Of a stretch of DNA of 64,000 bases, positions 1 through 64,000 are shown piece by piece. Positions within the stretch are counted from its first letter, which is position 1. Every line of letters starts with the position of its first letter. The notes beneath the pieces were generated by a model, which was not told the DNA's origin, made no database searches, and saw nothing but the letters and a program-made list of their open reading frames with translations. The position numbers and the translations under genes were made by a program. The stretch comes from Kribbella amoyensis (lineage in GTDB: Bacteria; Actinomycetota; Actinomycetes; Propionibacteriales; Kribbellaceae). Where the stretch lies: positions 4,092,001 to 4,156,000 of the forward strand of contig NZ_VIVK01000001.1 of assembly GCF_007828865.1 (NCBI RefSeq), in the 5' to 3' direction.

Positions 1-2250
1 GAGCATCCGCCGGCACCACGCCTGCGCGACCTGGTTGCCGTGCCGCTCAGCGAGGTCGAGCGCGGTCTCCGCCTCGGTCAGGGCCTCGTCCAGCCGCAGT
101 TGCCGGGCCAGCGCGTGCGCGCGGTACCGATGCGCCATCACCTGACCGGGGACGTCCTCGGCCCGCACACACGCCTGGACGGCCGTCTCCATCACCTCGA
201 CCCAGGTGTTCCACAGACCACGGCGTTCCAGGAAGCCGGTGATCGTCCGGGCCAGGTGCGTCGCGTGTCCGTCGAACCCGTTGCGCGCCGCGTGATCCAC
301 GAGCACCACGAGATTCGGGTACTCCGCTTCGAACCACTCGAACGCCTCCTGGTACCCACTGAAGCTCTCCGCGGACGGCGTACCGCGCGGCGCGGGTAGT
401 TCGTCGGGGTCACGGTGCGGGCGCAACCACTGGTCACCGGCGTCCGCGGTACGCAGGTAGTGGTCCAGGAGCCGCCAGAGAGCCTCGCGCTCGTTCTCGT
501 GTTCGCGGGCCAGCTCGGTGGCGTAGATGTGGAGGAGATCGTGCGCGGAGTACCGGTCCGGGGAGAGCCGGCTCATCAGGTGCGCGCGTTCGAGCTCGGC
601 GAGTGCGGGGCGGATGCGGTCGGGCGTAGTACCGACGAGGGCGGCCGCGGCCGGTACGGAGAGGTGCGGGCCTGGGTGGACGCCGGACAGCCGGAAGAGC
701 CGGGCGGAGGTCGCGGTGACGAGCTGGTACGACCAGGAGAAGACGGCACGCAGATCTGTGGCCTGATCCTCACCCGTGAACGCGTCGAGCCCTTGCCGCG
801 TACGCCGGAGGTCGGTGGCGACCGCGTCCAAGGACCACGTCGAGTGCGCGGCAGCGTGAGCGGCAACGAGCGACAGGGCGAGGGGGAGACGTGCAGAGAG
901 CGAGACGAGCTCCTCGGCGGCAGCGGGCTCGGCAGCGATCCGCTCTGCACCGACAGCGCCTTCCAGGAGTGAGCGGGCCTGGTCCCAGCTCATCAGGTCG
1001 AGCGTGAGGAGGTGCGCGCCCTCACTGGCGAGCAGCCCCGGCAGCGAACTCCTGCTGGTAACCACCACACGGCAGCTGTTCCCACCCGGCAACAACGGCC
1101 GGATCTGCGCCGCACTGCGCGCGTTGTCGAGCACGATGAGCAGGCGACGATCCGCCAGCAAGGTCCGGTACAGCGCGGCCTGAGCGGCGGCGCCGGACGG
1201 GATCCGGCCAGGCGTGGTCTGGAGCGCGTCCAGGAATCCGCGCACCGCATCCTCCGGGCTGACCGCGTCGCCCGTGGGGTCGAAGCCGCGCAAATTCACG
1301 TACAGCTGGCCGTCGGGGAACTCCGCGCTCGCCCGCTCGGCCCACCGCACCGCCAACGCGGTCTTGCCGACTCCTGCGGTCCCTGCGATGACAGCGATGG
1401 AGCCGGTGGCGCTGAGCAGTTCCTTGTCGAGCTGTGTGAGCTCCTCGGTCCGTCCGACGAAGCTCCGCCCAACCGTCGGGAGCTGATGCGGTACCACCTC
1501 GCGCGCAGCCCGTACCGCGGCCGCCCGCGCGTCCGTCGCCAGGACGGTCTGGTGGAGCCGCCGCAGGGCTGGGCCTGGATCGAGGCCGAGCTCGTCCGCC
1601 AACCGCCTGGACGCCTCGCTGTACGTGGCGAGCGCATCCGCCGGGCGGCCCGCACGGATCTGTGCCTGCATCAACAGCGCCCACAGCGACTCGCGGAGCG
1701 GGTGCCGCCTGGTCAGCCCGCGCAGCTCGGACGTCACGGCCGCATGGTCGCCCCGCTCGAGCCGGGCCGCCAGCAACAGCTCGGTGGCGTGCAGCCGCTC
1801 CTCGGCGAGGACAGGGATCGCGTCTCGGATGAGCGCGCCCGCGGTCAGTCCGGCGAGCGGCTCGCCCTCCCAGAGCTCCAGCGCCTCGGTGAGGAGCCGG
1901 ACGCGCTCGGCCGGGTCGGTGGTCGACGTGCTGTTCGCGACGAACGCGCGGAACCGCACCAGGTCGACCTCCTCCGGCGCCACGTTGATCACGTAGCCGG
2001 CCGGCTCGGTCTGGATGATCGGGCGGCCGAGCAGTGTCCGCAGCCGCGACACGTACGTCTGCAGGGCGGACCGCGGCCGGGCCGGCAGGTCCTCCTCCCA
2101 CAGCGTGTCCATCAACTGCTGCCCGGCGACGACACGGTTGGGCTGCAGCAGCAGCGCGGCGAGCAGGACCCGGAGCCGGTTCGCGGCCAGCTCGATCCGC
2201 CGGCCGGAGTCGTCGAAGACCTCGACCGGACCGAGCAGGCGGAATTCCAT
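1..2250 (-). CDS. AfsR/SARP-family transcriptional regulator with NB-ARC ATPase and TPR region (C-terminus outside window)
   Basis: This is a one-component regulator of the kind that activates secondary-metabolism or stress operons. 750 residues are visible and the C-terminus lies beyond base 1. The protein starts MEFRLLGPVEVFD, an OmpR-type winged-helix start (about residues 1-90). A bacterial transcriptional activation domain follows (about 95-245), with the typical run LVRFRAFVANSTS then LYLWEGEPL-like text. The NB-ARC ATPase has its P-loop GTAGVGKT with Lys296, and helical TPR-like sequence follows from about residue 600. No stop occurs in the frame down to base 1. The ATG is preceded at 6 nt by CAGAAT, so it may be leaderless. 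It is divergent from mreB across 509 bp. Family is secure; the target genes are unknown. Confidence 0.85.
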   Translation of the reverse strand, partial: MEFRLLGPVEVFDDSGRRIELAANRLRVLLAALLLQPNRVVAGQQLMDTLWEEDLPARPRSALQTYVSRLRTLLGRPIIQTEPAGYVINVAPEEVDLVRFRAFVANSTSTTDPAERVRLLTEALELWEGEPLAGLTAGALIRDAIPVLAEERLHATELLLAARLERGDHAAVTSELRGLTRRHPLRESLWALLMQAQIRAGRPADALATYSEASRRLADELGLDPGPALRRLHQTVLATDARAAAVRAAREVVPHQLPTVGRSFVGRTEELTQLDKELLSATGSIAVIAGTAGVGKTALAVRWAERASAEFPDGQLYVNLRGFDPTGDAVSPEDAVRGFLDALQTTPGRIPSGAAAQAALYRTLLADRRLLIVLDNARSAAQIRPLLPGGNSCRVVVTSRSSLPGLLASEGAHLLTLDLMSWDQARSLLEGAVGAERIAAEPAAAEELVSLSARLPLALSLVAAHAAAHSTWSLDAVATDLRRTRQGLDAFTGEDQATDLRAVFSWSYQLVTATSARLFRLSGVHPGPHLSVPAAAALVGTTPDRIRPALAELERAHLMSRLSPDRYSAHDLLHIYATELAREHENEREALWRLLDHYLRTADAGDQWLRPHRDPDELPAPRGTPSAESFSGYQEAFEWFEAEYPNLVVLVDHAARNGFDGHATHLARTITGFLERRGLWNTWVEVMETAVQACVRAEDVPGQVMAHRYRAHALARQLRLDEALTEAETALDLAERHGNQVAQAWCRRML

Positions 2251-2256
2251 CCAGTC

Positions 2257-2262
2257 ATTCTG
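2257..2262 (-). promoter_or_regulatory. Candidate -10 box for a leaderless SARP transcript
   Basis: The reverse strand reads CAGAAT, then six bases, then the ATG at 2250. This spacing places the transcript start at the start codon. No Shine-Dalgarno sequence lies at the normal distance. The box deviates from TAnnnT at its first base, so the call is tentative. Confidence 0.35.
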
Positions 2263-2715
2263 GCCCAACTCTCCGTGAAAGCGCGGCGAAAGCGTCATGA
2301 ATGCGCCGGGCGGCATGCTGGGCGCCGCGGGATCGTCGTCGTGCCGGACCGCCGCCCGGGACTGGACCTGAGCCAGACCCGGCCGGACCCGGGCCTGACC
2401 ATCGGCGACGTCTCCCGCCGCGCCTTTTGGGGGAGGAGCGCTCGCCCGTCAGGGGAGGGGCGAGATCTGGGGGCGGGTGGTGTCGCCGGCGGTCGGCCCC
2501 GGCGGCACCACCCGTACCGGCCCTACCGGCCCCCGAGCGTCGGCGGGAGCGTTCGGAAGCCGGGTCCGGCCCACCCTCGACGGCGGCCGTGCCGAGCGGG
2601 TACCTTCCGGGTGGACCTGGGGGCCACCCGGAACTGGCGCGGAGTGAGACGGCGGATACGATGCGTGGTGGGCGGACGGGTCGTGTCGGTCCCCGGGTGG
2701 CGATGGGTCCGCGCT

Positions 2716-2721
2716 TAGCCT
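2716..2721 (+). promoter_or_regulatory. Candidate -10 box of the mreB operon
   Basis: TAGCCT fits the actinobacterial TAnnnT -10 consensus. It would start transcription near 2728, giving a leader of about 32 nt that contains the GGGAGGG ribosome-binding site of mreB. No clear -35 box is visible. Confidence 0.35.
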
Positions 2722-2759
2722 GAGAACCCCGGGACCCGAGCAGCGGGAGGGCGCCTGCG

Positions 2760-3785
2760 ATGGCGAACAGCATGCTCGGCCGCGACATGGCGGTCGACCT
2801 CGGCACGGCCAACACGCTGGTCTACGTGCGCGGCCGCGGGGTCGTGCTCAACGAGCCTTCCGTGGTCGCGATCCGGACCGACGAGCCGCGCGAGGCGGTC
2901 GCGTTCGGGCAGGAAGCCAAGAAGATGATCGGCCGCACGCCCGGCAACATCACCGCGATCCGGCCGCTCAAGGACGGCGTGATCGCCGACTTCGACGCCG
3001 CCGAGCAGATGCTGCGGTACTTCATCCAGCGGGTGCACCGGCGGCGGTACTTCGCCAAGCCGCGGATCGTGGTCTGCGTGCCGTCCGGGATCACCGCGGT
3101 CGAGCAGCGCGCCGTCCGCGACGCCGGGTACATGGCCGGCGCCCGCAAGGTCTACATCATCGAGGAGCCGATGGCCGCCGCGCTCGGCTCCAACCTCGAG
3201 GTCCGCGACGCCACCGGCAACATGGTCGTCGACATCGGCGGCGGTACCACCGAGGTCGCGGTGATCTCGTTCGGCGGCATCGTCACCAGCCAGTCGATCC
3301 GGGTGGCCGGCGACGCGATCGACAAGGCGGTCGTGAACTACTGCAAGAAGGAGTACTCGCTGCTGCTCGGCGAGGCGACCTCCGAGCAGATCAAGATGAC
3401 CATCGGTTCGGCCTTCCCGACCTCGGACGGGCCGGACTCCGAGATCCGCGGCCGGGACATGATCTCCGGTCTGCCGCGCACCGTGAAGGTGTCCTCGGCC
3501 AGCATCCGGCAGGCGATCGAGGAGCCGATCACCGCGATCGTCGACGCGGTCAAGGCGACCCTCGACAAGACCCCGCCCGAGCTGGCCGGCGACATCGTCG
3601 ACCGGGGCATCGTGCTGACCGGCGGCGGCGCCCTGCTGAAGGGGATGGACGAACGCCTGCGGCACGAGACCGGGATCCCGATCCACGTCGCCGAGAACCC
3701 GCTGGACGCGGTCGTGCTGGGGGCGGGCAAGTGCGTCGACAACATCGAGACGCTGAACCGCATCCTCGTCACCGACCGGCGCTGA
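2760..3785 (+). CDS. mreB: Rod-shape-determining actin homologue MreB
   Basis: MreB polymerises under the membrane and positions the lateral-wall elongation machinery. The 341-residue length is normal. The actin-fold nucleotide motifs are all visible: phosphate-1 DLGTANT at residues 13-19, phosphate-2 DIGGGTTEV near 157-165, and the adenosine motif TGGGALL near 287-293. An N-terminal segment MANSMLGRD precedes the core. GGGAGGG about 8 nt upstream fixes the ATG. It is the first gene of mreB-mreC-mreD-mrdA-rodA, with gaps or overlaps under 30 nt throughout. In actinomycetes that grow from the tip MreB often serves spore-wall or lateral integrity rather than vegetative growth; which applies here cannot be read from sequence. 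Confidence 0.97.
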   Translation: MANSMLGRDMAVDLGTANTLVYVRGRGVVLNEPSVVAIRTDEPREAVAFGQEAKKMIGRTPGNITAIRPLKDGVIADFDAAEQMLRYFIQRVHRRRYFAKPRIVVCVPSGITAVEQRAVRDAGYMAGARKVYIIEEPMAAALGSNLEVRDATGNMVVDIGGGTTEVAVISFGGIVTSQSIRVAGDAIDKAVVNYCKKEYSLLLGEATSEQIKMTIGSAFPTSDGPDSEIRGRDMISGLPRTVKVSSASIRQAIEEPITAIVDAVKATLDKTPPELAGDIVDRGIVLTGGGALLKGMDERLRHETGIPIHVAENPLDAVVLGAGKCVDNIETLNRILVTDRR

Positions 3786-3803
3786 GCCGCACGGGGACCG
3801 ACC

Positions 3804-4715
3804 ATGCTCAAAGACCTCGGTACTCCGGCCCGGGGACTGGTCCGCTCGGCCGGGCTGCCGCGGGAGATCCGCCGCCGCCGGACCGTGCTGGTGCTCGTCA
3901 TCCTGGCCTGCCTGACCCTGATCGTGCTGGACGCGCGCCGCTCGGCCGGGTCCCCGGTGGACCCGTTGCGGCACGCGGCCGCCGCCGTCTTCGGCCCGCT
4001 GGAGTCGGGCGCGACCTCGGCGAAGATCCCTGTGGACAACCTCCGCGACCGGTTCGCCGAAACGGATAGGTTGAAAGCAGAGAACGAGAAACTCCAAGCG
4101 GACAACGAGAAACTGACCAACGAGCTGCGAACCAGCGACTACGCCCGCAACCGCGCCGCCGAACTGGACCGCCTGCTGAAGGTGGCTCCCACGTACACGG
4201 TGACGCCGGCCCGGGTGATCGGGATCGGGAGTGCCCAGAGCTTCAACCACACAGTGACCATCGATGCCGGAACGGCGGACGGGGTGCGGCCGGACATGAC
4301 GGTACTCAACGGCGACGGGCTGGTCGGCCGGGTGGTGCGGACCACCGAGGACACCGCGACGGTGTTGCTGATCGGTGACCGCAACTCCACGGTCGGCGGC
4401 CGGCTCAACGCGACGCTCGCGCTCGGGTTCGTCTCCGGCCGGGGCGAGAGCGGCGGCACGCTCGACTACAAGCTGGTCGACCTGAAGGCGCGGCCGAAGG
4501 TGAGCGACCGGATCGTCACCTGGGGATCGAAGGGCAACGCGCCCTACGTTCCCGGGGTCCCGATCGGCACCGTCACCTCCGTCACGCCGAACCAGGGCGC
4601 CCTCGGTTCCACCGCCACGGTGAAGCCGTTCGTCGACCCCACCCGGATCGACACGGTCGGTGTGGTCACCGGTCCGCCGGCCCGGGCGCCGCGGACGCCG
4701 GTGAAGGGCGGCTGA
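3804..4715 (+). CDS. mreC: Rod-shape-determining protein MreC
   Basis: MreC is a bitopic membrane scaffold that links cytoplasmic MreB to the periplasm-facing PBP2-RodA synthase. The 303-residue protein has a basic N-terminus, one transmembrane helix at about residues 27-43 (VLVLVILACLTLIVL), a heptad coiled coil at about 80-127 (ETDRLKAENEKLQADNEKL), and the beta-rich MreC domain from about 130 to 290 with the typical GVRPDMTVLNGDGLVGRV. The C-terminal tail is short and proline-rich. It follows mreB by 18 nt and is one base short of the mreD start, so translation is probably coupled. Confidence 0.95.
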   Translation: MLKDLGTPARGLVRSAGLPREIRRRRTVLVLVILACLTLIVLDARRSAGSPVDPLRHAAAAVFGPLESGATSAKIPVDNLRDRFAETDRLKAENEKLQADNEKLTNELRTSDYARNRAAELDRLLKVAPTYTVTPARVIGIGSAQSFNHTVTIDAGTADGVRPDMTVLNGDGLVGRVVRTTEDTATVLLIGDRNSTVGGRLNATLALGFVSGRGESGGTLDYKLVDLKARPKVSDRIVTWGSKGNAPYVPGVPIGTVTSVTPNQGALGSTATVKPFVDPTRIDTVGVVTGPPARAPRTPVKGG

Positions 4716-4716
4716 C

Positions 4717-5250
4717 GTGATCCCGCTCCGGATCGGCCTGGCCGCGGTGTTCCTGGTGGTCGCGGTGACACTGCAGACCTCGGTCCTGCCGGGGATCGCG
4801 GTGGCGGGGGTCACCTGCGACCTGGTGCTGATCGTGGTCCTCGCGCTGGCGCTGTCCCGCGGTCCAGAGTGGGGTGCGATCACCGGTTTCGCCGGGGGGC
4901 TGATGCTCGACGTGGTGCCGCCGGCCGACCACACCGCCGGCCGGTGGGCGCTCGCGCTCGCCATCGCGGGATACGTGGCCGGCCTGATCCGGCGGGAGAC
5001 CTCGGCCGGACCGGTCGGGCCGCTCGGGGTCGCGCTGACCGTCGTGCTCGGGACGGCCCTGTCGTTGCTGGTGTACTCCGCGACCGGGTCGCTGCTGCAC
5101 GATCCGTCGGTCGACTGGGGCGAGTTCGGGGTCCGCCTCGGCCTCGCCGCCGGGTACGACGTGGTCGGGGCGATCGTGGTGATCCCGCTGGTGATGTGGG
5201 TGATGCGCCGGGTGGTGCCGGCCCGGGAGCGGCAGCGGGTGCTGCCGTGA
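4717..5250 (+). CDS. mreD: Rod-shape-determining membrane protein MreD
   Basis: MreD is a small polytopic membrane partner of MreC. The 177-residue protein is hydrophobic with about five predicted transmembrane segments, and contains GFAGGLMLDVVPP, the conserved MreD loop, near residues 56-69. It starts with GTG one base after the mreC stop. Its stop overlaps the GTG of mrdA in a GTGA arrangement, which is strong evidence for translational coupling. Confidence 0.92.
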   Translation: MIPLRIGLAAVFLVVAVTLQTSVLPGIAVAGVTCDLVLIVVLALALSRGPEWGAITGFAGGLMLDVVPPADHTAGRWALALAIAGYVAGLIRRETSAGPVGPLGVALTVVLGTALSLLVYSATGSLLHDPSVDWGEFGVRLGLAAGYDVVGAIVVIPLVMWVMRRVVPARERQRVLP

Positions 5251-7298
5251 GCTGGGACAGTTTCGAGCTCGCTCCGTTGAAGGCGCGGCTGCGGCTGTTC
5301 GTCATCGGGGTGCTGGTGTTCTCGCTGTTCTGCACCCTGTTCGGCCGGCTCTGGTACCTGCAGGTCATCGTCGGCGACAGCTACGCGAACGCCGCCGACA
5401 ACAACCGCACCCGCGAGGTGCTCACCCCGGCGCCCCGCGGCACGATCGTGGACGCCGCCGGCCGGACGTTGGTGGGCAACCGCGTCTCCCTGGTGATCAC
5501 GGTGGACCGGTCCGTCCTGGCCAAGCTCACCGCCGACCAGCAGAAGAGCGTGCTCACCCGGCTCGCGAAGGTGCTCGGCCAGAAGCCGGCCGACCTGACC
5601 GCGCGGACCATGCTCTGCGGTGAGCCCGGCGCCTCCAAACCACCCGCCTGCTGGAACGGTTCGCCGTACCAGCCGATCCCGGTCGCCAAGGACGTCAGCG
5701 AGCAGGTCGCGATCGAGGTGATGGAGCGCCGCGAGGACTTCCCTGGCGTCGCCGCCGAGTCCACCGCGCTCCGGGCGTACCCGGCGCCGTACGGGGTGAA
5801 CGCCGCGCACCTCCTCGGGTACCTCTCACCGATCACCACCGGCGAGCTGGACAAGATGGAAGCGTCCGGGCAGGACCCGGTGGTCCACCGGTCCGACCTG
5901 GTCGGCCGGGCCGGCGTCGAGCGGACGTACGACGCACTGCTCCGCGGCACGCCGGGCAGCAAGACGGTCAGCGTGGACGCCGTCGGGTACACGACCGGCA
6001 CGGTCAAGCAGTCCGCGCCCGTGCCCGGGTCGACGTTGGTGACCAGCATCGACTCGCGGATCCAGGCCTCGGTGGAGAAGGAGCTCCGCGGCGCGATCAT
6101 GACCGCGCGCAAGCAGTACGACAAGATCACCAGGCGGAACTACGTCGCCGACTCCGGTGCCGCCGTGGTGATGGACACCAAGACCGGCCAGGTCGTGGCG
6201 ATGGCGAGCTACCCGTCGTACGACCCGGGCGTGTGGGTGGGCGGGATCTCCCAGCGCGAGCTGGACGCGCTGTACTCGCCGAGTTCGGGTACCCCGCTGC
6301 TGTCGCGGGCGCTGCAGGGTCAGCTGGCGCCCGGTTCGACGTTCAAGCCGATCACGACCGCGGCCGCGATGGGCGCCGGGTACAGCACGAAGACCCGGCT
6401 GGACTGCTCGTCGTTCTTCGAGGTCGGCAACCGCCGCTTCAAGAACTACGAGTCCGCCTCGTACGGGATGATCGGGTTCGACCAGGCGCTGGCGCTGTCC
6501 TGCGACACCTTCTTCTACCGGATCGCCTACGCCCTCTGGCTCAAGGAAGGCGGGAACTCCAGCGACGTCAACGCGGTGGACCCGCTGGTCGAGATGGCGA
6601 AGAAGTTCGGCCTCGGCAAGCCGACCGGGGTCGACCTGCCCGGCGAGGCGTCCGGCCGGATCGCGGACCGGAAGTGGAAGAAGGCGTACTACGACGCGCA
6701 GAAGGACTACTACTGCAAGCTGGCCGACAACCCGCCGGCCGGGACGTCGTCGTTCCTGAAGCAGTTCTCCCGCGAGTTCTGCATCGACGGCTTCCGGTAC
6801 CGGGCCGGCGACGCGGTGAACTTCGCCATCGGCCAGGGCGACACCACGCTGACTCCGTTGCAGCTGGCCACGGTCTACTCCGCCCTGTCGAACGGCGGCA
6901 CCCTCTGGGAACCGCACGTCGCGCAGAAGGTGATCGGCCCGGGCGGCAAAGCGAAGCCGGTGCCGGCCAAGGTCGCGTCCCGGCTGCCGGTCCCGTCGTC
7001 CACGCTGCGCTACATCGACAAGGCGCTGCGGGAGACGGTCCGAAGCGGGACGGCGGCCTGGAAGTTCACCGGGTTCCCGCTCGACCAGGTGCCGATCCGC
7101 GCGAAGACCGGTACGGCCGAGGTCTACGGCAAGCAGACCACGTCGTGGCTCGCCTCCTACACCGACCGGTACGCGGTGGTCATGATGATCGCCCAGGCCG
7201 GTACGGGTTCCGGCGCCTCGGGGACGGCGGTCCGGCACATCTACGAGACCCTCTACAACATCAAGCCGGCCCCTCCGGCGAAGAAGCCGGGCTCATGA
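5247..7298 (+). CDS. mrdA: Penicillin-binding protein 2, class B transpeptidase of the elongasome
   Basis: This is the transpeptidase that cross-links peptidoglycan made by RodA. I chose the GTG at 5247 (683 residues) because it overlaps the mreD stop; upstream codons in this frame lie inside mreD. The order is a short cytoplasmic tail, one transmembrane helix near residues 15-35, the dimerisation/pedestal domain, then the transpeptidase domain. Active-site motifs are STFK with Ser364, SCD within LSCDTFFY in place of the usual SxN, and KTGTAE with Lys620. Cysteine pairs in the region around residues 130-142 and 490-512 suggest extracytoplasmic disulfides. It sits between mreD and rodA, the canonical partners. 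Confidence 0.95.
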   Translation: MSWDSFELAPLKARLRLFVIGVLVFSLFCTLFGRLWYLQVIVGDSYANAADNNRTREVLTPAPRGTIVDAAGRTLVGNRVSLVITVDRSVLAKLTADQQKSVLTRLAKVLGQKPADLTARTMLCGEPGASKPPACWNGSPYQPIPVAKDVSEQVAIEVMERREDFPGVAAESTALRAYPAPYGVNAAHLLGYLSPITTGELDKMEASGQDPVVHRSDLVGRAGVERTYDALLRGTPGSKTVSVDAVGYTTGTVKQSAPVPGSTLVTSIDSRIQASVEKELRGAIMTARKQYDKITRRNYVADSGAAVVMDTKTGQVVAMASYPSYDPGVWVGGISQRELDALYSPSSGTPLLSRALQGQLAPGSTFKPITTAAAMGAGYSTKTRLDCSSFFEVGNRRFKNYESASYGMIGFDQALALSCDTFFYRIAYALWLKEGGNSSDVNAVDPLVEMAKKFGLGKPTGVDLPGEASGRIADRKWKKAYYDAQKDYYCKLADNPPAGTSSFLKQFSREFCIDGFRYRAGDAVNFAIGQGDTTLTPLQLATVYSALSNGGTLWEPHVAQKVIGPGGKAKPVPAKVASRLPVPSSTLRYIDKALRETVRSGTAAWKFTGFPLDQVPIRAKTGTAEVYGKQTTSWLASYTDRYAVVMMIAQAGTGSGASGTAVRHIYETLYNIKPAPPAKKPGS

Positions 7299-7326
7299 CC
7301 GGGGCGAAAGCGGGGGAGGTGGCGAG

Positions 7327-8508
7327 ATGGTGAGTCTGCTGACCCCGGTCCGCCCGTCCCGACCGACGCGGCCCAGGGTAGACCGGCGCTCCGCGCTCTG
7401 GCAGGCCGACTGGGTCCTCGTGGTCGGGGTGCTCGCGCTGTCGTCGATCGGTGCGCTGCTGATCTGGTCCGCCACGTACCAGCGCACCTCGCTGACCGGC
7501 GGCAACCAGTACACGTACCTGCTCCGGCACGCCCTCAACTTCGCGATCGGCTCGGTCCTCGCGGTCGGCGCCGCGCTCACCGACCATCGCCGGGTCCGGA
7601 TCCTCGCCCCGCTGCTGTACGGGTTGTCGCTGATCGGGCTGATCCTGGTCCTCGTCCCCGGCGTCGGTGCCGTGGTCAACGGATCGCGGTCGTGGATCCA
7701 CCTGCCGTGGATGTCGATCCAGCCCAGTGAGTTCGCCAAGCTCGCGGTGATCGTCGGGATGGCGCTGCTGATCGCGGAGAAGGGCGAGACCAACCACCGG
7801 GAGAACGCCCGCACGATCGACGTCGCGCAGGCGATCGCGGTCGCGGCGATCCCGGTGTTTCTGGTGATGCTGCAGCCCGACCTCGGGACCGTGATGGTGC
7901 TCGGCTCGATCGTGTTCGGCATCATCGCGGTCTCCGGCGTGCCGAAGCGGTGGATGCTCGGCCTGGTCACGGCCGCCACGGTGGTGGCCGCGGCCGCGAT
8001 CCACTTCGACGTGCTGAAGGACTACCAGATCGCCCGCTTCACCGCGTTCGCCGATCCGTCCCAGGATCCGCAGGGCATCGGCTACAACGTGAACCAGGCC
8101 CGCATCGCGATCGGCAACGGCGGCGTCTTCGGCCAGGGCCTGTTCCACGGTTCGCAGACCCAGAACGCCTTCGTCCCCGAGCAGCACACCGACTTCGTCT
8201 TCACCGTCGCCGGCGAGGAACTCGGCCTGATCGGCGCGGGCGCGATCATCGTCCTCTTCGCCCTCGTACTCTGGCGCGGCCTGAGGATCGCGGTCAACGC
8301 CCGGGACGCCTTCCACCGCCTGGTCGCCACCGGCATCGTCTGCTGGTTCGCCTTCCAGGCCTTCGAGAACATCGGCATGACCCTCGGCATCATGCCGGTC
8401 ACCGGCCTCCCCCTCCCCTTCGTCTCCTACGGCGGCTCCTCCCTCTTCGCCGGCCTCCTCGCCATCGGCCTGCTCCAGAACATCCACCTCAGAACCCACC
8501 AGGTCTGA
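7327..8508 (+). CDS. rodA: Peptidoglycan glycosyltransferase RodA (SEDS family)
   Basis: RodA polymerises lipid II into glycan strands with PBP2. The 393-residue protein has about ten hydrophobic helices. The large extracellular loop reads NQARIAIGNGGVFGQGLF followed by VPEQHTDFVFTVAGEELG, which is diagnostic of the SEDS family. The C-terminal signature is PLPFVSYGGSSL. GGGGGAGG about 9 nt upstream of the ATG is a strong ribosome-binding site. It is the last gene of the operon and is followed by a long inverted repeat that may end transcription. Confidence 0.95.
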   Translation: MVSLLTPVRPSRPTRPRVDRRSALWQADWVLVVGVLALSSIGALLIWSATYQRTSLTGGNQYTYLLRHALNFAIGSVLAVGAALTDHRRVRILAPLLYGLSLIGLILVLVPGVGAVVNGSRSWIHLPWMSIQPSEFAKLAVIVGMALLIAEKGETNHRENARTIDVAQAIAVAAIPVFLVMLQPDLGTVMVLGSIVFGIIAVSGVPKRWMLGLVTAATVVAAAAIHFDVLKDYQIARFTAFADPSQDPQGIGYNVNQARIAIGNGGVFGQGLFHGSQTQNAFVPEQHTDFVFTVAGEELGLIGAGAIIVLFALVLWRGLRIAVNARDAFHRLVATGIVCWFAFQAFENIGMTLGIMPVTGLPLPFVSYGGSSLFAGLLAIGLLQNIHLRTHQV

Positions 8509-8532
8509 CGACTCACCTGGGCGGCGCCGGTT

Positions 8533-8637
8533 GCGTGCATCCGGACAGGAGGTAGTCGGCGTCCTGCGCTGTTTCGCGTGGTCGGCCTCGACTGACCACT
8601 GGCCGGGGATGGCTCTACCTCCTGTCCAAGTGCACGC
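8533..8637. terminator. Long imperfect inverted repeat between convergent rodA and asparaginase genes
   Basis: The arms at 8533-8555 and 8615-8637 match at 20 of 23 positions. Their inner 13 bases, GGACAGGAGGTAG and CTACCTCCTGTCC, are perfect. The 59-base loop holds a second hairpin with arms GTGGTC (8578-8583) and GACCAC (8594-8599). It lies between two converging genes, so a bidirectional terminator is the simplest reading. There is no T-tract, and the arm contains an SD-like AGGAGGT, so a small structured RNA or a palindromic repeat element is also possible. Confidence 0.55.
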
Positions 8638-8657
8638 ACCTCACCAGCAGGACCACC

Positions 8658-9647
8658 TCAGATCAGTGGCCTGATCTCGCCTACTGGGGTTCCGCCGCCG
8701 AGGATCGGGGTGGCTTTCAGGTGGGTGGCTGGGGTTGTGTCCAGGCCGCATTTCTCCAGCAGGCTCAGGGCGAGCAGGGTTGTTGCCCGGGGGTTGCCGT
8801 CGATGACTTTGACGGCGACCGCGTACCCATCCTCGGTTGCCATCGCGATGACGCCTTCGGCTCCTCCTTTGGCTATGACGCCGGGGAGGCTGCGCATGAC
8901 TTCGGTGTTCACGTGGCCGTGGCCGCCGACCAGTTCGGGGTACCTGCGCATCGCGTCGGCCACGCGGCGGTCCGCCGTGTCTGGTTCGGCTTGGGCCAGC
9001 TGGCTGAAGGCTCTGGCCAGGCCGATCAGCGGGCTGTCGAAGAGGGGTGCGCCGCAGCCGTCGACGGTGACGATGCTGGTGGGGGCTCCGGTCAGGCGGT
9101 CGATCTCGGCTCGGATCGTGCGTTGGACCGGGGCTTCGGGGGAGAGGTACGTGGCTGGGTCCGCGGTGGCTTTGAGCATGGCGGCGTGTTTGCCCGAGCA
9201 GTTCATCCGGATCGGGGCCGGTTTGATGCCTTGGGCAATCAAGCGGTGGCGGGTCTCCTCGTCCTCCGGCTGATCGGGTGGGCAGCCGAGAGCGTCGTGG
9301 TCGAGGCCGGCGGACTTGAGCATCCGGTCGACCAACGCGACGTGGCGGTCTTCGCCGGTGTGGCTGCCGGCGGCGATGGCGGTTTCCTCGGCGTCGAGTT
9401 CGGCGCCCGCGATCAGGCAGCCGACCGCCTGCAGGGGCTTGGCTGTCGACCGCGGGAGGATCACCGCGTCGACGTCCCCGGTGGCGAACACCACGCGTCC
9501 GTCCGGATCCAGCGCGACCGCCATGCCGAAGTGACGGCTCTCCACGAATCCGCCGCGGATCACGTCGGCCACCGGACTCACCCCCGCGAGCCCCGGCACA
9601 CCCGGACCACCGGCCACATCCGGCGTACCTGCCGCACCTGTTGTCAC
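8658..9647 (-). CDS. Asparaginase II-type (thermolabile asparaginase family) protein
   Basis: This family (Pfam Asparaginase_II) hydrolyses L-asparagine to aspartate and ammonia in characterised members. The 329-residue protein shows its hallmarks: ESRHFG and LPRSTAKPLQA near residues 36-73, AAGSHTGE near 92-99, RMNCSGKHAAML near 146-157, and TVDGCGAPLF near 193-202. GGAGGG seven bases before the GTG supports the start. The first 25 residues are Gly/Pro-rich and probably disordered. It is convergent with rodA and downstream of azlCD on the same strand. Substrate is inferred from family only. Confidence 0.85.
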   Translation of the reverse strand: MTTGAAGTPDVAGGPGVPGLAGVSPVADVIRGGFVESRHFGMAVALDPDGRVVFATGDVDAVILPRSTAKPLQAVGCLIAGAELDAEETAIAAGSHTGEDRHVALVDRMLKSAGLDHDALGCPPDQPEDEETRHRLIAQGIKPAPIRMNCSGKHAAMLKATADPATYLSPEAPVQRTIRAEIDRLTGAPTSIVTVDGCGAPLFDSPLIGLARAFSQLAQAEPDTADRRVADAMRRYPELVGGHGHVNTEVMRSLPGVIAKGGAEGVIAMATEDGYAVAVKVIDGNPRATTLLALSLLEKCGLDTTPATHLKATPILGGGTPVGEIRPLI

Positions 9648-9703
9648 CGTCGGTCCCTCCGATCGCCGATCAGCCGCCGCAGGCTATCAACCGGCGGCCG
9701 AGT

Positions 9704-9766
9704 CAGGTCGCGGCCAGGTCAGATCAGGCTCAGGTCAGGTCGGGTCAGGCCAGGATCAGGTCGAGG
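9704..9766. repeat. Short CAGG-rich microrepeat at the end of azlD
   Basis: About 60 bases contain six TCAGG and two CCAGG units at irregular 5-11 base spacing. They span the azlD stop and the last codons. The array looks like the product of slippage and has no obvious function. Confidence 0.4.
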
Positions 9767-10065
9767 ACGGCGACGAGGCCCAGGCCGACGACGGAGACCA
9801 GCCAGAGGCTGCGGGTCAGGCGCGCCACGGCGGCGATGATGACGATCGCGGCCGCCACCTCGACGGCGTCACCGCTGCTGGTGTGACGGAAGAAGCCGAG
9901 GATCTCGACGGCGATCATCGACGCGAGGACCGCCGGCGCCAGGTGTTCCAGCGCCGACCGCAGTGTCTGGGGGAGTCGCTCGGCCGGCAGCAGCGTGACG
10001 AAGGCGATCCGGAACACCCAGCAGACGCCGGCCAGCAGAACCATCGAGACCACAGCGGGGATCAT
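9745..10065 (-). CDS. azlD: AzlD-type small subunit of a branched-chain amino acid exporter
   Basis: AzlD pairs with AzlC to export branched-chain amino acids and analogues such as azaleucine. The 106-residue protein is almost entirely hydrophobic, with about four transmembrane segments. It contains the family text VFRIAFVTLLPAERLP and ALEHLAPAVLASM. The ATG at 10065 overlaps the azlC stop in an ATGA arrangement, which decides the start; longer upstream frames lie inside azlC. The usual AzlD length is 100-110 residues. Confidence 0.88.
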   Translation of the reverse strand: MIPAVVSMVLLAGVCWVFRIAFVTLLPAERLPQTLRSALEHLAPAVLASMIAVEILGFFRHTSSGDAVEVAAAIVIIAAVARLTRSLWLVSVVGLGLVAVLDLILA

Positions 10066-10886
10066 GACCGCGCCGTCCGTCCTGGAGTGACGCGACGGCG
10101 GGTGGTGAGGCTCGCGGTCGCTGTGCCGGCCAGGGCGCCGGCGAGGATGCCGAGTTCGGGGCGGATGGTTCCCACGGCTGCTGCTGTCAGGGCGGCGGTG
10201 GCTGCTGCGGTGACGGCAGGACGGGTGGTCAGGCGGGGGATCAGCATGCCGAGGAAGAGGGCCGTGCTGGTGAGGCGGAGGTGCGGCATCGGCGGCAGGA
10301 GTGGTCCGATCGCGAGGCCGAGGGTGATCGCGCCGGTCCACGTCACGAGGATCGCAGTGCCGACCGCGCCCCAGTACTGGCGGAAAGCGCGGTGGGTCAG
10401 GCCGGGACGGGCGTCGGCCAGCAGGTAGGTCTGGTCGATCAGGAAGTGCGGTGCCAGCCAGGTGAACCAGGTCGGTTGTGCATGGAAGCGCCCGGACATC
10501 GCCGCGCTGTACAGGAGGAAGCGGCTGTTCACGACCGCCGCGGACGCGACGACAGCCAGTACTGCGGTGCCTTGGTGGAGCAGGGTCACCGCGGTGAGCT
10601 GTGCGCTGCCGCTGTAGACCGCGACCGCGCCGAGCAGGCCGGGGAACGCGCCGAAGCCGAGGACCGAGATCGTCACGCCCAGCGTCATGCCGAACGCGGC
10701 GATCCCGACGGCGACCGACGCGGCGTCCCGTACCCCCTGCATCCGCGGCGCCGCGGACAAGCCCGCGCCCGCCTCCACCCGCACCGGCTGCGCCTGCCCC
10801 GCCCGCGCCGACTCGGCCCGCGCCGGCGCAGCGGACGCGGAGGACGCAGAGGACGCGGTTTCGATGCAGCTCGACGTGGTGCTCAT
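10062..10886 (-). CDS. azlC: AzlC-family branched-chain amino acid exporter, large subunit
   Basis: This is the main permease of the AzlCD exporter. From the ATG at 10886 it has 274 residues. The first 45 are an Ala/Ser-rich hydrophilic tail, and the conserved domain begins near GVRDAASVAVGIAAFGMTLG. The motif YSGSAQLTAV and the run NSRFLLYSAAM are typical of AzlC. Start choice among upstream in-frame codons is uncertain. Translation is coupled to azlD. The gene diverges from the FAD oxidoreductase gene across 175 bp, which contains short imperfect palindromes that could bind a regulator. Confidence 0.88.
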   Translation of the reverse strand: MSTTSSCIETASSASSASAAPARAESARAGQAQPVRVEAGAGLSAAPRMQGVRDAASVAVGIAAFGMTLGVTISVLGFGAFPGLLGAVAVYSGSAQLTAVTLLHQGTAVLAVVASAAVVNSRFLLYSAAMSGRFHAQPTWFTWLAPHFLIDQTYLLADARPGLTHRAFRQYWGAVGTAILVTWTGAITLGLAIGPLLPPMPHLRLTSTALFLGMLIPRLTTRPAVTAAATAALTAAAVGTIRPELGILAGALAGTATASLTTRRRVTPGRTARS

Positions 10887-11061
10887 GGAGCCAACAGTCG
10901 CCCCCGGAAGCCGAAGATGCCTGGTGGTGGTGTGGAGACCAGTTGGAGATGAACCAACCACGAGTTCTCCATTCGAACTCCAGGTCGTCTCCAAGCGCGC
11001 AACGCCCCTCAGCGGGACGGTCGAATCACCACCGGCCACCGCGAACGACGAGGAGCGGACC

Positions 11062-12255
11062 ATGACCATCACGAAGCGCAGCGAGCACGAGGTCGTCGTT
11101 GTCGGTGCGCGCTGTGCCGGCGCGGCGACGGCGATGTTGCTCGGGCGGATGGGACATGACGTGGTCGTGGTCGACAAGGCGCGACTGCCCAGTGACACGC
11201 TGTCGACCCACGGCCTGGTCCGCGGCGGCGTGGTGCAGCTCGATCGCTGGGGACTGCTGGACGAGGTACTGGCCGCCGGTGCTCCCGCGATCGAGAAGGT
11301 CAGGTTCGACGCGGCCGGTCAGTCCATCACGCGGCGGATCAAGGAACGAGCCGGCGTGGACATCCTCATCGCGCCCCGCCGTTACGTACTCGACGAACTC
11401 CTGTACGACGCAGCGGACCGAGCAGGTGCCGACCTGCGCAACCAGGTGACCGCAACAGGCCTCACCCGCTCCACAGACGGACGAGTAACCGGCCTCACCG
11501 CTCACACCGCATCCGGTGATGAGCTGGAGCTCTCCGCTCGCTACGTGATCGGGGCGGACGGCCGGAGCTCGCGGATGGCGCAGTACTTCGGTGCGCCGAT
11601 GACGGAGAGCTTCACCCCGCTGTCCACGGTCTTCTACACCTACGTGGAGGCGGACGGCTGGGACGCGTTCGAGTTCCACGTGACGCACGGTGCGTTCGTG
11701 GGCGTGTTCCCGACGAACGACGGCCAGGCGTGTGTGTGGATGTGCTCGCCCAGCACCTCACCGACGGACCTGCGTACGGCGGGGTCGCGGCGCACGGCCG
11801 CGTTCGTGGAGGCGATCGACCGGCTGGCTCCCGAGCTCGCCCGCCGAGTCCGGGCCGGCCGCATCGTCGCCCCGATCCGGGGTGTGGCGAACATGCCGAA
11901 CTACCTCCGGATGCCGTACGGACCGGGGTGGGCACTCGTCGGCGACGCCGGGTACCACCGGGACCCGATCACCGGGCACGGCATCACCGACGCGTTCCGC
12001 GATGCCGAGTTGCTCGCGACCGCCCTGGACCGCGCACTGCGGAACCCGGCCGCCGAACCCGACGCGCTGGCGACGTACCACCGGACCCGGGACGACCAGG
12101 CGCGCGAGGTGTTCGACCTGACCCGGGCGCTGACCGCGTTCCCGCCGGTCGAGGAGTTCGTCGCGCTGCAGATCCGGTTGAGCGAGGCCCTGGAACGGGA
12201 GGCCGACTTCCTCGCCGGGCTCCCGCTGGTACCGGGTGTCGCCGCCGCGGCCTGA
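11062..12255 (+). CDS. FAD-dependent oxidoreductase of the geranylgeranyl reductase/aromatic hydroxylase group
   Basis: The 397-residue flavoprotein begins with a Rossmann FAD motif (VVVGARCAGAATAMLLGRMG, residues 11-30). It has a GRSSRMAQ-type segment near 170 and the second FAD motif GDAGYHRDPITGHGITDAFRDAELL near 294-318. This pattern fits the FAD_binding_3 family, whose members hydroxylate aromatic compounds or reduce prenyl groups. Many close actinobacterial relatives have no known substrate. GAGGAG 6-7 nt before the ATG fixes the start. An OsmC protein follows 33 nt downstream, probably in the same transcript, which hints at a stress or detoxification role. Confidence 0.8.
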   Translation: MTITKRSEHEVVVVGARCAGAATAMLLGRMGHDVVVVDKARLPSDTLSTHGLVRGGVVQLDRWGLLDEVLAAGAPAIEKVRFDAAGQSITRRIKERAGVDILIAPRRYVLDELLYDAADRAGADLRNQVTATGLTRSTDGRVTGLTAHTASGDELELSARYVIGADGRSSRMAQYFGAPMTESFTPLSTVFYTYVEADGWDAFEFHVTHGAFVGVFPTNDGQACVWMCSPSTSPTDLRTAGSRRTAAFVEAIDRLAPELARRVRAGRIVAPIRGVANMPNYLRMPYGPGWALVGDAGYHRDPITGHGITDAFRDAELLATALDRALRNPAAEPDALATYHRTRDDQAREVFDLTRALTAFPPVEEFVALQIRLSEALEREADFLAGLPLVPGVAAAA

Positions 12256-12288
12256 CCCATCACCGAACCACCAGGAAGGACCAGAGCC

Positions 12289-12858
12289 ATGTCGATCGAA
12301 GAAATGACGAGCGGCCACAACGGCGTCGACGTCGCGACCCTGTTCGCCACGCTGGACGCGGTCAAGGAGCAGCCGCAACTCGCCCGGTTCCAGTTCCGGG
12401 CCAGCAACCGGTGGATCAGCGGGACCAACAACCGCGGCACCGTGAACGGGTACTACGGCGCCGGTCAGGAGCACAGCCGGGACGCGGACTTCAGCTTCGA
12501 CGCGGACCACCCGCCGGTCCTGGTCGGGCTGGACCGTGGCCCGACCCCCGCCGAGCACCTGCTGATCGCGCTCGCCGCCTGCCTCACCAGCGGGCTGGCC
12601 AACATCGCTGCCGCCCGTGGGATCCAGCTCGAGGAGGTCACCTCGACGGTCGAGGGCGACATCAACCTGCTCGGCATCCTCGGTCTCGACGACGAGGTCC
12701 GCAACGGGTACGAGGCGATCCGGGTGGTGTTCCACGTCAAGGGCGACGCCGAGGCGGAGAAGCTGGCCGCGCTGGTCGAGCAGTCCCGCCGCCGGTCCGC
12801 GGTCTTCGACGTGATCACCCACGGCGTCCCGGTCACCGTCGACGTCGCCACCGCCTGA
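12289..12858 (+). CDS. OsmC/Ohr-family protein with one canonical cysteine
   Basis: OsmC/Ohr proteins reduce organic hydroperoxides with a cysteine pair. The 189-residue protein has the first motif as LIALAACLTSGL with Cys98. At the second cysteine position it has Ser170 in SRRRSAVFDVI. Loss of the resolving cysteine is common in OsmC-like subfamilies and makes classical peroxidase turnover doubtful. The N-terminal 30 residues are an extension. AGGAAGGA before the ATG is a good ribosome-binding site. It follows the FAD oxidoreductase gene by 33 nt and ends at a strong hairpin. Confidence 0.85.
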   Translation: MSIEEMTSGHNGVDVATLFATLDAVKEQPQLARFQFRASNRWISGTNNRGTVNGYYGAGQEHSRDADFSFDADHPPVLVGLDRGPTPAEHLLIALAACLTSGLANIAAARGIQLEEVTSTVEGDINLLGILGLDDEVRNGYEAIRVVFHVKGDAEAEKLAALVEQSRRRSAVFDVITHGVPVTVDVATA

Positions 12859-12866
12859 ACCCCGAC

Positions 12867-12901
12867 GCCTTGGGCAACCACCAACCACGGTTGCCCAAGG
12901 C
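12867..12901. terminator. Bidirectional intrinsic terminator-like hairpin after osmC
   Basis: The 13-bp arms GCCTTGGGCAACC (12867-12879) and GGTTGCCCAAGGC (12889-12901) are perfectly complementary around a 9-base loop. It lies in the 48 bp between the converging osmC-like gene and the HTH-hydrolase gene. No T-tract follows, which is normal for actinobacterial terminators. Confidence 0.8.
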
Positions 12902-12906
12902 AATCA

Positions 12907-14475
12907 TCAGGAAGCGCCAACAGCTCGGTAAGCCGCCGGCGACCCGTTCCCGCCGTACTCCGGCGCGACCTCCAGCACCACCCCGGACCCGGCCAGCAGA
13001 TCCCGCACGGCGGACGAAACCCACACCGCTCCCGGCGGCGCCTGGTCCGCCAGGTCCGACGCGAGTCTGACCCCGGTCTCGGCCACCTGGTCACCGTGCC
13101 GCGGCACCTCCCCGATCGCGACCCCGAGCCGCACCGCACCACTCAACTGCGCGAGCCCAGCCCGTACCGCGGTGGCCGGACCGTCGAACAGCACGACCGA
13201 CCGCCCACCGGGATCCGTCCGCAACCGCCCGCCCGCACTCGCGAGCCCGTCGGCCAGGCCGGCGGCACCAGGCCCAGCCGGTACGGCGATGGCGGCGAGC
13301 GACAACTCGGGATCGCCCCGGCCGGCGAGATCGGCGAGGAACGGCTCGATCGCGTCGAGGATCTGATCGGGGTTCCCGGAGACGAAGTGGTCGTCGCCGG
13401 GCAGCAGGACGAGTTCGGCGCCCTGGATCCGCTCGGCCAGGTACGCCGCCTCCTCGGTCCGGGTCAGCGCGTCGCCGTCCCGGTGCACCACCAACGTCGG
13501 GACGCGGACCGCCGACAACGCGTCGCGAACGTCGACCAGCGAGTTCATGTCGAGCAACGCGCGCACCGTCGTCGGTGTCGCGGCGGCCCGCATCCGTTGC
13601 GCCCACCAGCGCTGCATCGGCGGATCGGCCGACGGGCACCGCATCCGCAGGTCGGCCTCCCAGTCCCACTCGGTCACCAGCTTGTCGGTGTACGTGGACC
13701 GCTCCTCCGGGGTCTGCGCCCACGGGTAGTCCTCGGCCCAGGTCCGTTTCGCGTAGCACCCGTAGAGCACCAGCGCGCTGACCCGTTCGGGATGCGCGGC
13801 CGCGAACAGGATCGACATCGGCCCACCCTCGGAGTAGCCGACGAGGACCGCCTGCCGCGATCCGGCCGCGTCCATCACGGCGAGCACGTCGTGCATCCGC
13901 GTCTCCAGGTCGGGCAGCCCGATCGGCCGGTCGGACATCCCGGTCCCCCGCTTGTCGAACCGGATCAGCCGCCCGAACGATCCGAGCCGGTCGAGGAAGT
14001 GCGCGTGCCGCGGATCGGCCCAGTCGAGCTCCAGGTGCGAGACGAACCCGGACACCAGGACGAGGTCGAGGTCACCGCCACCGGTCACCTGGTACGCGAT
14101 GTGCAGACCGTCGCTCACCGTGTACCGGATCGGCGACCGCAACGACGGAGCCGGCGAACTTTCCAGCGCACCGGGCGCCGCCACGAACCGGTAGCCCCGC
14201 CCGTGCACGGTCCGGATGATCCGCTGGCTGTGCCCGTCGTCGCCGATCGCCCGGCGGATCTGCTTGATCCGGGTGCTGACCGCGGTCTCGCTGACGAACC
14301 GGCCGCCCCAGACGGCGTCCATCAGCTCCTCCTTCGCGACCACCCGGTCACGGTGCGCGACCAGGTACGCGAGCACGTCGAACGCCTGCGGCTCCAGCGG
14401 CACAGAGGTCCCATCGCGCCGGACCTCGTACAGATCCGCGTCGAACTCGAGACCGCCGTCGAACTGGAGTACCAC
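12907..14475 (-). CDS. Winged-helix regulator fused to an alpha/beta hydrolase and a degenerate class III cyclase-like domain
   Basis: The 522-residue protein has three parts. Residues 1-100 are an OmpR-type winged helix (VSTRIKQIRRAIGDD, IRTVHGRGYRFVA). Residues 115-385 are an alpha/beta hydrolase with GYSEGG (Ser215), Asp333 in HRDGD and His363 in DDHF. Residues 390-505 resemble the back half of adenylate cyclase domains (VVLFDGPATAVRAG, GVAIGEV, VWVSSAVRDLLAGSG) but lack the metal-binding aspartates. Hydrolase-cyclase fusions are known in actinobacteria; adding a DNA-binding head suggests a ligand-gated regulator. GTG 14475 is chosen because the domain starts directly after it; a weak ribosome site leaves it uncertain. 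No partner gene is evident. Confidence 0.8.
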   Translation of the reverse strand: MVLQFDGGLEFDADLYEVRRDGTSVPLEPQAFDVLAYLVAHRDRVVAKEELMDAVWGGRFVSETAVSTRIKQIRRAIGDDGHSQRIIRTVHGRGYRFVAAPGALESSPAPSLRSPIRYTVSDGLHIAYQVTGGGDLDLVLVSGFVSHLELDWADPRHAHFLDRLGSFGRLIRFDKRGTGMSDRPIGLPDLETRMHDVLAVMDAAGSRQAVLVGYSEGGPMSILFAAAHPERVSALVLYGCYAKRTWAEDYPWAQTPEERSTYTDKLVTEWDWEADLRMRCPSADPPMQRWWAQRMRAAATPTTVRALLDMNSLVDVRDALSAVRVPTLVVHRDGDALTRTEEAAYLAERIQGAELVLLPGDDHFVSGNPDQILDAIEPFLADLAGRGDPELSLAAIAVPAGPGAAGLADGLASAGGRLRTDPGGRSVVLFDGPATAVRAGLAQLSGAVRLGVAIGEVPRHGDQVAETGVRLASDLADQAPPGAVWVSSAVRDLLAGSGVVLEVAPEYGGNGSPAAYRAVGAS

Positions 14476-14540
14476 AGCTCGACTATCGCACCCGGGCACG
14501 CCTGGACACACGGGTCCGGGACAGGCACCGATCGGGTTCG

Positions 14541-14546
14541 TAGGCT
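14541..14546 (+). promoter_or_regulatory. -10 box for a leaderless hydrolase transcript
   Basis: TAGGCT lies six bases before the ATG at 14553, so transcription would begin at the start codon. No ribosome-binding site is present. The 77-bp gap also serves the divergent HTH-hydrolase gene. Confidence 0.55.
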
Positions 14547-14552
14547 GGGGCC

Positions 14553-15311
14553 ATGCGACTGCATCACGAGATGACCGGTCCCGAGGGCGCACCCGTGGTT
14601 CTGCTCGGCTCGTCCCTCGGTACGACGCACGCGATGTGGGCACCGCAGGTCGAGGCGCTGTCCGAACGATTCCGGGTGGTCGCGTTCGACCATCGCGGCC
14701 ACGGTGACTCCGAGACCCCCGACGGCCCGTACACGCTCGCCGACCTCGGCAACGACGTCCTGGAGCTGCTCGACACGCTGGACGAGCAGCAGGCGTCGTA
14801 CGTCGGGATCTCCCTCGGTGGCGCGGTCGGCCTGTGGCTCGCGGAGAACGCGCCCGACCGCTTCCACCGGTTCGCCCTGCTCTGCCCACCGGCTGACCCG
14901 GCGGCGAACGCGGCGATGTGGACCGAGCGAGCCGCCCAGGTCCGCGCCGAGGGGACGAAGGCGATCGCGGAGGCGACACTGGGCCGCTGGTTCCTGCCCG
15001 AGCACGCGGAATCCCACCAGGCCGAGGTCGAGGCGATCCGCGACCAGCTCCTCGGCACCTCCGCCGAGGGGTACGCCGCCTGCTGCGAGGCCCTGGCCAC
15101 GGCCGACCTCACCGCGGACCTGGGGAAGATCACCGCGCCCGTCCTCCTCGTCACCACCGAGCAGGACGCCTCGATCCCGCCCGAGACGGTCATCCCGCTC
15201 GCTGGCCGGATCGCCGGCGCGCACCTGGAGATCATCGAGAACGCCGCCCACCTGGTCACGTACTCGCATCCGGAGACGATCAACCCGCTGCTCCTGACCC
15301 ACCTGAGCTGA
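14553..15311 (+). CDS. Alpha/beta hydrolase, 3-oxoadipate enol-lactonase-like
   Basis: The 252-residue enzyme has the full catalytic set: oxyanion region LLGSSLGTTHAMW (17-29), nucleophile elbow GISLGG with Ser87, Asp205 in TEQDASIPP and His233 in NAAHLVTY. The text FDHRGHGDSETPDGPYTLADL is typical of PcaD-like lactonases of beta-ketoadipate degradation. No other pca gene lies nearby, so the substrate may differ. The start follows a TAGGCT box by six bases and is probably leaderless. It is divergent from the HTH-hydrolase fusion gene. Confidence 0.8.
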   Translation: MRLHHEMTGPEGAPVVLLGSSLGTTHAMWAPQVEALSERFRVVAFDHRGHGDSETPDGPYTLADLGNDVLELLDTLDEQQASYVGISLGGAVGLWLAENAPDRFHRFALLCPPADPAANAAMWTERAAQVRAEGTKAIAEATLGRWFLPEHAESHQAEVEAIRDQLLGTSAEGYAACCEALATADLTADLGKITAPVLLVTTEQDASIPPETVIPLAGRIAGAHLEIIENAAHLVTYSHPETINPLLLTHLS

Positions 15312-15345
15312 CCCAAGGTAGTCACGGTGACACACCCCGTCGGCT

Positions 15346-15351
15346 AACCTG
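15346..15351 (+). promoter_or_regulatory. Candidate -10 box of the macro-KAP NTPase gene
   Basis: TAACCT within GGCTAACCTG would start transcription near 15358, leaving a leader of about 27 nt with the GGGAGG ribosome site at 15373-15378. The same GCTAACCTG string precedes the radical SAM gene at 17655-17663. A small palindrome GTCAC-G-GTGAC lies upstream at 15322-15332. Confidence 0.4.
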
Positions 15352-15384
15352 CTGGCCTTCGTGGCCATCGCAGGGAGGACCGAC

Positions 15385-17586
15385 GTGGCTGGTCAGGTAC
15401 GGGAAACCGGCGGCGTCGAGCTGGTCCTCGGTGACCTCTTCGAGACGGAGGCCGCGGCCCTGGTGGTTCCGGCCGGCGCGAACGGTTCGGTCGCGATCGA
15501 CGTCGACAACCGGCTGCGGGCGATGGGCATCGACCTGGCCGCCGAACCGATGCGTCTCGGCACCGTGCGGCTGGTCGCGGGCGGACCGAAGTTGCTGCTG
15601 GTCGCCGCTGTCGTTCCGGACTGGGACCGCTCCACCCCCGCGCTGATCGAGGAAGCGGCTCGCCAGATCGGTGCGTTGGTCCCCACAGCCGGCTCGGCGA
15701 TCGCGTTCCCGCTGCTCGGTACCGGGGCCGGCGGGCTCGATCCCGAGGACTCCGCTCGCGCGATCGCGGCCGGCTTCAGCAGTACCGCTCCGGAGGGATC
15801 GCGCGCGCAGATCTTCGTCCGCGACTCCCACACCCTGGCCGCACTCCGAAACGCGCTGCCAGAGCTCTCGCTGGGGGCCTCGCTGCTCAACCTCTTCGGC
15901 GATGCCCGAACGGAGCTGCCGATCCAGAACCAGACCCAGGACATCGCCGGCTTCGACCAATCGGTCCAGCAGGAACCGGCTCGGCCGATCGAGACTGTGC
16001 CCACGCACACCGACAGCCCGGCCGTGGTCGACGAGCTCGGCCGGAAGGGATTCGCGCGAGTCCTTGCCCGGCGGATCCGGGACGCCCGCACAGAGGAGAG
16101 CCGGAAGGCATCCGGGTCGCCCGATCGGCGGACGCGACGCGGCGGCGCCTTCCTGATCCACCTGCACGCACCGTGGGGCGCGGGGAAGACCTCGCTGCTG
16201 AACTTCCTCAGCGCCGAGCTCCGCCGCGACGATCCGGCTGCGGGGGAGCGGCGCTGCGTGGTCGTCGACTTCAACGCCTGGCGGCATCAGCGGATCGACC
16301 CGCCGTGGTGGTGGCTGATGACCGCGCTCTACAGCGGCGCCGTCCGCGAGCTGCGGCAGTTCGACCGGCGCCGGGCGTACCTGCTCCGGTTGCGCGAGTG
16401 GTACTGGCGGCTCAAGGGCGGCTGGCCCGGGTACCTCGCGTTGCTGCTCGTCGCGGCCATCCTGGTCGTGGTCTGGCAGACCGGGTGGCTCGGCGGGGTC
16501 CGCGGGCAGAAGCTGTTCTCGCTCAACGCGGCGACCGGCCTGATCGTCACCGTGGCCGCGATCGTCACGCCTGCCCTCACGATTTGGGGCCTGCTGCACG
16601 GCTTCGGGCGCTGGGTCTTCGCGACCTCGGCGCGGGGCGCACGGCGGTTCATCGCGAACACCAGTGATCCGATGCGGCTCGTCCAGGAACACCTCGGCGA
16701 CCTGGCCGCGTGGATCCACCACGACGTGGTGATCATGATCGACGACCTGGACCGCTGCCGTGCGCCGTACGTGGTCGAGCTGCTGGAAGGGATCCAGACG
16801 CTCTTCCGAGACGTGCCAGTGACGTACGTGGTCGCCGCCGACCGGGACTGGCTCGCGGACAGCTACGCCACGGAGTACGGCGACTTCGCCGGGTCCACGG
16901 CCGAGCCGGGGCGGCCGGTGGGGTTCCTGTTCCTGGAGAAGACGTTCCAGATCTCCACCGGTCTGCCGCGGGTGGGCGACCAGGCGGACGGGTTCTGGGG
17001 TCGCCTCTTGCGGTCGACGGCCGGCCCTGGTGAGCACGAGCTCGACACCGCTCGCGCCGCCGCTACCCGCGAGCTGGGCCGCCGTGGAGTGACCGAGGCG
17101 CGCCGAGAGGTTGCTGCCCGGCCCGGGGCGACTCCGGCCGACGTCCAGGCGCGGCTGGAGACACTGGCCGTCGAGATGGTCAGCGAGCGGGCGCAGCTGC
17201 AGAACACGCACGTACTCGAACCGTTCCGCACCCTGCTCGGCCGCGACCCGAACCCGCGGCTGATGAAGCGCCTGGTGAACGCATACGGGATCGCCCGCGG
17301 CATCGAGACGTTGCAGGGCATCAACCTCGCCGACGACCGTGGTCGGGAGCAGCAGACCGCGCTGTGGACGATCCTCTGCCTGCGCTGGCCCCTGCTCGGC
17401 GCGTACCTCGCCCGGTACCCCGAGCGGGTGGCGCTGATCGGCGGCGAGGCGGAGCGCGACGTCGTCCCGGAGGACCTGCGCGTGCTTTGCACGGATCCGG
17501 AGGTGGTTGCCGTGGTCCACGGTGACGCTCCGGGGGTGACGGCTGCGCTGGAGGACGCCGCGCTACGCTCCGTCGTCCTCGCCTGA
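15385..17586 (+). CDS. Membrane-anchored KAP-family P-loop NTPase with N-terminal macro-like domain
   Basis: KAP NTPases are STAND-related ATPases with membrane helices inserted in the ATPase domain; bacterial members include phage-exclusion proteins. The GTG at 15385 (733 residues) is preferred over 15361 because GGGAGG lies six bases before it. Residues 1-165 resemble a macro domain (VELVLGDLFETEAAALVVPAGAN; FPLLGTGAGGLDPEDSARAI). Walker A is WGAGKTS with Lys268, followed by FNAWRHQRIDPPWWWL, typical of KAP. Two transmembrane helices lie at about 350-370 and 386-408. Walker B is MIDDLDRC with Asp453. The C-terminal region is helical. It appears monocistronic. Macro domains bind ADP-ribose, but the canonical asparagine-rich loop is altered here, so ligand binding is only a proposal. 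Confidence 0.8.
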   Translation: MAGQVRETGGVELVLGDLFETEAAALVVPAGANGSVAIDVDNRLRAMGIDLAAEPMRLGTVRLVAGGPKLLLVAAVVPDWDRSTPALIEEAARQIGALVPTAGSAIAFPLLGTGAGGLDPEDSARAIAAGFSSTAPEGSRAQIFVRDSHTLAALRNALPELSLGASLLNLFGDARTELPIQNQTQDIAGFDQSVQQEPARPIETVPTHTDSPAVVDELGRKGFARVLARRIRDARTEESRKASGSPDRRTRRGGAFLIHLHAPWGAGKTSLLNFLSAELRRDDPAAGERRCVVVDFNAWRHQRIDPPWWWLMTALYSGAVRELRQFDRRRAYLLRLREWYWRLKGGWPGYLALLLVAAILVVVWQTGWLGGVRGQKLFSLNAATGLIVTVAAIVTPALTIWGLLHGFGRWVFATSARGARRFIANTSDPMRLVQEHLGDLAAWIHHDVVIMIDDLDRCRAPYVVELLEGIQTLFRDVPVTYVVAADRDWLADSYATEYGDFAGSTAEPGRPVGFLFLEKTFQISTGLPRVGDQADGFWGRLLRSTAGPGEHELDTARAAATRELGRRGVTEARREVAARPGATPADVQARLETLAVEMVSERAQLQNTHVLEPFRTLLGRDPNPRLMKRLVNAYGIARGIETLQGINLADDRGREQQTALWTILCLRWPLLGAYLARYPERVALIGGEAERDVVPEDLRVLCTDPEVVAVVHGDAPGVTAALEDAALRSVVLA

Positions 17587-17656
17587 GCCCTGGGTGCAAC
17601 GGCGGCCCGGAGCGGCTTCGGAGGTGAGCGATGCGGGGATCGGGACGGTCCGGCGC

Positions 17657-17662
17657 TAACCT
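17657..17662 (+). promoter_or_regulatory. Candidate -10 box of the radical SAM gene
   Basis: TAACCT in GCTAACCTGG would start transcription near 17669. The leader then includes GGAAG at 17685-17689, 6 nt before the ATG. It matches the box in front of the KAP gene. Confidence 0.4.
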
Positions 17663-17695
17663 GGTAGGCGGTCTGTCCCCGTCTGGAAGTGTCTG

Positions 17696-19627
17696 ATGAC
17701 TGTCGACTCGTTGTTTCCCCGCCTGGAGCCGTTGTTGCCGGGTGTGCAGAAGCCGATCCAGTACGTCGGTGGTGAACTGAACTCGGTCAGCAAGGAGTGG
17801 GACGCGGTCAGTGTCCGGTGGGCGCTGATGTACCCCGACGCGTACGAGGTCGGCTTGCCGAACCAGGGTGTGCAGATCCTGTACGAAGTGCTGAACGAGC
17901 GGGACCACCTGCTGGCCGAGCGGACGTACTCGGTCTGGCCGGACATGGAGAAGGTGATGCGGGAGCACGACATCCCGCAGTTCACCCTGGACAGCCACCG
18001 GCCGGTCCGGGCGTTCGACGTGTTCGGGCTGTCGTTCTCGACCGAGCTCGGCTACACCAACATGCTGACCGCGCTCGATCTGGCCGGGATCCCGCTGTAC
18101 GCCGTGGACCGGACCGACGAGGACCCGATCGTGCTCGCCGGTGGGCACGCGGCCTTCAACCCCGAGCCGATCGCGGACTTCATCGACGCGGCCGTGCTGG
18201 GCGACGGCGAGGAGATCGTGCTGGCGATCTCCGAGGTGATCCGGGAGTGGAAGGACGAGGGCCGTCCGGGTGGCCGGGACGAGGTGCTGCTCCGGCTGGC
18301 CAAGTCCGGTGGCGTCTACATCCCGAAGTTCTTCACCGTCGAGTACCTCGAGGACGGCCGGATCAAGCGGGTCGCGCCGAACCGGCCGGGCGTGCCGTGG
18401 CGGACCGCCAAGCACACCGTGATGGACCTGGACGCCTGGCCGTACCCGAAGAAGCCGCTGGTCCCGCTCGCCGAGACCGTGCACGAGCGGTACTCGGTGG
18501 AGATCTTCCGCGGCTGTACCCGCGGCTGCCGGTTCTGCCAGGCCGGGATGATCACCCGGCCGGTCCGGGAGCGCAGCATCACCACGATCGGCGACATGGT
18601 CGACAACGGGCTGAAGCAGTCCGGGTTCGAGGAGGTCGGGCTGCTCAGCCTGAGCTCGGCCGACCACAGCGAGATCGCCGACGTCGCCAAGGGCCTCGGC
18701 GACCGGTACGAGGGCAGCAACGTGTCGCTGTCGTTGCCCTCGACAAGGGTCGACGCGTTCAACATCACGCTGGCCAACGAGTTCTCCCGCAACGGCCGGC
18801 GCAGCGGTCTGACCTTCGCCCCGGAGGGCGGCTCGGACCGGATGCGCAAGGTGATCAACAAGATGGTCAGCGAGGAGGACCTGATCCGCACCGTCGCCGC
18901 GGCGTACAGCCACGGCTGGCGGCAGGTGAAGCTGTACTTCATGTGCGGGCTGCCGACCGAGACCGACGAGGACGTGCTCGCGATCGCGGACCTGGCCAAG
19001 CGCGTGATCGCGACCGGCCGTGAGGTCTCCGGCCGCCGCGACATCCGCTGCACCGTGTCGATCGGCGGGTTCGTGCCGAAGCCGCACACGCCGTTCCAGT
19101 GGGCCTCGCAGCTCGGTGCCGAGGAGACCGACGCGCGGCTGAGCAAGCTCGCCGCCGCGATCCGGTCCGACAAGAACTACGCCAAGGCGATCGGGTTCCG
19201 GTACCACGACGGCAAGCCCGGCATCATCGAGGGCCTGCTGTCCCGCGGCGACCGCCGGGTCGGCCGGATCATCGAGCAGGTCTGGCGCGACGGCGGCCGG
19301 TTCGACGGCTGGAGCGAGCACTTCTCGTACGACCGGTGGGTCGACGCGGCCGGGCAGGCGCTCGCCGCCGAGCCCGTGGACCTGGCCTGGTACACGACCC
19401 GGGAGCGGGAGTACGCCGAGGTGCTGCCGTGGGACCACCTGGACTCCGGGCTGGACCGCGACTGGCTCTGGGAGGACTGGCAGGACGCGCTCGAGGAGGA
19501 CGGCGCGATCGAGGTCGAGGACTGCCGCTGGACCCCGTGCTTCGACTGCGGCGTCTGCCCGCAGATGGGCACCGAGATCCAGGTCGGCCCGACCGGCAAG
19601 AAGCTGCTTCCGCTCTCCGTCGTCTGA
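17696..19627 (+). CDS. B12-binding-type radical SAM protein (TIGR03960 family)
   Basis: This widespread family pairs a cobalamin-binding-like N-terminal domain with a radical SAM domain. The 643-residue protein has the iron-sulfur motif CTRGCRFC (Cys274, 278, 281) and a downstream LKLYFMCGLPTETDED strand. A second cysteine cluster near the C-terminus (DCRWTPCFDCGVCPQMG) could bind another cluster. Function is not established to my knowledge. In most actinobacteria and many other phyla the next gene is the TIGR03936 protein, often annotated as one polypeptide with it, followed by rne. Here that partner is at 33679, about 14 kb away. Confidence 0.92.
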   Translation: MTVDSLFPRLEPLLPGVQKPIQYVGGELNSVSKEWDAVSVRWALMYPDAYEVGLPNQGVQILYEVLNERDHLLAERTYSVWPDMEKVMREHDIPQFTLDSHRPVRAFDVFGLSFSTELGYTNMLTALDLAGIPLYAVDRTDEDPIVLAGGHAAFNPEPIADFIDAAVLGDGEEIVLAISEVIREWKDEGRPGGRDEVLLRLAKSGGVYIPKFFTVEYLEDGRIKRVAPNRPGVPWRTAKHTVMDLDAWPYPKKPLVPLAETVHERYSVEIFRGCTRGCRFCQAGMITRPVRERSITTIGDMVDNGLKQSGFEEVGLLSLSSADHSEIADVAKGLGDRYEGSNVSLSLPSTRVDAFNITLANEFSRNGRRSGLTFAPEGGSDRMRKVINKMVSEEDLIRTVAAAYSHGWRQVKLYFMCGLPTETDEDVLAIADLAKRVIATGREVSGRRDIRCTVSIGGFVPKPHTPFQWASQLGAEETDARLSKLAAAIRSDKNYAKAIGFRYHDGKPGIIEGLLSRGDRRVGRIIEQVWRDGGRFDGWSEHFSYDRWVDAAGQALAAEPVDLAWYTTREREYAEVLPWDHLDSGLDRDWLWEDWQDALEEDGAIEVEDCRWTPCFDCGVCPQMGTEIQVGPTGKKLLPLSVV

Positions 19628-19639
19628 ACCGAGCCCGGC

Positions 19640-20800
19640 TCAGGACGCCAGGTCCTCCGCCGGGTCCAGCAGGTCGAGCGCTTCCCGCAAGGGAAGCGCC
19701 TCGGCACTGTCGAGGACCACGTCGGCACCGGCCAGCTCGTCGGCGCTGACGTACGGGTTGGGGATCCCGATCGTCCCCATCCCGGCAGCGGCCGCGGCGG
19801 CGACCCCGTGCGCCGTGTCCTCCACAGCGACCGCCGCGGAGCCGGCCACACCCAACCGCGACAACGCGAGCAGGTACACCGCCGGATCCGGCTTGTGCCC
19901 GTCCACGTCGTCCCCGGTCACCACCACGTCGAAGAGGTCCAGCGCACCCACCCGCACGAGGTGCCCTTCGACCCAGGACCGCGCCGAACTGCTCGCGATC
20001 GCCACCCGCAGCCCGAGCTCGCGGGCCTCGGTGAGCCAGGCCCGGATCCCCGGCCGGAAGTCGAGCGTCTCGGTGTCCATCACCAGCCCGTCGAAGTCGA
20101 ACACCACCGCTTCGATCGTGCTCCCCACCAACCGGGCGCTCAGCTGGTCGATCTCGGTGTCGGTCAGCCCGATCCGGACCAGGTAGGCCCGGGCGCCGCC
20201 GTACCGCCGATCCAGGTGATCGAGGGAGTCGAGGATGACCTCGGGCGGAGTCCGCAGGTCGGCAGGGCGTTCCGTGATCTCCAGCAGGACCTCGCTGATC
20301 GCGTAGTCCGCGGCGATCAGGTCCCGCGGGACGCCGACCAGGTCGAGCAGGACCGCGACGAGCAAGCCGGTGCGGTCCTTCCCGGAGTGGCAGTGCACGA
20401 CCACGGGAGCGCTCAACGGTACGGCCGCGATCGCCCGGTACGCCGCGGCGATCTTCCGCCCGTTGCGGTCGAGGCTGCCGCGGTAGATGTGCGCCAGCGA
20501 CGGCTCGGACTCGGGATCACGCAGCGCCTCGGCCTCGGGGTCGATCCACGGGATCCGGACGTACGTGGGCGAGCCGTCGAGCGGGTGCGGTTCGCCGAGG
20601 GTTTCCATCTCCCAGTCGGACCGCAGGTCGAGCACGAGGCCCGCGGCGATACCGTCCAGCGCGGCGCGGCCGGCTGGGGACAACCGGTGCAGCGAGTCCG
20701 TCCGGACCACGGTGCCGGCGCGGGTCGTCCGTCCTGAGTTGGTCGGCAGCCCGCCGACGTCGCGTGCGTTCCGGCAGCCGTCCCACCCCAGTTGAGCCAC
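19640..20800 (-). CDS. Tyrosine/dual-specificity phosphatase fused to a cap-less HAD phosphatase
   Basis: The 386-residue protein joins two phosphatases in one frame. Residues 1-225 are a Y_phosphatase3-type domain with signature HCHSGKDRTG (Cys137, Arg143) and the N-terminal NARDVGGL motif. Residues 228-386 are a HAD domain: DFDGLVMDTE (nucleophile Asp235, acid/base Asp237), motif II IASSS, Lys303 and motif IV VEDTAHGV. The usual 60-80-residue C1 cap between DTE and RPGI is absent; only TLDF remains. The GTG at 20800 follows TAATCT by seven bases, so an internal leaderless promoter is possible. It lies 5 nt after the M28 gene and may be its operon partner. Confidence 0.8.
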   Translation of the reverse strand: MAQLGWDGCRNARDVGGLPTNSGRTTRAGTVVRTDSLHRLSPAGRAALDGIAAGLVLDLRSDWEMETLGEPHPLDGSPTYVRIPWIDPEAEALRDPESEPSLAHIYRGSLDRNGRKIAAAYRAIAAVPLSAPVVVHCHSGKDRTGLLVAVLLDLVGVPRDLIAADYAISEVLLEITERPADLRTPPEVILDSLDHLDRRYGGARAYLVRIGLTDTEIDQLSARLVGSTIEAVVFDFDGLVMDTETLDFRPGIRAWLTEARELGLRVAIASSSARSWVEGHLVRVGALDLFDVVVTGDDVDGHKPDPAVYLLALSRLGVAGSAAVAVEDTAHGVAAAAAAGMGTIGIPNPYVSADELAGADVVLDSAEALPLREALDLLDPAEDLAS

Positions 20801-20805
20801 GCGCT

Positions 20806-22131
20806 CTAGATTAGGGCACCTCCGAGCGACTCGAAGTCGTGCCAGGTCCCGTCCCAGGCTTTGTGCTGCAGCGAGCGGTCCGCACCGGCGGCGAACACGT
20901 CCACCCGTCCGGGACCCCACGACACCACCGACCCGGCCGGCCGTGGCCGCGTCCGAGCCGTCGCCTGCAGGCCGAGCCAACCGGCGAGCGCGGCGACGTT
21001 CATCCGCAGGATCTCGGCGGCGAGGGCCCAGTCGAGGAAGGTCAGCTTGTCGTCGGCCGAGTGGATGTGCCCGTTCGCGCTGTCGGCGCCCTCGATCGTC
21101 AGCAGCGCGGGCAACCCCGCGTTGATGAACGGGACGTGGTCGCTGGCGAACGGGTTCAGCGACGTCTCCACCTTCAGCGACGTGTACGTGGCGGCCGCCG
21201 CGGCCAGGTCGCTCATCAACGCCGACGAAACCTGCGCACCCTCCAGCAGTACCGTCGGTCCGGCCGTGTTCTTGCTGGCGATCATGTCCATGTTCAGTAC
21301 CGCGCGGAGGCGGGCCCGTTCAGCGGCGGGCAGCGCAGCGACGTACTGCTTGCTCCCGTGCAGCCCCTCCTCCTCACCACCGAAGAGGACCAGGCGGAGG
21401 TCGTGCTGCCACGGCCGGGTCGCGAGGATCCGGCCGAGCTCGAGGACCCCGGCCGAGCCGCTGCCGTTGTCATCGGCGCCGGGCGCCGGGCCGTTCGGTC
21501 CGCCGGCCAGGTTGATCGAGTCCAGGTGCGCCGTGATCAGGACCAGCCCGCGCGGGACCGGACCACCACCGGCCCGGTCGCCGATCAGGTTCTGCGACTG
21601 GCCCGCGCCCACCGTGATCGGCATCCGGGTCACGCTGTAGCCCATGGCCACCATCCGGGCGGCGGCGAAGTCCACCGCCTGACCGAACGCCGGGCTCAGC
21701 GAGTGCCGGGTCGGCAGACTCGCGAACCAGGTCAGGTCGGCCTGGTACGAGGTCGGCGACAGCGCACCGACCAGGGCCGTGACCGCGGGATCCACCCGGC
21801 GCGGCGCGAGCGTCGGTACGTCCACCGCGATCCCGGGGCGCAGGGTCTGGACGCGCCAGCAGTGGTTGTTCCGCCGACGCGGTCTGTCGGCGGACGAGAT
21901 CACCAGTTGGCGTCCGTGGTCCAGCAACGGCACCACGTCGGGGTACTCGTCCTGGAACGAGCGGCCGACCTGGGTCACCAGCAGCAGACCGGGCGCGGTC
22001 CGGGAAGCGCGGCCGAGTCGTTCGTCGGCGCCGCCCCAGACCAGGGACCGATCGCCGAACCGCGCGGCCTGTGGAGCGTCCACGGCCTCGGCAGCCGGGA
22101 CGACGAGATAACGGACAGGTGAGGTGGTCAT
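20806..22131 (-). CDS. M28-family zinc aminopeptidase with one C-terminal propeller-blade repeat
   Basis: M28 peptidases remove N-terminal residues using two zinc ions. In the 441-residue protein the ligands are His202 (TAHLDS), Asp220 or 221 (GADDNGSGSAG), Glu253/254 (GGEEEGLHGS), Asp282 (NMDM) and His357 (HIHSADD). The N-terminal 125 residues look like an inhibitor-type or protease-associated segment. Residues 402-438 (SWGPGRVDVFAAGADRS then LQHKAWDGTWHDFESLGG) are a single copy of the blade repeated seven times in the upstream metalloprotease. No signal peptide is apparent. The ATG lies one base past the stop of the preceding small gene, so this is an operon. Confidence 0.88.
   Translation of the reverse strand: MTTSPVRYLVVPAAEAVDAPQAARFGDRSLVWGGADERLGRASRTAPGLLLVTQVGRSFQDEYPDVVPLLDHGRQLVISSADRPRRRNNHCWRVQTLRPGIAVDVPTLAPRRVDPAVTALVGALSPTSYQADLTWFASLPTRHSLSPAFGQAVDFAAARMVAMGYSVTRMPITVGAGQSQNLIGDRAGGGPVPRGLVLITAHLDSINLAGGPNGPAPGADDNGSGSAGVLELGRILATRPWQHDLRLVLFGGEEEGLHGSKQYVAALPAAERARLRAVLNMDMIASKNTAGPTVLLEGAQVSSALMSDLAAAAATYTSLKVETSLNPFASDHVPFINAGLPALLTIEGADSANGHIHSADDKLTFLDWALAAEILRMNVAALAGWLGLQATARTRPRPAGSVVSWGPGRVDVFAAGADRSLQHKAWDGTWHDFESLGGALI
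20808..20813 (-). promoter_or_regulatory. Possible internal -10 box before the phosphatase fusion
   Basis: TAATCT on the reverse strand overlaps the last codons of the M28 gene and lies seven bases from the GTG at 20800. That spacing suits leaderless transcription independent of the upstream operon. Confidence 0.4.
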
Positions 22132-22132
22132 G

Positions 22133-22423
22133 CTATTCCTGCCAAACGAGTTCGAGTCGGTCGGGATCGGCGCCGACCACCATCGCGGAGCCGCCGACGC
22201 CGCGGGCGACCACGCCGGACGGTTCCCACTCGCCGGTGTGGGGTTCCGGGGCGTCGCCGCGGCCGATCAGCCACTCGACGAAGGTGCCGTCCGCGCGGAA
22301 CTCCACTCCCCGCCGGCCGCGGGCCGGCGGGAAGGGGAAGTCGTCGCGGCGGTAGACGGTCACCCCGTCGTGGTCCTCCTCGAAGGAGTGCGTCCACCGC
22401 CCGACGATCGGGTCCGTGTTCAG
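22133..22423 (-). CDS. Small protein of unknown function, probably CTG-initiated and coupled to the upstream protease
   Basis: I do not recognise a family. The 96-residue product carries a clear domain-like sequence ([20 protein letters not shown], then [20 protein letters not shown], then HTGEWEP, ending [10 protein letters not shown]) that resembles small lipocalin-like or bacterial stress-domain proteins. No ATG, GTG or TTG lies in frame before GRWTHS. A CTG at 22421-22423 overlaps the protease stop as CTGA, exactly like ATGA and GTGA couplings elsewhere in this window. An AGGTGA stretch lies 7 nt upstream of it. The stop is one base before the M28 ATG. A GTG further in would delete the conserved-looking start. 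Confidence 0.6.
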
Positions 22424-24786
22424 GTCGCCATCACCTGCCCAGACGTTGCCGCGGGCATCGTTTCCTCGGCCGGTGCGGCGGGGCCGGTCGGCGGCAGCGA
22501 GATCTTGAAGTCGCTGATCACGCCGCCGAGGTACTCGTAGCCGGTGAGCGACGGTCCCCAGGCGTTCCCGTCCCACCACTTGTGGTAGAGCGCGGAGTCG
22601 GTGCCGACCACGAAGACGTCCAGCCGATCGCTGTCCCAGGAACTGACCCGCGGCTCGTCGACGCAGATGCCGCCGAGCGACTCCCAGCCGGACCAGGCGT
22701 TCCCGTCCCACGCCTGGTGCCAGAGTGCGGAGTCCGTGCCGAGCACGAACACGTCGAGCCGGTTCTCGCCCCACGACACCACGGTCGGTGTGGTCGTGCA
22801 GATGCCGCCGAGCGACTCCCAGCCGGACCAGGCGTTGCCGTCCCACCACTTGTGCCAGAGCGCGGAGTCCGTCCCGACGACGAACAGGTCCAGCCGGTTC
22901 TCGCCCCACGCGACCACCCGCGGCGGGCTCGCGCAGATCCCGCCGAGCGACTCGTACCCGGACCAGCCGGATCCGTCGTACCACTTGTGCCAGACGGCGT
23001 TGTCGGTCCCGAGCACGAAGGCGTCGAGCCGGCTCTCACCCCACGACACCACCTCGGGTGGGCTCATGCAGATCCCGCCGAGGTACTCGTAGCCGGTGAC
23101 GGACGGTCCCCAGGCGTTCCCGTCCCACCACTTGTGGTAGAGCGCGCGGTCCGTGCCGAGCACGAACACGTCGAGCCGGTTCTCGCCCCACGTCGCCACC
23201 CGCGGCGGGCTCATGCAGATCCCGCCCATGTACTCGTAGCCGGTGACGGACGGTCCCCAGGCGTTCCCGTCCCACCACTTGTGATAGAGCGCGCGGTCGG
23301 TCCCGAGCACGAAGGCGTCGAGCCGGTCCTCGCCCCAGGCGGCCACTTCCGGGGCACTCATGCAGACACCTCCCATGTATTCGTAGTCGGTGACGGACGG
23401 TCCCCAGGCGGACCCGTCCCACCACTTGTGGTACATCGCGCGGTCCGTGCCGAGCACGAACGTGTCCAGTCGATCGGCGCCCCAGGCAACCACCGGGCCG
23501 GCCGGTTCGGGCGTCCCGGCGCCGGCCGAACCGGCGATCAGTGGCGACCGCACGGTGTCCAGGCAGGCCGCCATCCGGGCCACCTGGTCGGTCGTGAACA
23601 TCACCATGCCGCGGTCGTCGGTGTAGTCCATGTAGTTGACGAACAGGTCCCCGTTCGGCCCGTTGTTGCAGGTCACGTGCGGGAACGCCGGCACCCCGAA
23701 GTTCGGGCCGGCCTGGTTCGGGGTGTCGGCGACCTCGTCGCTGCCGGAGCAGCCGGTGCCGTCGTCGCCCCAGATGTGGAACAGGTTCAGGTAGTGCCCG
23801 ACCTCGTGGGTGGTGGTCCGGCCGAGGTCGAACGGCGCCGCCGCGGTCCCGTTCGTGCCGAAGCCGGAGTGCAGGATCACCACGCCGTCGGTGTTCGCCG
23901 GGCCGCCGGGGAACTGCGCGTACCCGAGCAGGCCGCCGCCGAGCTGGCAGACCCAGACGTTCAGGTACCGGTCGGTCGGCCACGGGTCCACGCCGCCGGT
24001 CGCCGAGGACTTCACCGCATCGTCGGTACTGAACGAGGTCTTCGTGGTCTGGGTCCGGGTGATCCCGTTCGTCGGGTTGCCGTTCGGGTCCTCGGTCGCC
24101 AGGAAGAACTCGATCCGTCCGTCCGCGACCAGCCCGCTGTACGGCGCGGGGGTGAAGCCGATGTCGGTGTTGGCGGCCCGGAAGTCCCGGTTCAGGACGG
24201 CGAGCTGGCTGTCGATCTGGGCCTGCGAGATGTTCTGCGCGGCGGTGTTGAAGACGACGTGCACGACGACCGGGATCCGCGCGATCCCGGGGAACCGCTG
24301 CTCACCGGTGACGTACTGCGTGGTCGCGTTCTCCAGCGCCGACCGTGCCGCGGCGTACCCGGGCTCGGTCGACAGCAGCCGGCGGTGGACGTCCATCACG
24401 CCACAGTTGCGCCTCGTCGGCTGGTCCGCGGCGCCACCGTCACCGCCGTCGCCGGACCGGCCGCCGCCACCCGATCCGCCGGATCCTCCACCGCCGGTTC
24501 CCGGGCCACCGGACATCCCCGCGCCACCCGGCATCCCGGACTCGGCCCGGCCCGCCGATCCGGTCATTCCCATCGCGGGACCGGTCGACTCCGCGGTCAT
24601 CCGGGTCTCGGCCGGACTGCCCGGACTCCCGTTCGCCGACATCCCGCGCGCCGGCATCCCACCGGACTCGCGGCCCGCCGGCATTCCGCCCGCCGCCGTC
24701 GGACCGGACATCGCCTCGCCCGGCATCCCCGGCATCCGGTCCTCCGGCCGGTGCCTGTCCGCTCGCCCGTTCGCCTTCCTCGGCAT
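22420..24786 (-). CDS. M43-type (pappalysin/cytophagalysin) metalloprotease with a seven-bladed lectin-like propeller
   Basis: The 788-residue protein has four parts. Residues 18-92 are rich in Met, Gly, Pro and Ser (11 Met in 75 residues), and 93-120 are almost all Gly and Ser. Residues 170-415 are an M43 catalytic domain with the zinc motif [11 protein letters not shown] (His327, Glu328, His331, His337) and Met-turn NYMDY. Residues 431-759 hold seven blades of 46-50 residues, each WGxxRLDxFVxGTDxAxxHKWWDG. This matches PLL-type fucose-binding seven-bladed propellers. A 29-residue tail ends the protein. No Sec or Tat signal is visible from this ATG, which follows GGGGGAGAA closely; the start or the export route is unclear. 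It heads the operon with the small protein and M28. Confidence 0.88.
22510..23496 (-). repeat. Seven tandem in-frame repeats encoding propeller blades
   Basis: Units of about 138-150 bp encode seven near-identical blades of the M43 protease. Units 2 and 3 differ at only a few residues, which implies recent duplication or gene conversion. An eighth, divergent copy sits at the 3' end of the neighbouring M28 gene. Confidence 0.9.
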
Positions 24787-25085
24787 TTCTCCCCCTTGCT
24801 CCGGGAGGGGCGCAGAGCAGGACGGAACCGGCCGCCGCGTCAGCGCGCGCGTCATCGGTTCCGGACCGGAACGCTTTCCCAGATCCCCCAGACCCACGTC
24901 TCAGCCGAAGGCGGACCGACCACCTTCCCCCACCGAACAGGCTGCCCCTGGTCACTGTTCGCTTCCACCTTGCTCCCGTCACCCGGGGTGCACAACCCCA
25001 CAGGTACCGGTAGTGACCACCACCGAGCACCCCGCCCGAGGTAGAAGAGTTGCTTGAACCACGAACCAGCGGCGGCGGTGTCGGT
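24787..25085. other. Non-coding upstream region of the propeller-protease operon
   Basis: About 300 bp separate the M43 protease start from the GNAT stop; both genes are on the reverse strand. It should hold the protease operon promoter. I see no confident -10 box, palindrome or small gene. Open frames crossing it lack family sequence. Confidence 0.4.
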
Positions 25086-26072
25086 TCAGAGGGTTCGCTG
25101 GAGGGCGACCCGGCGGTCGGAGGGGGTGAAGCCGAGGTGTTCGTTGACGCGGATCATCGGGCCGTTCTCGGGGGCGTTCCAGGTGTGCACGATCGCCGGC
25201 TCGGTGAGGTCAGCCTGGAGGGAGCGGAGGTTGGGGATCTTGACGGCCATACCGAGCCGGTGGCCGCGGTGCTCCGGGCGGACGAAGGTGTCGTACTGGT
25301 AGAGGCGCTCGCGGTTCGCGGTCGAACCACCCAGCTGCGTGTACGCCGCCAGCCTGCCGTCCCCGTCGACCGCGACCGTGGTGTGGCAGAACCGGCCCTG
25401 CGCGATCCGCCGCGCCTCGGCCTCGCGGATCCGCTCGGGCGTCCAGCGCATCTCCTCGAGCCCGCGCTCGCCCTGCGGTACGTCGTTGCTCATCGCCCGG
25501 TGCGCGTCCGCGAACTCCGCCAGCCACTCGTCGGGCGTATGCTCCCGCCACTGCACCAGCTCGTACCCCGTGACCGGCCGGTCCAGCTTGCCGATCGCCT
25601 CGTCCGACAGCGGCAGCCGGAGTACCTGGTGCAGCTCCTCGTGGGTCCGGACGAACCCGCGCGCCTCGGCGAACGCCGTACCGGAGCTCGTACCGTCGGC
25701 AGCGCCCGCGATCACGTTGGTGGACAGTCGCGTCCGCCCGTCCGCGCGCGCCTTGTCGACGATGACGTCCAGCAGCTTCGACGCCACGCCCTGCCGGCGG
25801 TACTGGGGAGCGACGACGATCTCGACGTCGAGGACATCCGTGTTCTCCTCCAGCCACCAGTCGAGCCACGCCATCCCGAGCCAGCTGTCCCCGTCGACCA
25901 GCCCGAGACCCTCGACCCGGACGTCGGAGTGCTCGGTGGCGAACATCACCTGCGCGTCCTCGCGGCTGAACCCCGCCGGGAACTCCTGCTCCGCCTGCCG
26001 GACCTCCTCCCGCAACCGGAAGTACCGCTCGAAGATCGCGTTGTCCCGGCCGTCTACTCTCAAGATCTCCAC
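25086..26072 (-). CDS. Tandem-domain GNAT N-acetyltransferase
   Basis: The 328-residue protein has two GNAT folds. The first carries the acetyl-CoA motif VVAPQYRRQGVASKLL (about residues 86-101), the second VRPEHRGHRLGMAVK (about 264-278). The organisation resembles MshD-like and other two-domain actinobacterial acetyltransferases. The substrate cannot be told. The GTG start follows TAGGGT by six bases on the reverse strand, so it is probably leaderless. It is divergent from the S8 protease gene across 102 bp. Confidence 0.85.
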   Translation of the reverse strand: MEILRVDGRDNAIFERYFRLREEVRQAEQEFPAGFSREDAQVMFATEHSDVRVEGLGLVDGDSWLGMAWLDWWLEENTDVLDVEIVVAPQYRRQGVASKLLDVIVDKARADGRTRLSTNVIAGAADGTSSGTAFAEARGFVRTHEELHQVLRLPLSDEAIGKLDRPVTGYELVQWREHTPDEWLAEFADAHRAMSNDVPQGERGLEEMRWTPERIREAEARRIAQGRFCHTTVAVDGDGRLAAYTQLGGSTANRERLYQYDTFVRPEHRGHRLGMAVKIPNLRSLQADLTEPAIVHTWNAPENGPMIRVNEHLGFTPSDRRVALQRTL

Positions 26073-26078
26073 CGCGCG

Positions 26079-26084
26079 ACCCTA
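26079..26084 (-). promoter_or_regulatory. -10 box for a leaderless GNAT transcript
   Basis: TAGGGT on the reverse strand is six bases from the GTG at 26072. There is no ribosome-binding site. The spacing equals that of other leaderless candidates in the window. Confidence 0.5.
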
Positions 26085-26174
26085 TGCGGCTGGATCCTCG
26101 CCCTTCCACCGGGTTTCCCCGTGGCTGCCCCAGCTGGGTGAAATGCACGGCCGGAGCCGGACACGTACGGGAGT

Positions 26175-28727
26175 GTGACGACAACGAAGGGGTCTCCCCT
26201 GCGGAAGAGACGACTGGCGGCCGGGTTGTTGCTGATGGCATCGCTCCTCGCGGTGCCGCTACCCACCCAGGCCGCCCAGCCTGTACCCGAGAGCCGGCAG
26301 ATCACCTTGATCACCGGGGATCAGGTGGTCCTGGAAGGCGGTGACTCCGACCGGCTCTCGATCCTTCCGGGACCTGGACGCGAGCAGATCTCGTTCGAGG
26401 CCCGGCGGACCGCAGGGGAGTGGACGGTGATCCCGTCCGACGTCCGCGCCGAACTCCGCAACGGCCGGCTCGACCGGCGGCTGTTCGACCTGGAGATGCT
26501 GCTGCGGGACGGGTACGACGATTCCCGGCGCGCCGACATCCCGGTGATCGTGACCGGCGCCTCGGTGCAGAGCCGAGACGCGAAGGCGATCCGCGATCTC
26601 GGTGCTTCGACCGCGCTGGTCGTACCGAAGTCGAAGGCCAAGGGTGTGCTCACCGAGCTCCTCGGTGAGAAGACCGGGCGCGACGCCGGCGGCAGCAAGA
26701 TCTGGCTGGATCGGAAGTTGCGCACGACATTGGACAAGAGCGTCCCGCAGATCGGCGCACCGGCCGCGTGGCAGGCGGGGTACACGGGTCGTGGGGTGAA
26801 GGTCGCCGTCCTCGACAGCGGGATCGACGACAAGCACCCCGACCTGACCGGCCAGGTGATCGCCCGGCAGAACTTCACCACCGACCCGGCCACCGACGTC
26901 GCGGGCCACGGTACGCACGTCGCCTCGACGATCGCGGGCAAGGGCACCGACGGGTACCGCGGGGTCGCGCCGGACGCCAAGCTCCTCGACGGCAAGGTCT
27001 GCGACGACGTCGGCGACTGCAACGAGTCGAACGTGCTGGCCGGGATCGAATGGGCCGTCCAGCACCGCGCCCAGGTGGTGAACCTCAGCCTCGGCGGCGA
27101 TCCGACCGACGGGACCGACCCGGTCGAGGACGCGATGGAGCGCTACGGCAACGACGTCCTCTTCGTCGTTGCTGCTGGCAATCAGTCCGGCGATGGGACG
27201 ATCGGTTCGCCGGGGACGGCGTCGGCCGCCCTCACCGTCGGCGCCGTCGATCGGGACGAGAACCTGGCCGACTTCTCCTCCCAGGGCCCGGCGCACGGAG
27301 GCGCGATCAAGCCCGACGTCACCGCGCCCGGCGTCGGGATCGTCGCGGCGCGCTCGGGCGCGTCCCAGCCGCAGGAGCCGGTGGGCGACAACTACGCGCG
27401 GATGTCGGGCACCTCGATGGCGACGCCCCATGTCGCCGGCGCGGCCGCGTTGCTGGCTCAACAGCACGCCGGTTGGAAGGCGCCCGAACTGAAGAGCGCG
27501 CTGACGTCAGCCGCCCAGGCCAACCCCGCGCTCACGGCGTACCAGCAAGGCGCCGGCCGCGTCGACGTGGCACGGGCGATCAAGCAGGTCGTGCAGGCGA
27601 AGACGGTCAGCCTGGCGTTCGGTACGGCGATCTGGCCGCACGCCGATGACAGGCCGGTCACTCGGGAGGCCGTGTTCCGCAACCTCGGTACGGCCTCGGT
27701 GACGCTCGACCTCAAGTCCGAGCTGACGATCGCGGGCAAGGCCGCCCCGGCGTCGGCGCTCAAGCTGAGCGCGGACCGGTTGACCGTCCCGGCGGGCGGC
27801 GAAGCGTCGGTCCAGGTGGTCTCCGACACCACCCACTCCGGCCCGGACGGCGTGTACTCGGGGCGCATCACGGCGACCACCGGGGAGCAGCAGATCGTCG
27901 TACCGCTGGTCGTGGACAAGGAGGTCGAGAGCTACGACGTCGCGCTGAAAACCCTGGACGAGAACGGTGAACCGGCAGCGCGGAACCGCACGTTCGTCTC
28001 GTTCACGAACCTGACGGACGGCGAATCGGAAGGTGGCGTCACCCCGACGACCAGGCTGCCGCGCGGGAAGTACTTGCTGGACGCGACGATGTTCGGCGCC
28101 GAGGGACAGCACTATCGCCTCGTGCAGCCGGAGTTCGTGGTCACGGGGAACAGGTCGGTAGTCGTCGACGCCAGGAAGACGGAGCCGGTCAAGGTGTCCG
28201 TCCCGCGCAAGGACGCCAGCGGCTTCGTCGCGTTCTTCGGCTACGAACGCAGGCTCGCGGACGGCGGGTCGATCAAGACGTTCAACCTCCAACCCAAGAT
28301 CGAGAAGCTTTCTCTGGGGAGGATCGGCGGTCCGGTGCCGCCGAAGGACTTCACCGCCTTCGTGGTCTCCTACCTGGGCCGCGTGGGCGAGGACGGCACG
28401 CTGGCGGGCAGCCCGTACGTCTACGGCCTGGTCGACACGAGCCCGGGCCGCTTCTTCGACGGCCTCGACCGCAAGGTGCAGTCCGACCGCCAACTCGCCC
28501 ACGTAGTTGCCAAGTACAACGGCCCGCCGGACGTCGAAACCAGCTGGCGCCTGGCAACCCGCGACACCATGCCTATCGGCGTCTCGGTCCGACTCCCCAC
28601 CAAGCTCGACCAGTACCTCGAACCGCGCACCCCCTGGCAACAAGCCTTCGCCGACCAAACCAACCCACCGAGAACCTATCCGGCAGGCCGAACCACCGAA
28701 GAAGCCTTTAACTACAAAGAAGGTTGA
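26175..28727 (+). CDS. Secreted S8 (subtilisin-family) serine protease
   Basis: The 850-residue protein has an N-terminal signal peptide (basic KRRLAAG, hydrophobic core, cleavage near PTQAAQP at about 34). A propeptide follows to about 190. The peptidase domain has catalytic Asp214 (VAVLDSGIDD), His245 (GHGTHVAS), oxyanion Asn336 (AAGNQSG) and Ser414 (GTSMATPHVAG). About 400 C-terminal residues form beta-rich accessory domains. It resembles large actinomycete secreted subtilases that feed on protein. The GTG has only a weak ribosome site (GGGAG), so the exact start is uncertain. It is convergent with pheA; the 104-bp gap has no obvious perfect hairpin. Confidence 0.93.
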   Translation: MTTTKGSPLRKRRLAAGLLLMASLLAVPLPTQAAQPVPESRQITLITGDQVVLEGGDSDRLSILPGPGREQISFEARRTAGEWTVIPSDVRAELRNGRLDRRLFDLEMLLRDGYDDSRRADIPVIVTGASVQSRDAKAIRDLGASTALVVPKSKAKGVLTELLGEKTGRDAGGSKIWLDRKLRTTLDKSVPQIGAPAAWQAGYTGRGVKVAVLDSGIDDKHPDLTGQVIARQNFTTDPATDVAGHGTHVASTIAGKGTDGYRGVAPDAKLLDGKVCDDVGDCNESNVLAGIEWAVQHRAQVVNLSLGGDPTDGTDPVEDAMERYGNDVLFVVAAGNQSGDGTIGSPGTASAALTVGAVDRDENLADFSSQGPAHGGAIKPDVTAPGVGIVAARSGASQPQEPVGDNYARMSGTSMATPHVAGAAALLAQQHAGWKAPELKSALTSAAQANPALTAYQQGAGRVDVARAIKQVVQAKTVSLAFGTAIWPHADDRPVTREAVFRNLGTASVTLDLKSELTIAGKAAPASALKLSADRLTVPAGGEASVQVVSDTTHSGPDGVYSGRITATTGEQQIVVPLVVDKEVESYDVALKTLDENGEPAARNRTFVSFTNLTDGESEGGVTPTTRLPRGKYLLDATMFGAEGQHYRLVQPEFVVTGNRSVVVDARKTEPVKVSVPRKDASGFVAFFGYERRLADGGSIKTFNLQPKIEKLSLGRIGGPVPPKDFTAFVVSYLGRVGEDGTLAGSPYVYGLVDTSPGRFFDGLDRKVQSDRQLAHVVAKYNGPPDVETSWRLATRDTMPIGVSVRLPTKLDQYLEPRTPWQQAFADQTNPPRTYPAGRTTEEAFNYKEG

Positions 28728-28831
28728 TGAGCAGCTGCCACCTGAGCTCCGCTTTCGTCGGCCGAAGGCGCCGCGTCGCCCGCCGGACAGCCGCCGGCTG
28801 AGCGACTACCTCCTGTTCGAATGCACCGAAC

Positions 28832-29710
28832 TCAGTGGTGGGGCCGGAGGGCGCGGTTGGCGGCTGGCTCGGCGATCTGGGCTCGGAAGGGGTGGGCCGG
28901 ATAGACGCCCAGGAGCCTCACCTCGACCGAGAAGAAGGCCAGCTCTTCCAGCGCCAGCGCGACGTTCGGGTCTTCCGGATGACCTTCGATGTCGGCGTAG
29001 AACTGGGTGGCGAAGAAGGTGCCGCCGAGTTGGTAGCTCTCCAGCTTCGTCATGTTGACGTTGTTGGTCGCGAAACCGCCCAGCGCCTTGTACAGCGCGG
29101 CCGACACGTTGCGGACGCGGTACACGAAGCTGGTGATGACCGGACCCGCGTCCACCGGTGGGACTTCCGGCTCGCGGGACAGCACCAGGAAGCGGGTCGT
29201 GTTGTGGTGCTCGTCCTCCACGTCGGACGCGAGGATGTCCAGGCCGTACAGCTGCGCCGCGCCTCGCGGAGACAACGCGGCGACCGTCGGGTCTTGGAGT
29301 TCGGCGACTTCGCGGGCGGCGCCGGCGGTGTCGTCGGCGACCACCGTGGACCAGCCGTGTTCGCGAATGACCTTGCGGCACTGGCCGAGGGCGTGGACGT
29401 GGGAGCGGACGGTGCGGATCGAGTCCAGGGTCGCACCCGGAACCGCCATCAGCTGGAAGTGGATCGGGAGGAAGTGCTCGCCGATGATGTGCAGGCCGGA
29501 CTCGGGCAGCAGGTGGTGGATGTCGGCGACGCGACCGGCGATGGAGTTGTCCACCGGGATCATCGCGAGCCCGGCCGCGCCCGAACTCACCGCCTCGAGT
29601 GCGTCCTCGAACGTCGTGCAGGGCAACTGCTCGCGGTCGGGGAACATCTCCGTACAAGCCATCGCCGAATTCGCGCCTGGCTCACCTTGATAAGCGATCG
29701 GTCCGTCCAC
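28832..29710 (-). CDS. pheA: Prephenate dehydratase of the alphaproteobacterial type
   Basis: PheA converts prephenate to phenylpyruvate in phenylalanine synthesis. The 292-residue protein has a catalytic domain (IAYQGEPGANS at 5-15; NTTRFLVL near 170, the conserved TRF motif) and a C-terminal ACT domain. The ACT domain reads TKLESYQLGGTF and ATQFYADIEGHPED, as in alphaproteobacterial enzymes, rather than the ESRP text of mycobacterial and streptomycete PheA. This suggests acquisition by transfer or an alternate actinobacterial lineage. The GTG start has GGGAG close upstream. It lies 39 nt downstream of the acyltransferase gene on the same strand. Confidence 0.92.
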   Translation of the reverse strand: MDGPIAYQGEPGANSAMACTEMFPDREQLPCTTFEDALEAVSSGAAGLAMIPVDNSIAGRVADIHHLLPESGLHIIGEHFLPIHFQLMAVPGATLDSIRTVRSHVHALGQCRKVIREHGWSTVVADDTAGAAREVAELQDPTVAALSPRGAAQLYGLDILASDVEDEHHNTTRFLVLSREPEVPPVDAGPVITSFVYRVRNVSAALYKALGGFATNNVNMTKLESYQLGGTFFATQFYADIEGHPEDPNVALALEELAFFSVEVRLLGVYPAHPFRAQIAEPAANRALRPHH

Positions 29711-29749
29711 GATCTCCCAGCCTACGCCCCGCCCGTCTCACAGCACGGA

Positions 29750-30553
29750 TCAGGTGTCCGACTTGCGGACCTTCTTCGGGGCGCCGGTGACCGCGCGGCC
29801 CTCGAGTTGCTTGGCCTTGGTGGCGTAGAGGTCGACGTACTCCTGGCCGGACAGCTCCATGATCTTGTACATGATCTCGTCGGTGACGGCGCGCAGGATC
29901 AGCCGGTCACCCTCCATTCCCTCGTACCGGGAGAAGTCCAGCGGCTCGCCGAACTTGACCACCGGGGACGCCAGCGACGCGACCACCTTGCCGGGCGGGG
30001 CGACCTTGTCGGTGCCGATCACGCCGCACGGGATCACCGGGACCTTCGCCTCCAGCGCGAGCCGGGCGACGCCGGTACGGCCCTTGTACAGCTTGCCGTC
30101 GTGGGAGCGGGTGCCCTCGGGGTAGATGCCGAACAGCTCACCGCGTTCGAGCACCTTCATCCCGGCCCGCATCGCGCCCTCGGACGCCGACCCGCCGGAC
30201 CGGTCGATCGGGACCTGGCCGGTGCCCTTGAAGAAGCCGCGCTGGAACCGGCCCTTGATCCCGGCACCGGTGAAGTAGTCGGACTTCGCGACGAAGGTGA
30301 CCCGGCGGCGCAGGACCAGCGGCATGAAGATCCAGTCCGCGTACGACAGGTGGTTGCTGGCGATGATCGCCGGCCCCTGGACCGGGACGTGCTCGGCGCC
30401 TTCGACGACAGGCCGGAAGAGGCGCTTGACCGGCGGGCCGATCAGCACGTTCTTCAGCACCCAGTAGATGCCCTTGCCGTCCCCGTCACCGGCGTCGTCG
30501 ACCGGTGGGCTCCGGTCCGGCTCGGGCCGCGGCGACTGCGCCGGTTGCGTCAT
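29750..30553 (-). CDS. 1-acyl-sn-glycerol-3-phosphate acyltransferase (PlsC family)
   Basis: PlsC-type enzymes acylate lysophosphatidate in phospholipid synthesis. The 267-residue protein has the catalytic NHLSYAD motif near residues 67-73 (NHx4D), GTGQVPIDR near 110, EGTRS near 146-150 and a PVIPCGVIGT block. The first 30 residues are a Pro/Asp-rich hydrophilic tail and the last 20 are basic. GAGGAAAGGA before the ATG is a strong ribosome site. It precedes pheA. The head-group or lysolipid substrate is not certain from sequence. Confidence 0.9.
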   Translation of the reverse strand: MTQPAQSPRPEPDRSPPVDDAGDGDGKGIYWVLKNVLIGPPVKRLFRPVVEGAEHVPVQGPAIIASNHLSYADWIFMPLVLRRRVTFVAKSDYFTGAGIKGRFQRGFFKGTGQVPIDRSGGSASEGAMRAGMKVLERGELFGIYPEGTRSHDGKLYKGRTGVARLALEAKVPVIPCGVIGTDKVAPPGKVVASLASPVVKFGEPLDFSRYEGMEGDRLILRAVTDEIMYKIMELSGQEYVDLYATKAKQLEGRAVTGAPKKVRKSDT

Positions 30554-30737
30554 CGATGTCCTTTCCTCACGAACCCCCGACCCCTCATGATGCCGTACCG
30601 CGCCGCCCGCGCGCGCCGACCGTGGCGAAGTCGGCGCGCGGGAACGCCTGACAATCCCGGCGCCGGGTTCGTAGGCTTCTCACGGCGGGCCCGTCCGGGC
30701 TCACGGGGCGCCGGGGACGGTGGGGAGGCGCGGGGCT

Positions 30738-33050
30738 GTGCGGACGAGCTTCAGGGCGGGACGGTTGACGGCGGTCGTGGGGGTGGTGGCCGCGGTCCTC
30801 GCCGGCCTGCCGCTGGCCGCGGGACCAGCAGCAGCGGACCCGGCCGCGAGTACAGCGGTGGTCGCCGACGAGGCGAAGGTGGTGCCGATCCAGGTCACCG
30901 GCCCGGCGTCGTCGCGGTTCAACCTGGTGGTGATGGGCGACGGGTACACCGCCGCCGAACTGCCGAAGTTCCGCGAGCAGGTCGACAAGCACCTGAACAT
31001 CCTCTGGAGCATCGAGCCGTTCAAGTCGTACCGCAACTACCTCAACGTCTACGCGGTCGAGATCCCGTCTCCGCAGAGCGGCGTCGACTGCGACCCGGAC
31101 CTGACCTCGCCGAAGGTCGACACCCCGCTCAGCATGGGTTTCTGGGGCGGCTGCAACCCGGCCAGCGTCCAGCGCCTGCTCACGGTCAGCTCGGCCGCTG
31201 CCGCGCAGTACGCCGACCTGGTGCCCGGCACCACCTCGGCCAACCGGCAGATCCTTGCTATCGGCAACAGCGACACGTACGGCGGCGCGGGCGGCTCGTA
31301 CGCGACCGCGTCCGGCGGCAACGCGCTGTCGGCCCTGATCACCCCGCACGAGCTCGGTCACTCGCTCGGCGGCCTCCAGGACGAGTACGACTACTACGCC
31401 CGCGGCGACCGCGGCGCGCCGTACGCCGGGGGAGAGCCGAGCTCGATCCACCACACCCTGCTGACCGAGCAGCAGCTGCTCGACCAGCAGCGCAAGTGGT
31501 GGCGCTGGCTCGGTGAGGAGAGCGAGAGCGGCGGCCGGATCGGCCGGTACGAGGCCGGCATGTACGCCGGGTCCGGGGTCTGGCGGCCGAGCAAGCACTC
31601 GATGATGAAGGTGCTCGGGTACTACTTCGACCAGGTCTCCCGGGAGCGGATGACGCAGCGGATCTCGTCCCGCGCCGCGTTGTTCCAGGCAAGTACGCCG
31701 GCCGGGACGGTGGCCGGTGACCAGGTGGTCTGGCTGCAGACCCTGCACCCGGCCAGCCACGAGCTCGACGTCACCTGGACCCTCGACGGCGCCGTCGTCC
31801 CGGCGGGCAACAGCCGCGCCCTCGACCTCGGCACGCTCGACCTGGCCCCGGGGACGCACACGCTGACCGCGAAGATCGTCGACCCGACCGATTTCGTCCG
31901 CGATCCCGCGGTCCGCGACTCGCCCGCGCTGACCGAGACCCGGACGTGGACGGTCGACACCAGCCGCTCGGCCACGGCGGCGGAGGAGCCGGCGACGTTC
32001 ACCACGTCGACCGCGACCGATCACCCGGTGAACGCCGACGAGGTGGTCTACGTCGAGACGAGCCAGTCCGACACGGTCCAGCCGGCCGTGAGCTGGCGGC
32101 TCGACGGGCGCCTGGTCCCGAATCCGGGCAACGACCGCGATCTCGCCCTCGCCCCGCTCCAGCTGACCGGCCGGCACACCCTGACCGCGACGGTCGGCGC
32201 CGACACCCTGACCTGGACGGTCGACGGTGCCGAGCCCGTGGTCACGCCGACGATGTCCCGGCCGTTGCTGACGGTGACGAAGCCGAGCGGGCCCGAGTAC
32301 ATCTACAACGACGCGTTCACGATGAAGCTGACCGCGACGGACGACAGCGACGGGTACGTCGTGCCGGAGTTCCGGGTCGACGGGGACGGTTGGTACAACT
32401 ACTTCGGCTGGCCGACCGACGCGAACGCGCCGTTCCGGTTCACCGCCGAGGGCACAGAGATCGACCAGCTCGTCTACGGCAAGCTCGGCGTCCCGCGGGT
32501 GGTGCCGTGGGACGACGTCCCGTCGGGGTACGGACGGCACCAGGTCGAGTACCGCGCGATCGATGCCCCCGGCAACATCGGGTCGGCGGGCCGGTTCGCG
32601 GCCACGCTGCTCCGGCCGGTACCGGCCTGTACGACGACCGTGACGGGGACGCGGAGCGGGCCGCTGTACGTCGGATCCGGGGTGACCTGTCTCCAGGGTG
32701 CGACGGTGAACGGGCCGGTGACGGTCGCCGCCGGGGCCTCGCTGGTGAGTACGGATTCGACGATCTCGGGCCCGGTCAGCGCGTCCAGGGCCGTCCAGGT
32801 CCATCTGCTCCGGAGCAAGGTCAACGGTCCGGTCTCGCTCGACGGCACCACGCAGGCCGCGGTACTGGTCGGGACCACTGTCGGCGGACCCGTTTCCGTG
32901 GTCGGTGCGCGGACGACCGAGCCGGTCGTGCTGGCCGGGAACACCGTCAACGGCCCGCTCTCGTGCTCGGGGAACGCGGCCCCGCCGACCGACCTCCAGG
33001 CGCCGAACACGGTGGCCGGTCCCCGCGGCGGTCAATGCACTTCCCTCTGA
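30738..33050 (+). CDS. Secreted M64-family metallopeptidase with Ig-like and beta-helix C-terminal regions
   Basis: M64 peptidases include the Clostridium IgA protease. From the GTG at 30738, chosen because GGGGAGG lies nine bases before it, the protein has 770 residues. A signal peptide spans about 1-34 (ending AGPAAADP). The peptidase domain has FNLVVMGDGYTAAE (61-74) and the zinc motif HELGHSLGGLQDEY (204-217). Beta-sandwich segments follow at about 320-480, then a segment GYVVPEFRVDGDGWYNYFGW. The last 130 residues repeat xVNGPVxV about every 20-25 residues, as in right-handed beta-helix stalks. The true substrate is unknown. Confidence 0.9.
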   Translation: MRTSFRAGRLTAVVGVVAAVLAGLPLAAGPAAADPAASTAVVADEAKVVPIQVTGPASSRFNLVVMGDGYTAAELPKFREQVDKHLNILWSIEPFKSYRNYLNVYAVEIPSPQSGVDCDPDLTSPKVDTPLSMGFWGGCNPASVQRLLTVSSAAAAQYADLVPGTTSANRQILAIGNSDTYGGAGGSYATASGGNALSALITPHELGHSLGGLQDEYDYYARGDRGAPYAGGEPSSIHHTLLTEQQLLDQQRKWWRWLGEESESGGRIGRYEAGMYAGSGVWRPSKHSMMKVLGYYFDQVSRERMTQRISSRAALFQASTPAGTVAGDQVVWLQTLHPASHELDVTWTLDGAVVPAGNSRALDLGTLDLAPGTHTLTAKIVDPTDFVRDPAVRDSPALTETRTWTVDTSRSATAAEEPATFTTSTATDHPVNADEVVYVETSQSDTVQPAVSWRLDGRLVPNPGNDRDLALAPLQLTGRHTLTATVGADTLTWTVDGAEPVVTPTMSRPLLTVTKPSGPEYIYNDAFTMKLTATDDSDGYVVPEFRVDGDGWYNYFGWPTDANAPFRFTAEGTEIDQLVYGKLGVPRVVPWDDVPSGYGRHQVEYRAIDAPGNIGSAGRFAATLLRPVPACTTTVTGTRSGPLYVGSGVTCLQGATVNGPVTVAAGASLVSTDSTISGPVSASRAVQVHLLRSKVNGPVSLDGTTQAAVLVGTTVGGPVSVVGARTTEPVVLAGNTVNGPLSCSGNAAPPTDLQAPNTVAGPRGGQCTSL

Positions 33051-33056
33051 GCCCGA

Positions 33057-33099
33057 CCTGAGGGGAAGCTTTGCTCGGCGGGGCAAGGTGGCCCTCAGG
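33057..33099. terminator. Hairpin after the M64 protease gene
   Basis: The 8-bp arms CCTGAGGG (33057-33064) and CCCTCAGG (33092-33099) are perfect. Inside them CTTTGC and GCAAGG can pair with one wobble to lengthen the stem. It starts 6 bases after the stop codon and ends 10 bases before the next gene. Confidence 0.6.
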
Positions 33100-33109
33100 C
33101 GGGAAGTGA

Positions 33110-33610
33110 GTGGAGATGGAAGGACTACGGATCGCGGCGCTGCTGGCGGCCACGATCACCACCGGCATGGTCGCGGGCGTGTACGCGATCTGGGCGAACA
33201 CGATCATGCCGGGACTCGGCCGGACCGACGACCGGACCTTCGTCGGGGCGTTCCAGGCGATGGACCGGGCGATCCTCAACCCGGTCTTCATCGGCCTCGG
33301 GTTCCTCGGGTCGCTGGTGCTGACCCTGGTGGCCGGGCTGCTGCACCTCGGCGAGGACCCGCTGCCGTGGATCGCTGCCGCGTTCGTGCTGTACCTGCTG
33401 ACCGTGATCATCACGATCTCGGCGAACGTCCCGCGCAACGACGCGCTGCGGGCGGCCGGCGACCCGGACACGATCGACGTCGCCGCCGCCCGGGCCGCCT
33501 TCGACGAGGCGCGCTGGCGACGGTTCAACCTGGCCCGGACCGGCCTGAACACGGTCGCCTTCGGGCTGCTCGCCTGGGCGCTGTTCCTGGCCGGGAAAGC
33601 CGCCGCGTAA
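33110..33610 (+). CDS. DUF1772-type four-helix membrane protein
   Basis: The 166-residue protein has four predicted transmembrane helices and the DUF1772 pattern: GVYAIWANTIMPGLGRTDDRTFVGAFQAMDRA after helix 1 (kept partial here), NPVF before helix 2, and NVPRNDAL after helix 3. Some DUF1772 relatives act as anthrone oxygenases, but most have no known role. The GTG at 33110 has GGGAAG upstream; an ATG two codons later is an alternative. It lies between the M64 terminator and the TIGR03936 gene. Confidence 0.75.
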   Translation: MEMEGLRIAALLAATITTGMVAGVYAIWANTIMPGLGRTDDRTFVGAFQAMDRAILNPVFIGLGFLGSLVLTLVAGLLHLGEDPLPWIAAAFVLYLLTVIITISANVPRNDALRAAGDPDTIDVAAARAAFDEARWRRFNLARTGLNTVAFGLLAWALFLAGKAAA

Positions 33611-33666
33611 CCGGGGAGTGGGGCCGGGCCGTCCCCGCGGATGTGATGCCGGAGCGGCCCGGCTGC

Positions 33667-33672
33667 CAGAAT
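33667..33672 (+). promoter_or_regulatory. Candidate -10 box for a leaderless TIGR03936 gene
   Basis: CAGAAT lies six bases before the GTG at 33679. The same sequence and spacing precede the SARP gene. This supports the GTG start over an in-frame ATG at 33646. Confidence 0.35.
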
Positions 33673-33678
33673 GGCGGC

Positions 33679-34509
33679 GTGGCACCAGTACAAGCTCCGC
33701 CGTCCCAGCAACTGCCCGCGGTCCAGAAGTTGCGGATCCGCTTCGCCAAGCGCGGGCGGCTCCGCTTCACCTCGCACCGCGACTTCCAGCGCGCGTTCGA
33801 GCGGGCGGTCCGCCGGGCGGAGCTGCCGGTGGCCTTCTCGCACGGCTTCAGCCCGCACCCGAAGATCTCGTACGCCGGGGCCGCGCCGACCGGGGCCGCC
33901 TCGGAGGCGGAGTACCTGGAGATCTCGCTCACACACGAGCGGGAGCCGGAGCAGGTCCGGACCGCCCTGGACGAGGCGCTGCCGCCGGGGCTGGACATCC
34001 TCGAGGTGGTCACCGCGGGACCGGGGTCGCTGGCCGACCGGCTGGAGGTCAGCGAGTGGCTGATCGCGTTACCGGGCGTGGATCCGGCGGCGGCCGGGAC
34101 CGCGGTCGAGGCGTTCCTGGCCCGGGAGGAAATTCTGGTCGAACGCATGACCAAACGGGGCCTTCGCTCGTTCGACTGTCGGGGTGCCGTTCTCCGACTC
34201 GCGGTCGGGAGTGAACCGGCGCCGGTTGCGGCATGTGCGATACTGCAAGTGGTGTTACGGCACGGAACCCCGGCCGTGAGACCCGACGACGTTCTCGCCG
34301 GCGTGCTCGAAGTAGCGACGCTCCCGGTGACGGGCCCGGCTCTTCTGACCAGGCTCGCCCAGGGCCCGCTCATCGCGGCCTCCGGCACGGTGGACGATCC
34401 GCTCGCTCGTGACCGCGACGCCACCCAGGCGACCGCGGCCGGCCAGGCGGACGCCGGCCACCAGACGCATCCAGCGGAGGGCGACGCCGCCGCTCCGACT
34501 GCGCCCTGA
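33679..34509 (+). CDS. TIGR03936-family protein (DUF2344), partner of radical SAM TIGR03960
   Basis: The 276-residue protein has the conserved KLRIRFAKRGRLRFTSHRD start, AFERAVRRAELPVAFSHGF and HPKISYAGAAPTG. The family has no proven biochemical function. Its normal place is directly after the TIGR03960 radical SAM gene and before rne. Here the rne side is kept, with 145 bp between, while the radical SAM side is 14 kb away. The GTG is chosen for its fit to the family start and its spacing to CAGAAT. The last 35 residues are Ala/Asp-rich and probably disordered. Confidence 0.88.
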   Translation: MAPVQAPPSQQLPAVQKLRIRFAKRGRLRFTSHRDFQRAFERAVRRAELPVAFSHGFSPHPKISYAGAAPTGAASEAEYLEISLTHEREPEQVRTALDEALPPGLDILEVVTAGPGSLADRLEVSEWLIALPGVDPAAAGTAVEAFLAREEILVERMTKRGLRSFDCRGAVLRLAVGSEPAPVAACAILQVVLRHGTPAVRPDDVLAGVLEVATLPVTGPALLTRLAQGPLIAASGTVDDPLARDRDATQATAAGQADAGHQTHPAEGDAAAPTAP

Positions 34510-34654
34510 CAGCGCGGGGGAGCGGGACCCAGAAGGCTTCCGCCGCGCGGGCACCGTTGCCCGCCGTGGCGAACCGAGACCGCTTTCTGGCTGCGCCGGA
34601 CCTGTGACAGAGGTCCCCAGGGTGCGCCGGAAGGCCTGAGGAGACCCGCACCGC

Positions 34655-37600
34655 ATGCTCGAGAACGAGCCGAACGACACCACCGAGGCAGCCGACGGCG
34701 CTGCCACCGCCCCGCAGCCGGCGAAGAAGGCCGCTGCGAAGAAGACGACTCGCAAGCGCGTCACCAAGAAGGCCGCCGCGAGCGCCCCGACCGATGCCGC
34801 GGACCCTGTGGACACCGTGGCCACCGAGGCAGTGAGTACCCAGTCCGACGCCGAGGCGTCCGACCCGGCACCGGCCCCGGCGAAGAAGACTGCCAAGCGC
34901 CCGGCGAAGAAGGCGGCGGCCAAGGCCCCCGCCAAGAAGGCCGCGGCCAAGCGCACCACCCGCAAGACCGCCGCCGCCCAGGATCCACTCCCGGAAGCTG
35001 ACGAAGCAGCGACCGTGACCGCCGCCGACCCGGCCGCGGGCGAGTCGCTCGCGGACGCCGCCCCGGTCGTGGAGACCCCGGCCCCGGCCAAGAAGACCAC
35101 CCGCAAGCGCACCTCGAAGAAGGCCGCCGCGGCCGGGCTCACCACCCCGGACTCCCCGCTCACCGACGGACCGGTCGCCCCTGCCGACGACGCCGCGGCC
35201 ACCGCCGGTAGTGCGACCGCTGGTAGCGGCGTGACCGCTGGTACCGCGGCGACGGCCGTCGAGGCCGACACGGCCACCGAGGAAGAGACCGAACTCACCG
35301 CGGAGGCCGCCGCCCAGGCTGCCGCCGCGCCTGCGGAGCCGCAGGCGACCACCACGAGCGCCACCGACGGCCAGGCTGCCGCCGGCGAGCAGGCTGAGGC
35401 TGCGCCGCAGAGTGGGCGGCGGTCCCGGCGGCGGGCTCCTGCTGCCGCTGCCGTGCTGTTCCAGGCGCCGGAGCAGGTTGCCGCGCAGGCCGCTCAGGAG
35501 GTCGCCGAGCAGGCCGCCGCGACCAGCCCGGTCGAGGCGACGGCCGAGGTCACGCCGGAGGCGGGGACCGAGGAGCAGCCGACCACGTCGCGCCGCCGTC
35601 GCAGCCGACGGACCCGGGACGCCGAGGAGGCCCCGGCCGACCGCGCCGAGCCGGTCGTCGAGGAGGCCAAGCCGGACACCAAGCCGGAGACCAAGCCGGA
35701 GGAGGCCGAGGAGGCCACCGCCGAGGGCGAGTCCGACACCGATTCCGACGCGGACGAGCACGGTGAGGGCACCCGCCGTCGCCGTCGCCGCCGAGGCGGC
35801 CGTCGCCGCCGCAAGGCCGGCGACTCGGACTCCGACGAGCACTCCGACGACGACGAGCACGGCGCCGACGACGAGGCGGACGGCAAGTCCGACGGGTCCG
35901 ACGACGACTCCGACGAGGCGAGCGCCGAGTCCGACGACGACGCCGAGGGGTCCGGCAGCGGATCCCGCCGCCGGCGCCGCCGTCGCCGCCGCAAGGGCGA
36001 GGACTCCGGTTCGTCGCCGGACGACCCGGACGAGACCGTCGTCCGCGTCCGCGAGCCGCGCAGCAAGAACACCGCGAACGAGATCACCGCGGTCGAGGGG
36101 TCGACGCGGCTGGAGGCGAAGAAGCAGCGCCGCCGCGAGGGCCGCGCCGCCGGTCGCCGCCGCGCGCCGATCGTCACCGAGGCCGAGTTCCTGGCCCGGC
36201 GCGAGTCGGTCGAGCGGACGATGGTGATCCGGGCCCGCGAGGACCTGACCCAGATCGCGGTGTCCGAGGACAACGTGCTGGTCGAGCACTACGTCGCCCA
36301 GGCGGAGCAGAGCTCGCTGATCGGGAACGTGTACCTCGGCCGGGTGCAGAACGTGCTGCCCAGCATGGAGGCCGCGTTCATCGACATCGGCAAGGGCCGC
36401 AACGCGGTGCTGTACGCCGGTGAGGTGGACTGGAACACGCTCGGCGGCGGCAACGGGCCGCGCAAGATCGAGTCCGTGCTGAAATCCGGCCAGGCGGTCC
36501 TGGTCCAGGTGACCAAGGACCCGATCGGCCACAAGGGCGCCCGGCTGACCAACCAGATCAGCCTGCCCGGCCGGTACGTCGTGTACGTGCCGCGCGGGGG
36601 CAACGGCGGGATCAGCCGCAAGCTGCCCGACACCGAGCGGAACCGGCTCAAGACCATCCTCAAGGACATCGTCCCGGACGAGGCGGGCGTGATCGTGCGC
36701 ACCGCGGCCGAGGGCGCCTCGGAGGAGGAGCTGACCGCCGACGTCAGCCGACTGCAGAAGTACTGGACCGAGATCGACAAGAAGTCGAAGAACGGCCAGG
36801 CACCGCAGCTGCTGCACGGTGAGCCCGATCTGCTGATCCGGGTGGTGCGCGACCTGTTCACCGAGGACTTCACCAAGCTGGTGATCTCCGGCGACGACGC
36901 GTTCGACCAGGTTCGCGCGTACGTCTCCGACGTCGCCCCGCACCTGGCCGACCGGGTGGAGAAGTGGAGCGGGGACAGCGACGTCTTCGCGAACTTCCGG
37001 ATCGACGAGCAGATCAAGAAGGCGCTGGACCGCAAGGTCTGGCTGCCTTCGGGTGGTTCGCTGATCATCGACCGGACCGAGGCGATGACGGTCGTCGACG
37101 TGAACACCGGCAAGTTCACCGGCTCCGGCGGCAACCTCGAGGAGACCGTCACCAAGAACAACCTGGAGGCGGCCGAGGAGATCGTTCGGCAGCTCCGGCT
37201 CCGCGACATCGGCGGCATCATCGTGATCGACTTCATCGACATGGTGCTGGAGTCGAACCGGGACCTGGTGCTGCGCCGGCTGGTCGAGTGCCTGGGCCGG
37301 GACCGGACCAAGCACCAGGTGGCCGAGGTGACGTCGCTGGGCCTGGTCCAGATGACCCGCAAGCGGATCGGTACCGGGCTGCTCGAGGCGTTCAGCGAGA
37401 ACTGCGACCACTGCGGTGGCCGCGGCCTGATCCTGCACGACGAGCCGAAGGAGTCGCGCCGCCGGGCCGACGGCCGCAACGGTCACGACCACGGCGCCAA
37501 GGGTGGCGGCGACGGCGAGAACAAGAAGAGCTCGCGCCGCAACCGCCGCGGCAAGAACCGCGACGAGGACCACACCGAGTCCACCGAGGCCGCCACCGGC

Positions 37601-38035
37601 GGTAACGGCAACGGTGACGCCGCCCAGCGGCTGGCCCAGATCGCGGCCGCCTCCAACGGCAACGGCAACGGCAACGGCAACGGGCACCAGGCCGACGGCG
37701 AGTCCACCGAGGCTCCGGCCGAGGCGGCGCACGCCGACCACGGCACGTCCGCCCAGACCAGCGCTGACCAGGGCGCCACTGACCACAGTGGTGACCAGGG
37801 CAGCGGTGAGCGGGGCGCTACGGACCAGGGCGCGGCGGACCGGGGTACGGGCGAGCAGTCCGCGGCCGACGGCGACCAGGGCAAGGCGGAGCAGAACGGG
37901 ACGCCCTCCAAGAGCACCCGGCGGCGGCGTGGCGGCCGTGGCCGGGCGAAGGCGGAGAGCGACGGCAGCGCGGCGAGCAGCACCGATTCGGACGCCGGGA
38001 CCACGGCGCCCGAGCTGGTGTCGACGTCACACTGA
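34655..38035 (+). CDS. rne: Ribonuclease E/G family endoribonuclease
   Basis: RNase E/G cleaves single-stranded RNA in mRNA decay and rRNA maturation. The 1126-residue protein has a long N-terminal extension (about 1-500) with AKKAAAK-type repeats and alternating Asp/Glu and Arg blocks. An S1 domain follows near 550-640 (SLIGNVYLGRVQNVLP), then the catalytic region with DRTEAMTVVDVNTGKF (Asp near 814) and the zinc-link CDHCGGRG near 917. The C-terminal tail is disordered and contains NGNGNGNGNG. This layout, with scaffold-like extensions on both sides of the core, is typical of actinobacterial RNase E/G. It lies just upstream of rplU-rpmA, the normal order. Confidence 0.95.
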   Translation: MLENEPNDTTEAADGAATAPQPAKKAAAKKTTRKRVTKKAAASAPTDAADPVDTVATEAVSTQSDAEASDPAPAPAKKTAKRPAKKAAAKAPAKKAAAKRTTRKTAAAQDPLPEADEAATVTAADPAAGESLADAAPVVETPAPAKKTTRKRTSKKAAAAGLTTPDSPLTDGPVAPADDAAATAGSATAGSGVTAGTAATAVEADTATEEETELTAEAAAQAAAAPAEPQATTTSATDGQAAAGEQAEAAPQSGRRSRRRAPAAAAVLFQAPEQVAAQAAQEVAEQAAATSPVEATAEVTPEAGTEEQPTTSRRRRSRRTRDAEEAPADRAEPVVEEAKPDTKPETKPEEAEEATAEGESDTDSDADEHGEGTRRRRRRRGGRRRRKAGDSDSDEHSDDDEHGADDEADGKSDGSDDDSDEASAESDDDAEGSGSGSRRRRRRRRRKGEDSGSSPDDPDETVVRVREPRSKNTANEITAVEGSTRLEAKKQRRREGRAAGRRRAPIVTEAEFLARRESVERTMVIRAREDLTQIAVSEDNVLVEHYVAQAEQSSLIGNVYLGRVQNVLPSMEAAFIDIGKGRNAVLYAGEVDWNTLGGGNGPRKIESVLKSGQAVLVQVTKDPIGHKGARLTNQISLPGRYVVYVPRGGNGGISRKLPDTERNRLKTILKDIVPDEAGVIVRTAAEGASEEELTADVSRLQKYWTEIDKKSKNGQAPQLLHGEPDLLIRVVRDLFTEDFTKLVISGDDAFDQVRAYVSDVAPHLADRVEKWSGDSDVFANFRIDEQIKKALDRKVWLPSGGSLIIDRTEAMTVVDVNTGKFTGSGGNLEETVTKNNLEAAEEIVRQLRLRDIGGIIVIDFIDMVLESNRDLVLRRLVECLGRDRTKHQVAEVTSLGLVQMTRKRIGTGLLEAFSENCDHCGGRGLILHDEPKESRRRADGRNGHDHGAKGGGDGENKKSSRRNRRGKNRDEDHTESTEAATGGNGNGDAAQRLAQIAAASNGNGNGNGNGHQADGESTEAPAEAAHADHGTSAQTSADQGATDHSGDQGSGERGATDQGAADRGTGEQSAADGDQGKAEQNGTPSKSTRRRRGGRGRAKAESDGSAASSTDSDAGTTAPELVSTSH

Positions 38036-38042
38036 CCCCGGT

Positions 38043-38092
38043 TTGACCCGCTTGTGACGCGCCCCGTAAACTTGAGCTTCGGCGCGCGTCAC
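38043..38092 (+). promoter_or_regulatory. rplU promoter with the -10 box inside an inverted repeat
   Basis: TTGACC (38043-38048) and TAAACT (38067-38072) are spaced by 18 bp and fit a housekeeping promoter. The -10 box lies in the loop of an inverted repeat: GTGACGCGCC (38054-38063) against GGCGCGCGTCAC (81-92 of the same hundred), with a two-base bulge. The repeat could end rne transcripts or act as an operator. The transcript would start near 38079 and carry a leader of about 100 nt. Confidence 0.55.
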
Positions 38093-38178
38093 GCGTGCCT
38101 CCTTTGTGTGGGCCGCCAAGTGTAGGTCTGTGCAGGCCCCGAGTAAGTCTTCCGAACAAACAGAGAGTGAGATCCACG

Positions 38179-38496
38179 GTGTACGCGATCGTGCGCAGTG
38201 GCGGCACCCAGCAGAAGGTCGCCGTCGGCGATGTCATCGAGATCGACAGCCTGACGGACCAGGTCGGCGACACGGTTTCGCTGCCCGCAGTCCTCGTCGT
38301 CGATGGCGACACCGTGACGACCGATGCTGCCGCGCTGGCCAAGGTGGCCGTGTCCGCAGAGGTCCTCGGCCGCACCAAGGGCCCGAAGATCAACATCCTC
38401 AAGTACAAGAACAAGACCGGTTACCGCAAGCGCCAGGGGCACCGTCAGCACTACACCCAGGTCAAGGTCACCGCGATCGACGCGAAGAAGAAGTGA
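38179..38496 (+). CDS. rplU: 50S ribosomal protein L21
   Basis: L21 binds 23S rRNA in the large subunit. The 105-residue product from GTG 38179 starts [20 protein letters not shown] and ends [10 protein letters not shown], the full L21 length. [19 protein letters not shown] is the conserved C-terminal block. Longer in-frame starts upstream would add an unrelated sequence. It is followed by rpmA after 11 nt. Confidence 0.97.
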
Positions 38497-38507
38497 GCTG
38501 ATCAGTC

Positions 38508-38768
38508 ATGGCACACAAGAAGGGCGCGGCGTCCACCCGTAACGGGCGGGACTCGAACGCGCAGCGGCTCGGCGTCAAGCGGTACGGCGGCCAGCTGGTC
38601 AACGCCGGCGAGATCATCGTCCGGCAGCGTGGCACCCACTTCCACCCGGGCAACCTGGTCGGCCGTGGCGGCGACGACACCCTGTTCGCGCTGGCCGAGG
38701 GCCAGGTCGAGTTCGGCACCCGCCGGGGTCGTCGCGTCGTGAACATCGTCCCGGTCCCGGCGGAGTAA
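38508..38768 (+). CDS. rpmA: 50S ribosomal protein L27
   Basis: L27 reaches the peptidyl transferase centre. The 86-residue protein begins [20 protein letters not shown] with the short N-terminus typical of actinobacteria, so no protease processing is needed. The block [20 protein letters not shown] is diagnostic. It is co-transcribed with rplU and followed by a strong terminator-like hairpin. Confidence 0.97.
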
Positions 38769-38796
38769 CACCGCCACCCGGTACAGCAAGCCTTGT

Positions 38797-38835
38797 GAAA
38801 GGGCGGGTCGCGGAATACCGCGGACCCGCCCTTTC
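38797..38835 (+). terminator. Intrinsic terminator-like hairpin after rpmA
   Basis: The stem pairs 38797-38813 (GAAAGGGCGGGTCGCGG) with 38818-38835, 17 bp with one bulged base and a 4-base loop AATA. It begins 28 bases after the rpmA stop. No T-tract follows. It should reduce read-through from ribosomal genes into obgE. Confidence 0.85.
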
Positions 38836-38881
38836 GCTGTGTGTAGCACGAACCCCAGCAGTCCGAAGGAAAGAGACATCG

Positions 38882-40468
38882 ATGGCGATCCCCAGCTTCG
38901 TCGACCGGGTCACGGTGCACGTCACCGGTGGCAACGGCGGGAACGGCTGCGCCTCGGTGCACCGGGAGAAGTTCAAACCGCTCGGCGGCCCCGACGGCGG
39001 CAACGGCGGTGACGGCGGCAGCGTGATCCTGCGCGTCGACCCGGACCTGACCACGCTGGTCGACTACCACCGGTCCGGCCACCGCTCCGCGACGAACGGT
39101 GCCCAGGGCAAGGGCGACAACCAGGCCGGCAGCAAGGGCGGCGACGTCGTCCTCCCGGTCCCGGACGGCACGGTCGTCAGTACGCCGGACGGCGAGGTGC
39201 TCGCGGACCTGGTCGGACCGGGCGCCGAGTTCGTCGCGGCCCAGGGCGGCAAGGGTGGTCTCGGCAACGCGGCGCTGGCCAGCTCGGCCCGGAAGGCGCC
39301 CGGCTTCGCCCTGCTCGGCGAGGACGGCGAGGAGCGGACCGTCGTCCTCGAGCTCAAGGTCGTCGCCGACATCGGCCTGGTCGGCTTCCCGAGCGCGGGC
39401 AAGTCCTCGCTGGTCGCCTCGATCAGCCGGGCCCGGCCGAAGATCGCGGACTACCCCTTCACCACCCTGATCCCGAACCTCGGCGTCGTGGTCGCCGGGG
39501 ACACCACCTTCACTGTCGCGGACGTGCCGGGCCTGATCGAGGGCGCGAGCGAGGGCCGCGGTCTCGGCCACGACTTCCTCCGCCACGTCGAGCGGTGCGC
39601 CGCGCTGATCCACGTGATCGACTGCGCGACGTACGAGCCGGGCCGCGATCCGCTCAGCGACCTGGACACGATCGAGGCCGAGCTCACCGCGCACGGCGGC
39701 CTGGACGACCGGCCCCGGCTGGTCGCGCTGAACAAGGTGGACGTGCCGGACGCCCGCGAGATCGCCGAGATGGTGACGGCCGAGCTGGAGCAGCGCGGCC
39801 TGAAGGTGTTCTCGATCTCGACCGCGAGCCACGAGGGCCTGGAGGCGCTCAAGTTCGCGATGGCCGAGCTGGTGACCAAGCGCCGGGCCGAGACCGAGAA
39901 GCCCGACACGACCCGGATCGTGATCCGCCCGCAGGTGGCCGGCGGGCCGGAGTTCAAGGTCCGCAAGACCCCCGAGGGCGGCTGGCTGGTGACCGGCGAG
40001 AAGCCCGAGCGCTGGGTCCGGCAGACCGACTTCGCGAACGCCGAGGCGACCGGGTACCTGGCCGACCGGCTGAACCGGCTCGGCGTGGAGAAGACGCTGC
40101 TGGACAAGGGCGCGATCGAGGGCGACGCGGTGATCATCGGCGACGGCCCGAACGCGGTCGTGTTCGACTTCGCCCCCGAGGTGCAGGCCGGCGCGGAGAT
40201 CCTGGCCCGGCGCGGCGAGGACCACCGGCTGGACGAGGTCCGGCCGGCCGAACTGCGCCGGCGCGCCAAGGACGAGGAGTACCACGCCCGCCGGTCGGGC
40301 GAGCTGGAGCGGCCGGCGGACCTGTCGGAGTACGGGCAGAACTGGGGCGAGGACGAGGTGGACCTGTCCCCGGCGGAGGCGAAGGCGGCAGCCAGAGCCG
40401 CGGCGAAGCTGGCGCGCAAGGAAGCGCTCCAGCGGGCCGCGGACGAGGAACTCGACCAGAACGAGTGA
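38882..40468 (+). CDS. obgE: Obg-family GTPase
   Basis: ObgE is an essential GTPase linked to large-subunit assembly and stress. From ATG 38882 it has 528 residues. The Gly-rich Obg domain spans 2-160 ([20 protein letters not shown]). The G domain follows with [10 protein letters not shown] near 168-177, the DVPGLIEGA switch and NKVD. A C-terminal OCT domain lies at about 345-430, and a charged tail of about 90 residues ends the protein. Its stop is four bases from the proB start, so obgE-proB is an operon. Confidence 0.96.
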
Positions 40469-40472
40469 TCGC

Positions 40473-41585
40473 ATGAAGCAACGCGCGGAGGTCGTCGAGG
40501 CCACCCGCATCGTGGTGAAGGTCGGCTCCTCGTCGCTCACCCAGCGCGGCCGGATCGACCTCGAGCGCCTCCGGTTGCTCGTCGACGCCCTCGCGGCCCG
40601 GCGGGTCGGCGGGACCGAGGTCGTGCTGGTCTCCTCCGGCGCGATCGCGGCCGGCCTGGCCCCGATGGGTCTGCGCTCCCGGCCACGCGACCTCGCCACC
40701 CAGCAGGCGGCCGCGTCCGTCGGCCAGGGCCTGCTGATGGCCCGGTACAGCGACGCCTTCGCGGCTCACGGGCTCAAGGTCGGCCAGGTGCTGCTGACCG
40801 TGGACGACGTGACCCGGCGCAGCCACTACCGGAACGCGTACCGGACGTTCGCCCGGCTGCTCGAGCTCGGTGTGGTCCCGATCGTCAACGAGAACGACAC
40901 CGTCGCGACCACGGAGATCCGGTTCGGCGACAACGACCGCCTCGCCGCCCTGACCAGCCACCTGGTGCACACCGACCTGCTGGTCCTGCTCTCCGACGTG
41001 GAGGGCCTGTACGACGGGGATCCGCGCCGCCCGGGGACGACGATGCTCACCGACGTTCGTGGTCCCGCGGACCTGGAGCCGCTGAAGATCGGCCGGTCCG
41101 GGTCCTCCGGCGTCGGTACCGGCGGGATGCAGACGAAGGTGGAGGCGGCCGCGATCGCCACGGAGGCAGGGATTCCGGTGGTGCTCACGTCGGCGGCCCA
41201 CGTCGGCGAGGCGCTGCGCGGGGACAAGGTGGGCACGCTGTTCCACCCGACCGGGCGTCGTCGGAAGACGCGGTTGCTGTGGCTCGCGCATGCCACCTCG
41301 GGTCAGGGCCGGCTGCAGCTCGACGAGGGCGCGGTCCGGGCGGTGACGGAGCGGCGTACGTCGTTGTTGCCGGCCGGGATCAGTTCGGTCGAGGGGACGT
41401 TCTCGGCGGGAGATCCGGTGGACCTGGTCTCGCCCGCCGGCGTCGTCGTCGCGCGCGGGCTGGTGAACTACGACGCCACCGAGCTGCCCGATCTGCTCGG
41501 CCGGTCGACCCGGGATCTCGCGCGTGAACTCGGCGCGGCGTACGAGCGGGAAGTGGTGCACCGCGACGACCTCGTCCTGCTCTGA
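40473..41585 (+). CDS. proB: Glutamate 5-kinase
   Basis: ProB phosphorylates glutamate in the first step of proline synthesis. The 370-residue protein has an amino-acid kinase domain with VVKVGSSSLT near residues 11-20, NENDTVATTEIRFGDNDRLAA near 140-160, and GTGGMQTKVEAA near 214-225. A C-terminal PUA domain lies at about 275-355. It is normally feedback-inhibited by proline. It follows obgE by 4 nt and overlaps the next ORF by one base. Confidence 0.96.
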   Translation: MKQRAEVVEATRIVVKVGSSSLTQRGRIDLERLRLLVDALAARRVGGTEVVLVSSGAIAAGLAPMGLRSRPRDLATQQAAASVGQGLLMARYSDAFAAHGLKVGQVLLTVDDVTRRSHYRNAYRTFARLLELGVVPIVNENDTVATTEIRFGDNDRLAALTSHLVHTDLLVLLSDVEGLYDGDPRRPGTTMLTDVRGPADLEPLKIGRSGSSGVGTGGMQTKVEAAAIATEAGIPVVLTSAAHVGEALRGDKVGTLFHPTGRRRKTRLLWLAHATSGQGRLQLDEGAVRAVTERRTSLLPAGISSVEGTFSAGDPVDLVSPAGVVVARGLVNYDATELPDLLGRSTRDLARELGAAYEREVVHRDDLVLL

Positions 41586-42094
41586 TGGACGCCGTGCAGA
41601 AGGTCGCGTGGGGGCTGCTCGCGGCGTGGATCGTCCACGACCTCGAGGAACTCGCGACGATGCCCGGCTGGTCCCAGCGGGCGGCCGCCGATCTCCCGGC
41701 GCCGATCGGCAAGATCCTGCCGATGTCACGGGCTGAAGCAGCGACCGCGGTCGGCCTGACCGGTGTGGCGATGGCCGCCGCCTCGGCCGCGGGCGCGGCG
41801 ACGGGCGGGCGGAGCAAGTTCTTCCAGGCGTCGCTGACCGGATTCGGCCTCCACGCGGGCACGCACCTCGCGCAGTCCGCGCTGCACCGCGGGTACACGC
41901 CCGGGCTGGTGACGACGCCGCTCGTGGTCATCCCGTACTCCTTGTGGGCTTGGCGCCGGCTGCGACTGAGCGGCGTACCGCAGGCGCCGTCCGATGTGCG
42001 GCTCAACCTGGCGCTGGCCGCGGTGGTGCCGTTGTCGCATCTGGTCGCCCGGCTGCCTCGGCTGCTGCGGCGGAAGGTTGTCCACAGGCGCTGA
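41585..42094 (+). CDS. HXXEE-domain membrane protein
   Basis: The 169-residue hydrophobic protein has HDLEE at residues 18-22, the signature of the HXXEE family, and a second histidine pair in [11 protein letters not shown]. It has about four transmembrane segments. The conserved acidic and histidine residues in a membrane protein suggest metal binding, but no function is established. The ATG shares one base with the proB stop (TGATG), so translation is coupled. It sits between proB and proA, where a connection to proline metabolism is not obvious. Confidence 0.75.
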
Positions 42095-42125
42095 GACGGC
42101 TGCGCGGCGGACGGGCCGATCGCAA

Positions 42126-42131
42126 TACGAT
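42126..42131 (+). promoter_or_regulatory. -10 box for a leaderless proA transcript
   Basis: TACGAT lies six bases before the GTG of proA at 42138. No ribosome-binding site is present. proA can therefore be expressed apart from obgE-proB. Confidence 0.55.
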
Positions 42132-42137
42132 GAAGGC

Positions 42138-43382
42138 GTGAGCGAGATCATCGAACTGTGCCGGCGGGCGCGGGAGGCGTCGTACGCCTTGGCCGCGGCG
42201 TCCCGCGCGACCAAGGACACCGCCCTGCGTGCCATGGCGGCGGCGCTGCGTGCCCACACCGACGCGATCGTCACGGCGAACGCGAAGGACGTGGCCGCCG
42301 CGCGCGAAGCCGGGACCCCGGAGTCGACGGTGGACCGGCTCGCCCTCGACCCGGCCCGGGTGGACGGGATGGCGGCGGGCCTGGAGCAGCTGGCCGGCCT
42401 GGTGGACCCGGTCGGCGAGGTGGTCCGCGGCTACACCCTGGCGAACGGCCTGGAGCTGCGCCAGGTCCGGGTGCCGTTCGGCGTGGTCGGCATCATCTAC
42501 GAGGCCCGGCCGAACGTGACGGCCGACGCGGCCGGCATCGCCCTGAAGTCCGGGAACGCGGTGCTCCTGCGTGGTTCCGCCTCGGCCGCTTCGTCGAACG
42601 AGGCGATCGTCGCCGTCCTGCGCGACGCCGTGGTCGAGGCCGGGCTGCCCGCGGACGTGATCCAGGGCGTTCCGGGGGACCGGGCCGCGGTGAAGGAGCT
42701 CATGCAGGCGCGTGGGCTGGTCGACGTGCTGATCCCTCGCGGTGGCGCGGGCCTGATCCAGACCGTGGTGACCGAGTCGACCGTGCCGGTGATCGAGACC
42801 GGGGTTGGCAACTGCCACGTGTACGTCGACGCGGACGCCGATCTCGACCTCGCGCTGACGATCCTGCTCAACTCGAAGACCCAGCGCCCGAGTGTCTGCA
42901 ACGCGGCCGAGTCGCTGCTGGTGCACGCCGAGGTCGCCGACGAGTTCCTCGCGAAAGCCCTGCCGGCGTTGGCTTCCGCGGGCGTGACCGTCCACGGCGA
43001 TCCCGCGGTTGTTGCTCAGGGCAATGGGGTGGTCGCCGCGACCGACGAGGACTACGGCCGGGAGTACAACTCGCTCGACCTGTCCGCGGCCGTCGTCGAC
43101 TCGCTGGACGCCGCGATCGACCACATCCGCAAGTACAGCTCGGCCCACACGGACGCGATCATCACCCGGTCCCAGTCCACCGCCCGGCGGTTCGTCCAGG
43201 CCGTCGACTCGGCGGCGGTCGTGGTGAATGCGAGCACGCGGTTCACCGACGGGGGCGAGTTCGGCTTCGGCGCCGAGATCGGCATCTCCACCCAGAAGTT
43301 GCACGCCCGTGGCCCGATGGGGCTGCCGGAGATGACCAGCACCAAGTACGTCGTCACCGGCGAGGGCCAGATCCGGACCTGA
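42138..43382 (+). CDS. proA: Gamma-glutamyl phosphate reductase
   Basis: ProA reduces glutamyl-5-phosphate to the semialdehyde, the second step of proline synthesis. From the GTG at 42138 it has 414 residues, the family length. Conserved blocks include [19 protein letters not shown] near 115-133, [13 protein letters not shown], the catalytic cysteine in [17 protein letters not shown] (Cys near 254) and [20 protein letters not shown]. It is separated from proB by the HXXEE gene. Confidence 0.97.
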
Positions 43383-43421
43383 CGTCCTACCGGGGCCGGC
43401 GTCGTCACCGGGTCAGTGTCG

Positions 43422-44111
43422 TCACCTGGTCAGCAACGGGGCGGCGTCGATGGAGTGGACGGTGAGCGCGGCCGAGGTGAGCGCCGCGAGTGAGGCGACG
43501 TGCTTGGCGTCCACCGCGAGATCGGCGAGCTGGACCGGACCGGTGTGAGCCGGCCAGTCGAGGACCGCGGCCGGTTGATCGGGCGGCGTGACGACGATCT
43601 TGCGGAAGTCGGCGCGGATCCCGTCCCCGGTCGCCTTCACCAGCGCCTCCTTGCGCGTCCAGTACTGGGTGAACGCGCGCGCCCGATCGGTTTCGGCGTA
43701 CCGGGTGAGGTGGGCGGCCTCGCTGTCGGCCAGGGTGATGGTGGCGAGGGCGTCGGGGTCGAGCTTGGGGTCGACGAGTTCGACGTCGAGTCCGACCGGC
43801 GTACTCGGGTGGAACGCGACCCCGATCAGGTCCCCGGAGTGCGACACGGAGACCTGCATCCCGTCCGCGTGCACCTTGCCGTGCGGCCGCCCGCAGTCCG
43901 GGCAGGTGCGATCGAGCTGGACCGCGGCCGGGGGAAGGAGCAGGTGTACTCCGAGGACCCGGCGCACGATCGCCACACCGAGGAGGAACCGCGCCTTGTC
44001 CTCGTCCCGCGCGTAGGCGTTCAGGCGTTCCCGCTCGACCGCGTCCAGGTCGTCGGCCAACGCCGGGCGACTGTCGTCCAGGCGGGCCCACCAAACCTCG
44101 ACGGCACTCAC
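43422..44111 (-). CDS. 4'-phosphopantetheinyl transferase (Sfp type)
   Basis: This enzyme activates carrier proteins of fatty-acid, polyketide or peptide synthases. The 229-residue protein has VSVSHSGDLIGVAF, the metal-binding VGLDVE near 106-111 and WTRKEALVKATGDG near 151-164. A pair of cysteines in CPDCGRPHGK (about 70-79) matches the N-terminal pocket of Sfp-like enzymes. The GTG has AGGGGTGAGG upstream. It is convergent with proA and follows the HxlR-peroxiredoxin gene by 43 nt on the same strand. Which carrier proteins it serves is unknown. Confidence 0.9.
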   Translation of the reverse strand: MSAVEVWWARLDDSRPALADDLDAVERERLNAYARDEDKARFLLGVAIVRRVLGVHLLLPPAAVQLDRTCPDCGRPHGKVHADGMQVSVSHSGDLIGVAFHPSTPVGLDVELVDPKLDPDALATITLADSEAAHLTRYAETDRARAFTQYWTRKEALVKATGDGIRADFRKIVVTPPDQPAAVLDWPAHTGPVQLADLAVDAKHVASLAALTSAALTVHSIDAAPLLTR

Positions 44112-44154
44112 GATGCCTCACCCCTGCAAGGCGTGCGTGGTCGGTTGGGAGAGG

Positions 44155-45030
44155 TCATGAGGCGGTTGCGGTCCGGGCGGCCCAGTCGACCGCGTCGGCC
44201 AGGTCGGTCACGGGGTACCGGACGGCCTGGACGGTGCGATCGGGCGCGGCGACGAGGACGAAGCGTTTGAGGCGTTCGATGCCGCCGGCGCGGAAGGTCG
44301 GGAGGCGGAGTGCGGCCGTGAGTCCGAGCTCGACGTCGGAGAGCAGGACGTGGGGGATCTTCTCCAGCTCCGCGAAGGCGCTCTGCTCGTCCGGTCGCTG
44401 CGTACTCACCCCGTGTACGGCGATCCCGGCGGCGGCGAACTCGCTGGACCGCTCGGCGAACAACCGGTTCTCCAACGTGCACCCGTGCGCGCCGGCGATG
44501 TCCTTCCAGTCGTCCGGCAGCGGAGCCGGTCGGCCGGTCGCCGGATAGCCGAAGAGCACGGTCGCCCTCGCCTCGCCGGACACCACGTCCACCTGTTCGC
44601 CGTTGGTAGCCGGGAGCAACAGATCCGTGGGGATGCGGTGCCCCACCAGCTCGTGCAGACGCTGGGCCGGGAGCTCGTCCTCGGTGTTCGTCCCGGTGAG
44701 CTCGCCGTCGTCCAGCAACCACCGATCACCCCAGTCCTGCAAAGCCACCAACACCGGCAGCAACGCCCGGCCCCGAGCGGTCAGCCGATACGCGTACCGA
44801 GTCGGCCGCACCTGGTACGGAGTCCGCTCGGCGATCCCGTTGTCGAGCAATCCGGTCAGCCGCTCCGTGAGGACCTTCCGGGAGATCCGCAGAGAATCCG
44901 CCAGCAGATCGAACCGATCCAGCCCCCGCGCCAGATCCCGGACGATCAGCAGTTCCCACCCGTCCCCGACCACCGCCAGCGCCTGAGCCACCGCACAATC
45001 CGCCTCCGGAGCAAAACTACTCCGCCGCAC
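44155..45030 (-). CDS. HxlR-type winged-helix domain fused to a peroxiredoxin-like domain
   Basis: The 291-residue protein begins with an HxlR winged helix (about 8-105), with the family cysteine as Cys12 in ADCAVAQAL and ISRKVLTERLTGLLDNGI. Residues 120-291 are an AhpC/TSA-type thioredoxin fold with GCTLENRLF (Cys184) and GVSTQRPDEQSAFAE, as in PrxQ-like enzymes. These are the only two cysteines in the protein. HxlR proteins sense electrophiles and peroxides through their cysteine, so the fusion looks like a self-contained redox sensor. The GTG at 45030 is preferred because GGGAGGG lies six bases before it; a TTG five codons upstream is possible. Confidence 0.82.
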   Translation of the reverse strand: MRRSSFAPEADCAVAQALAVVGDGWELLIVRDLARGLDRFDLLADSLRISRKVLTERLTGLLDNGIAERTPYQVRPTRYAYRLTARGRALLPVLVALQDWGDRWLLDDGELTGTNTEDELPAQRLHELVGHRIPTDLLLPATNGEQVDVVSGEARATVLFGYPATGRPAPLPDDWKDIAGAHGCTLENRLFAERSSEFAAAGIAVHGVSTQRPDEQSAFAELEKIPHVLLSDVELGLTAALRLPTFRAGGIERLKRFVLVAAPDRTVQAVRYPVTDLADAVDWAARTATAS

Positions 45031-45191
45031 CAGCCACCCTCCCAACCACCAGAAACCGAACCCCCACGCTAACCGCCACCCCCACCACCATCACCCGGCC
45101 CCGACCAACCAACGCAACACCCCCACCCGAGCTACGACTCCCGCCAGCACGGGCACGGACGGCGAGCACGGTGGCACTGGCGGCCGGCCGA

Positions 45192-45264
45192 TGGCGGGTT
45201 GTTTGATGGATAGCGCGCTGCAACACGCCACCCGCCAAACTACGCGTCACTCGCACAACAACGC
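45192..45264. repeat. 73-bp repeat element, copy 1
   Basis: It aligns without gaps to 45424-45496 with 64 of 73 identical bases. The first 20 bases (TGGCGGGTTGTTTGATGGAT) are identical. Its internal pairing is weaker than in copy 2. Confidence 0.85.
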
Positions 45265-45423
45265 GCCAGCGAGCACGCCCGGCAGCTGCGGAGGTTGCCC
45301 GGTCAGGATGCGGGCAGGCGGGGAGCAGGCGGTGCGAGGTGGCGGCCGGGTGCAGATGCTGTTGGCCGGGGTGCGGGCAGCTCGGGTTGAAGGTCGGCTC
45401 AGCCGGTGCTGCCGGTTGGTCGG

Positions 45424-45496
45424 TGGCGGGTTGTTTGATGGATGGCGCGCTGCAACACGCCATCGGCCCAACAACCCGTCACTCGGCAAACAACGC
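45424..45496. repeat. 73-bp repeat element, copy 2, with nested palindrome
   Basis: CGGGTTGTT (45427-45435) pairs with AACAACCCG (45470-45478), and inside it GATGGCG (45441-45447) pairs with CGCCATC (45458-45464). The result is a hairpin with a 10-base loop and a symmetric 5-base internal loop. It ends one base before the Lrp gene stop codon and could terminate that gene. Confidence 0.85.
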
Positions 45497-45497
45497 A

Positions 45498-45947
45498 TCA
45501 GTCGGGGAGGGGGGCTGGGCGGCCTTCCCAGCGGGTGGAGAGGACTACCGTCGTTCGGGTTCTGACTACGCCGTTGACGCGGCGCAGTGAGCCGACCACG
45601 GCCTCCAGCGCTATCACATCCGGGACGCGGACCTTGACCACCAGCTCCTGGTCGCCGGCTACGAACCAGCAGTCCTCGACGGCGGGGATCTCGCGGACCT
45701 GGTCGACGATGTCGTCGGTCTCCACGTCGTCGCGCTGGAAGAGACCGATCAGGGCGCTGGTCCCGAGGCCGACGTGATCGGGCGCGACCACGGCGCGGTA
45801 GCCGAGGAGTACGCCGCGTTCCTCCAGTCGCTTGACCCTTTCCTGGACGCTCGGGCCGGACAACCCGACCACCCGGCCCAGCTCGGCCCAGCTGGACCGG
45901 CCGTTCGCGCGCAGTGCCTCGACCAGTTGCCGATCGATCGCGTCCAT
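45498..45947 (-). CDS. Lrp/AsnC-family transcriptional regulator
   Basis: The 149-residue protein has the N-terminal helix-turn-helix (MDAIDRQLVEALRANGRSSW to VQERVKRLEERGVL) and a C-terminal RAM ligand-binding domain (PAVEDCWFVAGDQELVVKV, typical GDYD-like turn). It is the usual size. GGGAGGA seven bases before the ATG supports the start. It is divergent from a 43-residue ORF across 143 bp that contains a perfect palindromic operator candidate, so it probably controls itself and that ORF. Confidence 0.92.
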   Translation of the reverse strand: MDAIDRQLVEALRANGRSSWAELGRVVGLSGPSVQERVKRLEERGVLLGYRAVVAPDHVGLGTSALIGLFQRDDVETDDIVDQVREIPAVEDCWFVAGDQELVVKVRVPDVIALEAVVGSLRRVNGVVRTRTTVVLSTRWEGRPAPLPD

Positions 45948-45967
45948 GTGAATCCTCCCGTTCGCCG

Positions 45968-45995
45968 CAGATTCGTAGGGAGATCATCGAATCTG
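45968..45995. promoter_or_regulatory. Palindromic operator candidate for the Lrp-type regulator
   Basis: CAGATTCG (45968-45975) and CGAATCTG (45988-45995) are perfect 8-bp inverted repeats around 12 bases. A further half-site AATTCG follows at 46001-46006. The site lies 20 bp from the regulator start and 11 bp upstream of the divergent -35 box. Repeated half-sites match how Lrp proteins wrap DNA. Confidence 0.7.
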
Positions 45996-46006
45996 CCTTT
46001 AATTCG

Positions 46007-46035
46007 TTGTGTACGCCCGGTCTCCAGCGTACAAT
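46007..46035 (+). promoter_or_regulatory. Housekeeping promoter for the 43-residue ORF
   Basis: TTGTGT (46007-46012) and TACAAT (46030-46035) are separated by 17 bp. The area is unusually AT-rich for this genome. The transcript would start near 46042, about 49 bases before the ATG at 46091. Confidence 0.7.
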
Positions 46036-46090
46036 TTCAAGCGTTCGGGGTCGCCGCCCCGAGTCTTGGAACCAACTCTGTGAAGGAATC

Positions 46091-46222
46091 ATGATCACCC
46101 CCGAAGTCGCCCGTGCCCACATCGACGAGATGCGCCGTGTCGCCGCTCTGCAGCACCGCGGTGTCGCCGCGTCCCCCTCGGTCTGGCGCCGGCTGCTCAC
46201 CCGCACCACCCGCCGCCACTGA
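46091..46222 (+). CDS. Small basic protein of 43 residues, Lrp-divergent
   Basis: I recognise no family. The predicted product starts MITPEVARAHIDEMRRVAAL and ends VWRRLLTRTTRRH. It is a probable amphipathic helix followed by a basic, Arg-rich tail, with no signal peptide, transmembrane helix or cysteine. A GAAGGAA ribosome site lies 2 bases before the ATG with its core at the short end of normal spacing. A good promoter and a perfect palindrome lie upstream, and a strong hairpin follows. These signals argue for a real gene. Its role could be a target or modulator of the adjacent Lrp regulator. Confidence 0.6.
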   Translation: MITPEVARAHIDEMRRVAALQHRGVAASPSVWRRLLTRTTRRH

Positions 46223-46255
46223 TCCGTCCACCGATTCACTCCCAGCCCCACTCCC

Positions 46256-46288
46256 AGCGGCCGCGCACCGTGCAGCGGTCCGGCCGCT
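46256..46288 (+). terminator. Hairpin after the 43-residue ORF
   Basis: AGCGGCCG (46256-46263) and CGGCCGCT (46281-46288) are perfect arms around 17 bases. It lies 33 bases after the small ORF stop. No T-tract follows. Confidence 0.6.
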
Positions 46289-46310
46289 GATCGACCAGCC
46301 GCCAGGCTCC

Positions 46311-46347
46311 GCGCGACCGGCAGGCCGTCCAGGCCCACCGGTCGCGC
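46311..46347. terminator. Second strong hairpin before the small membrane protein gene
   Basis: GCGCGACCGG (46311-46320) and CCGGTCGCGC (46338-46347) form a perfect 10-bp stem with a 17-base loop. It lies directly upstream of the promoter region of the gene at 46381. It may be a terminator or a binding site. Confidence 0.5.
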
Positions 46348-46367
46348 TCGCTTGCCGGGACAGGAGA

Positions 46368-46373
46368 TAGGCT
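46368..46373 (+). promoter_or_regulatory. -10 box for a leaderless small membrane protein transcript
   Basis: TAGGCT lies seven bases before the ATG at 46381. An AGGAG upstream is too far (16 nt) to act as the ribosome site, so leaderless expression is likely. Confidence 0.5.
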
Positions 46374-46380
46374 TCGCCCC

Positions 46381-46539
46381 ATGGTTTCCGAACTCCTGCC
46401 GCAGCTGGCTCCGCTCGAAGAGGCCGCCGGTGAGGCCGCGCACATCTCCCCGTGGTGGTACGGCGGGTTCACCCTGGTCGTGCTGGCCGGTCTGCTGGCC
46501 GTCACCCTGATCATGGGCAAGGGCCGGCCGCACAGCTGA
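46381..46539 (+). CDS. Conserved small membrane protein upstream of nadD
   Basis: The 52-residue protein has an acidic N-terminus ([20 protein letters not shown]), a short ISPWWYGG segment, one transmembrane helix ([17 protein letters not shown]) and a basic tail KGRPHS. Proteins of this size and layout sit before nadD in many actinobacteria and have no known function. It is 20 bases upstream of nadD, so they are probably co-transcribed. Confidence 0.82.
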
Positions 46540-46559
46540 GCGGCCGACAGCGGGCAGAC

Positions 46560-47171
46560 GTGAACTCCCCGGAGCGGGTCCGGCGCCTCGGCGTGATGGG
46601 TGGCACCTTCGACCCGATCCACCACGGCCACCTGGTCGCGGCCAGCGAGGTGCAGTCGTACTTCGACCTGGACGAGGTCATCTTCGTCCCGACCGGCCAG
46701 CCCTGGCAGAAGTCGGACCGGGACGTGTCCCCGGCCGAGGACCGGTACCTGATGACGGTCATCGCGACCGCCTCCAATCCGCGCTTCTCGGTCAGCCGGG
46801 TCGACATCGACCGCCCGGGCCCGACGTACACGATCGACACGCTGCGCGACCTGTCCCAGCTGTACCCCGGGGCCGAGCTGTTCTTCATCACCGGGGCCGA
46901 CGCGCTCGCGCAGATCCTGACCTGGCGCGACGTCGACGAGATGTTCAAGCTGGCCCGCTTCGTCGGCTGTACCCGGCCGGGGACCGAGGCGGCCGAGCTG
47001 CCGCTGGACCGGCTGCCGATGGACCGGATCACGCTGCTCGAGGTGCCCGCGCTGGCGATCTCGTCGACCGAGTGCCGGCAGCGGGTCGCGAAGGGCCACC
47101 CGACGTGGTACCTGGTCCCGGACGGGATCGTCCAGTACATCGCCAAGCGCGATCTCTACACCAACCACTAG
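46560..47171 (+). CDS. nadD: Nicotinate-nucleotide adenylyltransferase
   Basis: NadD adenylates nicotinate mononucleotide in NAD synthesis. From GTG 46560 it has 203 residues. [15 protein letters not shown] (11-25) is the nucleotidyltransferase signature and ISSTECR near 178 is the C-terminal motif. The longer in-frame upstream sequence overlaps the small membrane gene and is not conserved. It precedes rsfS by 19 nt. Confidence 0.96.
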
Positions 47172-47190
47172 AAGGTACGAGAAGGAACAG

Positions 47191-47574
47191 ATGCCAGCCT
47201 CCGAACGCGCCGTCGAGCTGCTCACCGCGGCAGCAGAGGCGGCCCACGACAAGAAGGCGGAGAACGTGCTCGCGTTCGACGTCTCCGAACAACTCGCCAT
47301 CACCGACGCGTTCCTGGTCGCGTCCGCCTCGAACGACCGGCAGGTCCGCGCGATCGTCGACGCGGTCGAGGAGAAGCTCCGGGTCGACTTCGACGCCAAG
47401 CCGGTCCGCCGGGAAGGCGCCCGCGAGGGCCGCTGGGTGCTGCTCGACTACCTCGAGGTCGTGATCCACGTCCAGCACGACGAGGAGCGCAGCTTCTACG
47501 CGCTCGAGCGGCTCTGGCGCGACTGCCCGGTGATCCCGCTCCCGTCGCCGGTCCCCGGCTCCACGGCCGAATGA
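47191..47574 (+). CDS. rsfS: Ribosomal silencing factor RsfS
   Basis: RsfS binds L14 and blocks subunit joining when nutrients are short. The 127-residue protein has the DUF143 pattern: ENVLAFDVSEQLAITDAFLV, ASNDRQVRAIVDAVEEKL and GRWVLLDYLEVVIHVQ with the YALERLW end. It follows nadD and overlaps the next gene in an ATGA arrangement. Confidence 0.96.
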   Translation: MPASERAVELLTAAAEAAHDKKAENVLAFDVSEQLAITDAFLVASASNDRQVRAIVDAVEEKLRVDFDAKPVRREGAREGRWVLLDYLEVVIHVQHDEERSFYALERLWRDCPVIPLPSPVPGSTAE

Positions 47575-48218
47575 CGGCAGGCCGGTTGATCGTCTGGCGG
47601 CACGGCCGGACGGAGTGGAACCTGCAGGACAAGATCCAGGGTCAGGCCGACATCCCGCTCGACGAGGTCGGGGTCGAGCAGGCCCGGGTCGCGGCGGCCC
47701 GGCTGGCGTCGCTGGCGCCGACCCGGCTGTTCTCCAGCGATCTGCGCCGCGCGGCGTCGACCGCGGGCGAGCTGGCCGCGCTGACCGGGCTCAAGATCGA
47801 GTACGACGAAGCGTTGCGCGAGATCGACGTCGACGACTGGGCCGGGCTGACGATGGCCGAGCTGGCCGACGCCAACCCCGAGGCCGCGGCCCGGATCCGG
47901 TCCGGCGAGTCGCAGCGGCGGGGGACGGCCGGCGAGACCGTCGAGGAGGTCGCGGAGCGGTTCGCGCCGGCGCTGGCCCGCGTGGTCGAGCACGGTGAGC
48001 CGTCGGACACCGTCGTCGTGGCTACCCACGGCCTGGCCGCCCGGGTCGGGATCTGCCGGTTCCTCGGGATTCCGCAGGAGTACTGGCCCGCGTTCGGCGG
48101 TCTGTCCAACTGCAACTGGGTCTCGCTGCTGCCAGGCCGCGGTGGTCGCTGGCGGATCGAGGAGTGGAACGCGGGTTCGCTGCCCGAGCCGGTGATGAGC
48201 GACGACCCGCAACGGTAA
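47571..48218 (+). CDS. Histidine phosphatase (phosphoglycerate mutase-like)
   Basis: The 215-residue protein has the catalytic RHGRTEWN at 10-17, SSDLRRAASTA near 55-65 and ATHGLAARV with the second histidine near 150. In mycobacteria the gene after rsfS encodes glucosyl-3-phosphoglycerate phosphatase (GpgP), so a role in polymethylated-sugar or related metabolism is possible here. The ATG overlaps the rsfS stop, so it belongs to the nadD operon. Confidence 0.9.
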   Translation: MTAGRLIVWRHGRTEWNLQDKIQGQADIPLDEVGVEQARVAAARLASLAPTRLFSSDLRRAASTAGELAALTGLKIEYDEALREIDVDDWAGLTMAELADANPEAAARIRSGESQRRGTAGETVEEVAERFAPALARVVEHGEPSDTVVVATHGLAARVGICRFLGIPQEYWPAFGGLSNCNWVSLLPGRGGRWRIEEWNAGSLPEPVMSDDPQR

Positions 48219-48232
48219 ATGCATTAGCAATT

Positions 48233-48251
48233 TAGATAAGTATGTGATCTA
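48233..48251. promoter_or_regulatory. Candidate MarR operator before marR-epoxide hydrolase
   Basis: TAGAT (48233-48237) and ATCTA (48247-48251) flank nine bases. The 42-bp gap here is strikingly AT-rich. MarR proteins usually bind AT-rich palindromes overlapping their own promoter. I cannot place a -10 box with confidence. Confidence 0.45.
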
Positions 48252-48260
48252 CTTCGGCAG

Positions 48261-48707
48261 GTGTCGACGCCTCCCGAGTTGAGCATTCCCGAGCTGACGT
48301 CCGTGCTGGGCGAGTTCACCCGGATGAACATCCGGCTGCCCGCCCTGCAACGGCTCAGCTTCACCACGTTGTCGGTGCTTCACACGCTCACCCACGACGG
48401 CCCCAAGCGGCTGAGCGAGCTGACCGCCACCGAGCAGGTCACCCAGCCCGCGATCACCCAGTTGGTGACCAAGCTCGAGCGGGACGGTCTGGTCGAGCGG
48501 CACCCGGATCCGTCCGACGGGCGGGCGACGCTCGTCCACATCACCCCGGCCGGGACCGCGATCACCCAGGGTCGCCAGGCGGAGCGCAACGCGCGCCTCA
48601 CCGAGCTCGCCGACCACCTCACCCCGGCCGAACGCGCGGCGATCGCCGTCGCCCTGCCCGCGCTCGCCCGCCTGGTCCAGCTCCACCGCGAAGGGGGCCA
48701 GGCATGA
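48261..48707 (+). CDS. MarR-family transcriptional regulator
   Basis: The 148-residue protein has a MarR winged helix with LSELTATEQVTQPAITQLVTKLERDGLVERHPDPSDGRATLV kept in part (recognition helix QPAITQLVTKLE). It has no cysteine, so a ligand rather than oxidation is the likely signal. The start is GTG with little ribosome-site signal. The stop overlaps the epoxide hydrolase ATG, which implies that it controls that gene and itself. Confidence 0.9.
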   Translation: MSTPPELSIPELTSVLGEFTRMNIRLPALQRLSFTTLSVLHTLTHDGPKRLSELTATEQVTQPAITQLVTKLERDGLVERHPDPSDGRATLVHITPAGTAITQGRQAERNARLTELADHLTPAERAAIAVALPALARLVQLHREGGQA

Positions 48708-49891
48708 AGCCCGAACCGATCCACGTCCCCGACGAGGTGCTCGCCGACCTCCGGCAACGGCTCGCCCTGACCCGCTGGCCCGCCGGCGAGGGCTACGACG
48801 ACCCGTACTACGGGGTGGACCTCACCCTGCTCCGCGAGCTCGTCGAGTACTGGGGTACCGGGTACGACTGGCGCCAGGCGGAGTCGGCGATCAACGCGTA
48901 CGACCACTACCGCGTCGAGGTGGACGGCGTACCGATCCACTTCCTGCGGCGCCCCGGCGTCGGCCCGGCCCCGATCCCGTTGATCCTGACGCACGGGTGG
49001 CCGTGGACCTTCTGGCACTGGGCGAAGGTGATCGACCCGCTGGCCGACCCGGGCGCGTACGGCGGTGATCCGGCGGACGCGTTCGACGTGATCGTGCCGT
49101 CGTTCCCCGGCTTCGGGTTCTCGACGCCGGTACCGCGCGAGATGAACTACTGGAAGGTGGCCGACCTCTGGCACACCCTGATGACCGAGACCCTCGGCCA
49201 CCCGCGGTACGCCGCCGCCGGGTGCGACGTGGGCGCGCTGGTCACCGGGCAGCTCGGCCACAAGTACGCCGGGGAGCTCTACGGCATCCACATCGGTTCG
49301 GGGCTCAAGCTCGACCTCTTCACCGGTGACCGGGCCTGGGACTTCAGCGGGGGCCGGCCGATTCCCGAGGGCCTCGCGCCCGAGGTGCACGCGCGGGTGG
49401 TCGAGCTGGATCGGCGGTTCGCGGTGCATCTCGCGGCCCACGTCCTCGACTCGAGCACCCTCGCGTACGGGCTGGCCGACTCGCCCGCCGGGATGCTGGC
49501 GTGGGTCCTGCGGCGCTGGCTCTCGTGGAAGGCGGAGGAGACCGTGTTCAGCCAGGACGAGCTGCTCACGTTCGCCACGATCTACTGGGTCACCAACACG
49601 ATCGGTTCCTCGATCCGCACGTACGCGAACAACAACCGCTACCCGTGGACCCCGTCGCACGACCGGATCCCGCAGATCGAGGCGCCCACCGGGATCACGT
49701 TCGTCGCCCATGAGAACCCACCGGGCGTCACCACCGCGGACCGGGTCGAGCACTTCCTCTCGACCGACCGCGCCGGCTGGTACAACCACGTGAACCTGAC
49801 CGCGCATGCCAACGGCGGCCACTTCATCCCGTGGGAGATCCCGCAGGAGTGGACCGAAGACCTCCGCCGTACTTTCCGCGATCGCCGCTGA
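48704..49891 (+). CDS. Epoxide hydrolase (EHN-type, microsomal-like)
   Basis: The 395-residue protein has the N-terminal EHN segment (PDEVLADLRQRLALTRWP, residues 9-26), HGWPWTFWHW as the oxyanion region (97-106) and nucleophile Asp175 in GCDVGA. A cap domain and a C-terminal NGGHFIPWE (catalytic His) follow. Members open epoxides of xenobiotics or lipids. Translation is coupled to the marR gene. Confidence 0.9.
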   Translation: MKPEPIHVPDEVLADLRQRLALTRWPAGEGYDDPYYGVDLTLLRELVEYWGTGYDWRQAESAINAYDHYRVEVDGVPIHFLRRPGVGPAPIPLILTHGWPWTFWHWAKVIDPLADPGAYGGDPADAFDVIVPSFPGFGFSTPVPREMNYWKVADLWHTLMTETLGHPRYAAAGCDVGALVTGQLGHKYAGELYGIHIGSGLKLDLFTGDRAWDFSGGRPIPEGLAPEVHARVVELDRRFAVHLAAHVLDSSTLAYGLADSPAGMLAWVLRRWLSWKAEETVFSQDELLTFATIYWVTNTIGSSIRTYANNNRYPWTPSHDRIPQIEAPTGITFVAHENPPGVTTADRVEHFLSTDRAGWYNHVNLTAHANGGHFIPWEIPQEWTEDLRRTFRDRR

Positions 49892-49903
49892 TACCTTCCG
49901 CCC

Positions 49904-50203
49904 ATGCCGAACGACGAGATCCAGCTCTGCTGCCTGCTGTGGGCCCGTGACGGCGAGGAGGCCGGCCTGACGGCGTACGAGGACAAGGTGCTGGCCCTGG
50001 TACCGGAGCACGGTGGCGCGGTCGTGAGCCGGGCCCGCTCGACCGGCGCCGACGGTCAGGCGCACGAGGTGCAGCTCTTCCGCTTCCGGGACCAGGCGGC
50101 CCTGGACGGATTCCTCCAGGACCCGCGGCGTCTTGCGCTGACCGACGAGCGGGACCGAGTGATCGCCCGGACCGAGCTTTTCGCGGTCGAGTTCCTCGGC
50201 TGA
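49904..50203 (+). CDS. Small ferredoxin-fold protein (DUF1330/ABM-like)
   Basis: The 99-residue protein has the alternating pattern of dimeric alpha-beta barrel proteins: LCCLLWARDGEEAGLTAYED, then HEVQLFRFRDQAALDGFLQDP and a final VEFLG strand. The closest family I can suggest is DUF1330 or antibiotic-biosynthesis monooxygenase-like. No catalytic residue can be assigned. It lies 12 bases after the epoxide hydrolase gene and probably belongs to its operon. Confidence 0.65.
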   Translation: MPNDEIQLCCLLWARDGEEAGLTAYEDKVLALVPEHGGAVVSRARSTGADGQAHEVQLFRFRDQAALDGFLQDPRRLALTDERDRVIARTELFAVEFLG

Positions 50204-50343
50204 TCGGCGGCGTCAAAGGTCCCGGCGCCGGCTGATGTTCCCGTGCGGCCGCTTCATCCCGTCGAAAGATCCGGGCGGAGTGGACGGCGGATCTCCGCTG
50301 GGCCTCCGCCTCGCCCCGTGGGCACGCGACCCGGTCCGCTCGA

Positions 50344-50378
50344 TAGCCTTCTCGAACGTGTGACGCGACAGGCGTCAC
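50344..50378 (+). promoter_or_regulatory. Promoter and palindromic operator candidate of the NB-ARC/TPR gene
   Basis: TAGCCT (50344-50349) is a plausible -10 box. Just after the expected start, GTGACGC (50360-50366) and GCGTCAC (50372-50378) form a perfect 7-bp palindrome around GACAG. A bound regulator would block early transcription. Confidence 0.5.
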
Positions 50379-50396
50379 CCAGAGCGGGTGGGGGCG

Positions 50397-52811
50397 ATGG
50401 AGTCCAACGGCAGACCGCCCAGCCCGATCGGTGCTCGGTCGTACGACGAACTGTCGGCCCGCCTGAGCGAGCTGCTGGCGTGGGCAGGCATCACGATCCG
50501 CGAGGCTCACCGCCGGGTCCTCCGTGATCGTGAAGAGCGAGGGGTGCCGGAGGTGCCCGCCTTCGAGACCGTCCGTCGCTGCGTCCGGCCGGGGGGACGC
50601 CGCCGGGCCAGGATCGACGTGGATCTGGTCGTGGACCTCGCCCGCGTCGTGGTCGGCGACGAGGCGGGCGGTCACGAGTGGCGGCAGGCCTGCCAGGTGA
50701 TCGCGGGTCGTGCCGACGAAACGACCGTGGTCCAGGTCGATCGGCGGCTGCCCGCGGACCCGAAGGGCGTCATAGGTCGTGAGGCCGAGCTGACCGAACT
50801 GCTCGCCGGCCTGCGGACCGCGACCCCCGGGCCGGCCGTCAGCGTGATCTGCGGTATGCCGGGGATGGGGAAGACCACGCTGGCAGTGCGCGCGGCGCAT
50901 CGGCGCGCCGGTCGCGGCCGGGTGGACCTCGCGGTGAACCTCAGGGGATACGACCTCGACTACCCGCCGGCGGATCCGGCCGCCGTCCTGGACGGATTCC
51001 TTCGGGCCCTCGGCGTCGCCGGTCACGAGATCGGCCGACTCGGTCTGGTTGCGCGCCGGGAGCGGTTCGCCGCGCTGCTGGCCGGACAGTCGGCGACCAT
51101 ACTGCTCGACAACGCGGCCGGCGCCGAGCAGGTGAGGCCGCTCATCCCGGCCGGCGTGGACTGTGCAGTGCTGGTCACCAGCCGGGACGTTCTCGACCTG
51201 GCGGGAGCGAAGCGCATCGTCCTCGGTGCCTTGAGTCCGGCTGACTCCGTGGAACTGCTCCGCTCACGCCTCGGCCCGGAGGCGGTCGACGCCGCACCAC
51301 GGACCGCGGCGCGGATCGCCGATCTCGGTGGCCGGCTCCCGCTGGCGCTCGCGCTGATCTCCGGGCGGATCGGTGCCCAGAGCAACTACACGCTGACCGA
51401 CCACCTCGACTGGTTGCTCGAGGATCGCGAGCGCGGCCGGCTGGCCGACGGGGTCGAGCTGGCCTTCCGTTCGTCGTACGAACAGTTGCCCGCGGAGATG
51501 CGCCGCTTGCTGCGCCTCATCGCGCTGCATCCTGGCCGCGAGTTCGACGGGTACGCGGCGGCAGCCCTCACCGGCCGTCTTCGCGATCCTCTCGGACCAC
51601 TCCTCACCGCGCTCGTGAGCCGGAGCATGCTGGAGGCTGTTGGGACGGACCGCTACTCGATGCACGACCTGGTGCGCGTGTTCGCAGCGGAACAGGCGCG
51701 GACGAGTGAGTCACCGGGGGAGCGCCGCAGTGCGATCGACCGGTTGACCAAGTACTACCGGTCCGCGGCCGTCGTGGCGATGGACGTGTACTCACCTCAG
51801 AGCCAAGCCGGCCGGCCGCGGGTGCCGGACGGTGGGCGCGATCTGCCGTCGTTCGCCGACCGAGCCGACGCGAAGGCGTGGCTCGACGGCGAGTACCCGT
51901 CGATGGTTGCGGTCGCCCTTCAGCCAGGCGCGACTGGCTCGCCGCACCCCGCGGTCGACTTGTCGGCGACCTTGTTCGGCTACCTCGACGAGGCGGCGCG
52001 CCATCGGGATGCCCTCCAGTTGCACGGCCATGCCAGCGTCGTTGCCGATGGCACCGAAAAATCCCGGGTGCTGGTGAATCTGGGCGCCACGCTGTTCCGG
52101 CTGGGCCGGTACTCGGAGGCCATCGAGCGCTACCTGGAGGCGCTCGCCCGCTACGCCGAACACGGTGATCCGGTGGGCGCCGGACGCGCACATGGCAATC
52201 TCGGCGTCGCCTATGCCCAGATCGGCGACCATGTGCGGGCCGCGGAGCAACTCGAGTGTGCGGTGGCGACCCACCGGAAGGCCGGGAACAGGTCCAACGA
52301 GGCGATCGCGAGTGGCAACCTCTGTCATCTCTACCAGCGGCTCGAACGGTACGATGAGGCCCAGCGCCACGGCGAGCACCACCTGCTCCTGGCTCGTGAA
52401 CTCGGCGACCGGCTCGGCGAGGGCGTCGCACTCGGAAACCTCGGCGGCCTGTACCGCAGCCGGGGACAGTTTGCCGAGGCGCTGCACCATCACGAACTCG
52501 CCCGGGCGATCGCGCGCGAGATCGGCTACAGCGAGAGCGAGCCGGAAGAGGTCAATGACGTGGCGACCGACCTGCGGCTGCTGGGTCGCGGCGACGAAGC
52601 GATCGGCCGGCATCGGGAGGCGTTGGAGCTGGCTCTCACCATCGGTAACCGGTATCAGCAGGCCCGAGCACATGAGGGCATCGGAAGATGCCTGCTGGCC
52701 GCCGGAGCCGGGAACGGCGAGGCCGAACTGAAGGAAGCGATTCGCCTGTACACCGAGCTCGGCACCCCCGAGGCGGTCGAGCTGGCGACGTTGCTCGACG
52801 GAACTGACTGA
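50397..52811 (+). CDS. NB-ARC/TPR STAND regulator with N-terminal helix-turn-helix-like segment
   Basis: The 804-residue protein starts with about 90 residues that resemble a short helix-turn-helix region (ITIREAHRRVLRDREERG, then ETVRRCVRPGGRRRARI). An NB-ARC domain follows with Walker A CGMPGMGKTT (Lys159) and LLDNA near 240. The C-terminal 300 residues are TPR repeats (LVNLGATLFRLGRYSEAIE, AHGNLGVAYAQIGDHVRAAE, LGNLGGLYRSRGQFAEA). It lacks the BTAD domain of the SARP at the left edge. I prefer ATG 50397 over GTG 50388. STAND proteins switch on when a ligand lets the ATPase oligomerise; the signal here is unknown. Confidence 0.85.
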   Translation: MESNGRPPSPIGARSYDELSARLSELLAWAGITIREAHRRVLRDREERGVPEVPAFETVRRCVRPGGRRRARIDVDLVVDLARVVVGDEAGGHEWRQACQVIAGRADETTVVQVDRRLPADPKGVIGREAELTELLAGLRTATPGPAVSVICGMPGMGKTTLAVRAAHRRAGRGRVDLAVNLRGYDLDYPPADPAAVLDGFLRALGVAGHEIGRLGLVARRERFAALLAGQSATILLDNAAGAEQVRPLIPAGVDCAVLVTSRDVLDLAGAKRIVLGALSPADSVELLRSRLGPEAVDAAPRTAARIADLGGRLPLALALISGRIGAQSNYTLTDHLDWLLEDRERGRLADGVELAFRSSYEQLPAEMRRLLRLIALHPGREFDGYAAAALTGRLRDPLGPLLTALVSRSMLEAVGTDRYSMHDLVRVFAAEQARTSESPGERRSAIDRLTKYYRSAAVVAMDVYSPQSQAGRPRVPDGGRDLPSFADRADAKAWLDGEYPSMVAVALQPGATGSPHPAVDLSATLFGYLDEAARHRDALQLHGHASVVADGTEKSRVLVNLGATLFRLGRYSEAIERYLEALARYAEHGDPVGAGRAHGNLGVAYAQIGDHVRAAEQLECAVATHRKAGNRSNEAIASGNLCHLYQRLERYDEAQRHGEHHLLLARELGDRLGEGVALGNLGGLYRSRGQFAEALHHHELARAIAREIGYSESEPEEVNDVATDLRLLGRGDEAIGRHREALELALTIGNRYQQARAHEGIGRCLLAAGAGNGEAELKEAIRLYTELGTPEAVELATLLDGTD

Positions 52812-52828
52812 TCGGCAGTCCCGATCCG

Positions 52829-53377
52829 TCAGGGCTCGAGGTGCCAGGTCGGGCAGGTACCCCCTGCGGGGCAAGAACTGCGCAACCAGTCACCGGTCGG
52901 ATGGAAGAGTCCGGTGGCGTGGTCGTACGAACCCCAGCGCCCGTACCAACGACCTTCCGCGTCCTGCTTGTACTGCGCCCCGAAGGTCGTCCCCGCCGCG
53001 CCGATGGCGAGTCGTGGGTTGCCGAGGAAGCGGCCGCTCACGCCGTCCGTCGCCGGCACCGGACCCCATCGACCAGGGGCCTGACTCTCGTACAGCGGGT
53101 ACCAACTCGCCCAGGTGTAAGTCCCGGTCGCCTGATCGAGGGTGCCCACTCGCCCCTGATCGCCGAGGATCTGACCGCATCTGACCAGCCGGCGGCCGTC
53201 CGGGGATGTCAGCGCGGTACCGCATTCGATCTTGATCACAGGTGAGCTGGTGGCCACCAGCGGGCCGGCCGGGTTGCCTTGCTCCAGCAGGTCCACAGCC
53301 GCGGCATTGCCAGTGCTGGTCGCCAGCATGCCGACGACCAGCCCTGTCAGTGCGATGGCTCGCCTCGCTCTCGACAT
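52829..53377 (-). CDS. Secreted protein of unknown function
   Basis: The 182-residue product from ATG 53377 has a signal peptide (SRARRAIALTGLVVGMLATS, cleavage near GNAAAVD). The mature part has four cysteines in two clear pairs (CGTALTS with RCGQI; SSCPAGGTCPTW). It contains aromatic-rich repeats TGTYTWASWYPLYE and GRWGSYDHATGLFHPTGDW, which suggests a small beta-rich binding module. GGAAGGACAAGG before the ATG supports the start. I recognise no family. It is convergent with the STAND gene and divergent from a lipoprotein gene. Confidence 0.75.
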   Translation of the reverse strand: MSRARRAIALTGLVVGMLATSTGNAAAVDLLEQGNPAGPLVATSSPVIKIECGTALTSPDGRRLVRCGQILGDQGRVGTLDQATGTYTWASWYPLYESQAPGRWGPVPATDGVSGRFLGNPRLAIGAAGTTFGAQYKQDAEGRWYGRWGSYDHATGLFHPTGDWLRSSCPAGGTCPTWHLEP

Positions 53378-53535
53378 CGCCTTGTCCTTCCCGTGCCACC
53401 ATCGAAGTCGCATACCCCGATCCTGCCGATCCCTTCGCCACGCCGCCCGACTCCGAGTCAACGCGAGTCAGGCCCGCATGACCAACTTTGACTGAACGCC
53501 GGGTCATCCCCCGCGCGGTTCGCGAGAGTCGTGCC

Positions 53536-54597
53536 ATGACAAGGCACAGGAGATTGGTCACGGCGGCTGCCGCGCTCGGGGTCACAGTTCTGCCGCTGGC
53601 CAACTGCGGTGGCAGTACCGACGAGCCGTCCGCCTCAGAGGCGACCAGCAGCGCGTCCGTCCGCGCCTGGGCATCGAACCCCGGCCAAGTCGACCGGGCG
53701 ACGACGGTCCTGCGTGACCGGGGCTACAACTGCTCCGACTTCGACAGCGACGATTTCCTCTTCCGGGTGTGTACGCACGGCACCCGGAGCACCGCCCACG
53801 ACGACACCGGCGGCTTCTCCTATCAGAGCTGGCGGACGAACTCGGTGAGATTCGTTGCCGCAGCGGACGGCACGGTGGTCCAGGTGGTCTTCTCCGACGA
53901 GGATCCGGATGCGGAAGTGGTTGGCGCTGTCGCTCCGCAGGTGGTCGGCCCGGAAGACGCGGCTGTCCTCGCCGCCGACGGGACCACGATCGGCTGGGGC
54001 AAGACTCACCAACTCGAGCGCAAGGGGTACGACGACGCACTGGCGCTCACCATCAAGGGACTGCCAGGCCTGATCCGTCCACCTTCGTCGCGCCTGGAAC
54101 AGACCAAGGAACAGTTGCTTCAGGCCTTGCGGCAGGCAGGCCGGTGGGACTGTGACTTCGACGAGGCCGATCAGTCGCCCGAGCCGTCCTCCCTGGGCCG
54201 GATCGGCATCCGGGCGACACTCGACTGCAGCCAGGCCGAGATCGCCCCCGGCCAGCGGGTCGCGGTGACCTTCGCCGACGACGGGCCGGGGATCGACGAC
54301 CTGAGGTTCTCCGCCCGCCATCGGACGGATCCCGGGGCGTCGGGCACAACGCTGCTGACCGGCCTCCGTGCCGTTTGGCCGCTCCTTCGCGGGCCTGCGG
54401 GCTGGCCTGCTGCGGTAGAGCGGCAGGTTCGCTCGGGGGTCGGGGGGATCGTCTACTCAGGCGGTTGGAAGATCGTCGTCGACGTCCGTGCGGATCTTCT
54501 CGGCTCGAGCTACTCCGGGCGCGAGTTCGCCGGTTACGTCACGTCGGTCCGGATCCTGTCGGAGTCTGCGCAGTACATGGACCCGAGAGAGCCCTGA
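53536..54597 (+). CDS. Predicted lipoprotein of unknown function
   Basis: The 353-residue product from ATG 53536 has a lipoprotein signal (MTRHRRLVTAAAALGVTVLP then lipobox LANC). The mature part seems to have two related halves, each starting with a helix and a cysteine pair: VDRATTVLRDRGYNCSDF with FRVCTHG, and LLQALRQAGRWDCDFDE with ATLDCSQ. The upstream in-frame 16 residues are rejected because they precede a complete signal. It is followed by a second lipoprotein gene after one base, so the two are co-translated. No family was recognised. Confidence 0.75.
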   Translation: MTRHRRLVTAAAALGVTVLPLANCGGSTDEPSASEATSSASVRAWASNPGQVDRATTVLRDRGYNCSDFDSDDFLFRVCTHGTRSTAHDDTGGFSYQSWRTNSVRFVAAADGTVVQVVFSDEDPDAEVVGAVAPQVVGPEDAAVLAADGTTIGWGKTHQLERKGYDDALALTIKGLPGLIRPPSSRLEQTKEQLLQALRQAGRWDCDFDEADQSPEPSSLGRIGIRATLDCSQAEIAPGQRVAVTFADDGPGIDDLRFSARHRTDPGASGTTLLTGLRAVWPLLRGPAGWPAAVERQVRSGVGGIVYSGGWKIVVDVRADLLGSSYSGREFAGYVTSVRILSESAQYMDPREP

Positions 54598-54598
54598 C

Positions 54599-56710
54599 GT
54601 GAAACGTGCCGCATTCCTGCCCACCTGCTTGGCGCTAGTCGCCGGCGCCCTCGCCGCCTGTACGTCGTCGCCTCCTGCTGCCGACCCGCCTGTCTCAGCA
54701 GGCAAAGGCAGGTTGCAGGTGACGGTGAACGGCCTACCGAACGGAGCGGCCGCCAAGGTCCGCGTCGAGGGCGCCGGCGATCACTGGGATCTGGCGGGAT
54801 CCCGTGAGCTGGACGTGAACCCCGGCCGCTACACCGTGACGGTGCTGCCGGTCCGGGTCTCCGCCTCGAGTCGTCACGGGATCGAGGAGCCCCGCACCGT
54901 GGTGGTCGAGCCCGGTCGCACGCTGGTCGTGGATGCGTCCTATCTGGTGACTGTCCCGGACACGACCAAGATCATCGACGACGCGGCCACCCGTCCCCGG
55001 ATCGTTGCCGTGGCCGCGAACCAGGTGGTGATCTCCCGCGGCCCGTACTCCGACCGGCTACGCCTGGGCGACACGATCCTGGCCGGCCACGGTCCGAAGA
55101 CCCCTGGTGGGCTGTGTGTCAAGGTCGTCGGGATCACCGTCAACGCCGGCACCGTGGTGGTGCGAACCGCACCCGCTCGGTTGCTGGAGGCTCTTCCGGA
55201 TGGTCGCCTCACGTTCTCCGGGGCACCGGTCGAGCATGGTCTGGATGGCGAGTTCGCCGGGACCGTTCCGCTCGGACCGGTCGAGGCCCGGGTCCATCGC
55301 AAGGGCAGGCTGGCCGTCGACCTCCAGGACAGTGAGGTGCGATGGCGATCGGACGGTGACTACCTCGACGTCCTGATCCATCCCAAGTTGTCCTACGACG
55401 AGCAGTGGGGCTATGAGGTCGCGGCCGAGATCACGGACGAGAAGGGCCGGGTCGAGGTGCCGTTGAAGAGCGGGATCGGCCAGCTGAAGCACCTCTGCGG
55501 AGCCGGCCTGGTGATCAAGATTCTCAAGCTGACACTCCCGGTGTCGTGCCAGATCAAGGGAATTCTCTCTGCCGCACCGACCGTGCGTGGCGCGGTGTCA
55601 GGCTCCTGGACCGGATCCGGAGTCTTCGACGGTCGGTTCCACTGGCGGTCCGACCGCGCGACGAAGCCGGAGTACGAGGTGGTGTCACAACCCCTGGACT
55701 GGACCTTCGACACCGTTCTGGTTGCTGAGGGCAAGCTCAAGGCCGCGGCCGGAGTGTGGATCGGGATCACGACCGGGAAGTCGATCGCCGACCTCGACGT
55801 CGGGCTGGAGGTGACCTTCGAGGGGACCGAGACCATCACCCGCACGCGGCCCAAGGGTGGGCCCGTGACGGTCAGCGCAGCGGCCGACTTCGGGGCGAAG
55901 GTGGGGCTGTCGGCGGAGCTGAACTTCGTCGCCGGCCTTATCGACGGCCCGAGTGGTGAGCTGAACGTGGCCTATCGACCGATCAAGTCGTGGTCGGAGC
56001 AGTTGTCACCGGGGGACCTCAACACCCGCGCGCCGGGGTACTCCAAGCAGCAGGTGCGCGATGCGGTCGAGACCGTCGCGAAGAGTCACCTGCCGAACGG
56101 CTATCGCTTGTTCGACGGCGCGGCCGCCTGTCCTGACCCCCGGAGCGGATGCGAGTTCGCGAGTCCGGCCGGCGGAACCACCTGGCAGTTCAACGCCGTC
56201 GCCGAACCGCGTGACTTCATCACGCTTTCCACGACGGCCTATCGGTCCGACCAGGAAGCCCGGTACGCGGCCGATCGGGCGAGGCGCCAGCTGGCAGCTT
56301 TCGAAGGCCGGTTCGCCGTTCCGGCCACCGACCCGTCGGCCACCTCCAGCCGGCCCTCGACCTTCGGGCTCGACGGGCAGGGCGCCTTCGGTATCGAGTC
56401 GGTCTTCGAGTGGCCGGGCCATGGCCTTCTCCGCCAGTACGAGGAGGTGCCGACGCCGCGAATCCTGGAGGAGCTGAGGCATCGAGGCTGCGACTCGCCC
56501 TCGAATGCCTCCGCCCGAGGCTGCGGCGGACCATTCTCGTGGCAGGACCAGTGGATGGTCGTCGCTAGTCACAACCTGGTTCTGACCGGTCACGTGAAGC
56601 AACCACTCGCGGCAGCGGAGAAGAACACGGCCTACCTTCGCACCCTGCGGACCGTTCTCGAGGATTTCGTCACCGCGATCGGCCAGCCTTCAGGCGTTGC
56701 GGGGTACTGA
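54599..56710 (+). CDS. Large predicted lipoprotein with PEGA-like N-terminal domain
   Basis: The 703-residue product starts at GTG 54599, one base after the previous stop. The lipobox is LAAC within AGALAACTSS. Residues 35-85 resemble a PEGA carbohydrate-type domain (GRLQVTVNGLPNGAAAKVRV and LDVNPGRYTVTVLPV). The long middle is beta-rich without a recognisable family. The last third has several cysteines and a helical end. It probably works with the neighbouring lipoprotein on the cell surface. A membrane cyclase follows 128 bp later on its own promoter. Confidence 0.75.
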   Translation: MKRAAFLPTCLALVAGALAACTSSPPAADPPVSAGKGRLQVTVNGLPNGAAAKVRVEGAGDHWDLAGSRELDVNPGRYTVTVLPVRVSASSRHGIEEPRTVVVEPGRTLVVDASYLVTVPDTTKIIDDAATRPRIVAVAANQVVISRGPYSDRLRLGDTILAGHGPKTPGGLCVKVVGITVNAGTVVVRTAPARLLEALPDGRLTFSGAPVEHGLDGEFAGTVPLGPVEARVHRKGRLAVDLQDSEVRWRSDGDYLDVLIHPKLSYDEQWGYEVAAEITDEKGRVEVPLKSGIGQLKHLCGAGLVIKILKLTLPVSCQIKGILSAAPTVRGAVSGSWTGSGVFDGRFHWRSDRATKPEYEVVSQPLDWTFDTVLVAEGKLKAAAGVWIGITTGKSIADLDVGLEVTFEGTETITRTRPKGGPVTVSAAADFGAKVGLSAELNFVAGLIDGPSGELNVAYRPIKSWSEQLSPGDLNTRAPGYSKQQVRDAVETVAKSHLPNGYRLFDGAAACPDPRSGCEFASPAGGTTWQFNAVAEPRDFITLSTTAYRSDQEARYAADRARRQLAAFEGRFAVPATDPSATSSRPSTFGLDGQGAFGIESVFEWPGHGLLRQYEEVPTPRILEELRHRGCDSPSNASARGCGGPFSWQDQWMVVASHNLVLTGHVKQPLAAAEKNTAYLRTLRTVLEDFVTAIGQPSGVAGY

Positions 56711-56826
56711 CAGCGTTAGCTGTCGCCGGGACCGGACGCCAGCACGCGGAGCTCGGCCGGCTCGACTGAAGGGCTGGCCGAGCTCGTCCGGTCGAGCATC
56801 CCGGGGCGATCGCGGCGCCGGCCGCT

Positions 56827-56832
56827 TACGAT
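56827..56832 (+). promoter_or_regulatory. -10 box for a leaderless cyclase transcript
   Basis: TACGAT lies six bases before the GTG at 56839. The box and spacing are the same as at proA. Confidence 0.55.
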
Positions 56833-56838
56833 CGAGCG

Positions 56839-58110
56839 GTGGGTGGGTCGGGGGTGGCCGTCCGGGGCCCGCGGGCGTGGGCGGTCCGCGGGCTGGAGCG
56901 GCTGGCCGAGATCGGGGCTCGGCCGGAGGACTCGCACGACGAGCGGCTCCGGCGGGGCACGCTTGTCTTCCTGTCGGTCCTGATCACCGTGCTCTCCACG
57001 ATCTGGGTCACCACCTACTTCGCGTACGGCGACCCGGTCTCGGCCGCGATTCCCGGCGCGTACCAGGTGATCACGGTCGTCGGTCTGGTCGTCCTGGCCC
57101 GGACCAAGCGGTTCGGCGTCTTCCGCAGTACGCAGCTCGCGGCGTTCCTGGTCTTGCCGGCCCTGCTGCAGATCTCGCTCGGTGGATTCGTGGCCTCCAG
57201 CGGGATGATCCTGTGGGCGGCCGTCATGCCGCTGGCGGCGCTGGCACTGCTCGGGGTGCGTCGATCCTTGCCGTGGCTGGGCGCCCTGCTCGCCGTCCTG
57301 GTGCTGCTCGCCCTGCCCGACGCCCGCCTGGCGCGCTCTCCGGCCGCGCTGTCGACGGGGTTCGTGGTCACGTTCCTGGTGCTCAACATCGCGAGCGTCA
57401 CGGTGTGCGCGTACGTGATGCTCGCGTACTTCGTGGAGCAGCGCGACCGGGCTCACCGGGAGCTGCAGGCCGAGCGGGAACGGTCCGAGCGCCTCCTGCT
57501 CAACGTCCTGCCGGAGCCGATCGCCCAACGACTCAAGACCCGGCCGGGGGTGATCGCGGAACGCCACGAGGCGGTGAGCGTGCTGTTCGCCGACATCGTC
57601 GGGTTCACCGCGCACTCGGCGGCGATGGCGGCCGAACAGGTGGTGGAGCTGCTGGACCAGGTCTTCACCGCCTTCGACCGGCTCGCCGACGCCGCGGGCG
57701 TCGAGAAGATCAAGACGATCGGCGACGCGTACATGGTGGTTGGCGGCCTGCCCGTGCCCCGGCCCGACCACCTCGCCGCTGTTGCCCGGACCGCGCTCGC
57801 GATGCGCGCCGAGATCGCCCGGATCGCGGCCCAGCCGGGGTGCGACTGGCTCGCGGTCCGGATCGGCATCGACACCGGTCCGGTGGTGGCCGGCGTGATC
57901 GGGCGCCGCAAGTTCATCTACGACCTCTGGGGCGACACGGTCAACACGGCCAGCCGGATGGAGTCGCACGGTCCGCCCGGCCAGATCCAGCTCACACACC
58001 GCGCGGCGATCGCGCTCGGCCCGGAGTTCACCGTCCGCCGGCGCGGCACGATCGAGGTCAAGGGGAAGGGCCCGATGGAGACGTACCTGCTCGACGGCGC
58101 GACCGGATAA
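56839..58110 (+). CDS. Membrane-bound class III adenylate cyclase
   Basis: The enzyme makes cyclic AMP from ATP. The 423-residue protein has a hydrophilic N-terminus, six predicted transmembrane helices at about 40-210, a coiled coil (RDRAHRELQAERERSERLL, about 210-228) and a class III catalytic domain at about 245-415. Metal-binding aspartates lie in FADIVGFT and IGDAYM. The Lys in EKIKTIGD and the Asp in IYDLWGD match the ATP-selective pair. NTASRMES supplies the transition-state Asn and Arg. All key residues are present, so it should be active. The six-helix anchor resembles receptor-type mycobacterial cyclases. Confidence 0.92.
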   Translation: MGGSGVAVRGPRAWAVRGLERLAEIGARPEDSHDERLRRGTLVFLSVLITVLSTIWVTTYFAYGDPVSAAIPGAYQVITVVGLVVLARTKRFGVFRSTQLAAFLVLPALLQISLGGFVASSGMILWAAVMPLAALALLGVRRSLPWLGALLAVLVLLALPDARLARSPAALSTGFVVTFLVLNIASVTVCAYVMLAYFVEQRDRAHRELQAERERSERLLLNVLPEPIAQRLKTRPGVIAERHEAVSVLFADIVGFTAHSAAMAAEQVVELLDQVFTAFDRLADAAGVEKIKTIGDAYMVVGGLPVPRPDHLAAVARTALAMRAEIARIAAQPGCDWLAVRIGIDTGPVVAGVIGRRKFIYDLWGDTVNTASRMESHGPPGQIQLTHRAAIALGPEFTVRRRGTIEVKGKGPMETYLLDGATG

Positions 58111-58152
58111 TCGCGAGCCGATCGACCAGGCGGCCTGTTAGCGTCCCGGGAC

Positions 58153-59184
58153 ATGCCGACCTTTCGTTCGTACGACGGGACCGAGCTGGCGTACCACGTG
58201 CGAGGCGAGGGCGCGATCCTCGTCTGCCTGCCAGGCGGACCCGCACGCGCCTCGGAGTACCTGGGCGACCTCGGTGGGTTGTCGGCGGATCGTCGGCTGG
58301 TCCTGCTGGACAGCCGTGGTTCGGGGGAGTCGGCGGTGCCCGACGACCCGGACACGTACCGGTGTGAGCGGCTGGTCGACGACGTCGAGGCGTTGCGGCG
58401 GCACCTCGGACTCGACCACCTCGACCTGCTCGCGCATTCGGCCGCGGGCAACCTGCTGAGCCTGTACGCGGCTCGGTACCCGGACCGAGTCGGAAGCGCC
58501 GTACTGGTGGCTCCGGGATTCGACGCGGTCGGCCTGGACTTCACCGACGAGGAGTGGCTGGAGGCGGTACGACGGCGGTCCGGCGAGCCCTGGTACGAGG
58601 AGGCGTTCGCCGCGTTGATGCGTCTGGACGACGGATCCACCGAGCTCGCCGACCGGCTCCAGGCGGCTCCGCTGTTCTACGGCCCGTGGACCGAGGAGGC
58701 CCGCGCCGCCGAAGAACGCTGGGTCGAGCAGATCGCCCCGGCCGCGCGGATCGGATTCCGTAGCCCGGGGTCCTTCGGGGATCCCGCGATCACGCGAGCT
58801 GCCCTTGCCGAGCTGGCGGCGCCGGTGCTGCTGATCGGTGGCGAGCTGGATCCTGCGCCGACTCCGCGGGTCCTGGCGGAGTACGCCGCGTTGTTCCCCG
58901 ACGCCCAGGTGGTCGTCCAGCCGAACGCCGGCCACACTCCGTGGATCGACGATCCCGCTGCTTTCCGCGAGCTCGTGAACTCGTTCCTCGACTCGCTCCT
59001 CAGTGCCGTGGAGTCGGCCGCTTCGGGACAGGGTCCGCGCCGTCGATGCCCCGAATGCCGTGGTGCCGCCCGCCTTCCGGGGCTGGTCAAGACCACCAAC
59101 ATGGGCAGCGGGATGGGTAGCTCCTTCGGCCCGTGCCCCAGCTGCGACGGCCTCGGCTACCTCACCGACGACGAGTCTCTGTAG
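58153..59184 (+). CDS. Alpha/beta hydrolase with C-terminal DnaJ-like zinc ribbon
   Basis: The 343-residue protein has a prolyl-aminopeptidase-like hydrolase domain: oxyanion CLPGGPARASEYLGDL (25-40), nucleophile elbow AHSAAGN with Ser96, Asp in GGELDPAPTP and His in NAGHTPW. The last 45 residues add CPEC (299-302) and CPSC (328-331), followed by DGLGYL, as in the zinc ribbon of DnaJ-like proteins. I know of no standard family with this pairing. TAGCGT lies eight bases before the ATG. It is 5 bases upstream of a small kinase gene. Confidence 0.8.
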   Translation: MPTFRSYDGTELAYHVRGEGAILVCLPGGPARASEYLGDLGGLSADRRLVLLDSRGSGESAVPDDPDTYRCERLVDDVEALRRHLGLDHLDLLAHSAAGNLLSLYAARYPDRVGSAVLVAPGFDAVGLDFTDEEWLEAVRRRSGEPWYEEAFAALMRLDDGSTELADRLQAAPLFYGPWTEEARAAEERWVEQIAPAARIGFRSPGSFGDPAITRAALAELAAPVLLIGGELDPAPTPRVLAEYAALFPDAQVVVQPNAGHTPWIDDPAAFRELVNSFLDSLLSAVESAASGQGPRRRCPECRGAARLPGLVKTTNMGSGMGSSFGPCPSCDGLGYLTDDESL

Positions 59185-59189
59185 GGACC

Positions 59190-59573
59190 ATGGCGAAGCG
59201 CAACTACCTGGTCGAAGGCGGTTCAGGGACAGGTAAGAGCTCGGTCTGCCGCGAACTCCGCCGGCGCGGGTACCAAGCCGTTGACGGTGACAACGAACTC
59301 GCGTACCAGGGCGACCCCGCAACGGGGGAGCGGATCGACGGGCCCGGGCGGCACGAGCAGCACATCTGGGACGTGGACCGGGTCCGGGAGATTGCCGCGA
59401 GCAACGAAGAGGAGATCGCCTTCTTCTGCGGCGGATCCAGGAACTTCCACCAGTTCCTGGACCTCTTCGACCAGGTCATCGTGCTGGACGTGGACACCCG
59501 GGGCATCGTGATCGACACGGACCGCCCGCTCGAGGAAGTCGTCGACGCTGTCCTCAGATCTGCTGAGGCTTAG
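59190..59573 (+). CDS. Small P-loop kinase-like ATPase with an apparent internal deletion
   Basis: The 127-residue protein has a P-loop EGGSGTGKSSVCRELRRRG (residues 9-27), GDNELAYQGDP and EEIAFFCGGSRNFHQFLDLFD, matching a family of actinobacterial AAA/nucleoside-kinase-like proteins usually near 175-180 residues. Between VIVLDVDT (97-103) and RGIVIDT the normal 45-50 residues, with the LID-type Arg-rich segment, are missing. The frame is intact, so the loss is an in-frame deletion. Catalysis is doubtful. The ATG lies 5 bases after the hydrolase stop. Confidence 0.7.
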   Translation: MAKRNYLVEGGSGTGKSSVCRELRRRGYQAVDGDNELAYQGDPATGERIDGPGRHEQHIWDVDRVREIAASNEEEIAFFCGGSRNFHQFLDLFDQVIVLDVDTRGIVIDTDRPLEEVVDAVLRSAEA

Positions 59574-59580
59574 GGTCAGT

Positions 59581-59955
59581 TCAGCCTCGGGCCGGTCGCT
59601 TCGCGGTGTACTGGTTGAGGGCTGCGACCAGGGCCAGGCCGGCGGCCTCGACGACGTCCGCGGACGATGCCCGGACCGCGACCCTGCGGCCTGGCAGTTC
59701 CACCTCGAGCTCGACCTCTCCGACCGCCTCGCTGCCCGGGCCGACCGAGTACGCGCGGAACCCGACCACCCGCGCCTGCACGCCCGTCGCTTGCGAGATC
59801 GAGTGGCACACCGCGTCGATGAGGCCGGTCCCCGAGCCCTCGGCGTGGACCTGTTCCCCAGCTCGCGAGAGCTTGACGTTGGCGCGCGGTCCGTCCTGCG
59901 TGCCCCCGGAGTACGTGATGGCGTCGACCTGCCAACTGGTGGACAGCTCCGTCAT
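59581..59955 (-). CDS. Free-standing LeuA regulatory (LeuA_dimer) domain protein
   Basis: The 124-residue protein matches the C-terminal allosteric domain of 2-isopropylmalate synthase: WQVDAITYSGGTQDGPRANV, GSGTGLIDAVCHSISQATG, FRAYSVGPGSEAVGEVEL and SADVVEAAGLALVAALNQY. No catalytic LeuA barrel precedes it; the upstream sequence is a normal intergenic region with GGGGGAT before the ATG. It may sense leucine or bind LeuA in trans, or be a residue of a broken gene with an intact frame. It is convergent with the kinase gene and divergent from the sigma factor gene. Confidence 0.8.
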   Translation of the reverse strand: MTELSTSWQVDAITYSGGTQDGPRANVKLSRAGEQVHAEGSGTGLIDAVCHSISQATGVQARVVGFRAYSVGPGSEAVGEVELEVELPGRRVAVRASSADVVEAAGLALVAALNQYTAKRPARG

Positions 59956-60032
59956 GCGATCCCCCTGATGTCCTGCCGAGCCAGGGCCGGTCCTTCCCCG
60001 GCAGCATCCTGCGCCCGGCACCCCTCAGCCGG

Positions 60033-60038
60033 AGCCTA
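60033..60038 (-). promoter_or_regulatory. Candidate -10 box for the LeuA-domain gene
   Basis: TAGGCT on the reverse strand lies about 78 bases before the ATG at 59955. The transcript would carry a leader of about 70 nt. No -35 box is clear. Confidence 0.35.
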
Positions 60039-60139
60039 ACCGGCGACCTGCGAACGGGCCACACATCGCCGAGTGATGAGTTGTCGAGCCCGCGGCCGTC
60101 ATACCTCCGACGAGACACGACGAGACGGAAGGATGACGG

Positions 60140-61138
60140 GTGATGAGTACGGACACACTGCTGAAGGAGCTGGGCGTGAGCGGTGGGAGGGACCTCGGCA
60201 TGGTCGACGAGCCGGCGTTCACGGCGTTGGCGGAGCGGCACCGCCGGGAGCTGCACGTGCACTGCTACCGGATGCTCGGATCGTTCCAGGACGCCGAGGA
60301 CACTGTGCAGGAGACGTTCCTCCGGGCCTGGCGGCGGCGGGAGACGTTCGAGGGGCGGTCGACGTTCCGGGCCTGGCTGTACCGGATCGCCACCAACGCC
60401 TGCCTGGACCTGCTCGCCGCGCGCCGCCCGGAGCCCGCCACCGGGGGTGAGGTCCCGTGGCTGCAGCCCTACCCGGACCGGCTGCTCGACGAACTGCGAG
60501 CGGACGACGCGGACGAGCCGGAGACCGTCGCTGTCGCGCGGGAGACAATCGAGCTGGCGTACCTGGTCGCGGTCCAGCATCTCGCGCCGCGCCCACGGGC
60601 CGTGCTGATCCTGCGGGATGTGGTCGGCTGGCCGGCCAAGGACGTCGCGGAGCTCCTCGGCGACTCCGTCAACTCCGTGAACAGCGCGTTGCAGCGCGCC
60701 CGCGCCGGCCTGCGGGAGCATCTGCCCGCCGAGCGGCAGGACTGGACCGGCAGCGAGGAGGACACCAGGACGCGCGAGCTGGTACGCCGCTATACCGAGG
60801 CGAGTGTGACCACGGACATCGATGGGCTGGCCGCGCTGCTGCGGGACGACGTCCGCTGCTCGATGCCGCCCACGCCGGGCCTGTACGTCGGCCGCGAGGC
60901 AGTCGTGAACGACTGGATCGAGAGCGGCTTCGGGCAGATGACGGGCCTGCGCGCCGTCCTCACCTCCGTGAACCGGCAGCCCGCCGTCGCCGTCTACCAC
61001 CGGCAGGACCGAGAGGGCGCCTACCTGCCGCTCACGATCGACGTCCTGCGCATCACCGGCGGCGCGATCGCCGAGATCACCACGTTCCACGCCGACCAGT
61101 TCCCGCGGCTCGACCTGCCCGAGCGCCTGCCGGCGTAG
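60140..61138 (+). CDS. ECF RNA polymerase sigma factor with SnoaL-like C-terminal domain (SigJ/SigG-like)
   Basis: The 332-residue protein has sigma region 2 (FTALAERHRRELHVHCYRML, AEDTVQETFLRAWRR), region 4 (LILRDVVGWPAKDVAELLGDSVNSVNSALQRAR kept in part) and a C-terminal SnoaL-like domain (TRELVRRYTEASVTTDIDGLAALL onward). In this group the C-terminal domain replaces a separate anti-sigma factor. GGAAGGA suits either GTG 60140 or ATG 60143. A small membrane protein follows 30 bases later and may be its target or partner. Confidence 0.9.
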   Translation: MMSTDTLLKELGVSGGRDLGMVDEPAFTALAERHRRELHVHCYRMLGSFQDAEDTVQETFLRAWRRRETFEGRSTFRAWLYRIATNACLDLLAARRPEPATGGEVPWLQPYPDRLLDELRADDADEPETVAVARETIELAYLVAVQHLAPRPRAVLILRDVVGWPAKDVAELLGDSVNSVNSALQRARAGLREHLPAERQDWTGSEEDTRTRELVRRYTEASVTTDIDGLAALLRDDVRCSMPPTPGLYVGREAVVNDWIESGFGQMTGLRAVLTSVNRQPAVAVYHRQDREGAYLPLTIDVLRITGGAIAEITTFHADQFPRLDLPERLPA

Positions 61139-61168
61139 TCCAGGTCCGGACGCACCGCGCTGAGGCGA

Positions 61169-61630
61169 ATGAGGAACGACATGAACAGCAACAGGAAAGG
61201 CAGCGGGCTGTTCGCAGGCCCGGAATCGGCGCAAAGGTACGGATTGCGCGGGCTCGTCGTCACCGGCCTCCTGGCCGCGATCGCCGCGATGGTTGCCACC
61301 ACTGTCGCCGCTGCGCTCGCACAAGCAGCCGGGGTCGACTTCGAGGTCCCCGAAGGTGGCGAAACGATCCCGTTGGGCGGATTCGCCGTGGTCACCGGCG
61401 TCTTCTCGGTCATGGGCGTCGTCATCGCCGTCGCGCTTCGTCGGTGGAGCGCTCGCCCCGCCGAGCGCTTCGTGTGGACGACCGTGCCACTGACCGCGAT
61501 CTCGTTCGTTCCGCCCCTTCTCTCCGGGGCAGCCACGGCCACCGTCGCTGGGCTCATCGGACTGCACCTCGTCGCTTCGGCAGTGATGATCTCGATCCTT
61601 GCGAGGAGCCTCCGTCAGGAGCCCTGGTAG
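61169..61630 (+). CDS. Four-helix membrane protein (DUF6069-like)
   Basis: The 153-residue protein has four predicted transmembrane helices and a loop with FEVPEGGETIPLGGFA, typical of DUF6069 proteins of unknown function. An ATG at 61181 with AGGAA before it is an alternative start. It follows the ECF sigma gene and is probably co-transcribed. Its last 16 bases overlap the end of the convergent ABC transporter gene. Confidence 0.72.
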   Translation: MRNDMNSNRKGSGLFAGPESAQRYGLRGLVVTGLLAAIAAMVATTVAAALAQAAGVDFEVPEGGETIPLGGFAVVTGVFSVMGVVIAVALRRWSARPAERFVWTTVPLTAISFVPPLLSGAATATVAGLIGLHLVASAVMISILARSLRQEPW

Positions 61631-63414
61631 CCCTTTGCCTGTGTGGTGAAGAGGCGGGCGTAGGTGCCGCCAGTGCTGAGCAAGGAAGTGTGAGTACCGG
61701 TCTCCGTGACCGCTCCGTCGTCCAGGACCACGATCAGGTCGGCGTCACGCAAAGTACCGAGCCGGTGCGAGATCAGGACCGACGTGCTTCCGGCGCGCAA
61801 GGTACTGATCCTGGCGTGCAGCTCGGCTTCGGCTTCCGGATCGAGGCCCGCGTTCGGTTCGTCGAGGATCAGCAGGTCCGCGTCGGCGCGGAGGAAGGCG
61901 CGGGCCAGGGCCAGTCGTTGCCACTGTCCGCCGGAGAGGACGACCCCGGTCCCGTCCGAGCCGTCGTCGTCGGCGAACATCCGGCTGAGCAGGGTGCGGT
62001 AGCCGCTCGGGAGTTTCTCGACGACCTCGTGGATGTCGGCCTGGGTCGCGGCCGCGGTGATCCGGTCCGGATCCTCCAGTGCGGTGAGGTCGCCGAGTGC
62101 GATGTTCTCCGTCACGGTGAGGTCGTAGGACATGAAGTCCTGGAACACCGCGCCGACCCTGGCCCGGAGCTGGGCCGGGTCGAGGTCGCGCAGGTCGACG
62201 CCGTCCCAGGTGATGCGGCCCTTGGTCGGGTCGTACATCCGGCACAGGAGTTTGACGACGGTGGACTTGCCCGCGCCGTTCTTCCCGACCAGCCCGACGG
62301 CCAGCCCGGAAGGAATGGTGACCGTCACGCCCCGCAGTACCCAGGGCAGGTCGTCGCCGTAGCGGAACCAGACGTCCTCGAACACGATGCCTCGCTGGAG
62401 TGCCGGCGTCCCGACCGGGTGCTCCGCGATGGGCAGCTCGGGTGGCGCGCCGAGTACGGCGGTGTAGCGGTCGAAGATCATCAGCTGTTCGGTCGTCTGG
62501 GCCAGCAACGACACGATGCCGGCGACCGCGGTCTGCACCCCGGCGACCGCGGCGATGAACAGCGCGATGTCGCCCGCGGTCAGCTCGCCGCGGCCCGCCT
62601 CTAGAATCGCCCAGACCAGACCCGCCCCGGCGACGGCCGCGGCGAAGAGTTCGAGCCCGCTCTGGACGAACAGCTCGCGGCGGTCGAGGGTACGCCGCGC
62701 GGCGTGGATCCCCGACAGCGTGCGCATCATCCGGCCGCGCAGGAAGTCGCCGATACCGAACAGCCGGATCTCCTTGCCGGCGCGTTCGTCGGACAGCAGC
62801 AGCTGGTAGAAGAGCTCGCGGCGTTCGTCCGGGCTCAGCCGGACGGTGGTGTTGACGCGGCGTCTCGCCAGCGCGAGCTCGGCCAGCAGGGTCGGCAGTG
62901 CGGCGACCAGCACGATGCCGGCGATGAGCGGGCTGATGATGACCAGCGAGCCGAACAGGCCGAGCGCCGCGATCACGTTCTTGACCAGCTGAATGGTTGC
63001 GACGGTCAATTGTGCCGGAGCCGTGTCGGCGGCTTCGGCCAGGCGCAACTGGTTGAGGAACTGCGGATCCTCGAACCGGCCGAGTCCGGGGAACCGGTTG
63101 ACCGCCTGGTACAGCCGGTCCCTGGCCGCACGGCTGACACGCCGCTGCGCCTCCGCGGAGAAGTACTGCGTGAGCTGCGGCAGCGTCGCGGTCAGGGCGC
63201 CGAGTACGGCAAGGACGATCGCCAGCGGAAGCAGATCGTCGATCGCGGTGCCCGCGGTCACCGAATCGATGACCAGCTTGGTCAGCCAGGTGATCGCGAC
63301 CGGGAGTACGGCGCCGACCAACGCGATCGCGCTCAGCAGCGCGAGCTGCGCGGGGGCCTCCCGAAACGCCAGCTTCGCCGCTGGCGCCAACCCTCGGCCC
63401 GTACGCCGGCTCAA
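61615..63414 (-). CDS. ABC transporter, fused permease and ATP-binding protein
   Basis: The 599-residue half-transporter has six transmembrane helices in residues 1-310 and an ATP-binding domain at about 345-590. Motifs are Walker A VGKNGAGKST, signature VVLSGGQWQRLALARA, Walker B LLILDEPNAGLD and H-loop ISHRLGT. The group is MsbA/lipid or peptide exporter-like. Its start overlaps the S26 peptidase stop by 4 bases and a thioredoxin-like gene lies further upstream. This grouping suggests export and maturation of a peptide or protein. Confidence 0.92.
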   Translation of the reverse strand: MSRRTGRGLAPAAKLAFREAPAQLALLSAIALVGAVLPVAITWLTKLVIDSVTAGTAIDDLLPLAIVLAVLGALTATLPQLTQYFSAEAQRRVSRAARDRLYQAVNRFPGLGRFEDPQFLNQLRLAEAADTAPAQLTVATIQLVKNVIAALGLFGSLVIISPLIAGIVLVAALPTLLAELALARRRVNTTVRLSPDERRELFYQLLLSDERAGKEIRLFGIGDFLRGRMMRTLSGIHAARRTLDRRELFVQSGLELFAAAVAGAGLVWAILEAGRGELTAGDIALFIAAVAGVQTAVAGIVSLLAQTTEQLMIFDRYTAVLGAPPELPIAEHPVGTPALQRGIVFEDVWFRYGDDLPWVLRGVTVTIPSGLAVGLVGKNGAGKSTVVKLLCRMYDPTKGRITWDGVDLRDLDPAQLRARVGAVFQDFMSYDLTVTENIALGDLTALEDPDRITAAATQADIHEVVEKLPSGYRTLLSRMFADDDGSDGTGVVLSGGQWQRLALARAFLRADADLLILDEPNAGLDPEAEAELHARISTLRAGSTSVLISHRLGTLRDADLIVVLDDGAVTETGTHTSLLSTGGTYARLFTTQAKGYQGS

Positions 63415-63875
63415 GTCCGGCTCCTGGCCTGTGGACGCAGCGATCTGGTGACCACGCCAAGTACCGCATCCCCTGTCGTGAAGCCCCAGTGCCGGGAGTC
63501 TCCGCTGCGGGCGGCGTTGTCCCCGAGCAACAACAGCCGGCCCTCCGGCACGACCTCACCGGCGAAGTTGATCTCGTTCTCGGCCCAGCTGTCCCGGATG
63601 ACCGGTGGTACCCGTTCGCCGGCCGTCGCGGCGACGCGCTTGATCACCCAGGCGCCGGCGGCCGCGAACTCGGGGGAGTGCGGACGGGCGACGACGACCA
63701 GGTCACCGGTCCGGAGCGCAGTCAGGGGGGCGCGCCGGACCAGGACCCGGTCGCCGTCGTACAAGGCCGGTTCCATGCTCGGGCCCCGAACGTCGACCAC
63801 CACGAGCCGTCGCACCCGCACCAGCAGTACGAGCAACGCGAGCGCACCAACGCCAGCGACAACTCTCCGTAGCAC
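63411..63875 (-). CDS. S26-family (type I) signal peptidase
   Basis: The 154-residue protein has one N-terminal membrane helix (VVAGVGALALLVLLV) and the serine-lysine dyad: Ser33 in RGPSMEP and Lys79 in IKRVAA. The GDNAARSGDSRHWG box closes the active site. It is short compared with LepB of about 250 residues, as in dedicated peptidases of biosynthetic clusters. GTG 63875 follows the upstream stop by 12 bases. It likely trims a substrate of the downstream ABC transporter. Confidence 0.9.
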   Translation of the reverse strand: MLRRVVAGVGALALLVLLVRVRRLVVVDVRGPSMEPALYDGDRVLVRRAPLTALRTGDLVVVARPHSPEFAAAGAWVIKRVAATAGERVPPVIRDSWAENEINFAGEVVPEGRLLLLGDNAARSGDSRHWGFTTGDAVLGVVTRSLRPQARSRT

Positions 63876-63887
63876 CGCGAGGTCCGG

Positions 63888-64000
63888 TCAGGCCGGAGTA
63901 GGTACCGGTAGCGCGGTGAACTCGATCGCGCTCGCGGTGATCCGTCCGGCCGCGACCACGCCGTAGGTCGGGAAGGCGGTCACGCCGAACGCGGTGGTGA
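63888..64000 (-). CDS. Thioredoxin-like/TlpA-type protein (C-terminal end only)
   Basis: Only the last 37 residues lie in the window. They read TTAFGVTAFPTYGVVAAGRI and end ALPVPTPA. The cis-proline text VTAFPTYGVV followed by a GRI turn is typical of TlpA or redoxin-family thioredoxin folds. The N-terminus and catalytic cysteines lie beyond base 64000. It is the upstream gene of the S26-ABC operon. Confidence 0.6.
   Translation of the reverse strand, partial: TTAFGVTAFPTYGVVAAGRITASAIEFTALPVPTPA

What the first reader, a model, noticed from the sequence alone, without database searches (positions are those of the whole stretch)
15385..17586. Macro-like domain fused to a membrane KAP NTPase
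The protein shows Walker A (Lys268), the FNAWRHQ...PPWWW KAP block, two membrane helices inserted between Walker A and Walker B, and Asp453. The first 165 residues carry macro-type text ending in FPLLGTGAGGLDPED. KAP NTPases are STAND relatives that include phage-exclusion proteins, and macro domains bind ADP-ribose. A membrane ATPase gated by an ADP-ribose signal would be a reasonable immune sensor. I infer this; no other defence gene is adjacent.
Basis: partly seen in the sequence, partly recalled or inferred. Interest (0 to 1): 0.62.

Follow-up and report, generated by a model that had tools for sequence, protein, structure and literature searches.

The report
Macro domain on membrane KAP ATPase
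In soil bacteria of the genus Kribbella, one gene joins a nucleotide-binding 'macro' module to a membrane-embedded ATPase of a kind used in anti-virus defence; related genes carry a protease in the same place, so it looks like a plug-in immune switch, though nobody has tested it.

Summary
Window 15385-17586 (+) encodes a 733-residue protein: macro domain (about 9-160), variable linker, and a KAP P-loop NTPase with two hydrophobic segments between Walker A and Walker B. Sequence profiles and a confident model support the macro fold. Intact copies occur in 7 of 38 searched Kribbella genomes, a broken copy in an eighth. In all eight the gene follows the same alpha/beta-hydrolase gene; that site is empty in 10 of 30 genus loci examined. 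The closest KAP cores found outside the genus carry a trypsin-like domain instead, and the same macro subfamily is fused to a bSEFIR-type (TIR-like) defence domain in one other genome. So the macro domain sits in an exchangeable N-terminal slot. Its dN is nearly three times that of the KAP part.

Best reading: a single-gene, Tmn/PifA-like membrane conflict NTPase whose macro module binds an NAD-derived ligand. A new variant of a known kind; defence is plausible but unproven.

The parts
15373..15379 (+). Shine-Dalgarno-like GGGAGGA, 5 nt before GTG 15385
   Evidence: sequence read directly
15385..17586 (+). whole gene, 733 aa macro-KAP fusion
15409..15864 (+). macro domain, residues about 9-160; phosphate-loop-like PLLGTGAGGL at residues 109-118
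   Evidence: Pfam Macro 2.3e-4; profile to 2dx6 7.8e-6; model pLDDT 85.7 and Z 17.5
15865..15990 (+). hypervariable linker, residues 161-202
   Evidence: mean pairwise identity 15.5% over 21 pairs
15991..17583 (+). KAP NTPase core and C-terminal helical part, residues 203-733
   Evidence: Pfam KAP_NTPase 2.5e-24; mean pairwise identity 71.4% over 21 pairs
16171..16194 (+). Walker A, PWGAGKTS, residues 263-270 (K268)
   Evidence: W264, G265, G267 and K268 invariant in 10 of 10 KAP cores
16435..16491 (+). first hydrophobic segment, residues 351-369
   Evidence: Kyte-Doolittle, 19-residue window, peak 2.27
16540..16596 (+). second hydrophobic segment, residues 386-404
   Evidence: Kyte-Doolittle, 19-residue window, peak 2.19
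16735..16758 (+). Walker B region, MIDDLDRC, residues 451-458
   Evidence: D454, L455, D456, R457 and C458 invariant in 10 of 10
14553..15311 (+). upstream alpha/beta-hydrolase gene, constant left neighbour; not thought part of the mechanism
   Evidence: Pfam Abhydrolase_1 1.7e-28; next to the fusion gene in 8 of 8 carrier loci, the broken one included
17696..19627 (+). downstream radical-SAM gene, usual right neighbour; not thought part of the mechanism
   Evidence: Pfam Radical_SAM_N2 3.7e-57 and Radical_SAM 4.4e-20; next downstream in 6 of 8 carrier loci

Best explanation
A single-gene, membrane-anchored conflict NTPase. Shown by sequence and model: an N-terminal macro domain, a variable linker and a KAP P-loop NTPase with two hydrophobic segments inserted between Walker A and Walker B. 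Inferred: the KAP part is an ATP-dependent switch held at the inner face of the membrane; the macro domain binds an NAD-derived ligand (free ADP-ribose, a base-exchanged ADP-ribose, or an ADP-ribosylated protein) and couples it to the switch; activation clusters the protein and harms the membrane or the invader, giving abortive, phage-exclusion-type protection. The macro domain occupies the slot where relatives carry a trypsin-like domain and a more distant paralogue a TIR domain, so it is a plug-in input or effector module. Because the usual hydrolase residues appear to be missing (recalled motifs), I favour a reader over an ADP-ribose hydrolase.
For: Macro fold. KAP with two inserted hydrophobic segments. 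Domain exchange on one KAP clade: the 7 macro-KAP, 2 trypsin-KAP and L009 cores group together (100/99; the macro clade 99/98, with long-branch warnings), and G375/G565 carry Trypsin_2 at 1.7e-13/1.8e-13 in the same position. A more distant Kribbella KAP protein carries an N-terminal TIR_2, 1.2e-31. The same macro subfamily is fused to TIR_2 3.9e-16/SEFIR 4.3e-13 in G1028, and that domain matches the PADLOC bSEFIR defence model at 7.7e-46. PADLOC matches of the window protein to PDC-S20, QatA and PifA KAP proteins, and of its trypsin and L009 relatives to the same three. Patchy presence at a fixed site with empty alleles and one broken copy, as expected of a dispensable accessory gene. Macro dN exceeds KAP dN in 21 of 21 pairs, while P109, L110, L111, G112, G114, A115 and L118 stay invariant in 8 of 8. 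Literature passages: Tmn is a KAP NTPase with two transmembrane domains that can inhibit phages (PMC11846954); KAP can replace STAND NTPases in systems with N-terminal TIR, caspase or trypsin domains (PMC8195603); [quoted passage not shown]
Against: No phage test exists. No defence gene among 10 neighbouring proteins. No phage match, no viral-contig relative and only 3 partial KAP matches in plasmids; carriers share one chromosomal site, so it does not behave like a mobile defence cassette. No TIR_2 or ThsB_TIR in the window genome. The trypsin-KAP relatives also lie among ordinary-looking genes, as judged by eye from ORF translations. Of six Kribbella KAP paralogues scanned, two have WD40 propellers and three no N-terminal Pfam match, so the N-terminal slot is not only for enzymes or signal readers. 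Fast macro evolution with omega 0.32-0.80 could be relaxed constraint, and alignment error in this gappy part may inflate it. The full-length model is poor (pLDDT 58.1), so no domain arrangement is known. Pocket and catalytic assignments rest on recalled motifs, not on a residue-level structural alignment. The macro-SEFIR genome is 84% complete with 7% contamination.
Confidence: 0.5

Rival explanations
1. A housekeeping or stress-linked membrane ATPase. The KAP part organises a membrane protein complex and the macro domain senses free ADP-ribose or NAD turnover during stress; no role in phage defence.
For: Fixed chromosomal site, no defence gene among 10 neighbours, no phage or viral copy found, 7 diverged intact copies consistent with long inheritance in the genus.
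Against: Absent or broken in 31 of 38 genus genomes with empty sites in 10 of 30 loci; relatives carry protease-like and TIR-type domains in the N-terminal slot; fast macro evolution.
Confidence: 0.25
2. The macro domain is an enzyme (ADP-ribosyl hydrolase) in the effector slot. The KAP part senses the invader and unleashes removal of ADP-ribose from proteins or nucleic acid, for example undoing a phage ADP-ribosyltransferase.
For: Some relatives hold enzyme-type domains in the slot (Trypsin_2, TIR_2); the phosphate-loop-like segment is invariant; model neighbours include DarG (5m3e, Z 15.3).
Against: By eye and recalled motifs, neither the Asn/Gly-rich loop of MacroD-type enzymes nor a conserved Lys/Asp pair of TARG1/DarG-type enzymes is kept across the 8 rows. 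Other paralogues have WD40 propellers there, which are not enzymes.
Confidence: 0.15
3. A Thoeris-like effector: a TIR enzyme elsewhere in the genome makes an ADP-ribose derivative that activates the macro-KAP protein in trans.
For: ThsA membrane-macro effectors are proposed to work this way (PMC11204291 passages); the same macro subfamily is fused to TIR/SEFIR in G1028.
Against: Window genome: no TIR_2 at 1e-6, no ThsB_TIR at 1e-4. TIR_2 in 2 of 7 intact carriers, one of the two being the TIR-KAP fusion of G030; ThsB_TIR in 0 of 7. SEFIR rang in no genome and no control, so that test is void. Other TIR families were not searched.
Confidence: 0.07

Closest known systems
Tmn (KAP NTPase with two transmembrane domains; anti-phage; PMC11846954, passage seen)
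   Same: KAP family NTPase with two membrane segments; a named defence system that can inhibit T2, P1, phiVi and phiX according to the passage
   Different: No macro domain mentioned in the passages seen; mechanism called unexplored there; no Tmn-named model appeared among the PADLOC hits, and direct sequence relation was not tested
QatA, PifA and PDC-S20 KAP proteins (PADLOC and NCBIfam models)
   Same: KAP NTPase core; partial hits, best 46.8, 41.9 and 59.4 bits
   Different: QatA equivalog match 56.5 bits against a cut-off of 600; no PADLOC hit among 10 neighbours
ThsA membrane-macro effector of Thoeris (PMC11204291, passages)
   Same: Membrane helices plus an ADPR-binding macro domain in one protein
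   Different: No NTPase is mentioned for ThsA in the passages seen; its macro construct is residues 62-278, so the helices come first, and it has ThsB partners; here the hydrophobic segments are inside a KAP NTPase after the macro domain, and no ThsB_TIR match is found in carriers
bSEFIR defence protein (PADLOC model)
   Same: The TIR/SEFIR part of the G1028 macro-SEFIR protein matches it at 7.7e-46, which ties this macro subfamily to a defence-type domain
   Different: No KAP part; that fusion is in another family of actinobacteria
STAND/KAP conflict NTPases with N-terminal TIR, caspase, trypsin or other peptidase domains (PMC8195603, PMC10907252, passages)
   Same: Exchangeable N-terminal module before a STAND-like or KAP NTPase in multicellular bacteria
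   Different: Macro is not named as that N-terminal module with KAP in the passages seen; no C-type lectin or EAD match in this protein
TTHA0132 (2dx6), macro protein of Thermus
   Same: Nearest solved macro domain by sequence and tied best by fold
   Different: A 159-residue chain without KAP; the VNAAN-like stretch seen in 2dx6 is not kept here (its role is recalled)

Membership tests
Macro domain fold | macro fold | tested here: met
   model pLDDT 85.7; Z 17.5 to 2dx6 over 148 residues; Pfam 21.6 bits, just under the 22 cut-off
Macro domain fold | ADP-ribose binding | not testable with these tools
   D17 is D in 7 of 8 rows and the PLLGxGA segment is conserved, but no ligand data
KAP NTPase | KAP P-loop domain above the Pfam cut-off | tested here: met
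   86.5 bits against 20
KAP NTPase | membrane helices inserted between Walker A and Walker B | tested here: met
   hydropathy peaks 351-369 and 386-404 between K268 and D454
KAP NTPase | ATP hydrolysis | not testable with these tools
   Walker residues kept in 10 of 10
QatABCD defence | QatA equivalog score and neighbouring qat genes | tested here: not met
   56.5 bits against 600; no PADLOC hit in 10 neighbours
Thoeris (ThsA membrane-macro) | N-terminal helices, macro domain, ThsB TIR partner | tested here: not met
   hydrophobic segments lie inside KAP, after the macro domain; ThsB_TIR in 0 of 7 intact carriers
Tmn | KAP with two transmembrane segments and phage exclusion | tested here: inconclusive
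   architecture alike; sequence relation and phage phenotype not tested
STAND/KAP conflict NTPase with exchangeable N-terminus | one NTPase clade with different N-terminal domains | tested here: met
   macro, trypsin and L009-type N-termini on one KAP clade, support 100/99, with long-branch warnings
STAND/KAP conflict NTPase with exchangeable N-terminus | role in anti-phage immunity | not testable with these tools
   no phenotype data; no defence neighbours found

The most novel reading that the evidence does not exclude
A one-protein NAD-signal immune switch: the macro domain reads an ADP-ribose-type messenger or mark raised by infection, and the ATP-loaded, membrane-embedded KAP core executes. 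It would join Thoeris-type ligand reading with Tmn/PifA-type membrane execution without any second gene, in a platform whose N-terminal reader or effector is swapped between macro, trypsin and TIR modules.
Probability: 0.22. Interest if true: 0.72.

Novelty: new variant of a known kind. Interest (0 to 1): 0.47.

Why it matters
How membrane KAP NTPases such as Tmn sense and act is open (the passage calls Tmn's mechanism unexplored). Here nature has swapped defined modules (macro, trypsin-like, and in a distant paralogue TIR) onto KAP cores. The macro version is directly testable because macro ligands can be assayed one by one, so this family could reveal whether KAP NTPases are gated by NAD-derived signals. 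It would also link the NAD/TIR signalling field to the KAP field.

Tried and rejected
Thoeris-like trans signalling was looked for with TIR_2, ThsB_TIR and SEFIR in 38 genus genomes: no sign of association with carriers. The SEFIR answer is void because no control rang. An operon with the upstream hydrolase was considered: it adjoins the gene in 8 of 8 carriers but is also present at empty sites, so it is the resident neighbour. Mobile or phage origin: no match in phages, no relative among 21 pattern-matched viral stretches, and 3 plasmid records with partial KAP matches; the macro part alone found no plasmid match. Wider spread: nothing beyond Kribbella with the full fusion in order (293 genomes), class (394) or phylum (396) samples, which overlap. 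A macro-only search gave one weak foreign match in 374 class genomes, and two besides the known G1028 in 150 genomes of family f20; from their translations these three look like another macro type. Full-length structure: pLDDT 58.1, too poor for domain arrangement; in the 50 rows shown of a fold search with it, alignments span about 156-180 columns, as for a macro domain, and no KAP structure is listed. Absence of ThsA structures from the 50 shown VIA rows says nothing. From the KAP tree I left out L082, L083 and L086 of the 14 loci with KAP hits and the broken G027 copy.

Full report
The gene. Window 15385-17586 (+) is open for 733 codons from a GTG, with a Shine-Dalgarno-like GGGAGGA five bases before it. 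The six other intact orthologues begin with MA at the aligned point, so this start is preferred to the upstream GTG at 15361. The genome gave one match. The genus is Kribbella by inference: two named Kribbella contigs found have the contig lengths of G035 and G007, which are placed in the window's genus.

The domains. Pfam places KAP_NTPase on residues 255-637 (2.5e-24) and Macro on 56-126 (2.3e-4, 21.6 bits, just under its cut-off of 22). The six orthologues score weaker or not at all with Pfam Macro: L005 0.049 and L006 0.0048, the other four nothing at E up to 1. A profile of the seven N-termini finds the Thermus macro protein 2dx6 at 7.8e-6, and with the SEFIR-fused relative added at 6.2e-7. 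AlphaFold2 on the 8-row alignment gives pLDDT 85.7 and pTM 0.83. Foldseek's best match is a macro domain solved with ADP-ribose (3gqo_B, E 8.5e-9, TM 0.76); VIA-align gives Z 17.5 to 2dx6_A over 148 residues at 2.5 A. The macro assignment is therefore secure as a fold. Ligand binding is inference.

Motifs. W264, G265, G267 and K268 of Walker A (PWGAGKTS) and DLDRC (454-458) are invariant in 10 of 10 aligned KAP cores; D453 is E in the two trypsin-fused relatives. Two hydrophobic peaks, 351-369 and 386-404, lie between the Walker motifs, and all seven orthologues have peaks in both places. In the macro part P109, L110, L111, G112, G114, A115 and L118 are invariant in 8 of 8 rows, and D17 is D in 7 of 8. 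That these are the diphosphate loop and the adenine-binding Asp, and that the MacroD Asn/Gly loop and the TARG1/DarG Lys/Asp pair are missing, is my reading with recalled motifs, not a structural alignment.

Distribution. In the genus sample 16 of 38 genomes have some match at E up to 0.001. Seven hold the intact fusion (G000, G006, G007, G014, G030, G035, G036), G027 a broken copy with stops and split matches, and G018 a KAP relative with another N-terminus (L009); the other seven have only distant KAP matches. Beyond Kribbella the full fusion was not found in samples of 293 order, 394 class and 396 phylum genomes (samples overlap; thresholds 1e-30, 1e-15, 1e-12). A pattern-based scan of 84,980 species, which reaches close relatives only, gave 3 loci; L015, labelled Streptomyces sp. 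SID13031, has the contig length of G027. No phage match and no viral-contig relative; plasmids gave 3 partial KAP matches.

Site. The alpha/beta-hydrolase gene at 14553-15311 (Pfam Abhydrolase_1 1.7e-28) is the gene next upstream of the fusion, among those tested, in 8 of 8 carrier loci (window, L013-L019, the broken copy included). The radical-SAM gene at 17696-19627 (Pfam Radical_SAM_N2 3.7e-57) is next downstream in 6 of 8; in L013 it is inverted and about 6 kb away, and L019 ends at the contig edge. Of 30 genus loci around the radical-SAM gene (loci were given for 30 of 38 genomes), 4 had the fusion upstream (95-119 nt away in three, 642 nt in L054), 10 had the hydrolase 71-108 nt away (empty site), 6 had it 583-1280 nt away, and 10 showed neither within 1.5 kb upstream; two of these ten are the carriers G035 and G036, whose fusion lies elsewhere. 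So the gene is gained or lost whole at one chromosomal place. None of ten neighbouring proteins between 8658 and 24897 hits PADLOC at 1e-5.

Module exchange. The closest KAP cores found outside the genus, G375 and G565, carry Trypsin_2 (1.7e-13, 1.8e-13) in place of the macro domain; by eye, His, Asp and Ser of the triad are present. In a 21-row tree the seven macro-KAP cores (99/98), the trypsin pair and L009 form one clade (100/99). The tool warns of long branches (L009 among them) and that some deep joins may be false; the trypsin-L009 join has only 90/88, and L082, L083 and L086 were left out. Of six more distant Kribbella KAP paralogues scanned, one carries TIR_2 (L074, G030, 1.2e-31), two carry WD40 propellers and three have no N-terminal Pfam match. 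Conversely, the same macro subfamily is fused to TIR_2 (3.9e-16)/SEFIR (4.3e-13; PDB 5y8e 3.7e-22) in G1028, and this part matches PADLOC's bSEFIR model at 7.7e-46. That genome is 84% complete with 7% contamination.

Rates. Mean pairwise identity over 21 pairs is 42.4% for the macro part, 15.5% for the linker and 71.4% for the KAP part. dN of the macro part exceeds that of KAP in 21 of 21 pairs; dS is also higher in 19 of 21, less strongly. Macro omega is 0.32-0.80, below 1 throughout, and exceeds KAP omega in 19 of 21 pairs. This fits a recognition module under change, or relaxed constraint, and alignment error may add to it; it does not prove an arms race.

Signal source. TIR_2 is found in 8 of 38 genus genomes, in 2 of 7 intact carriers (in G030 it is the TIR-KAP fusion) and not in the window's genome. 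ThsB_TIR is found in 5 of 38 and 0 of 7 intact carriers. SEFIR in 0 of 38, but no control rang, so that is void. A Thoeris-like partner in trans is thus unsupported; other TIR families and other NAD-processing enzymes were not surveyed.

Mechanism. Most likely the KAP core is an ATP-driven membrane switch and the macro domain its ligand-reading input (or effector). Shown: architecture, conservation, exchange of modules, presence or absence at one site. Inferred: ligand, activation, clustering, membrane damage, defence. The parallels are Tmn (passage, PMC11846954), KAP in place of STAND in systems with N-terminal effectors (passages, PMC8195603; PMC10907252), Macro and trypsin among effectors of related conflict systems (passages, PMC7159879), and ThsA macro domains that bind ADPR and oligomerise (passages, PMC11204291). 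PMC9122126 was searched and does not name Tmn. The 2004 KAP paper was not held and may already list some fusions.

Novelty. No held paper has both 'KAP NTPase' and 'macro domain', nor 'KAP', 'macro domain' and 'NTPase' as whole words; this covers open-licence PMC papers only. I call it a new variant of a known kind, the KAP conflict NTPase with an exchangeable N-terminus.

Noticed in passing
L033:958-2004 (-), G1028 (same gene as L092:11011-12057): Macro domain of the same subfamily fused to a TIR_2/SEFIR domain in one 348-residue protein; PADLOC bSEFIR 7.7e-46. The next ORF (L092:12261-12971) looks like a nucleotidyltransferase by eye but has no Pfam match at 1e-4.
   Followed up: partly
L031 and L032 (G375, G565): Trypsin-like domain fused to a KAP NTPase; triad residues look intact by eye; single gene among apparently unrelated genes.
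   Followed up: partly
L074:1621-4983 (+), G030: TIR domain at the N-terminus of a KAP NTPase, 1121 residues; other Kribbella KAP paralogues (L080, L081) carry WD40 propellers.
   Followed up: partly
L009:1357-3858 (-), G018: KAP relative of the same clade with an N-terminus of about 300 residues without a Pfam match.
   Followed up: no
L041, L044, L052, L060, L064, L066, L069: Upstream of the radical-SAM gene other Kribbella hold different cargo, e.g. a recurrent pair of small ORFs with hydrophobic stretches, so the site may be a small insertion hotspot.
   Followed up: partly
window 20806-24897 (-): Adjacent Peptidase_M28 and Peptidase_M43 proteins; the second has DUF346 repeats, and similar repeats at the end of the first match it in tblastn.
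   Followed up: partly
window 12907-14979 (-): One ORF joins a Trans_reg_C winged helix to an alpha/beta hydrolase, with a cyclase-like tail by eye.
   Followed up: partly
window 19640-20980 (-): One ORF joins a Y_phosphatase3 domain to a HAD hydrolase.
   Followed up: no
L036, L038, L039: Proteins of 361-378 residues with a C-terminal macro-like domain, apparently of another type, found at E 7e-7 to 6e-8 in other actinobacteria.
   Followed up: no
   Followed up: no
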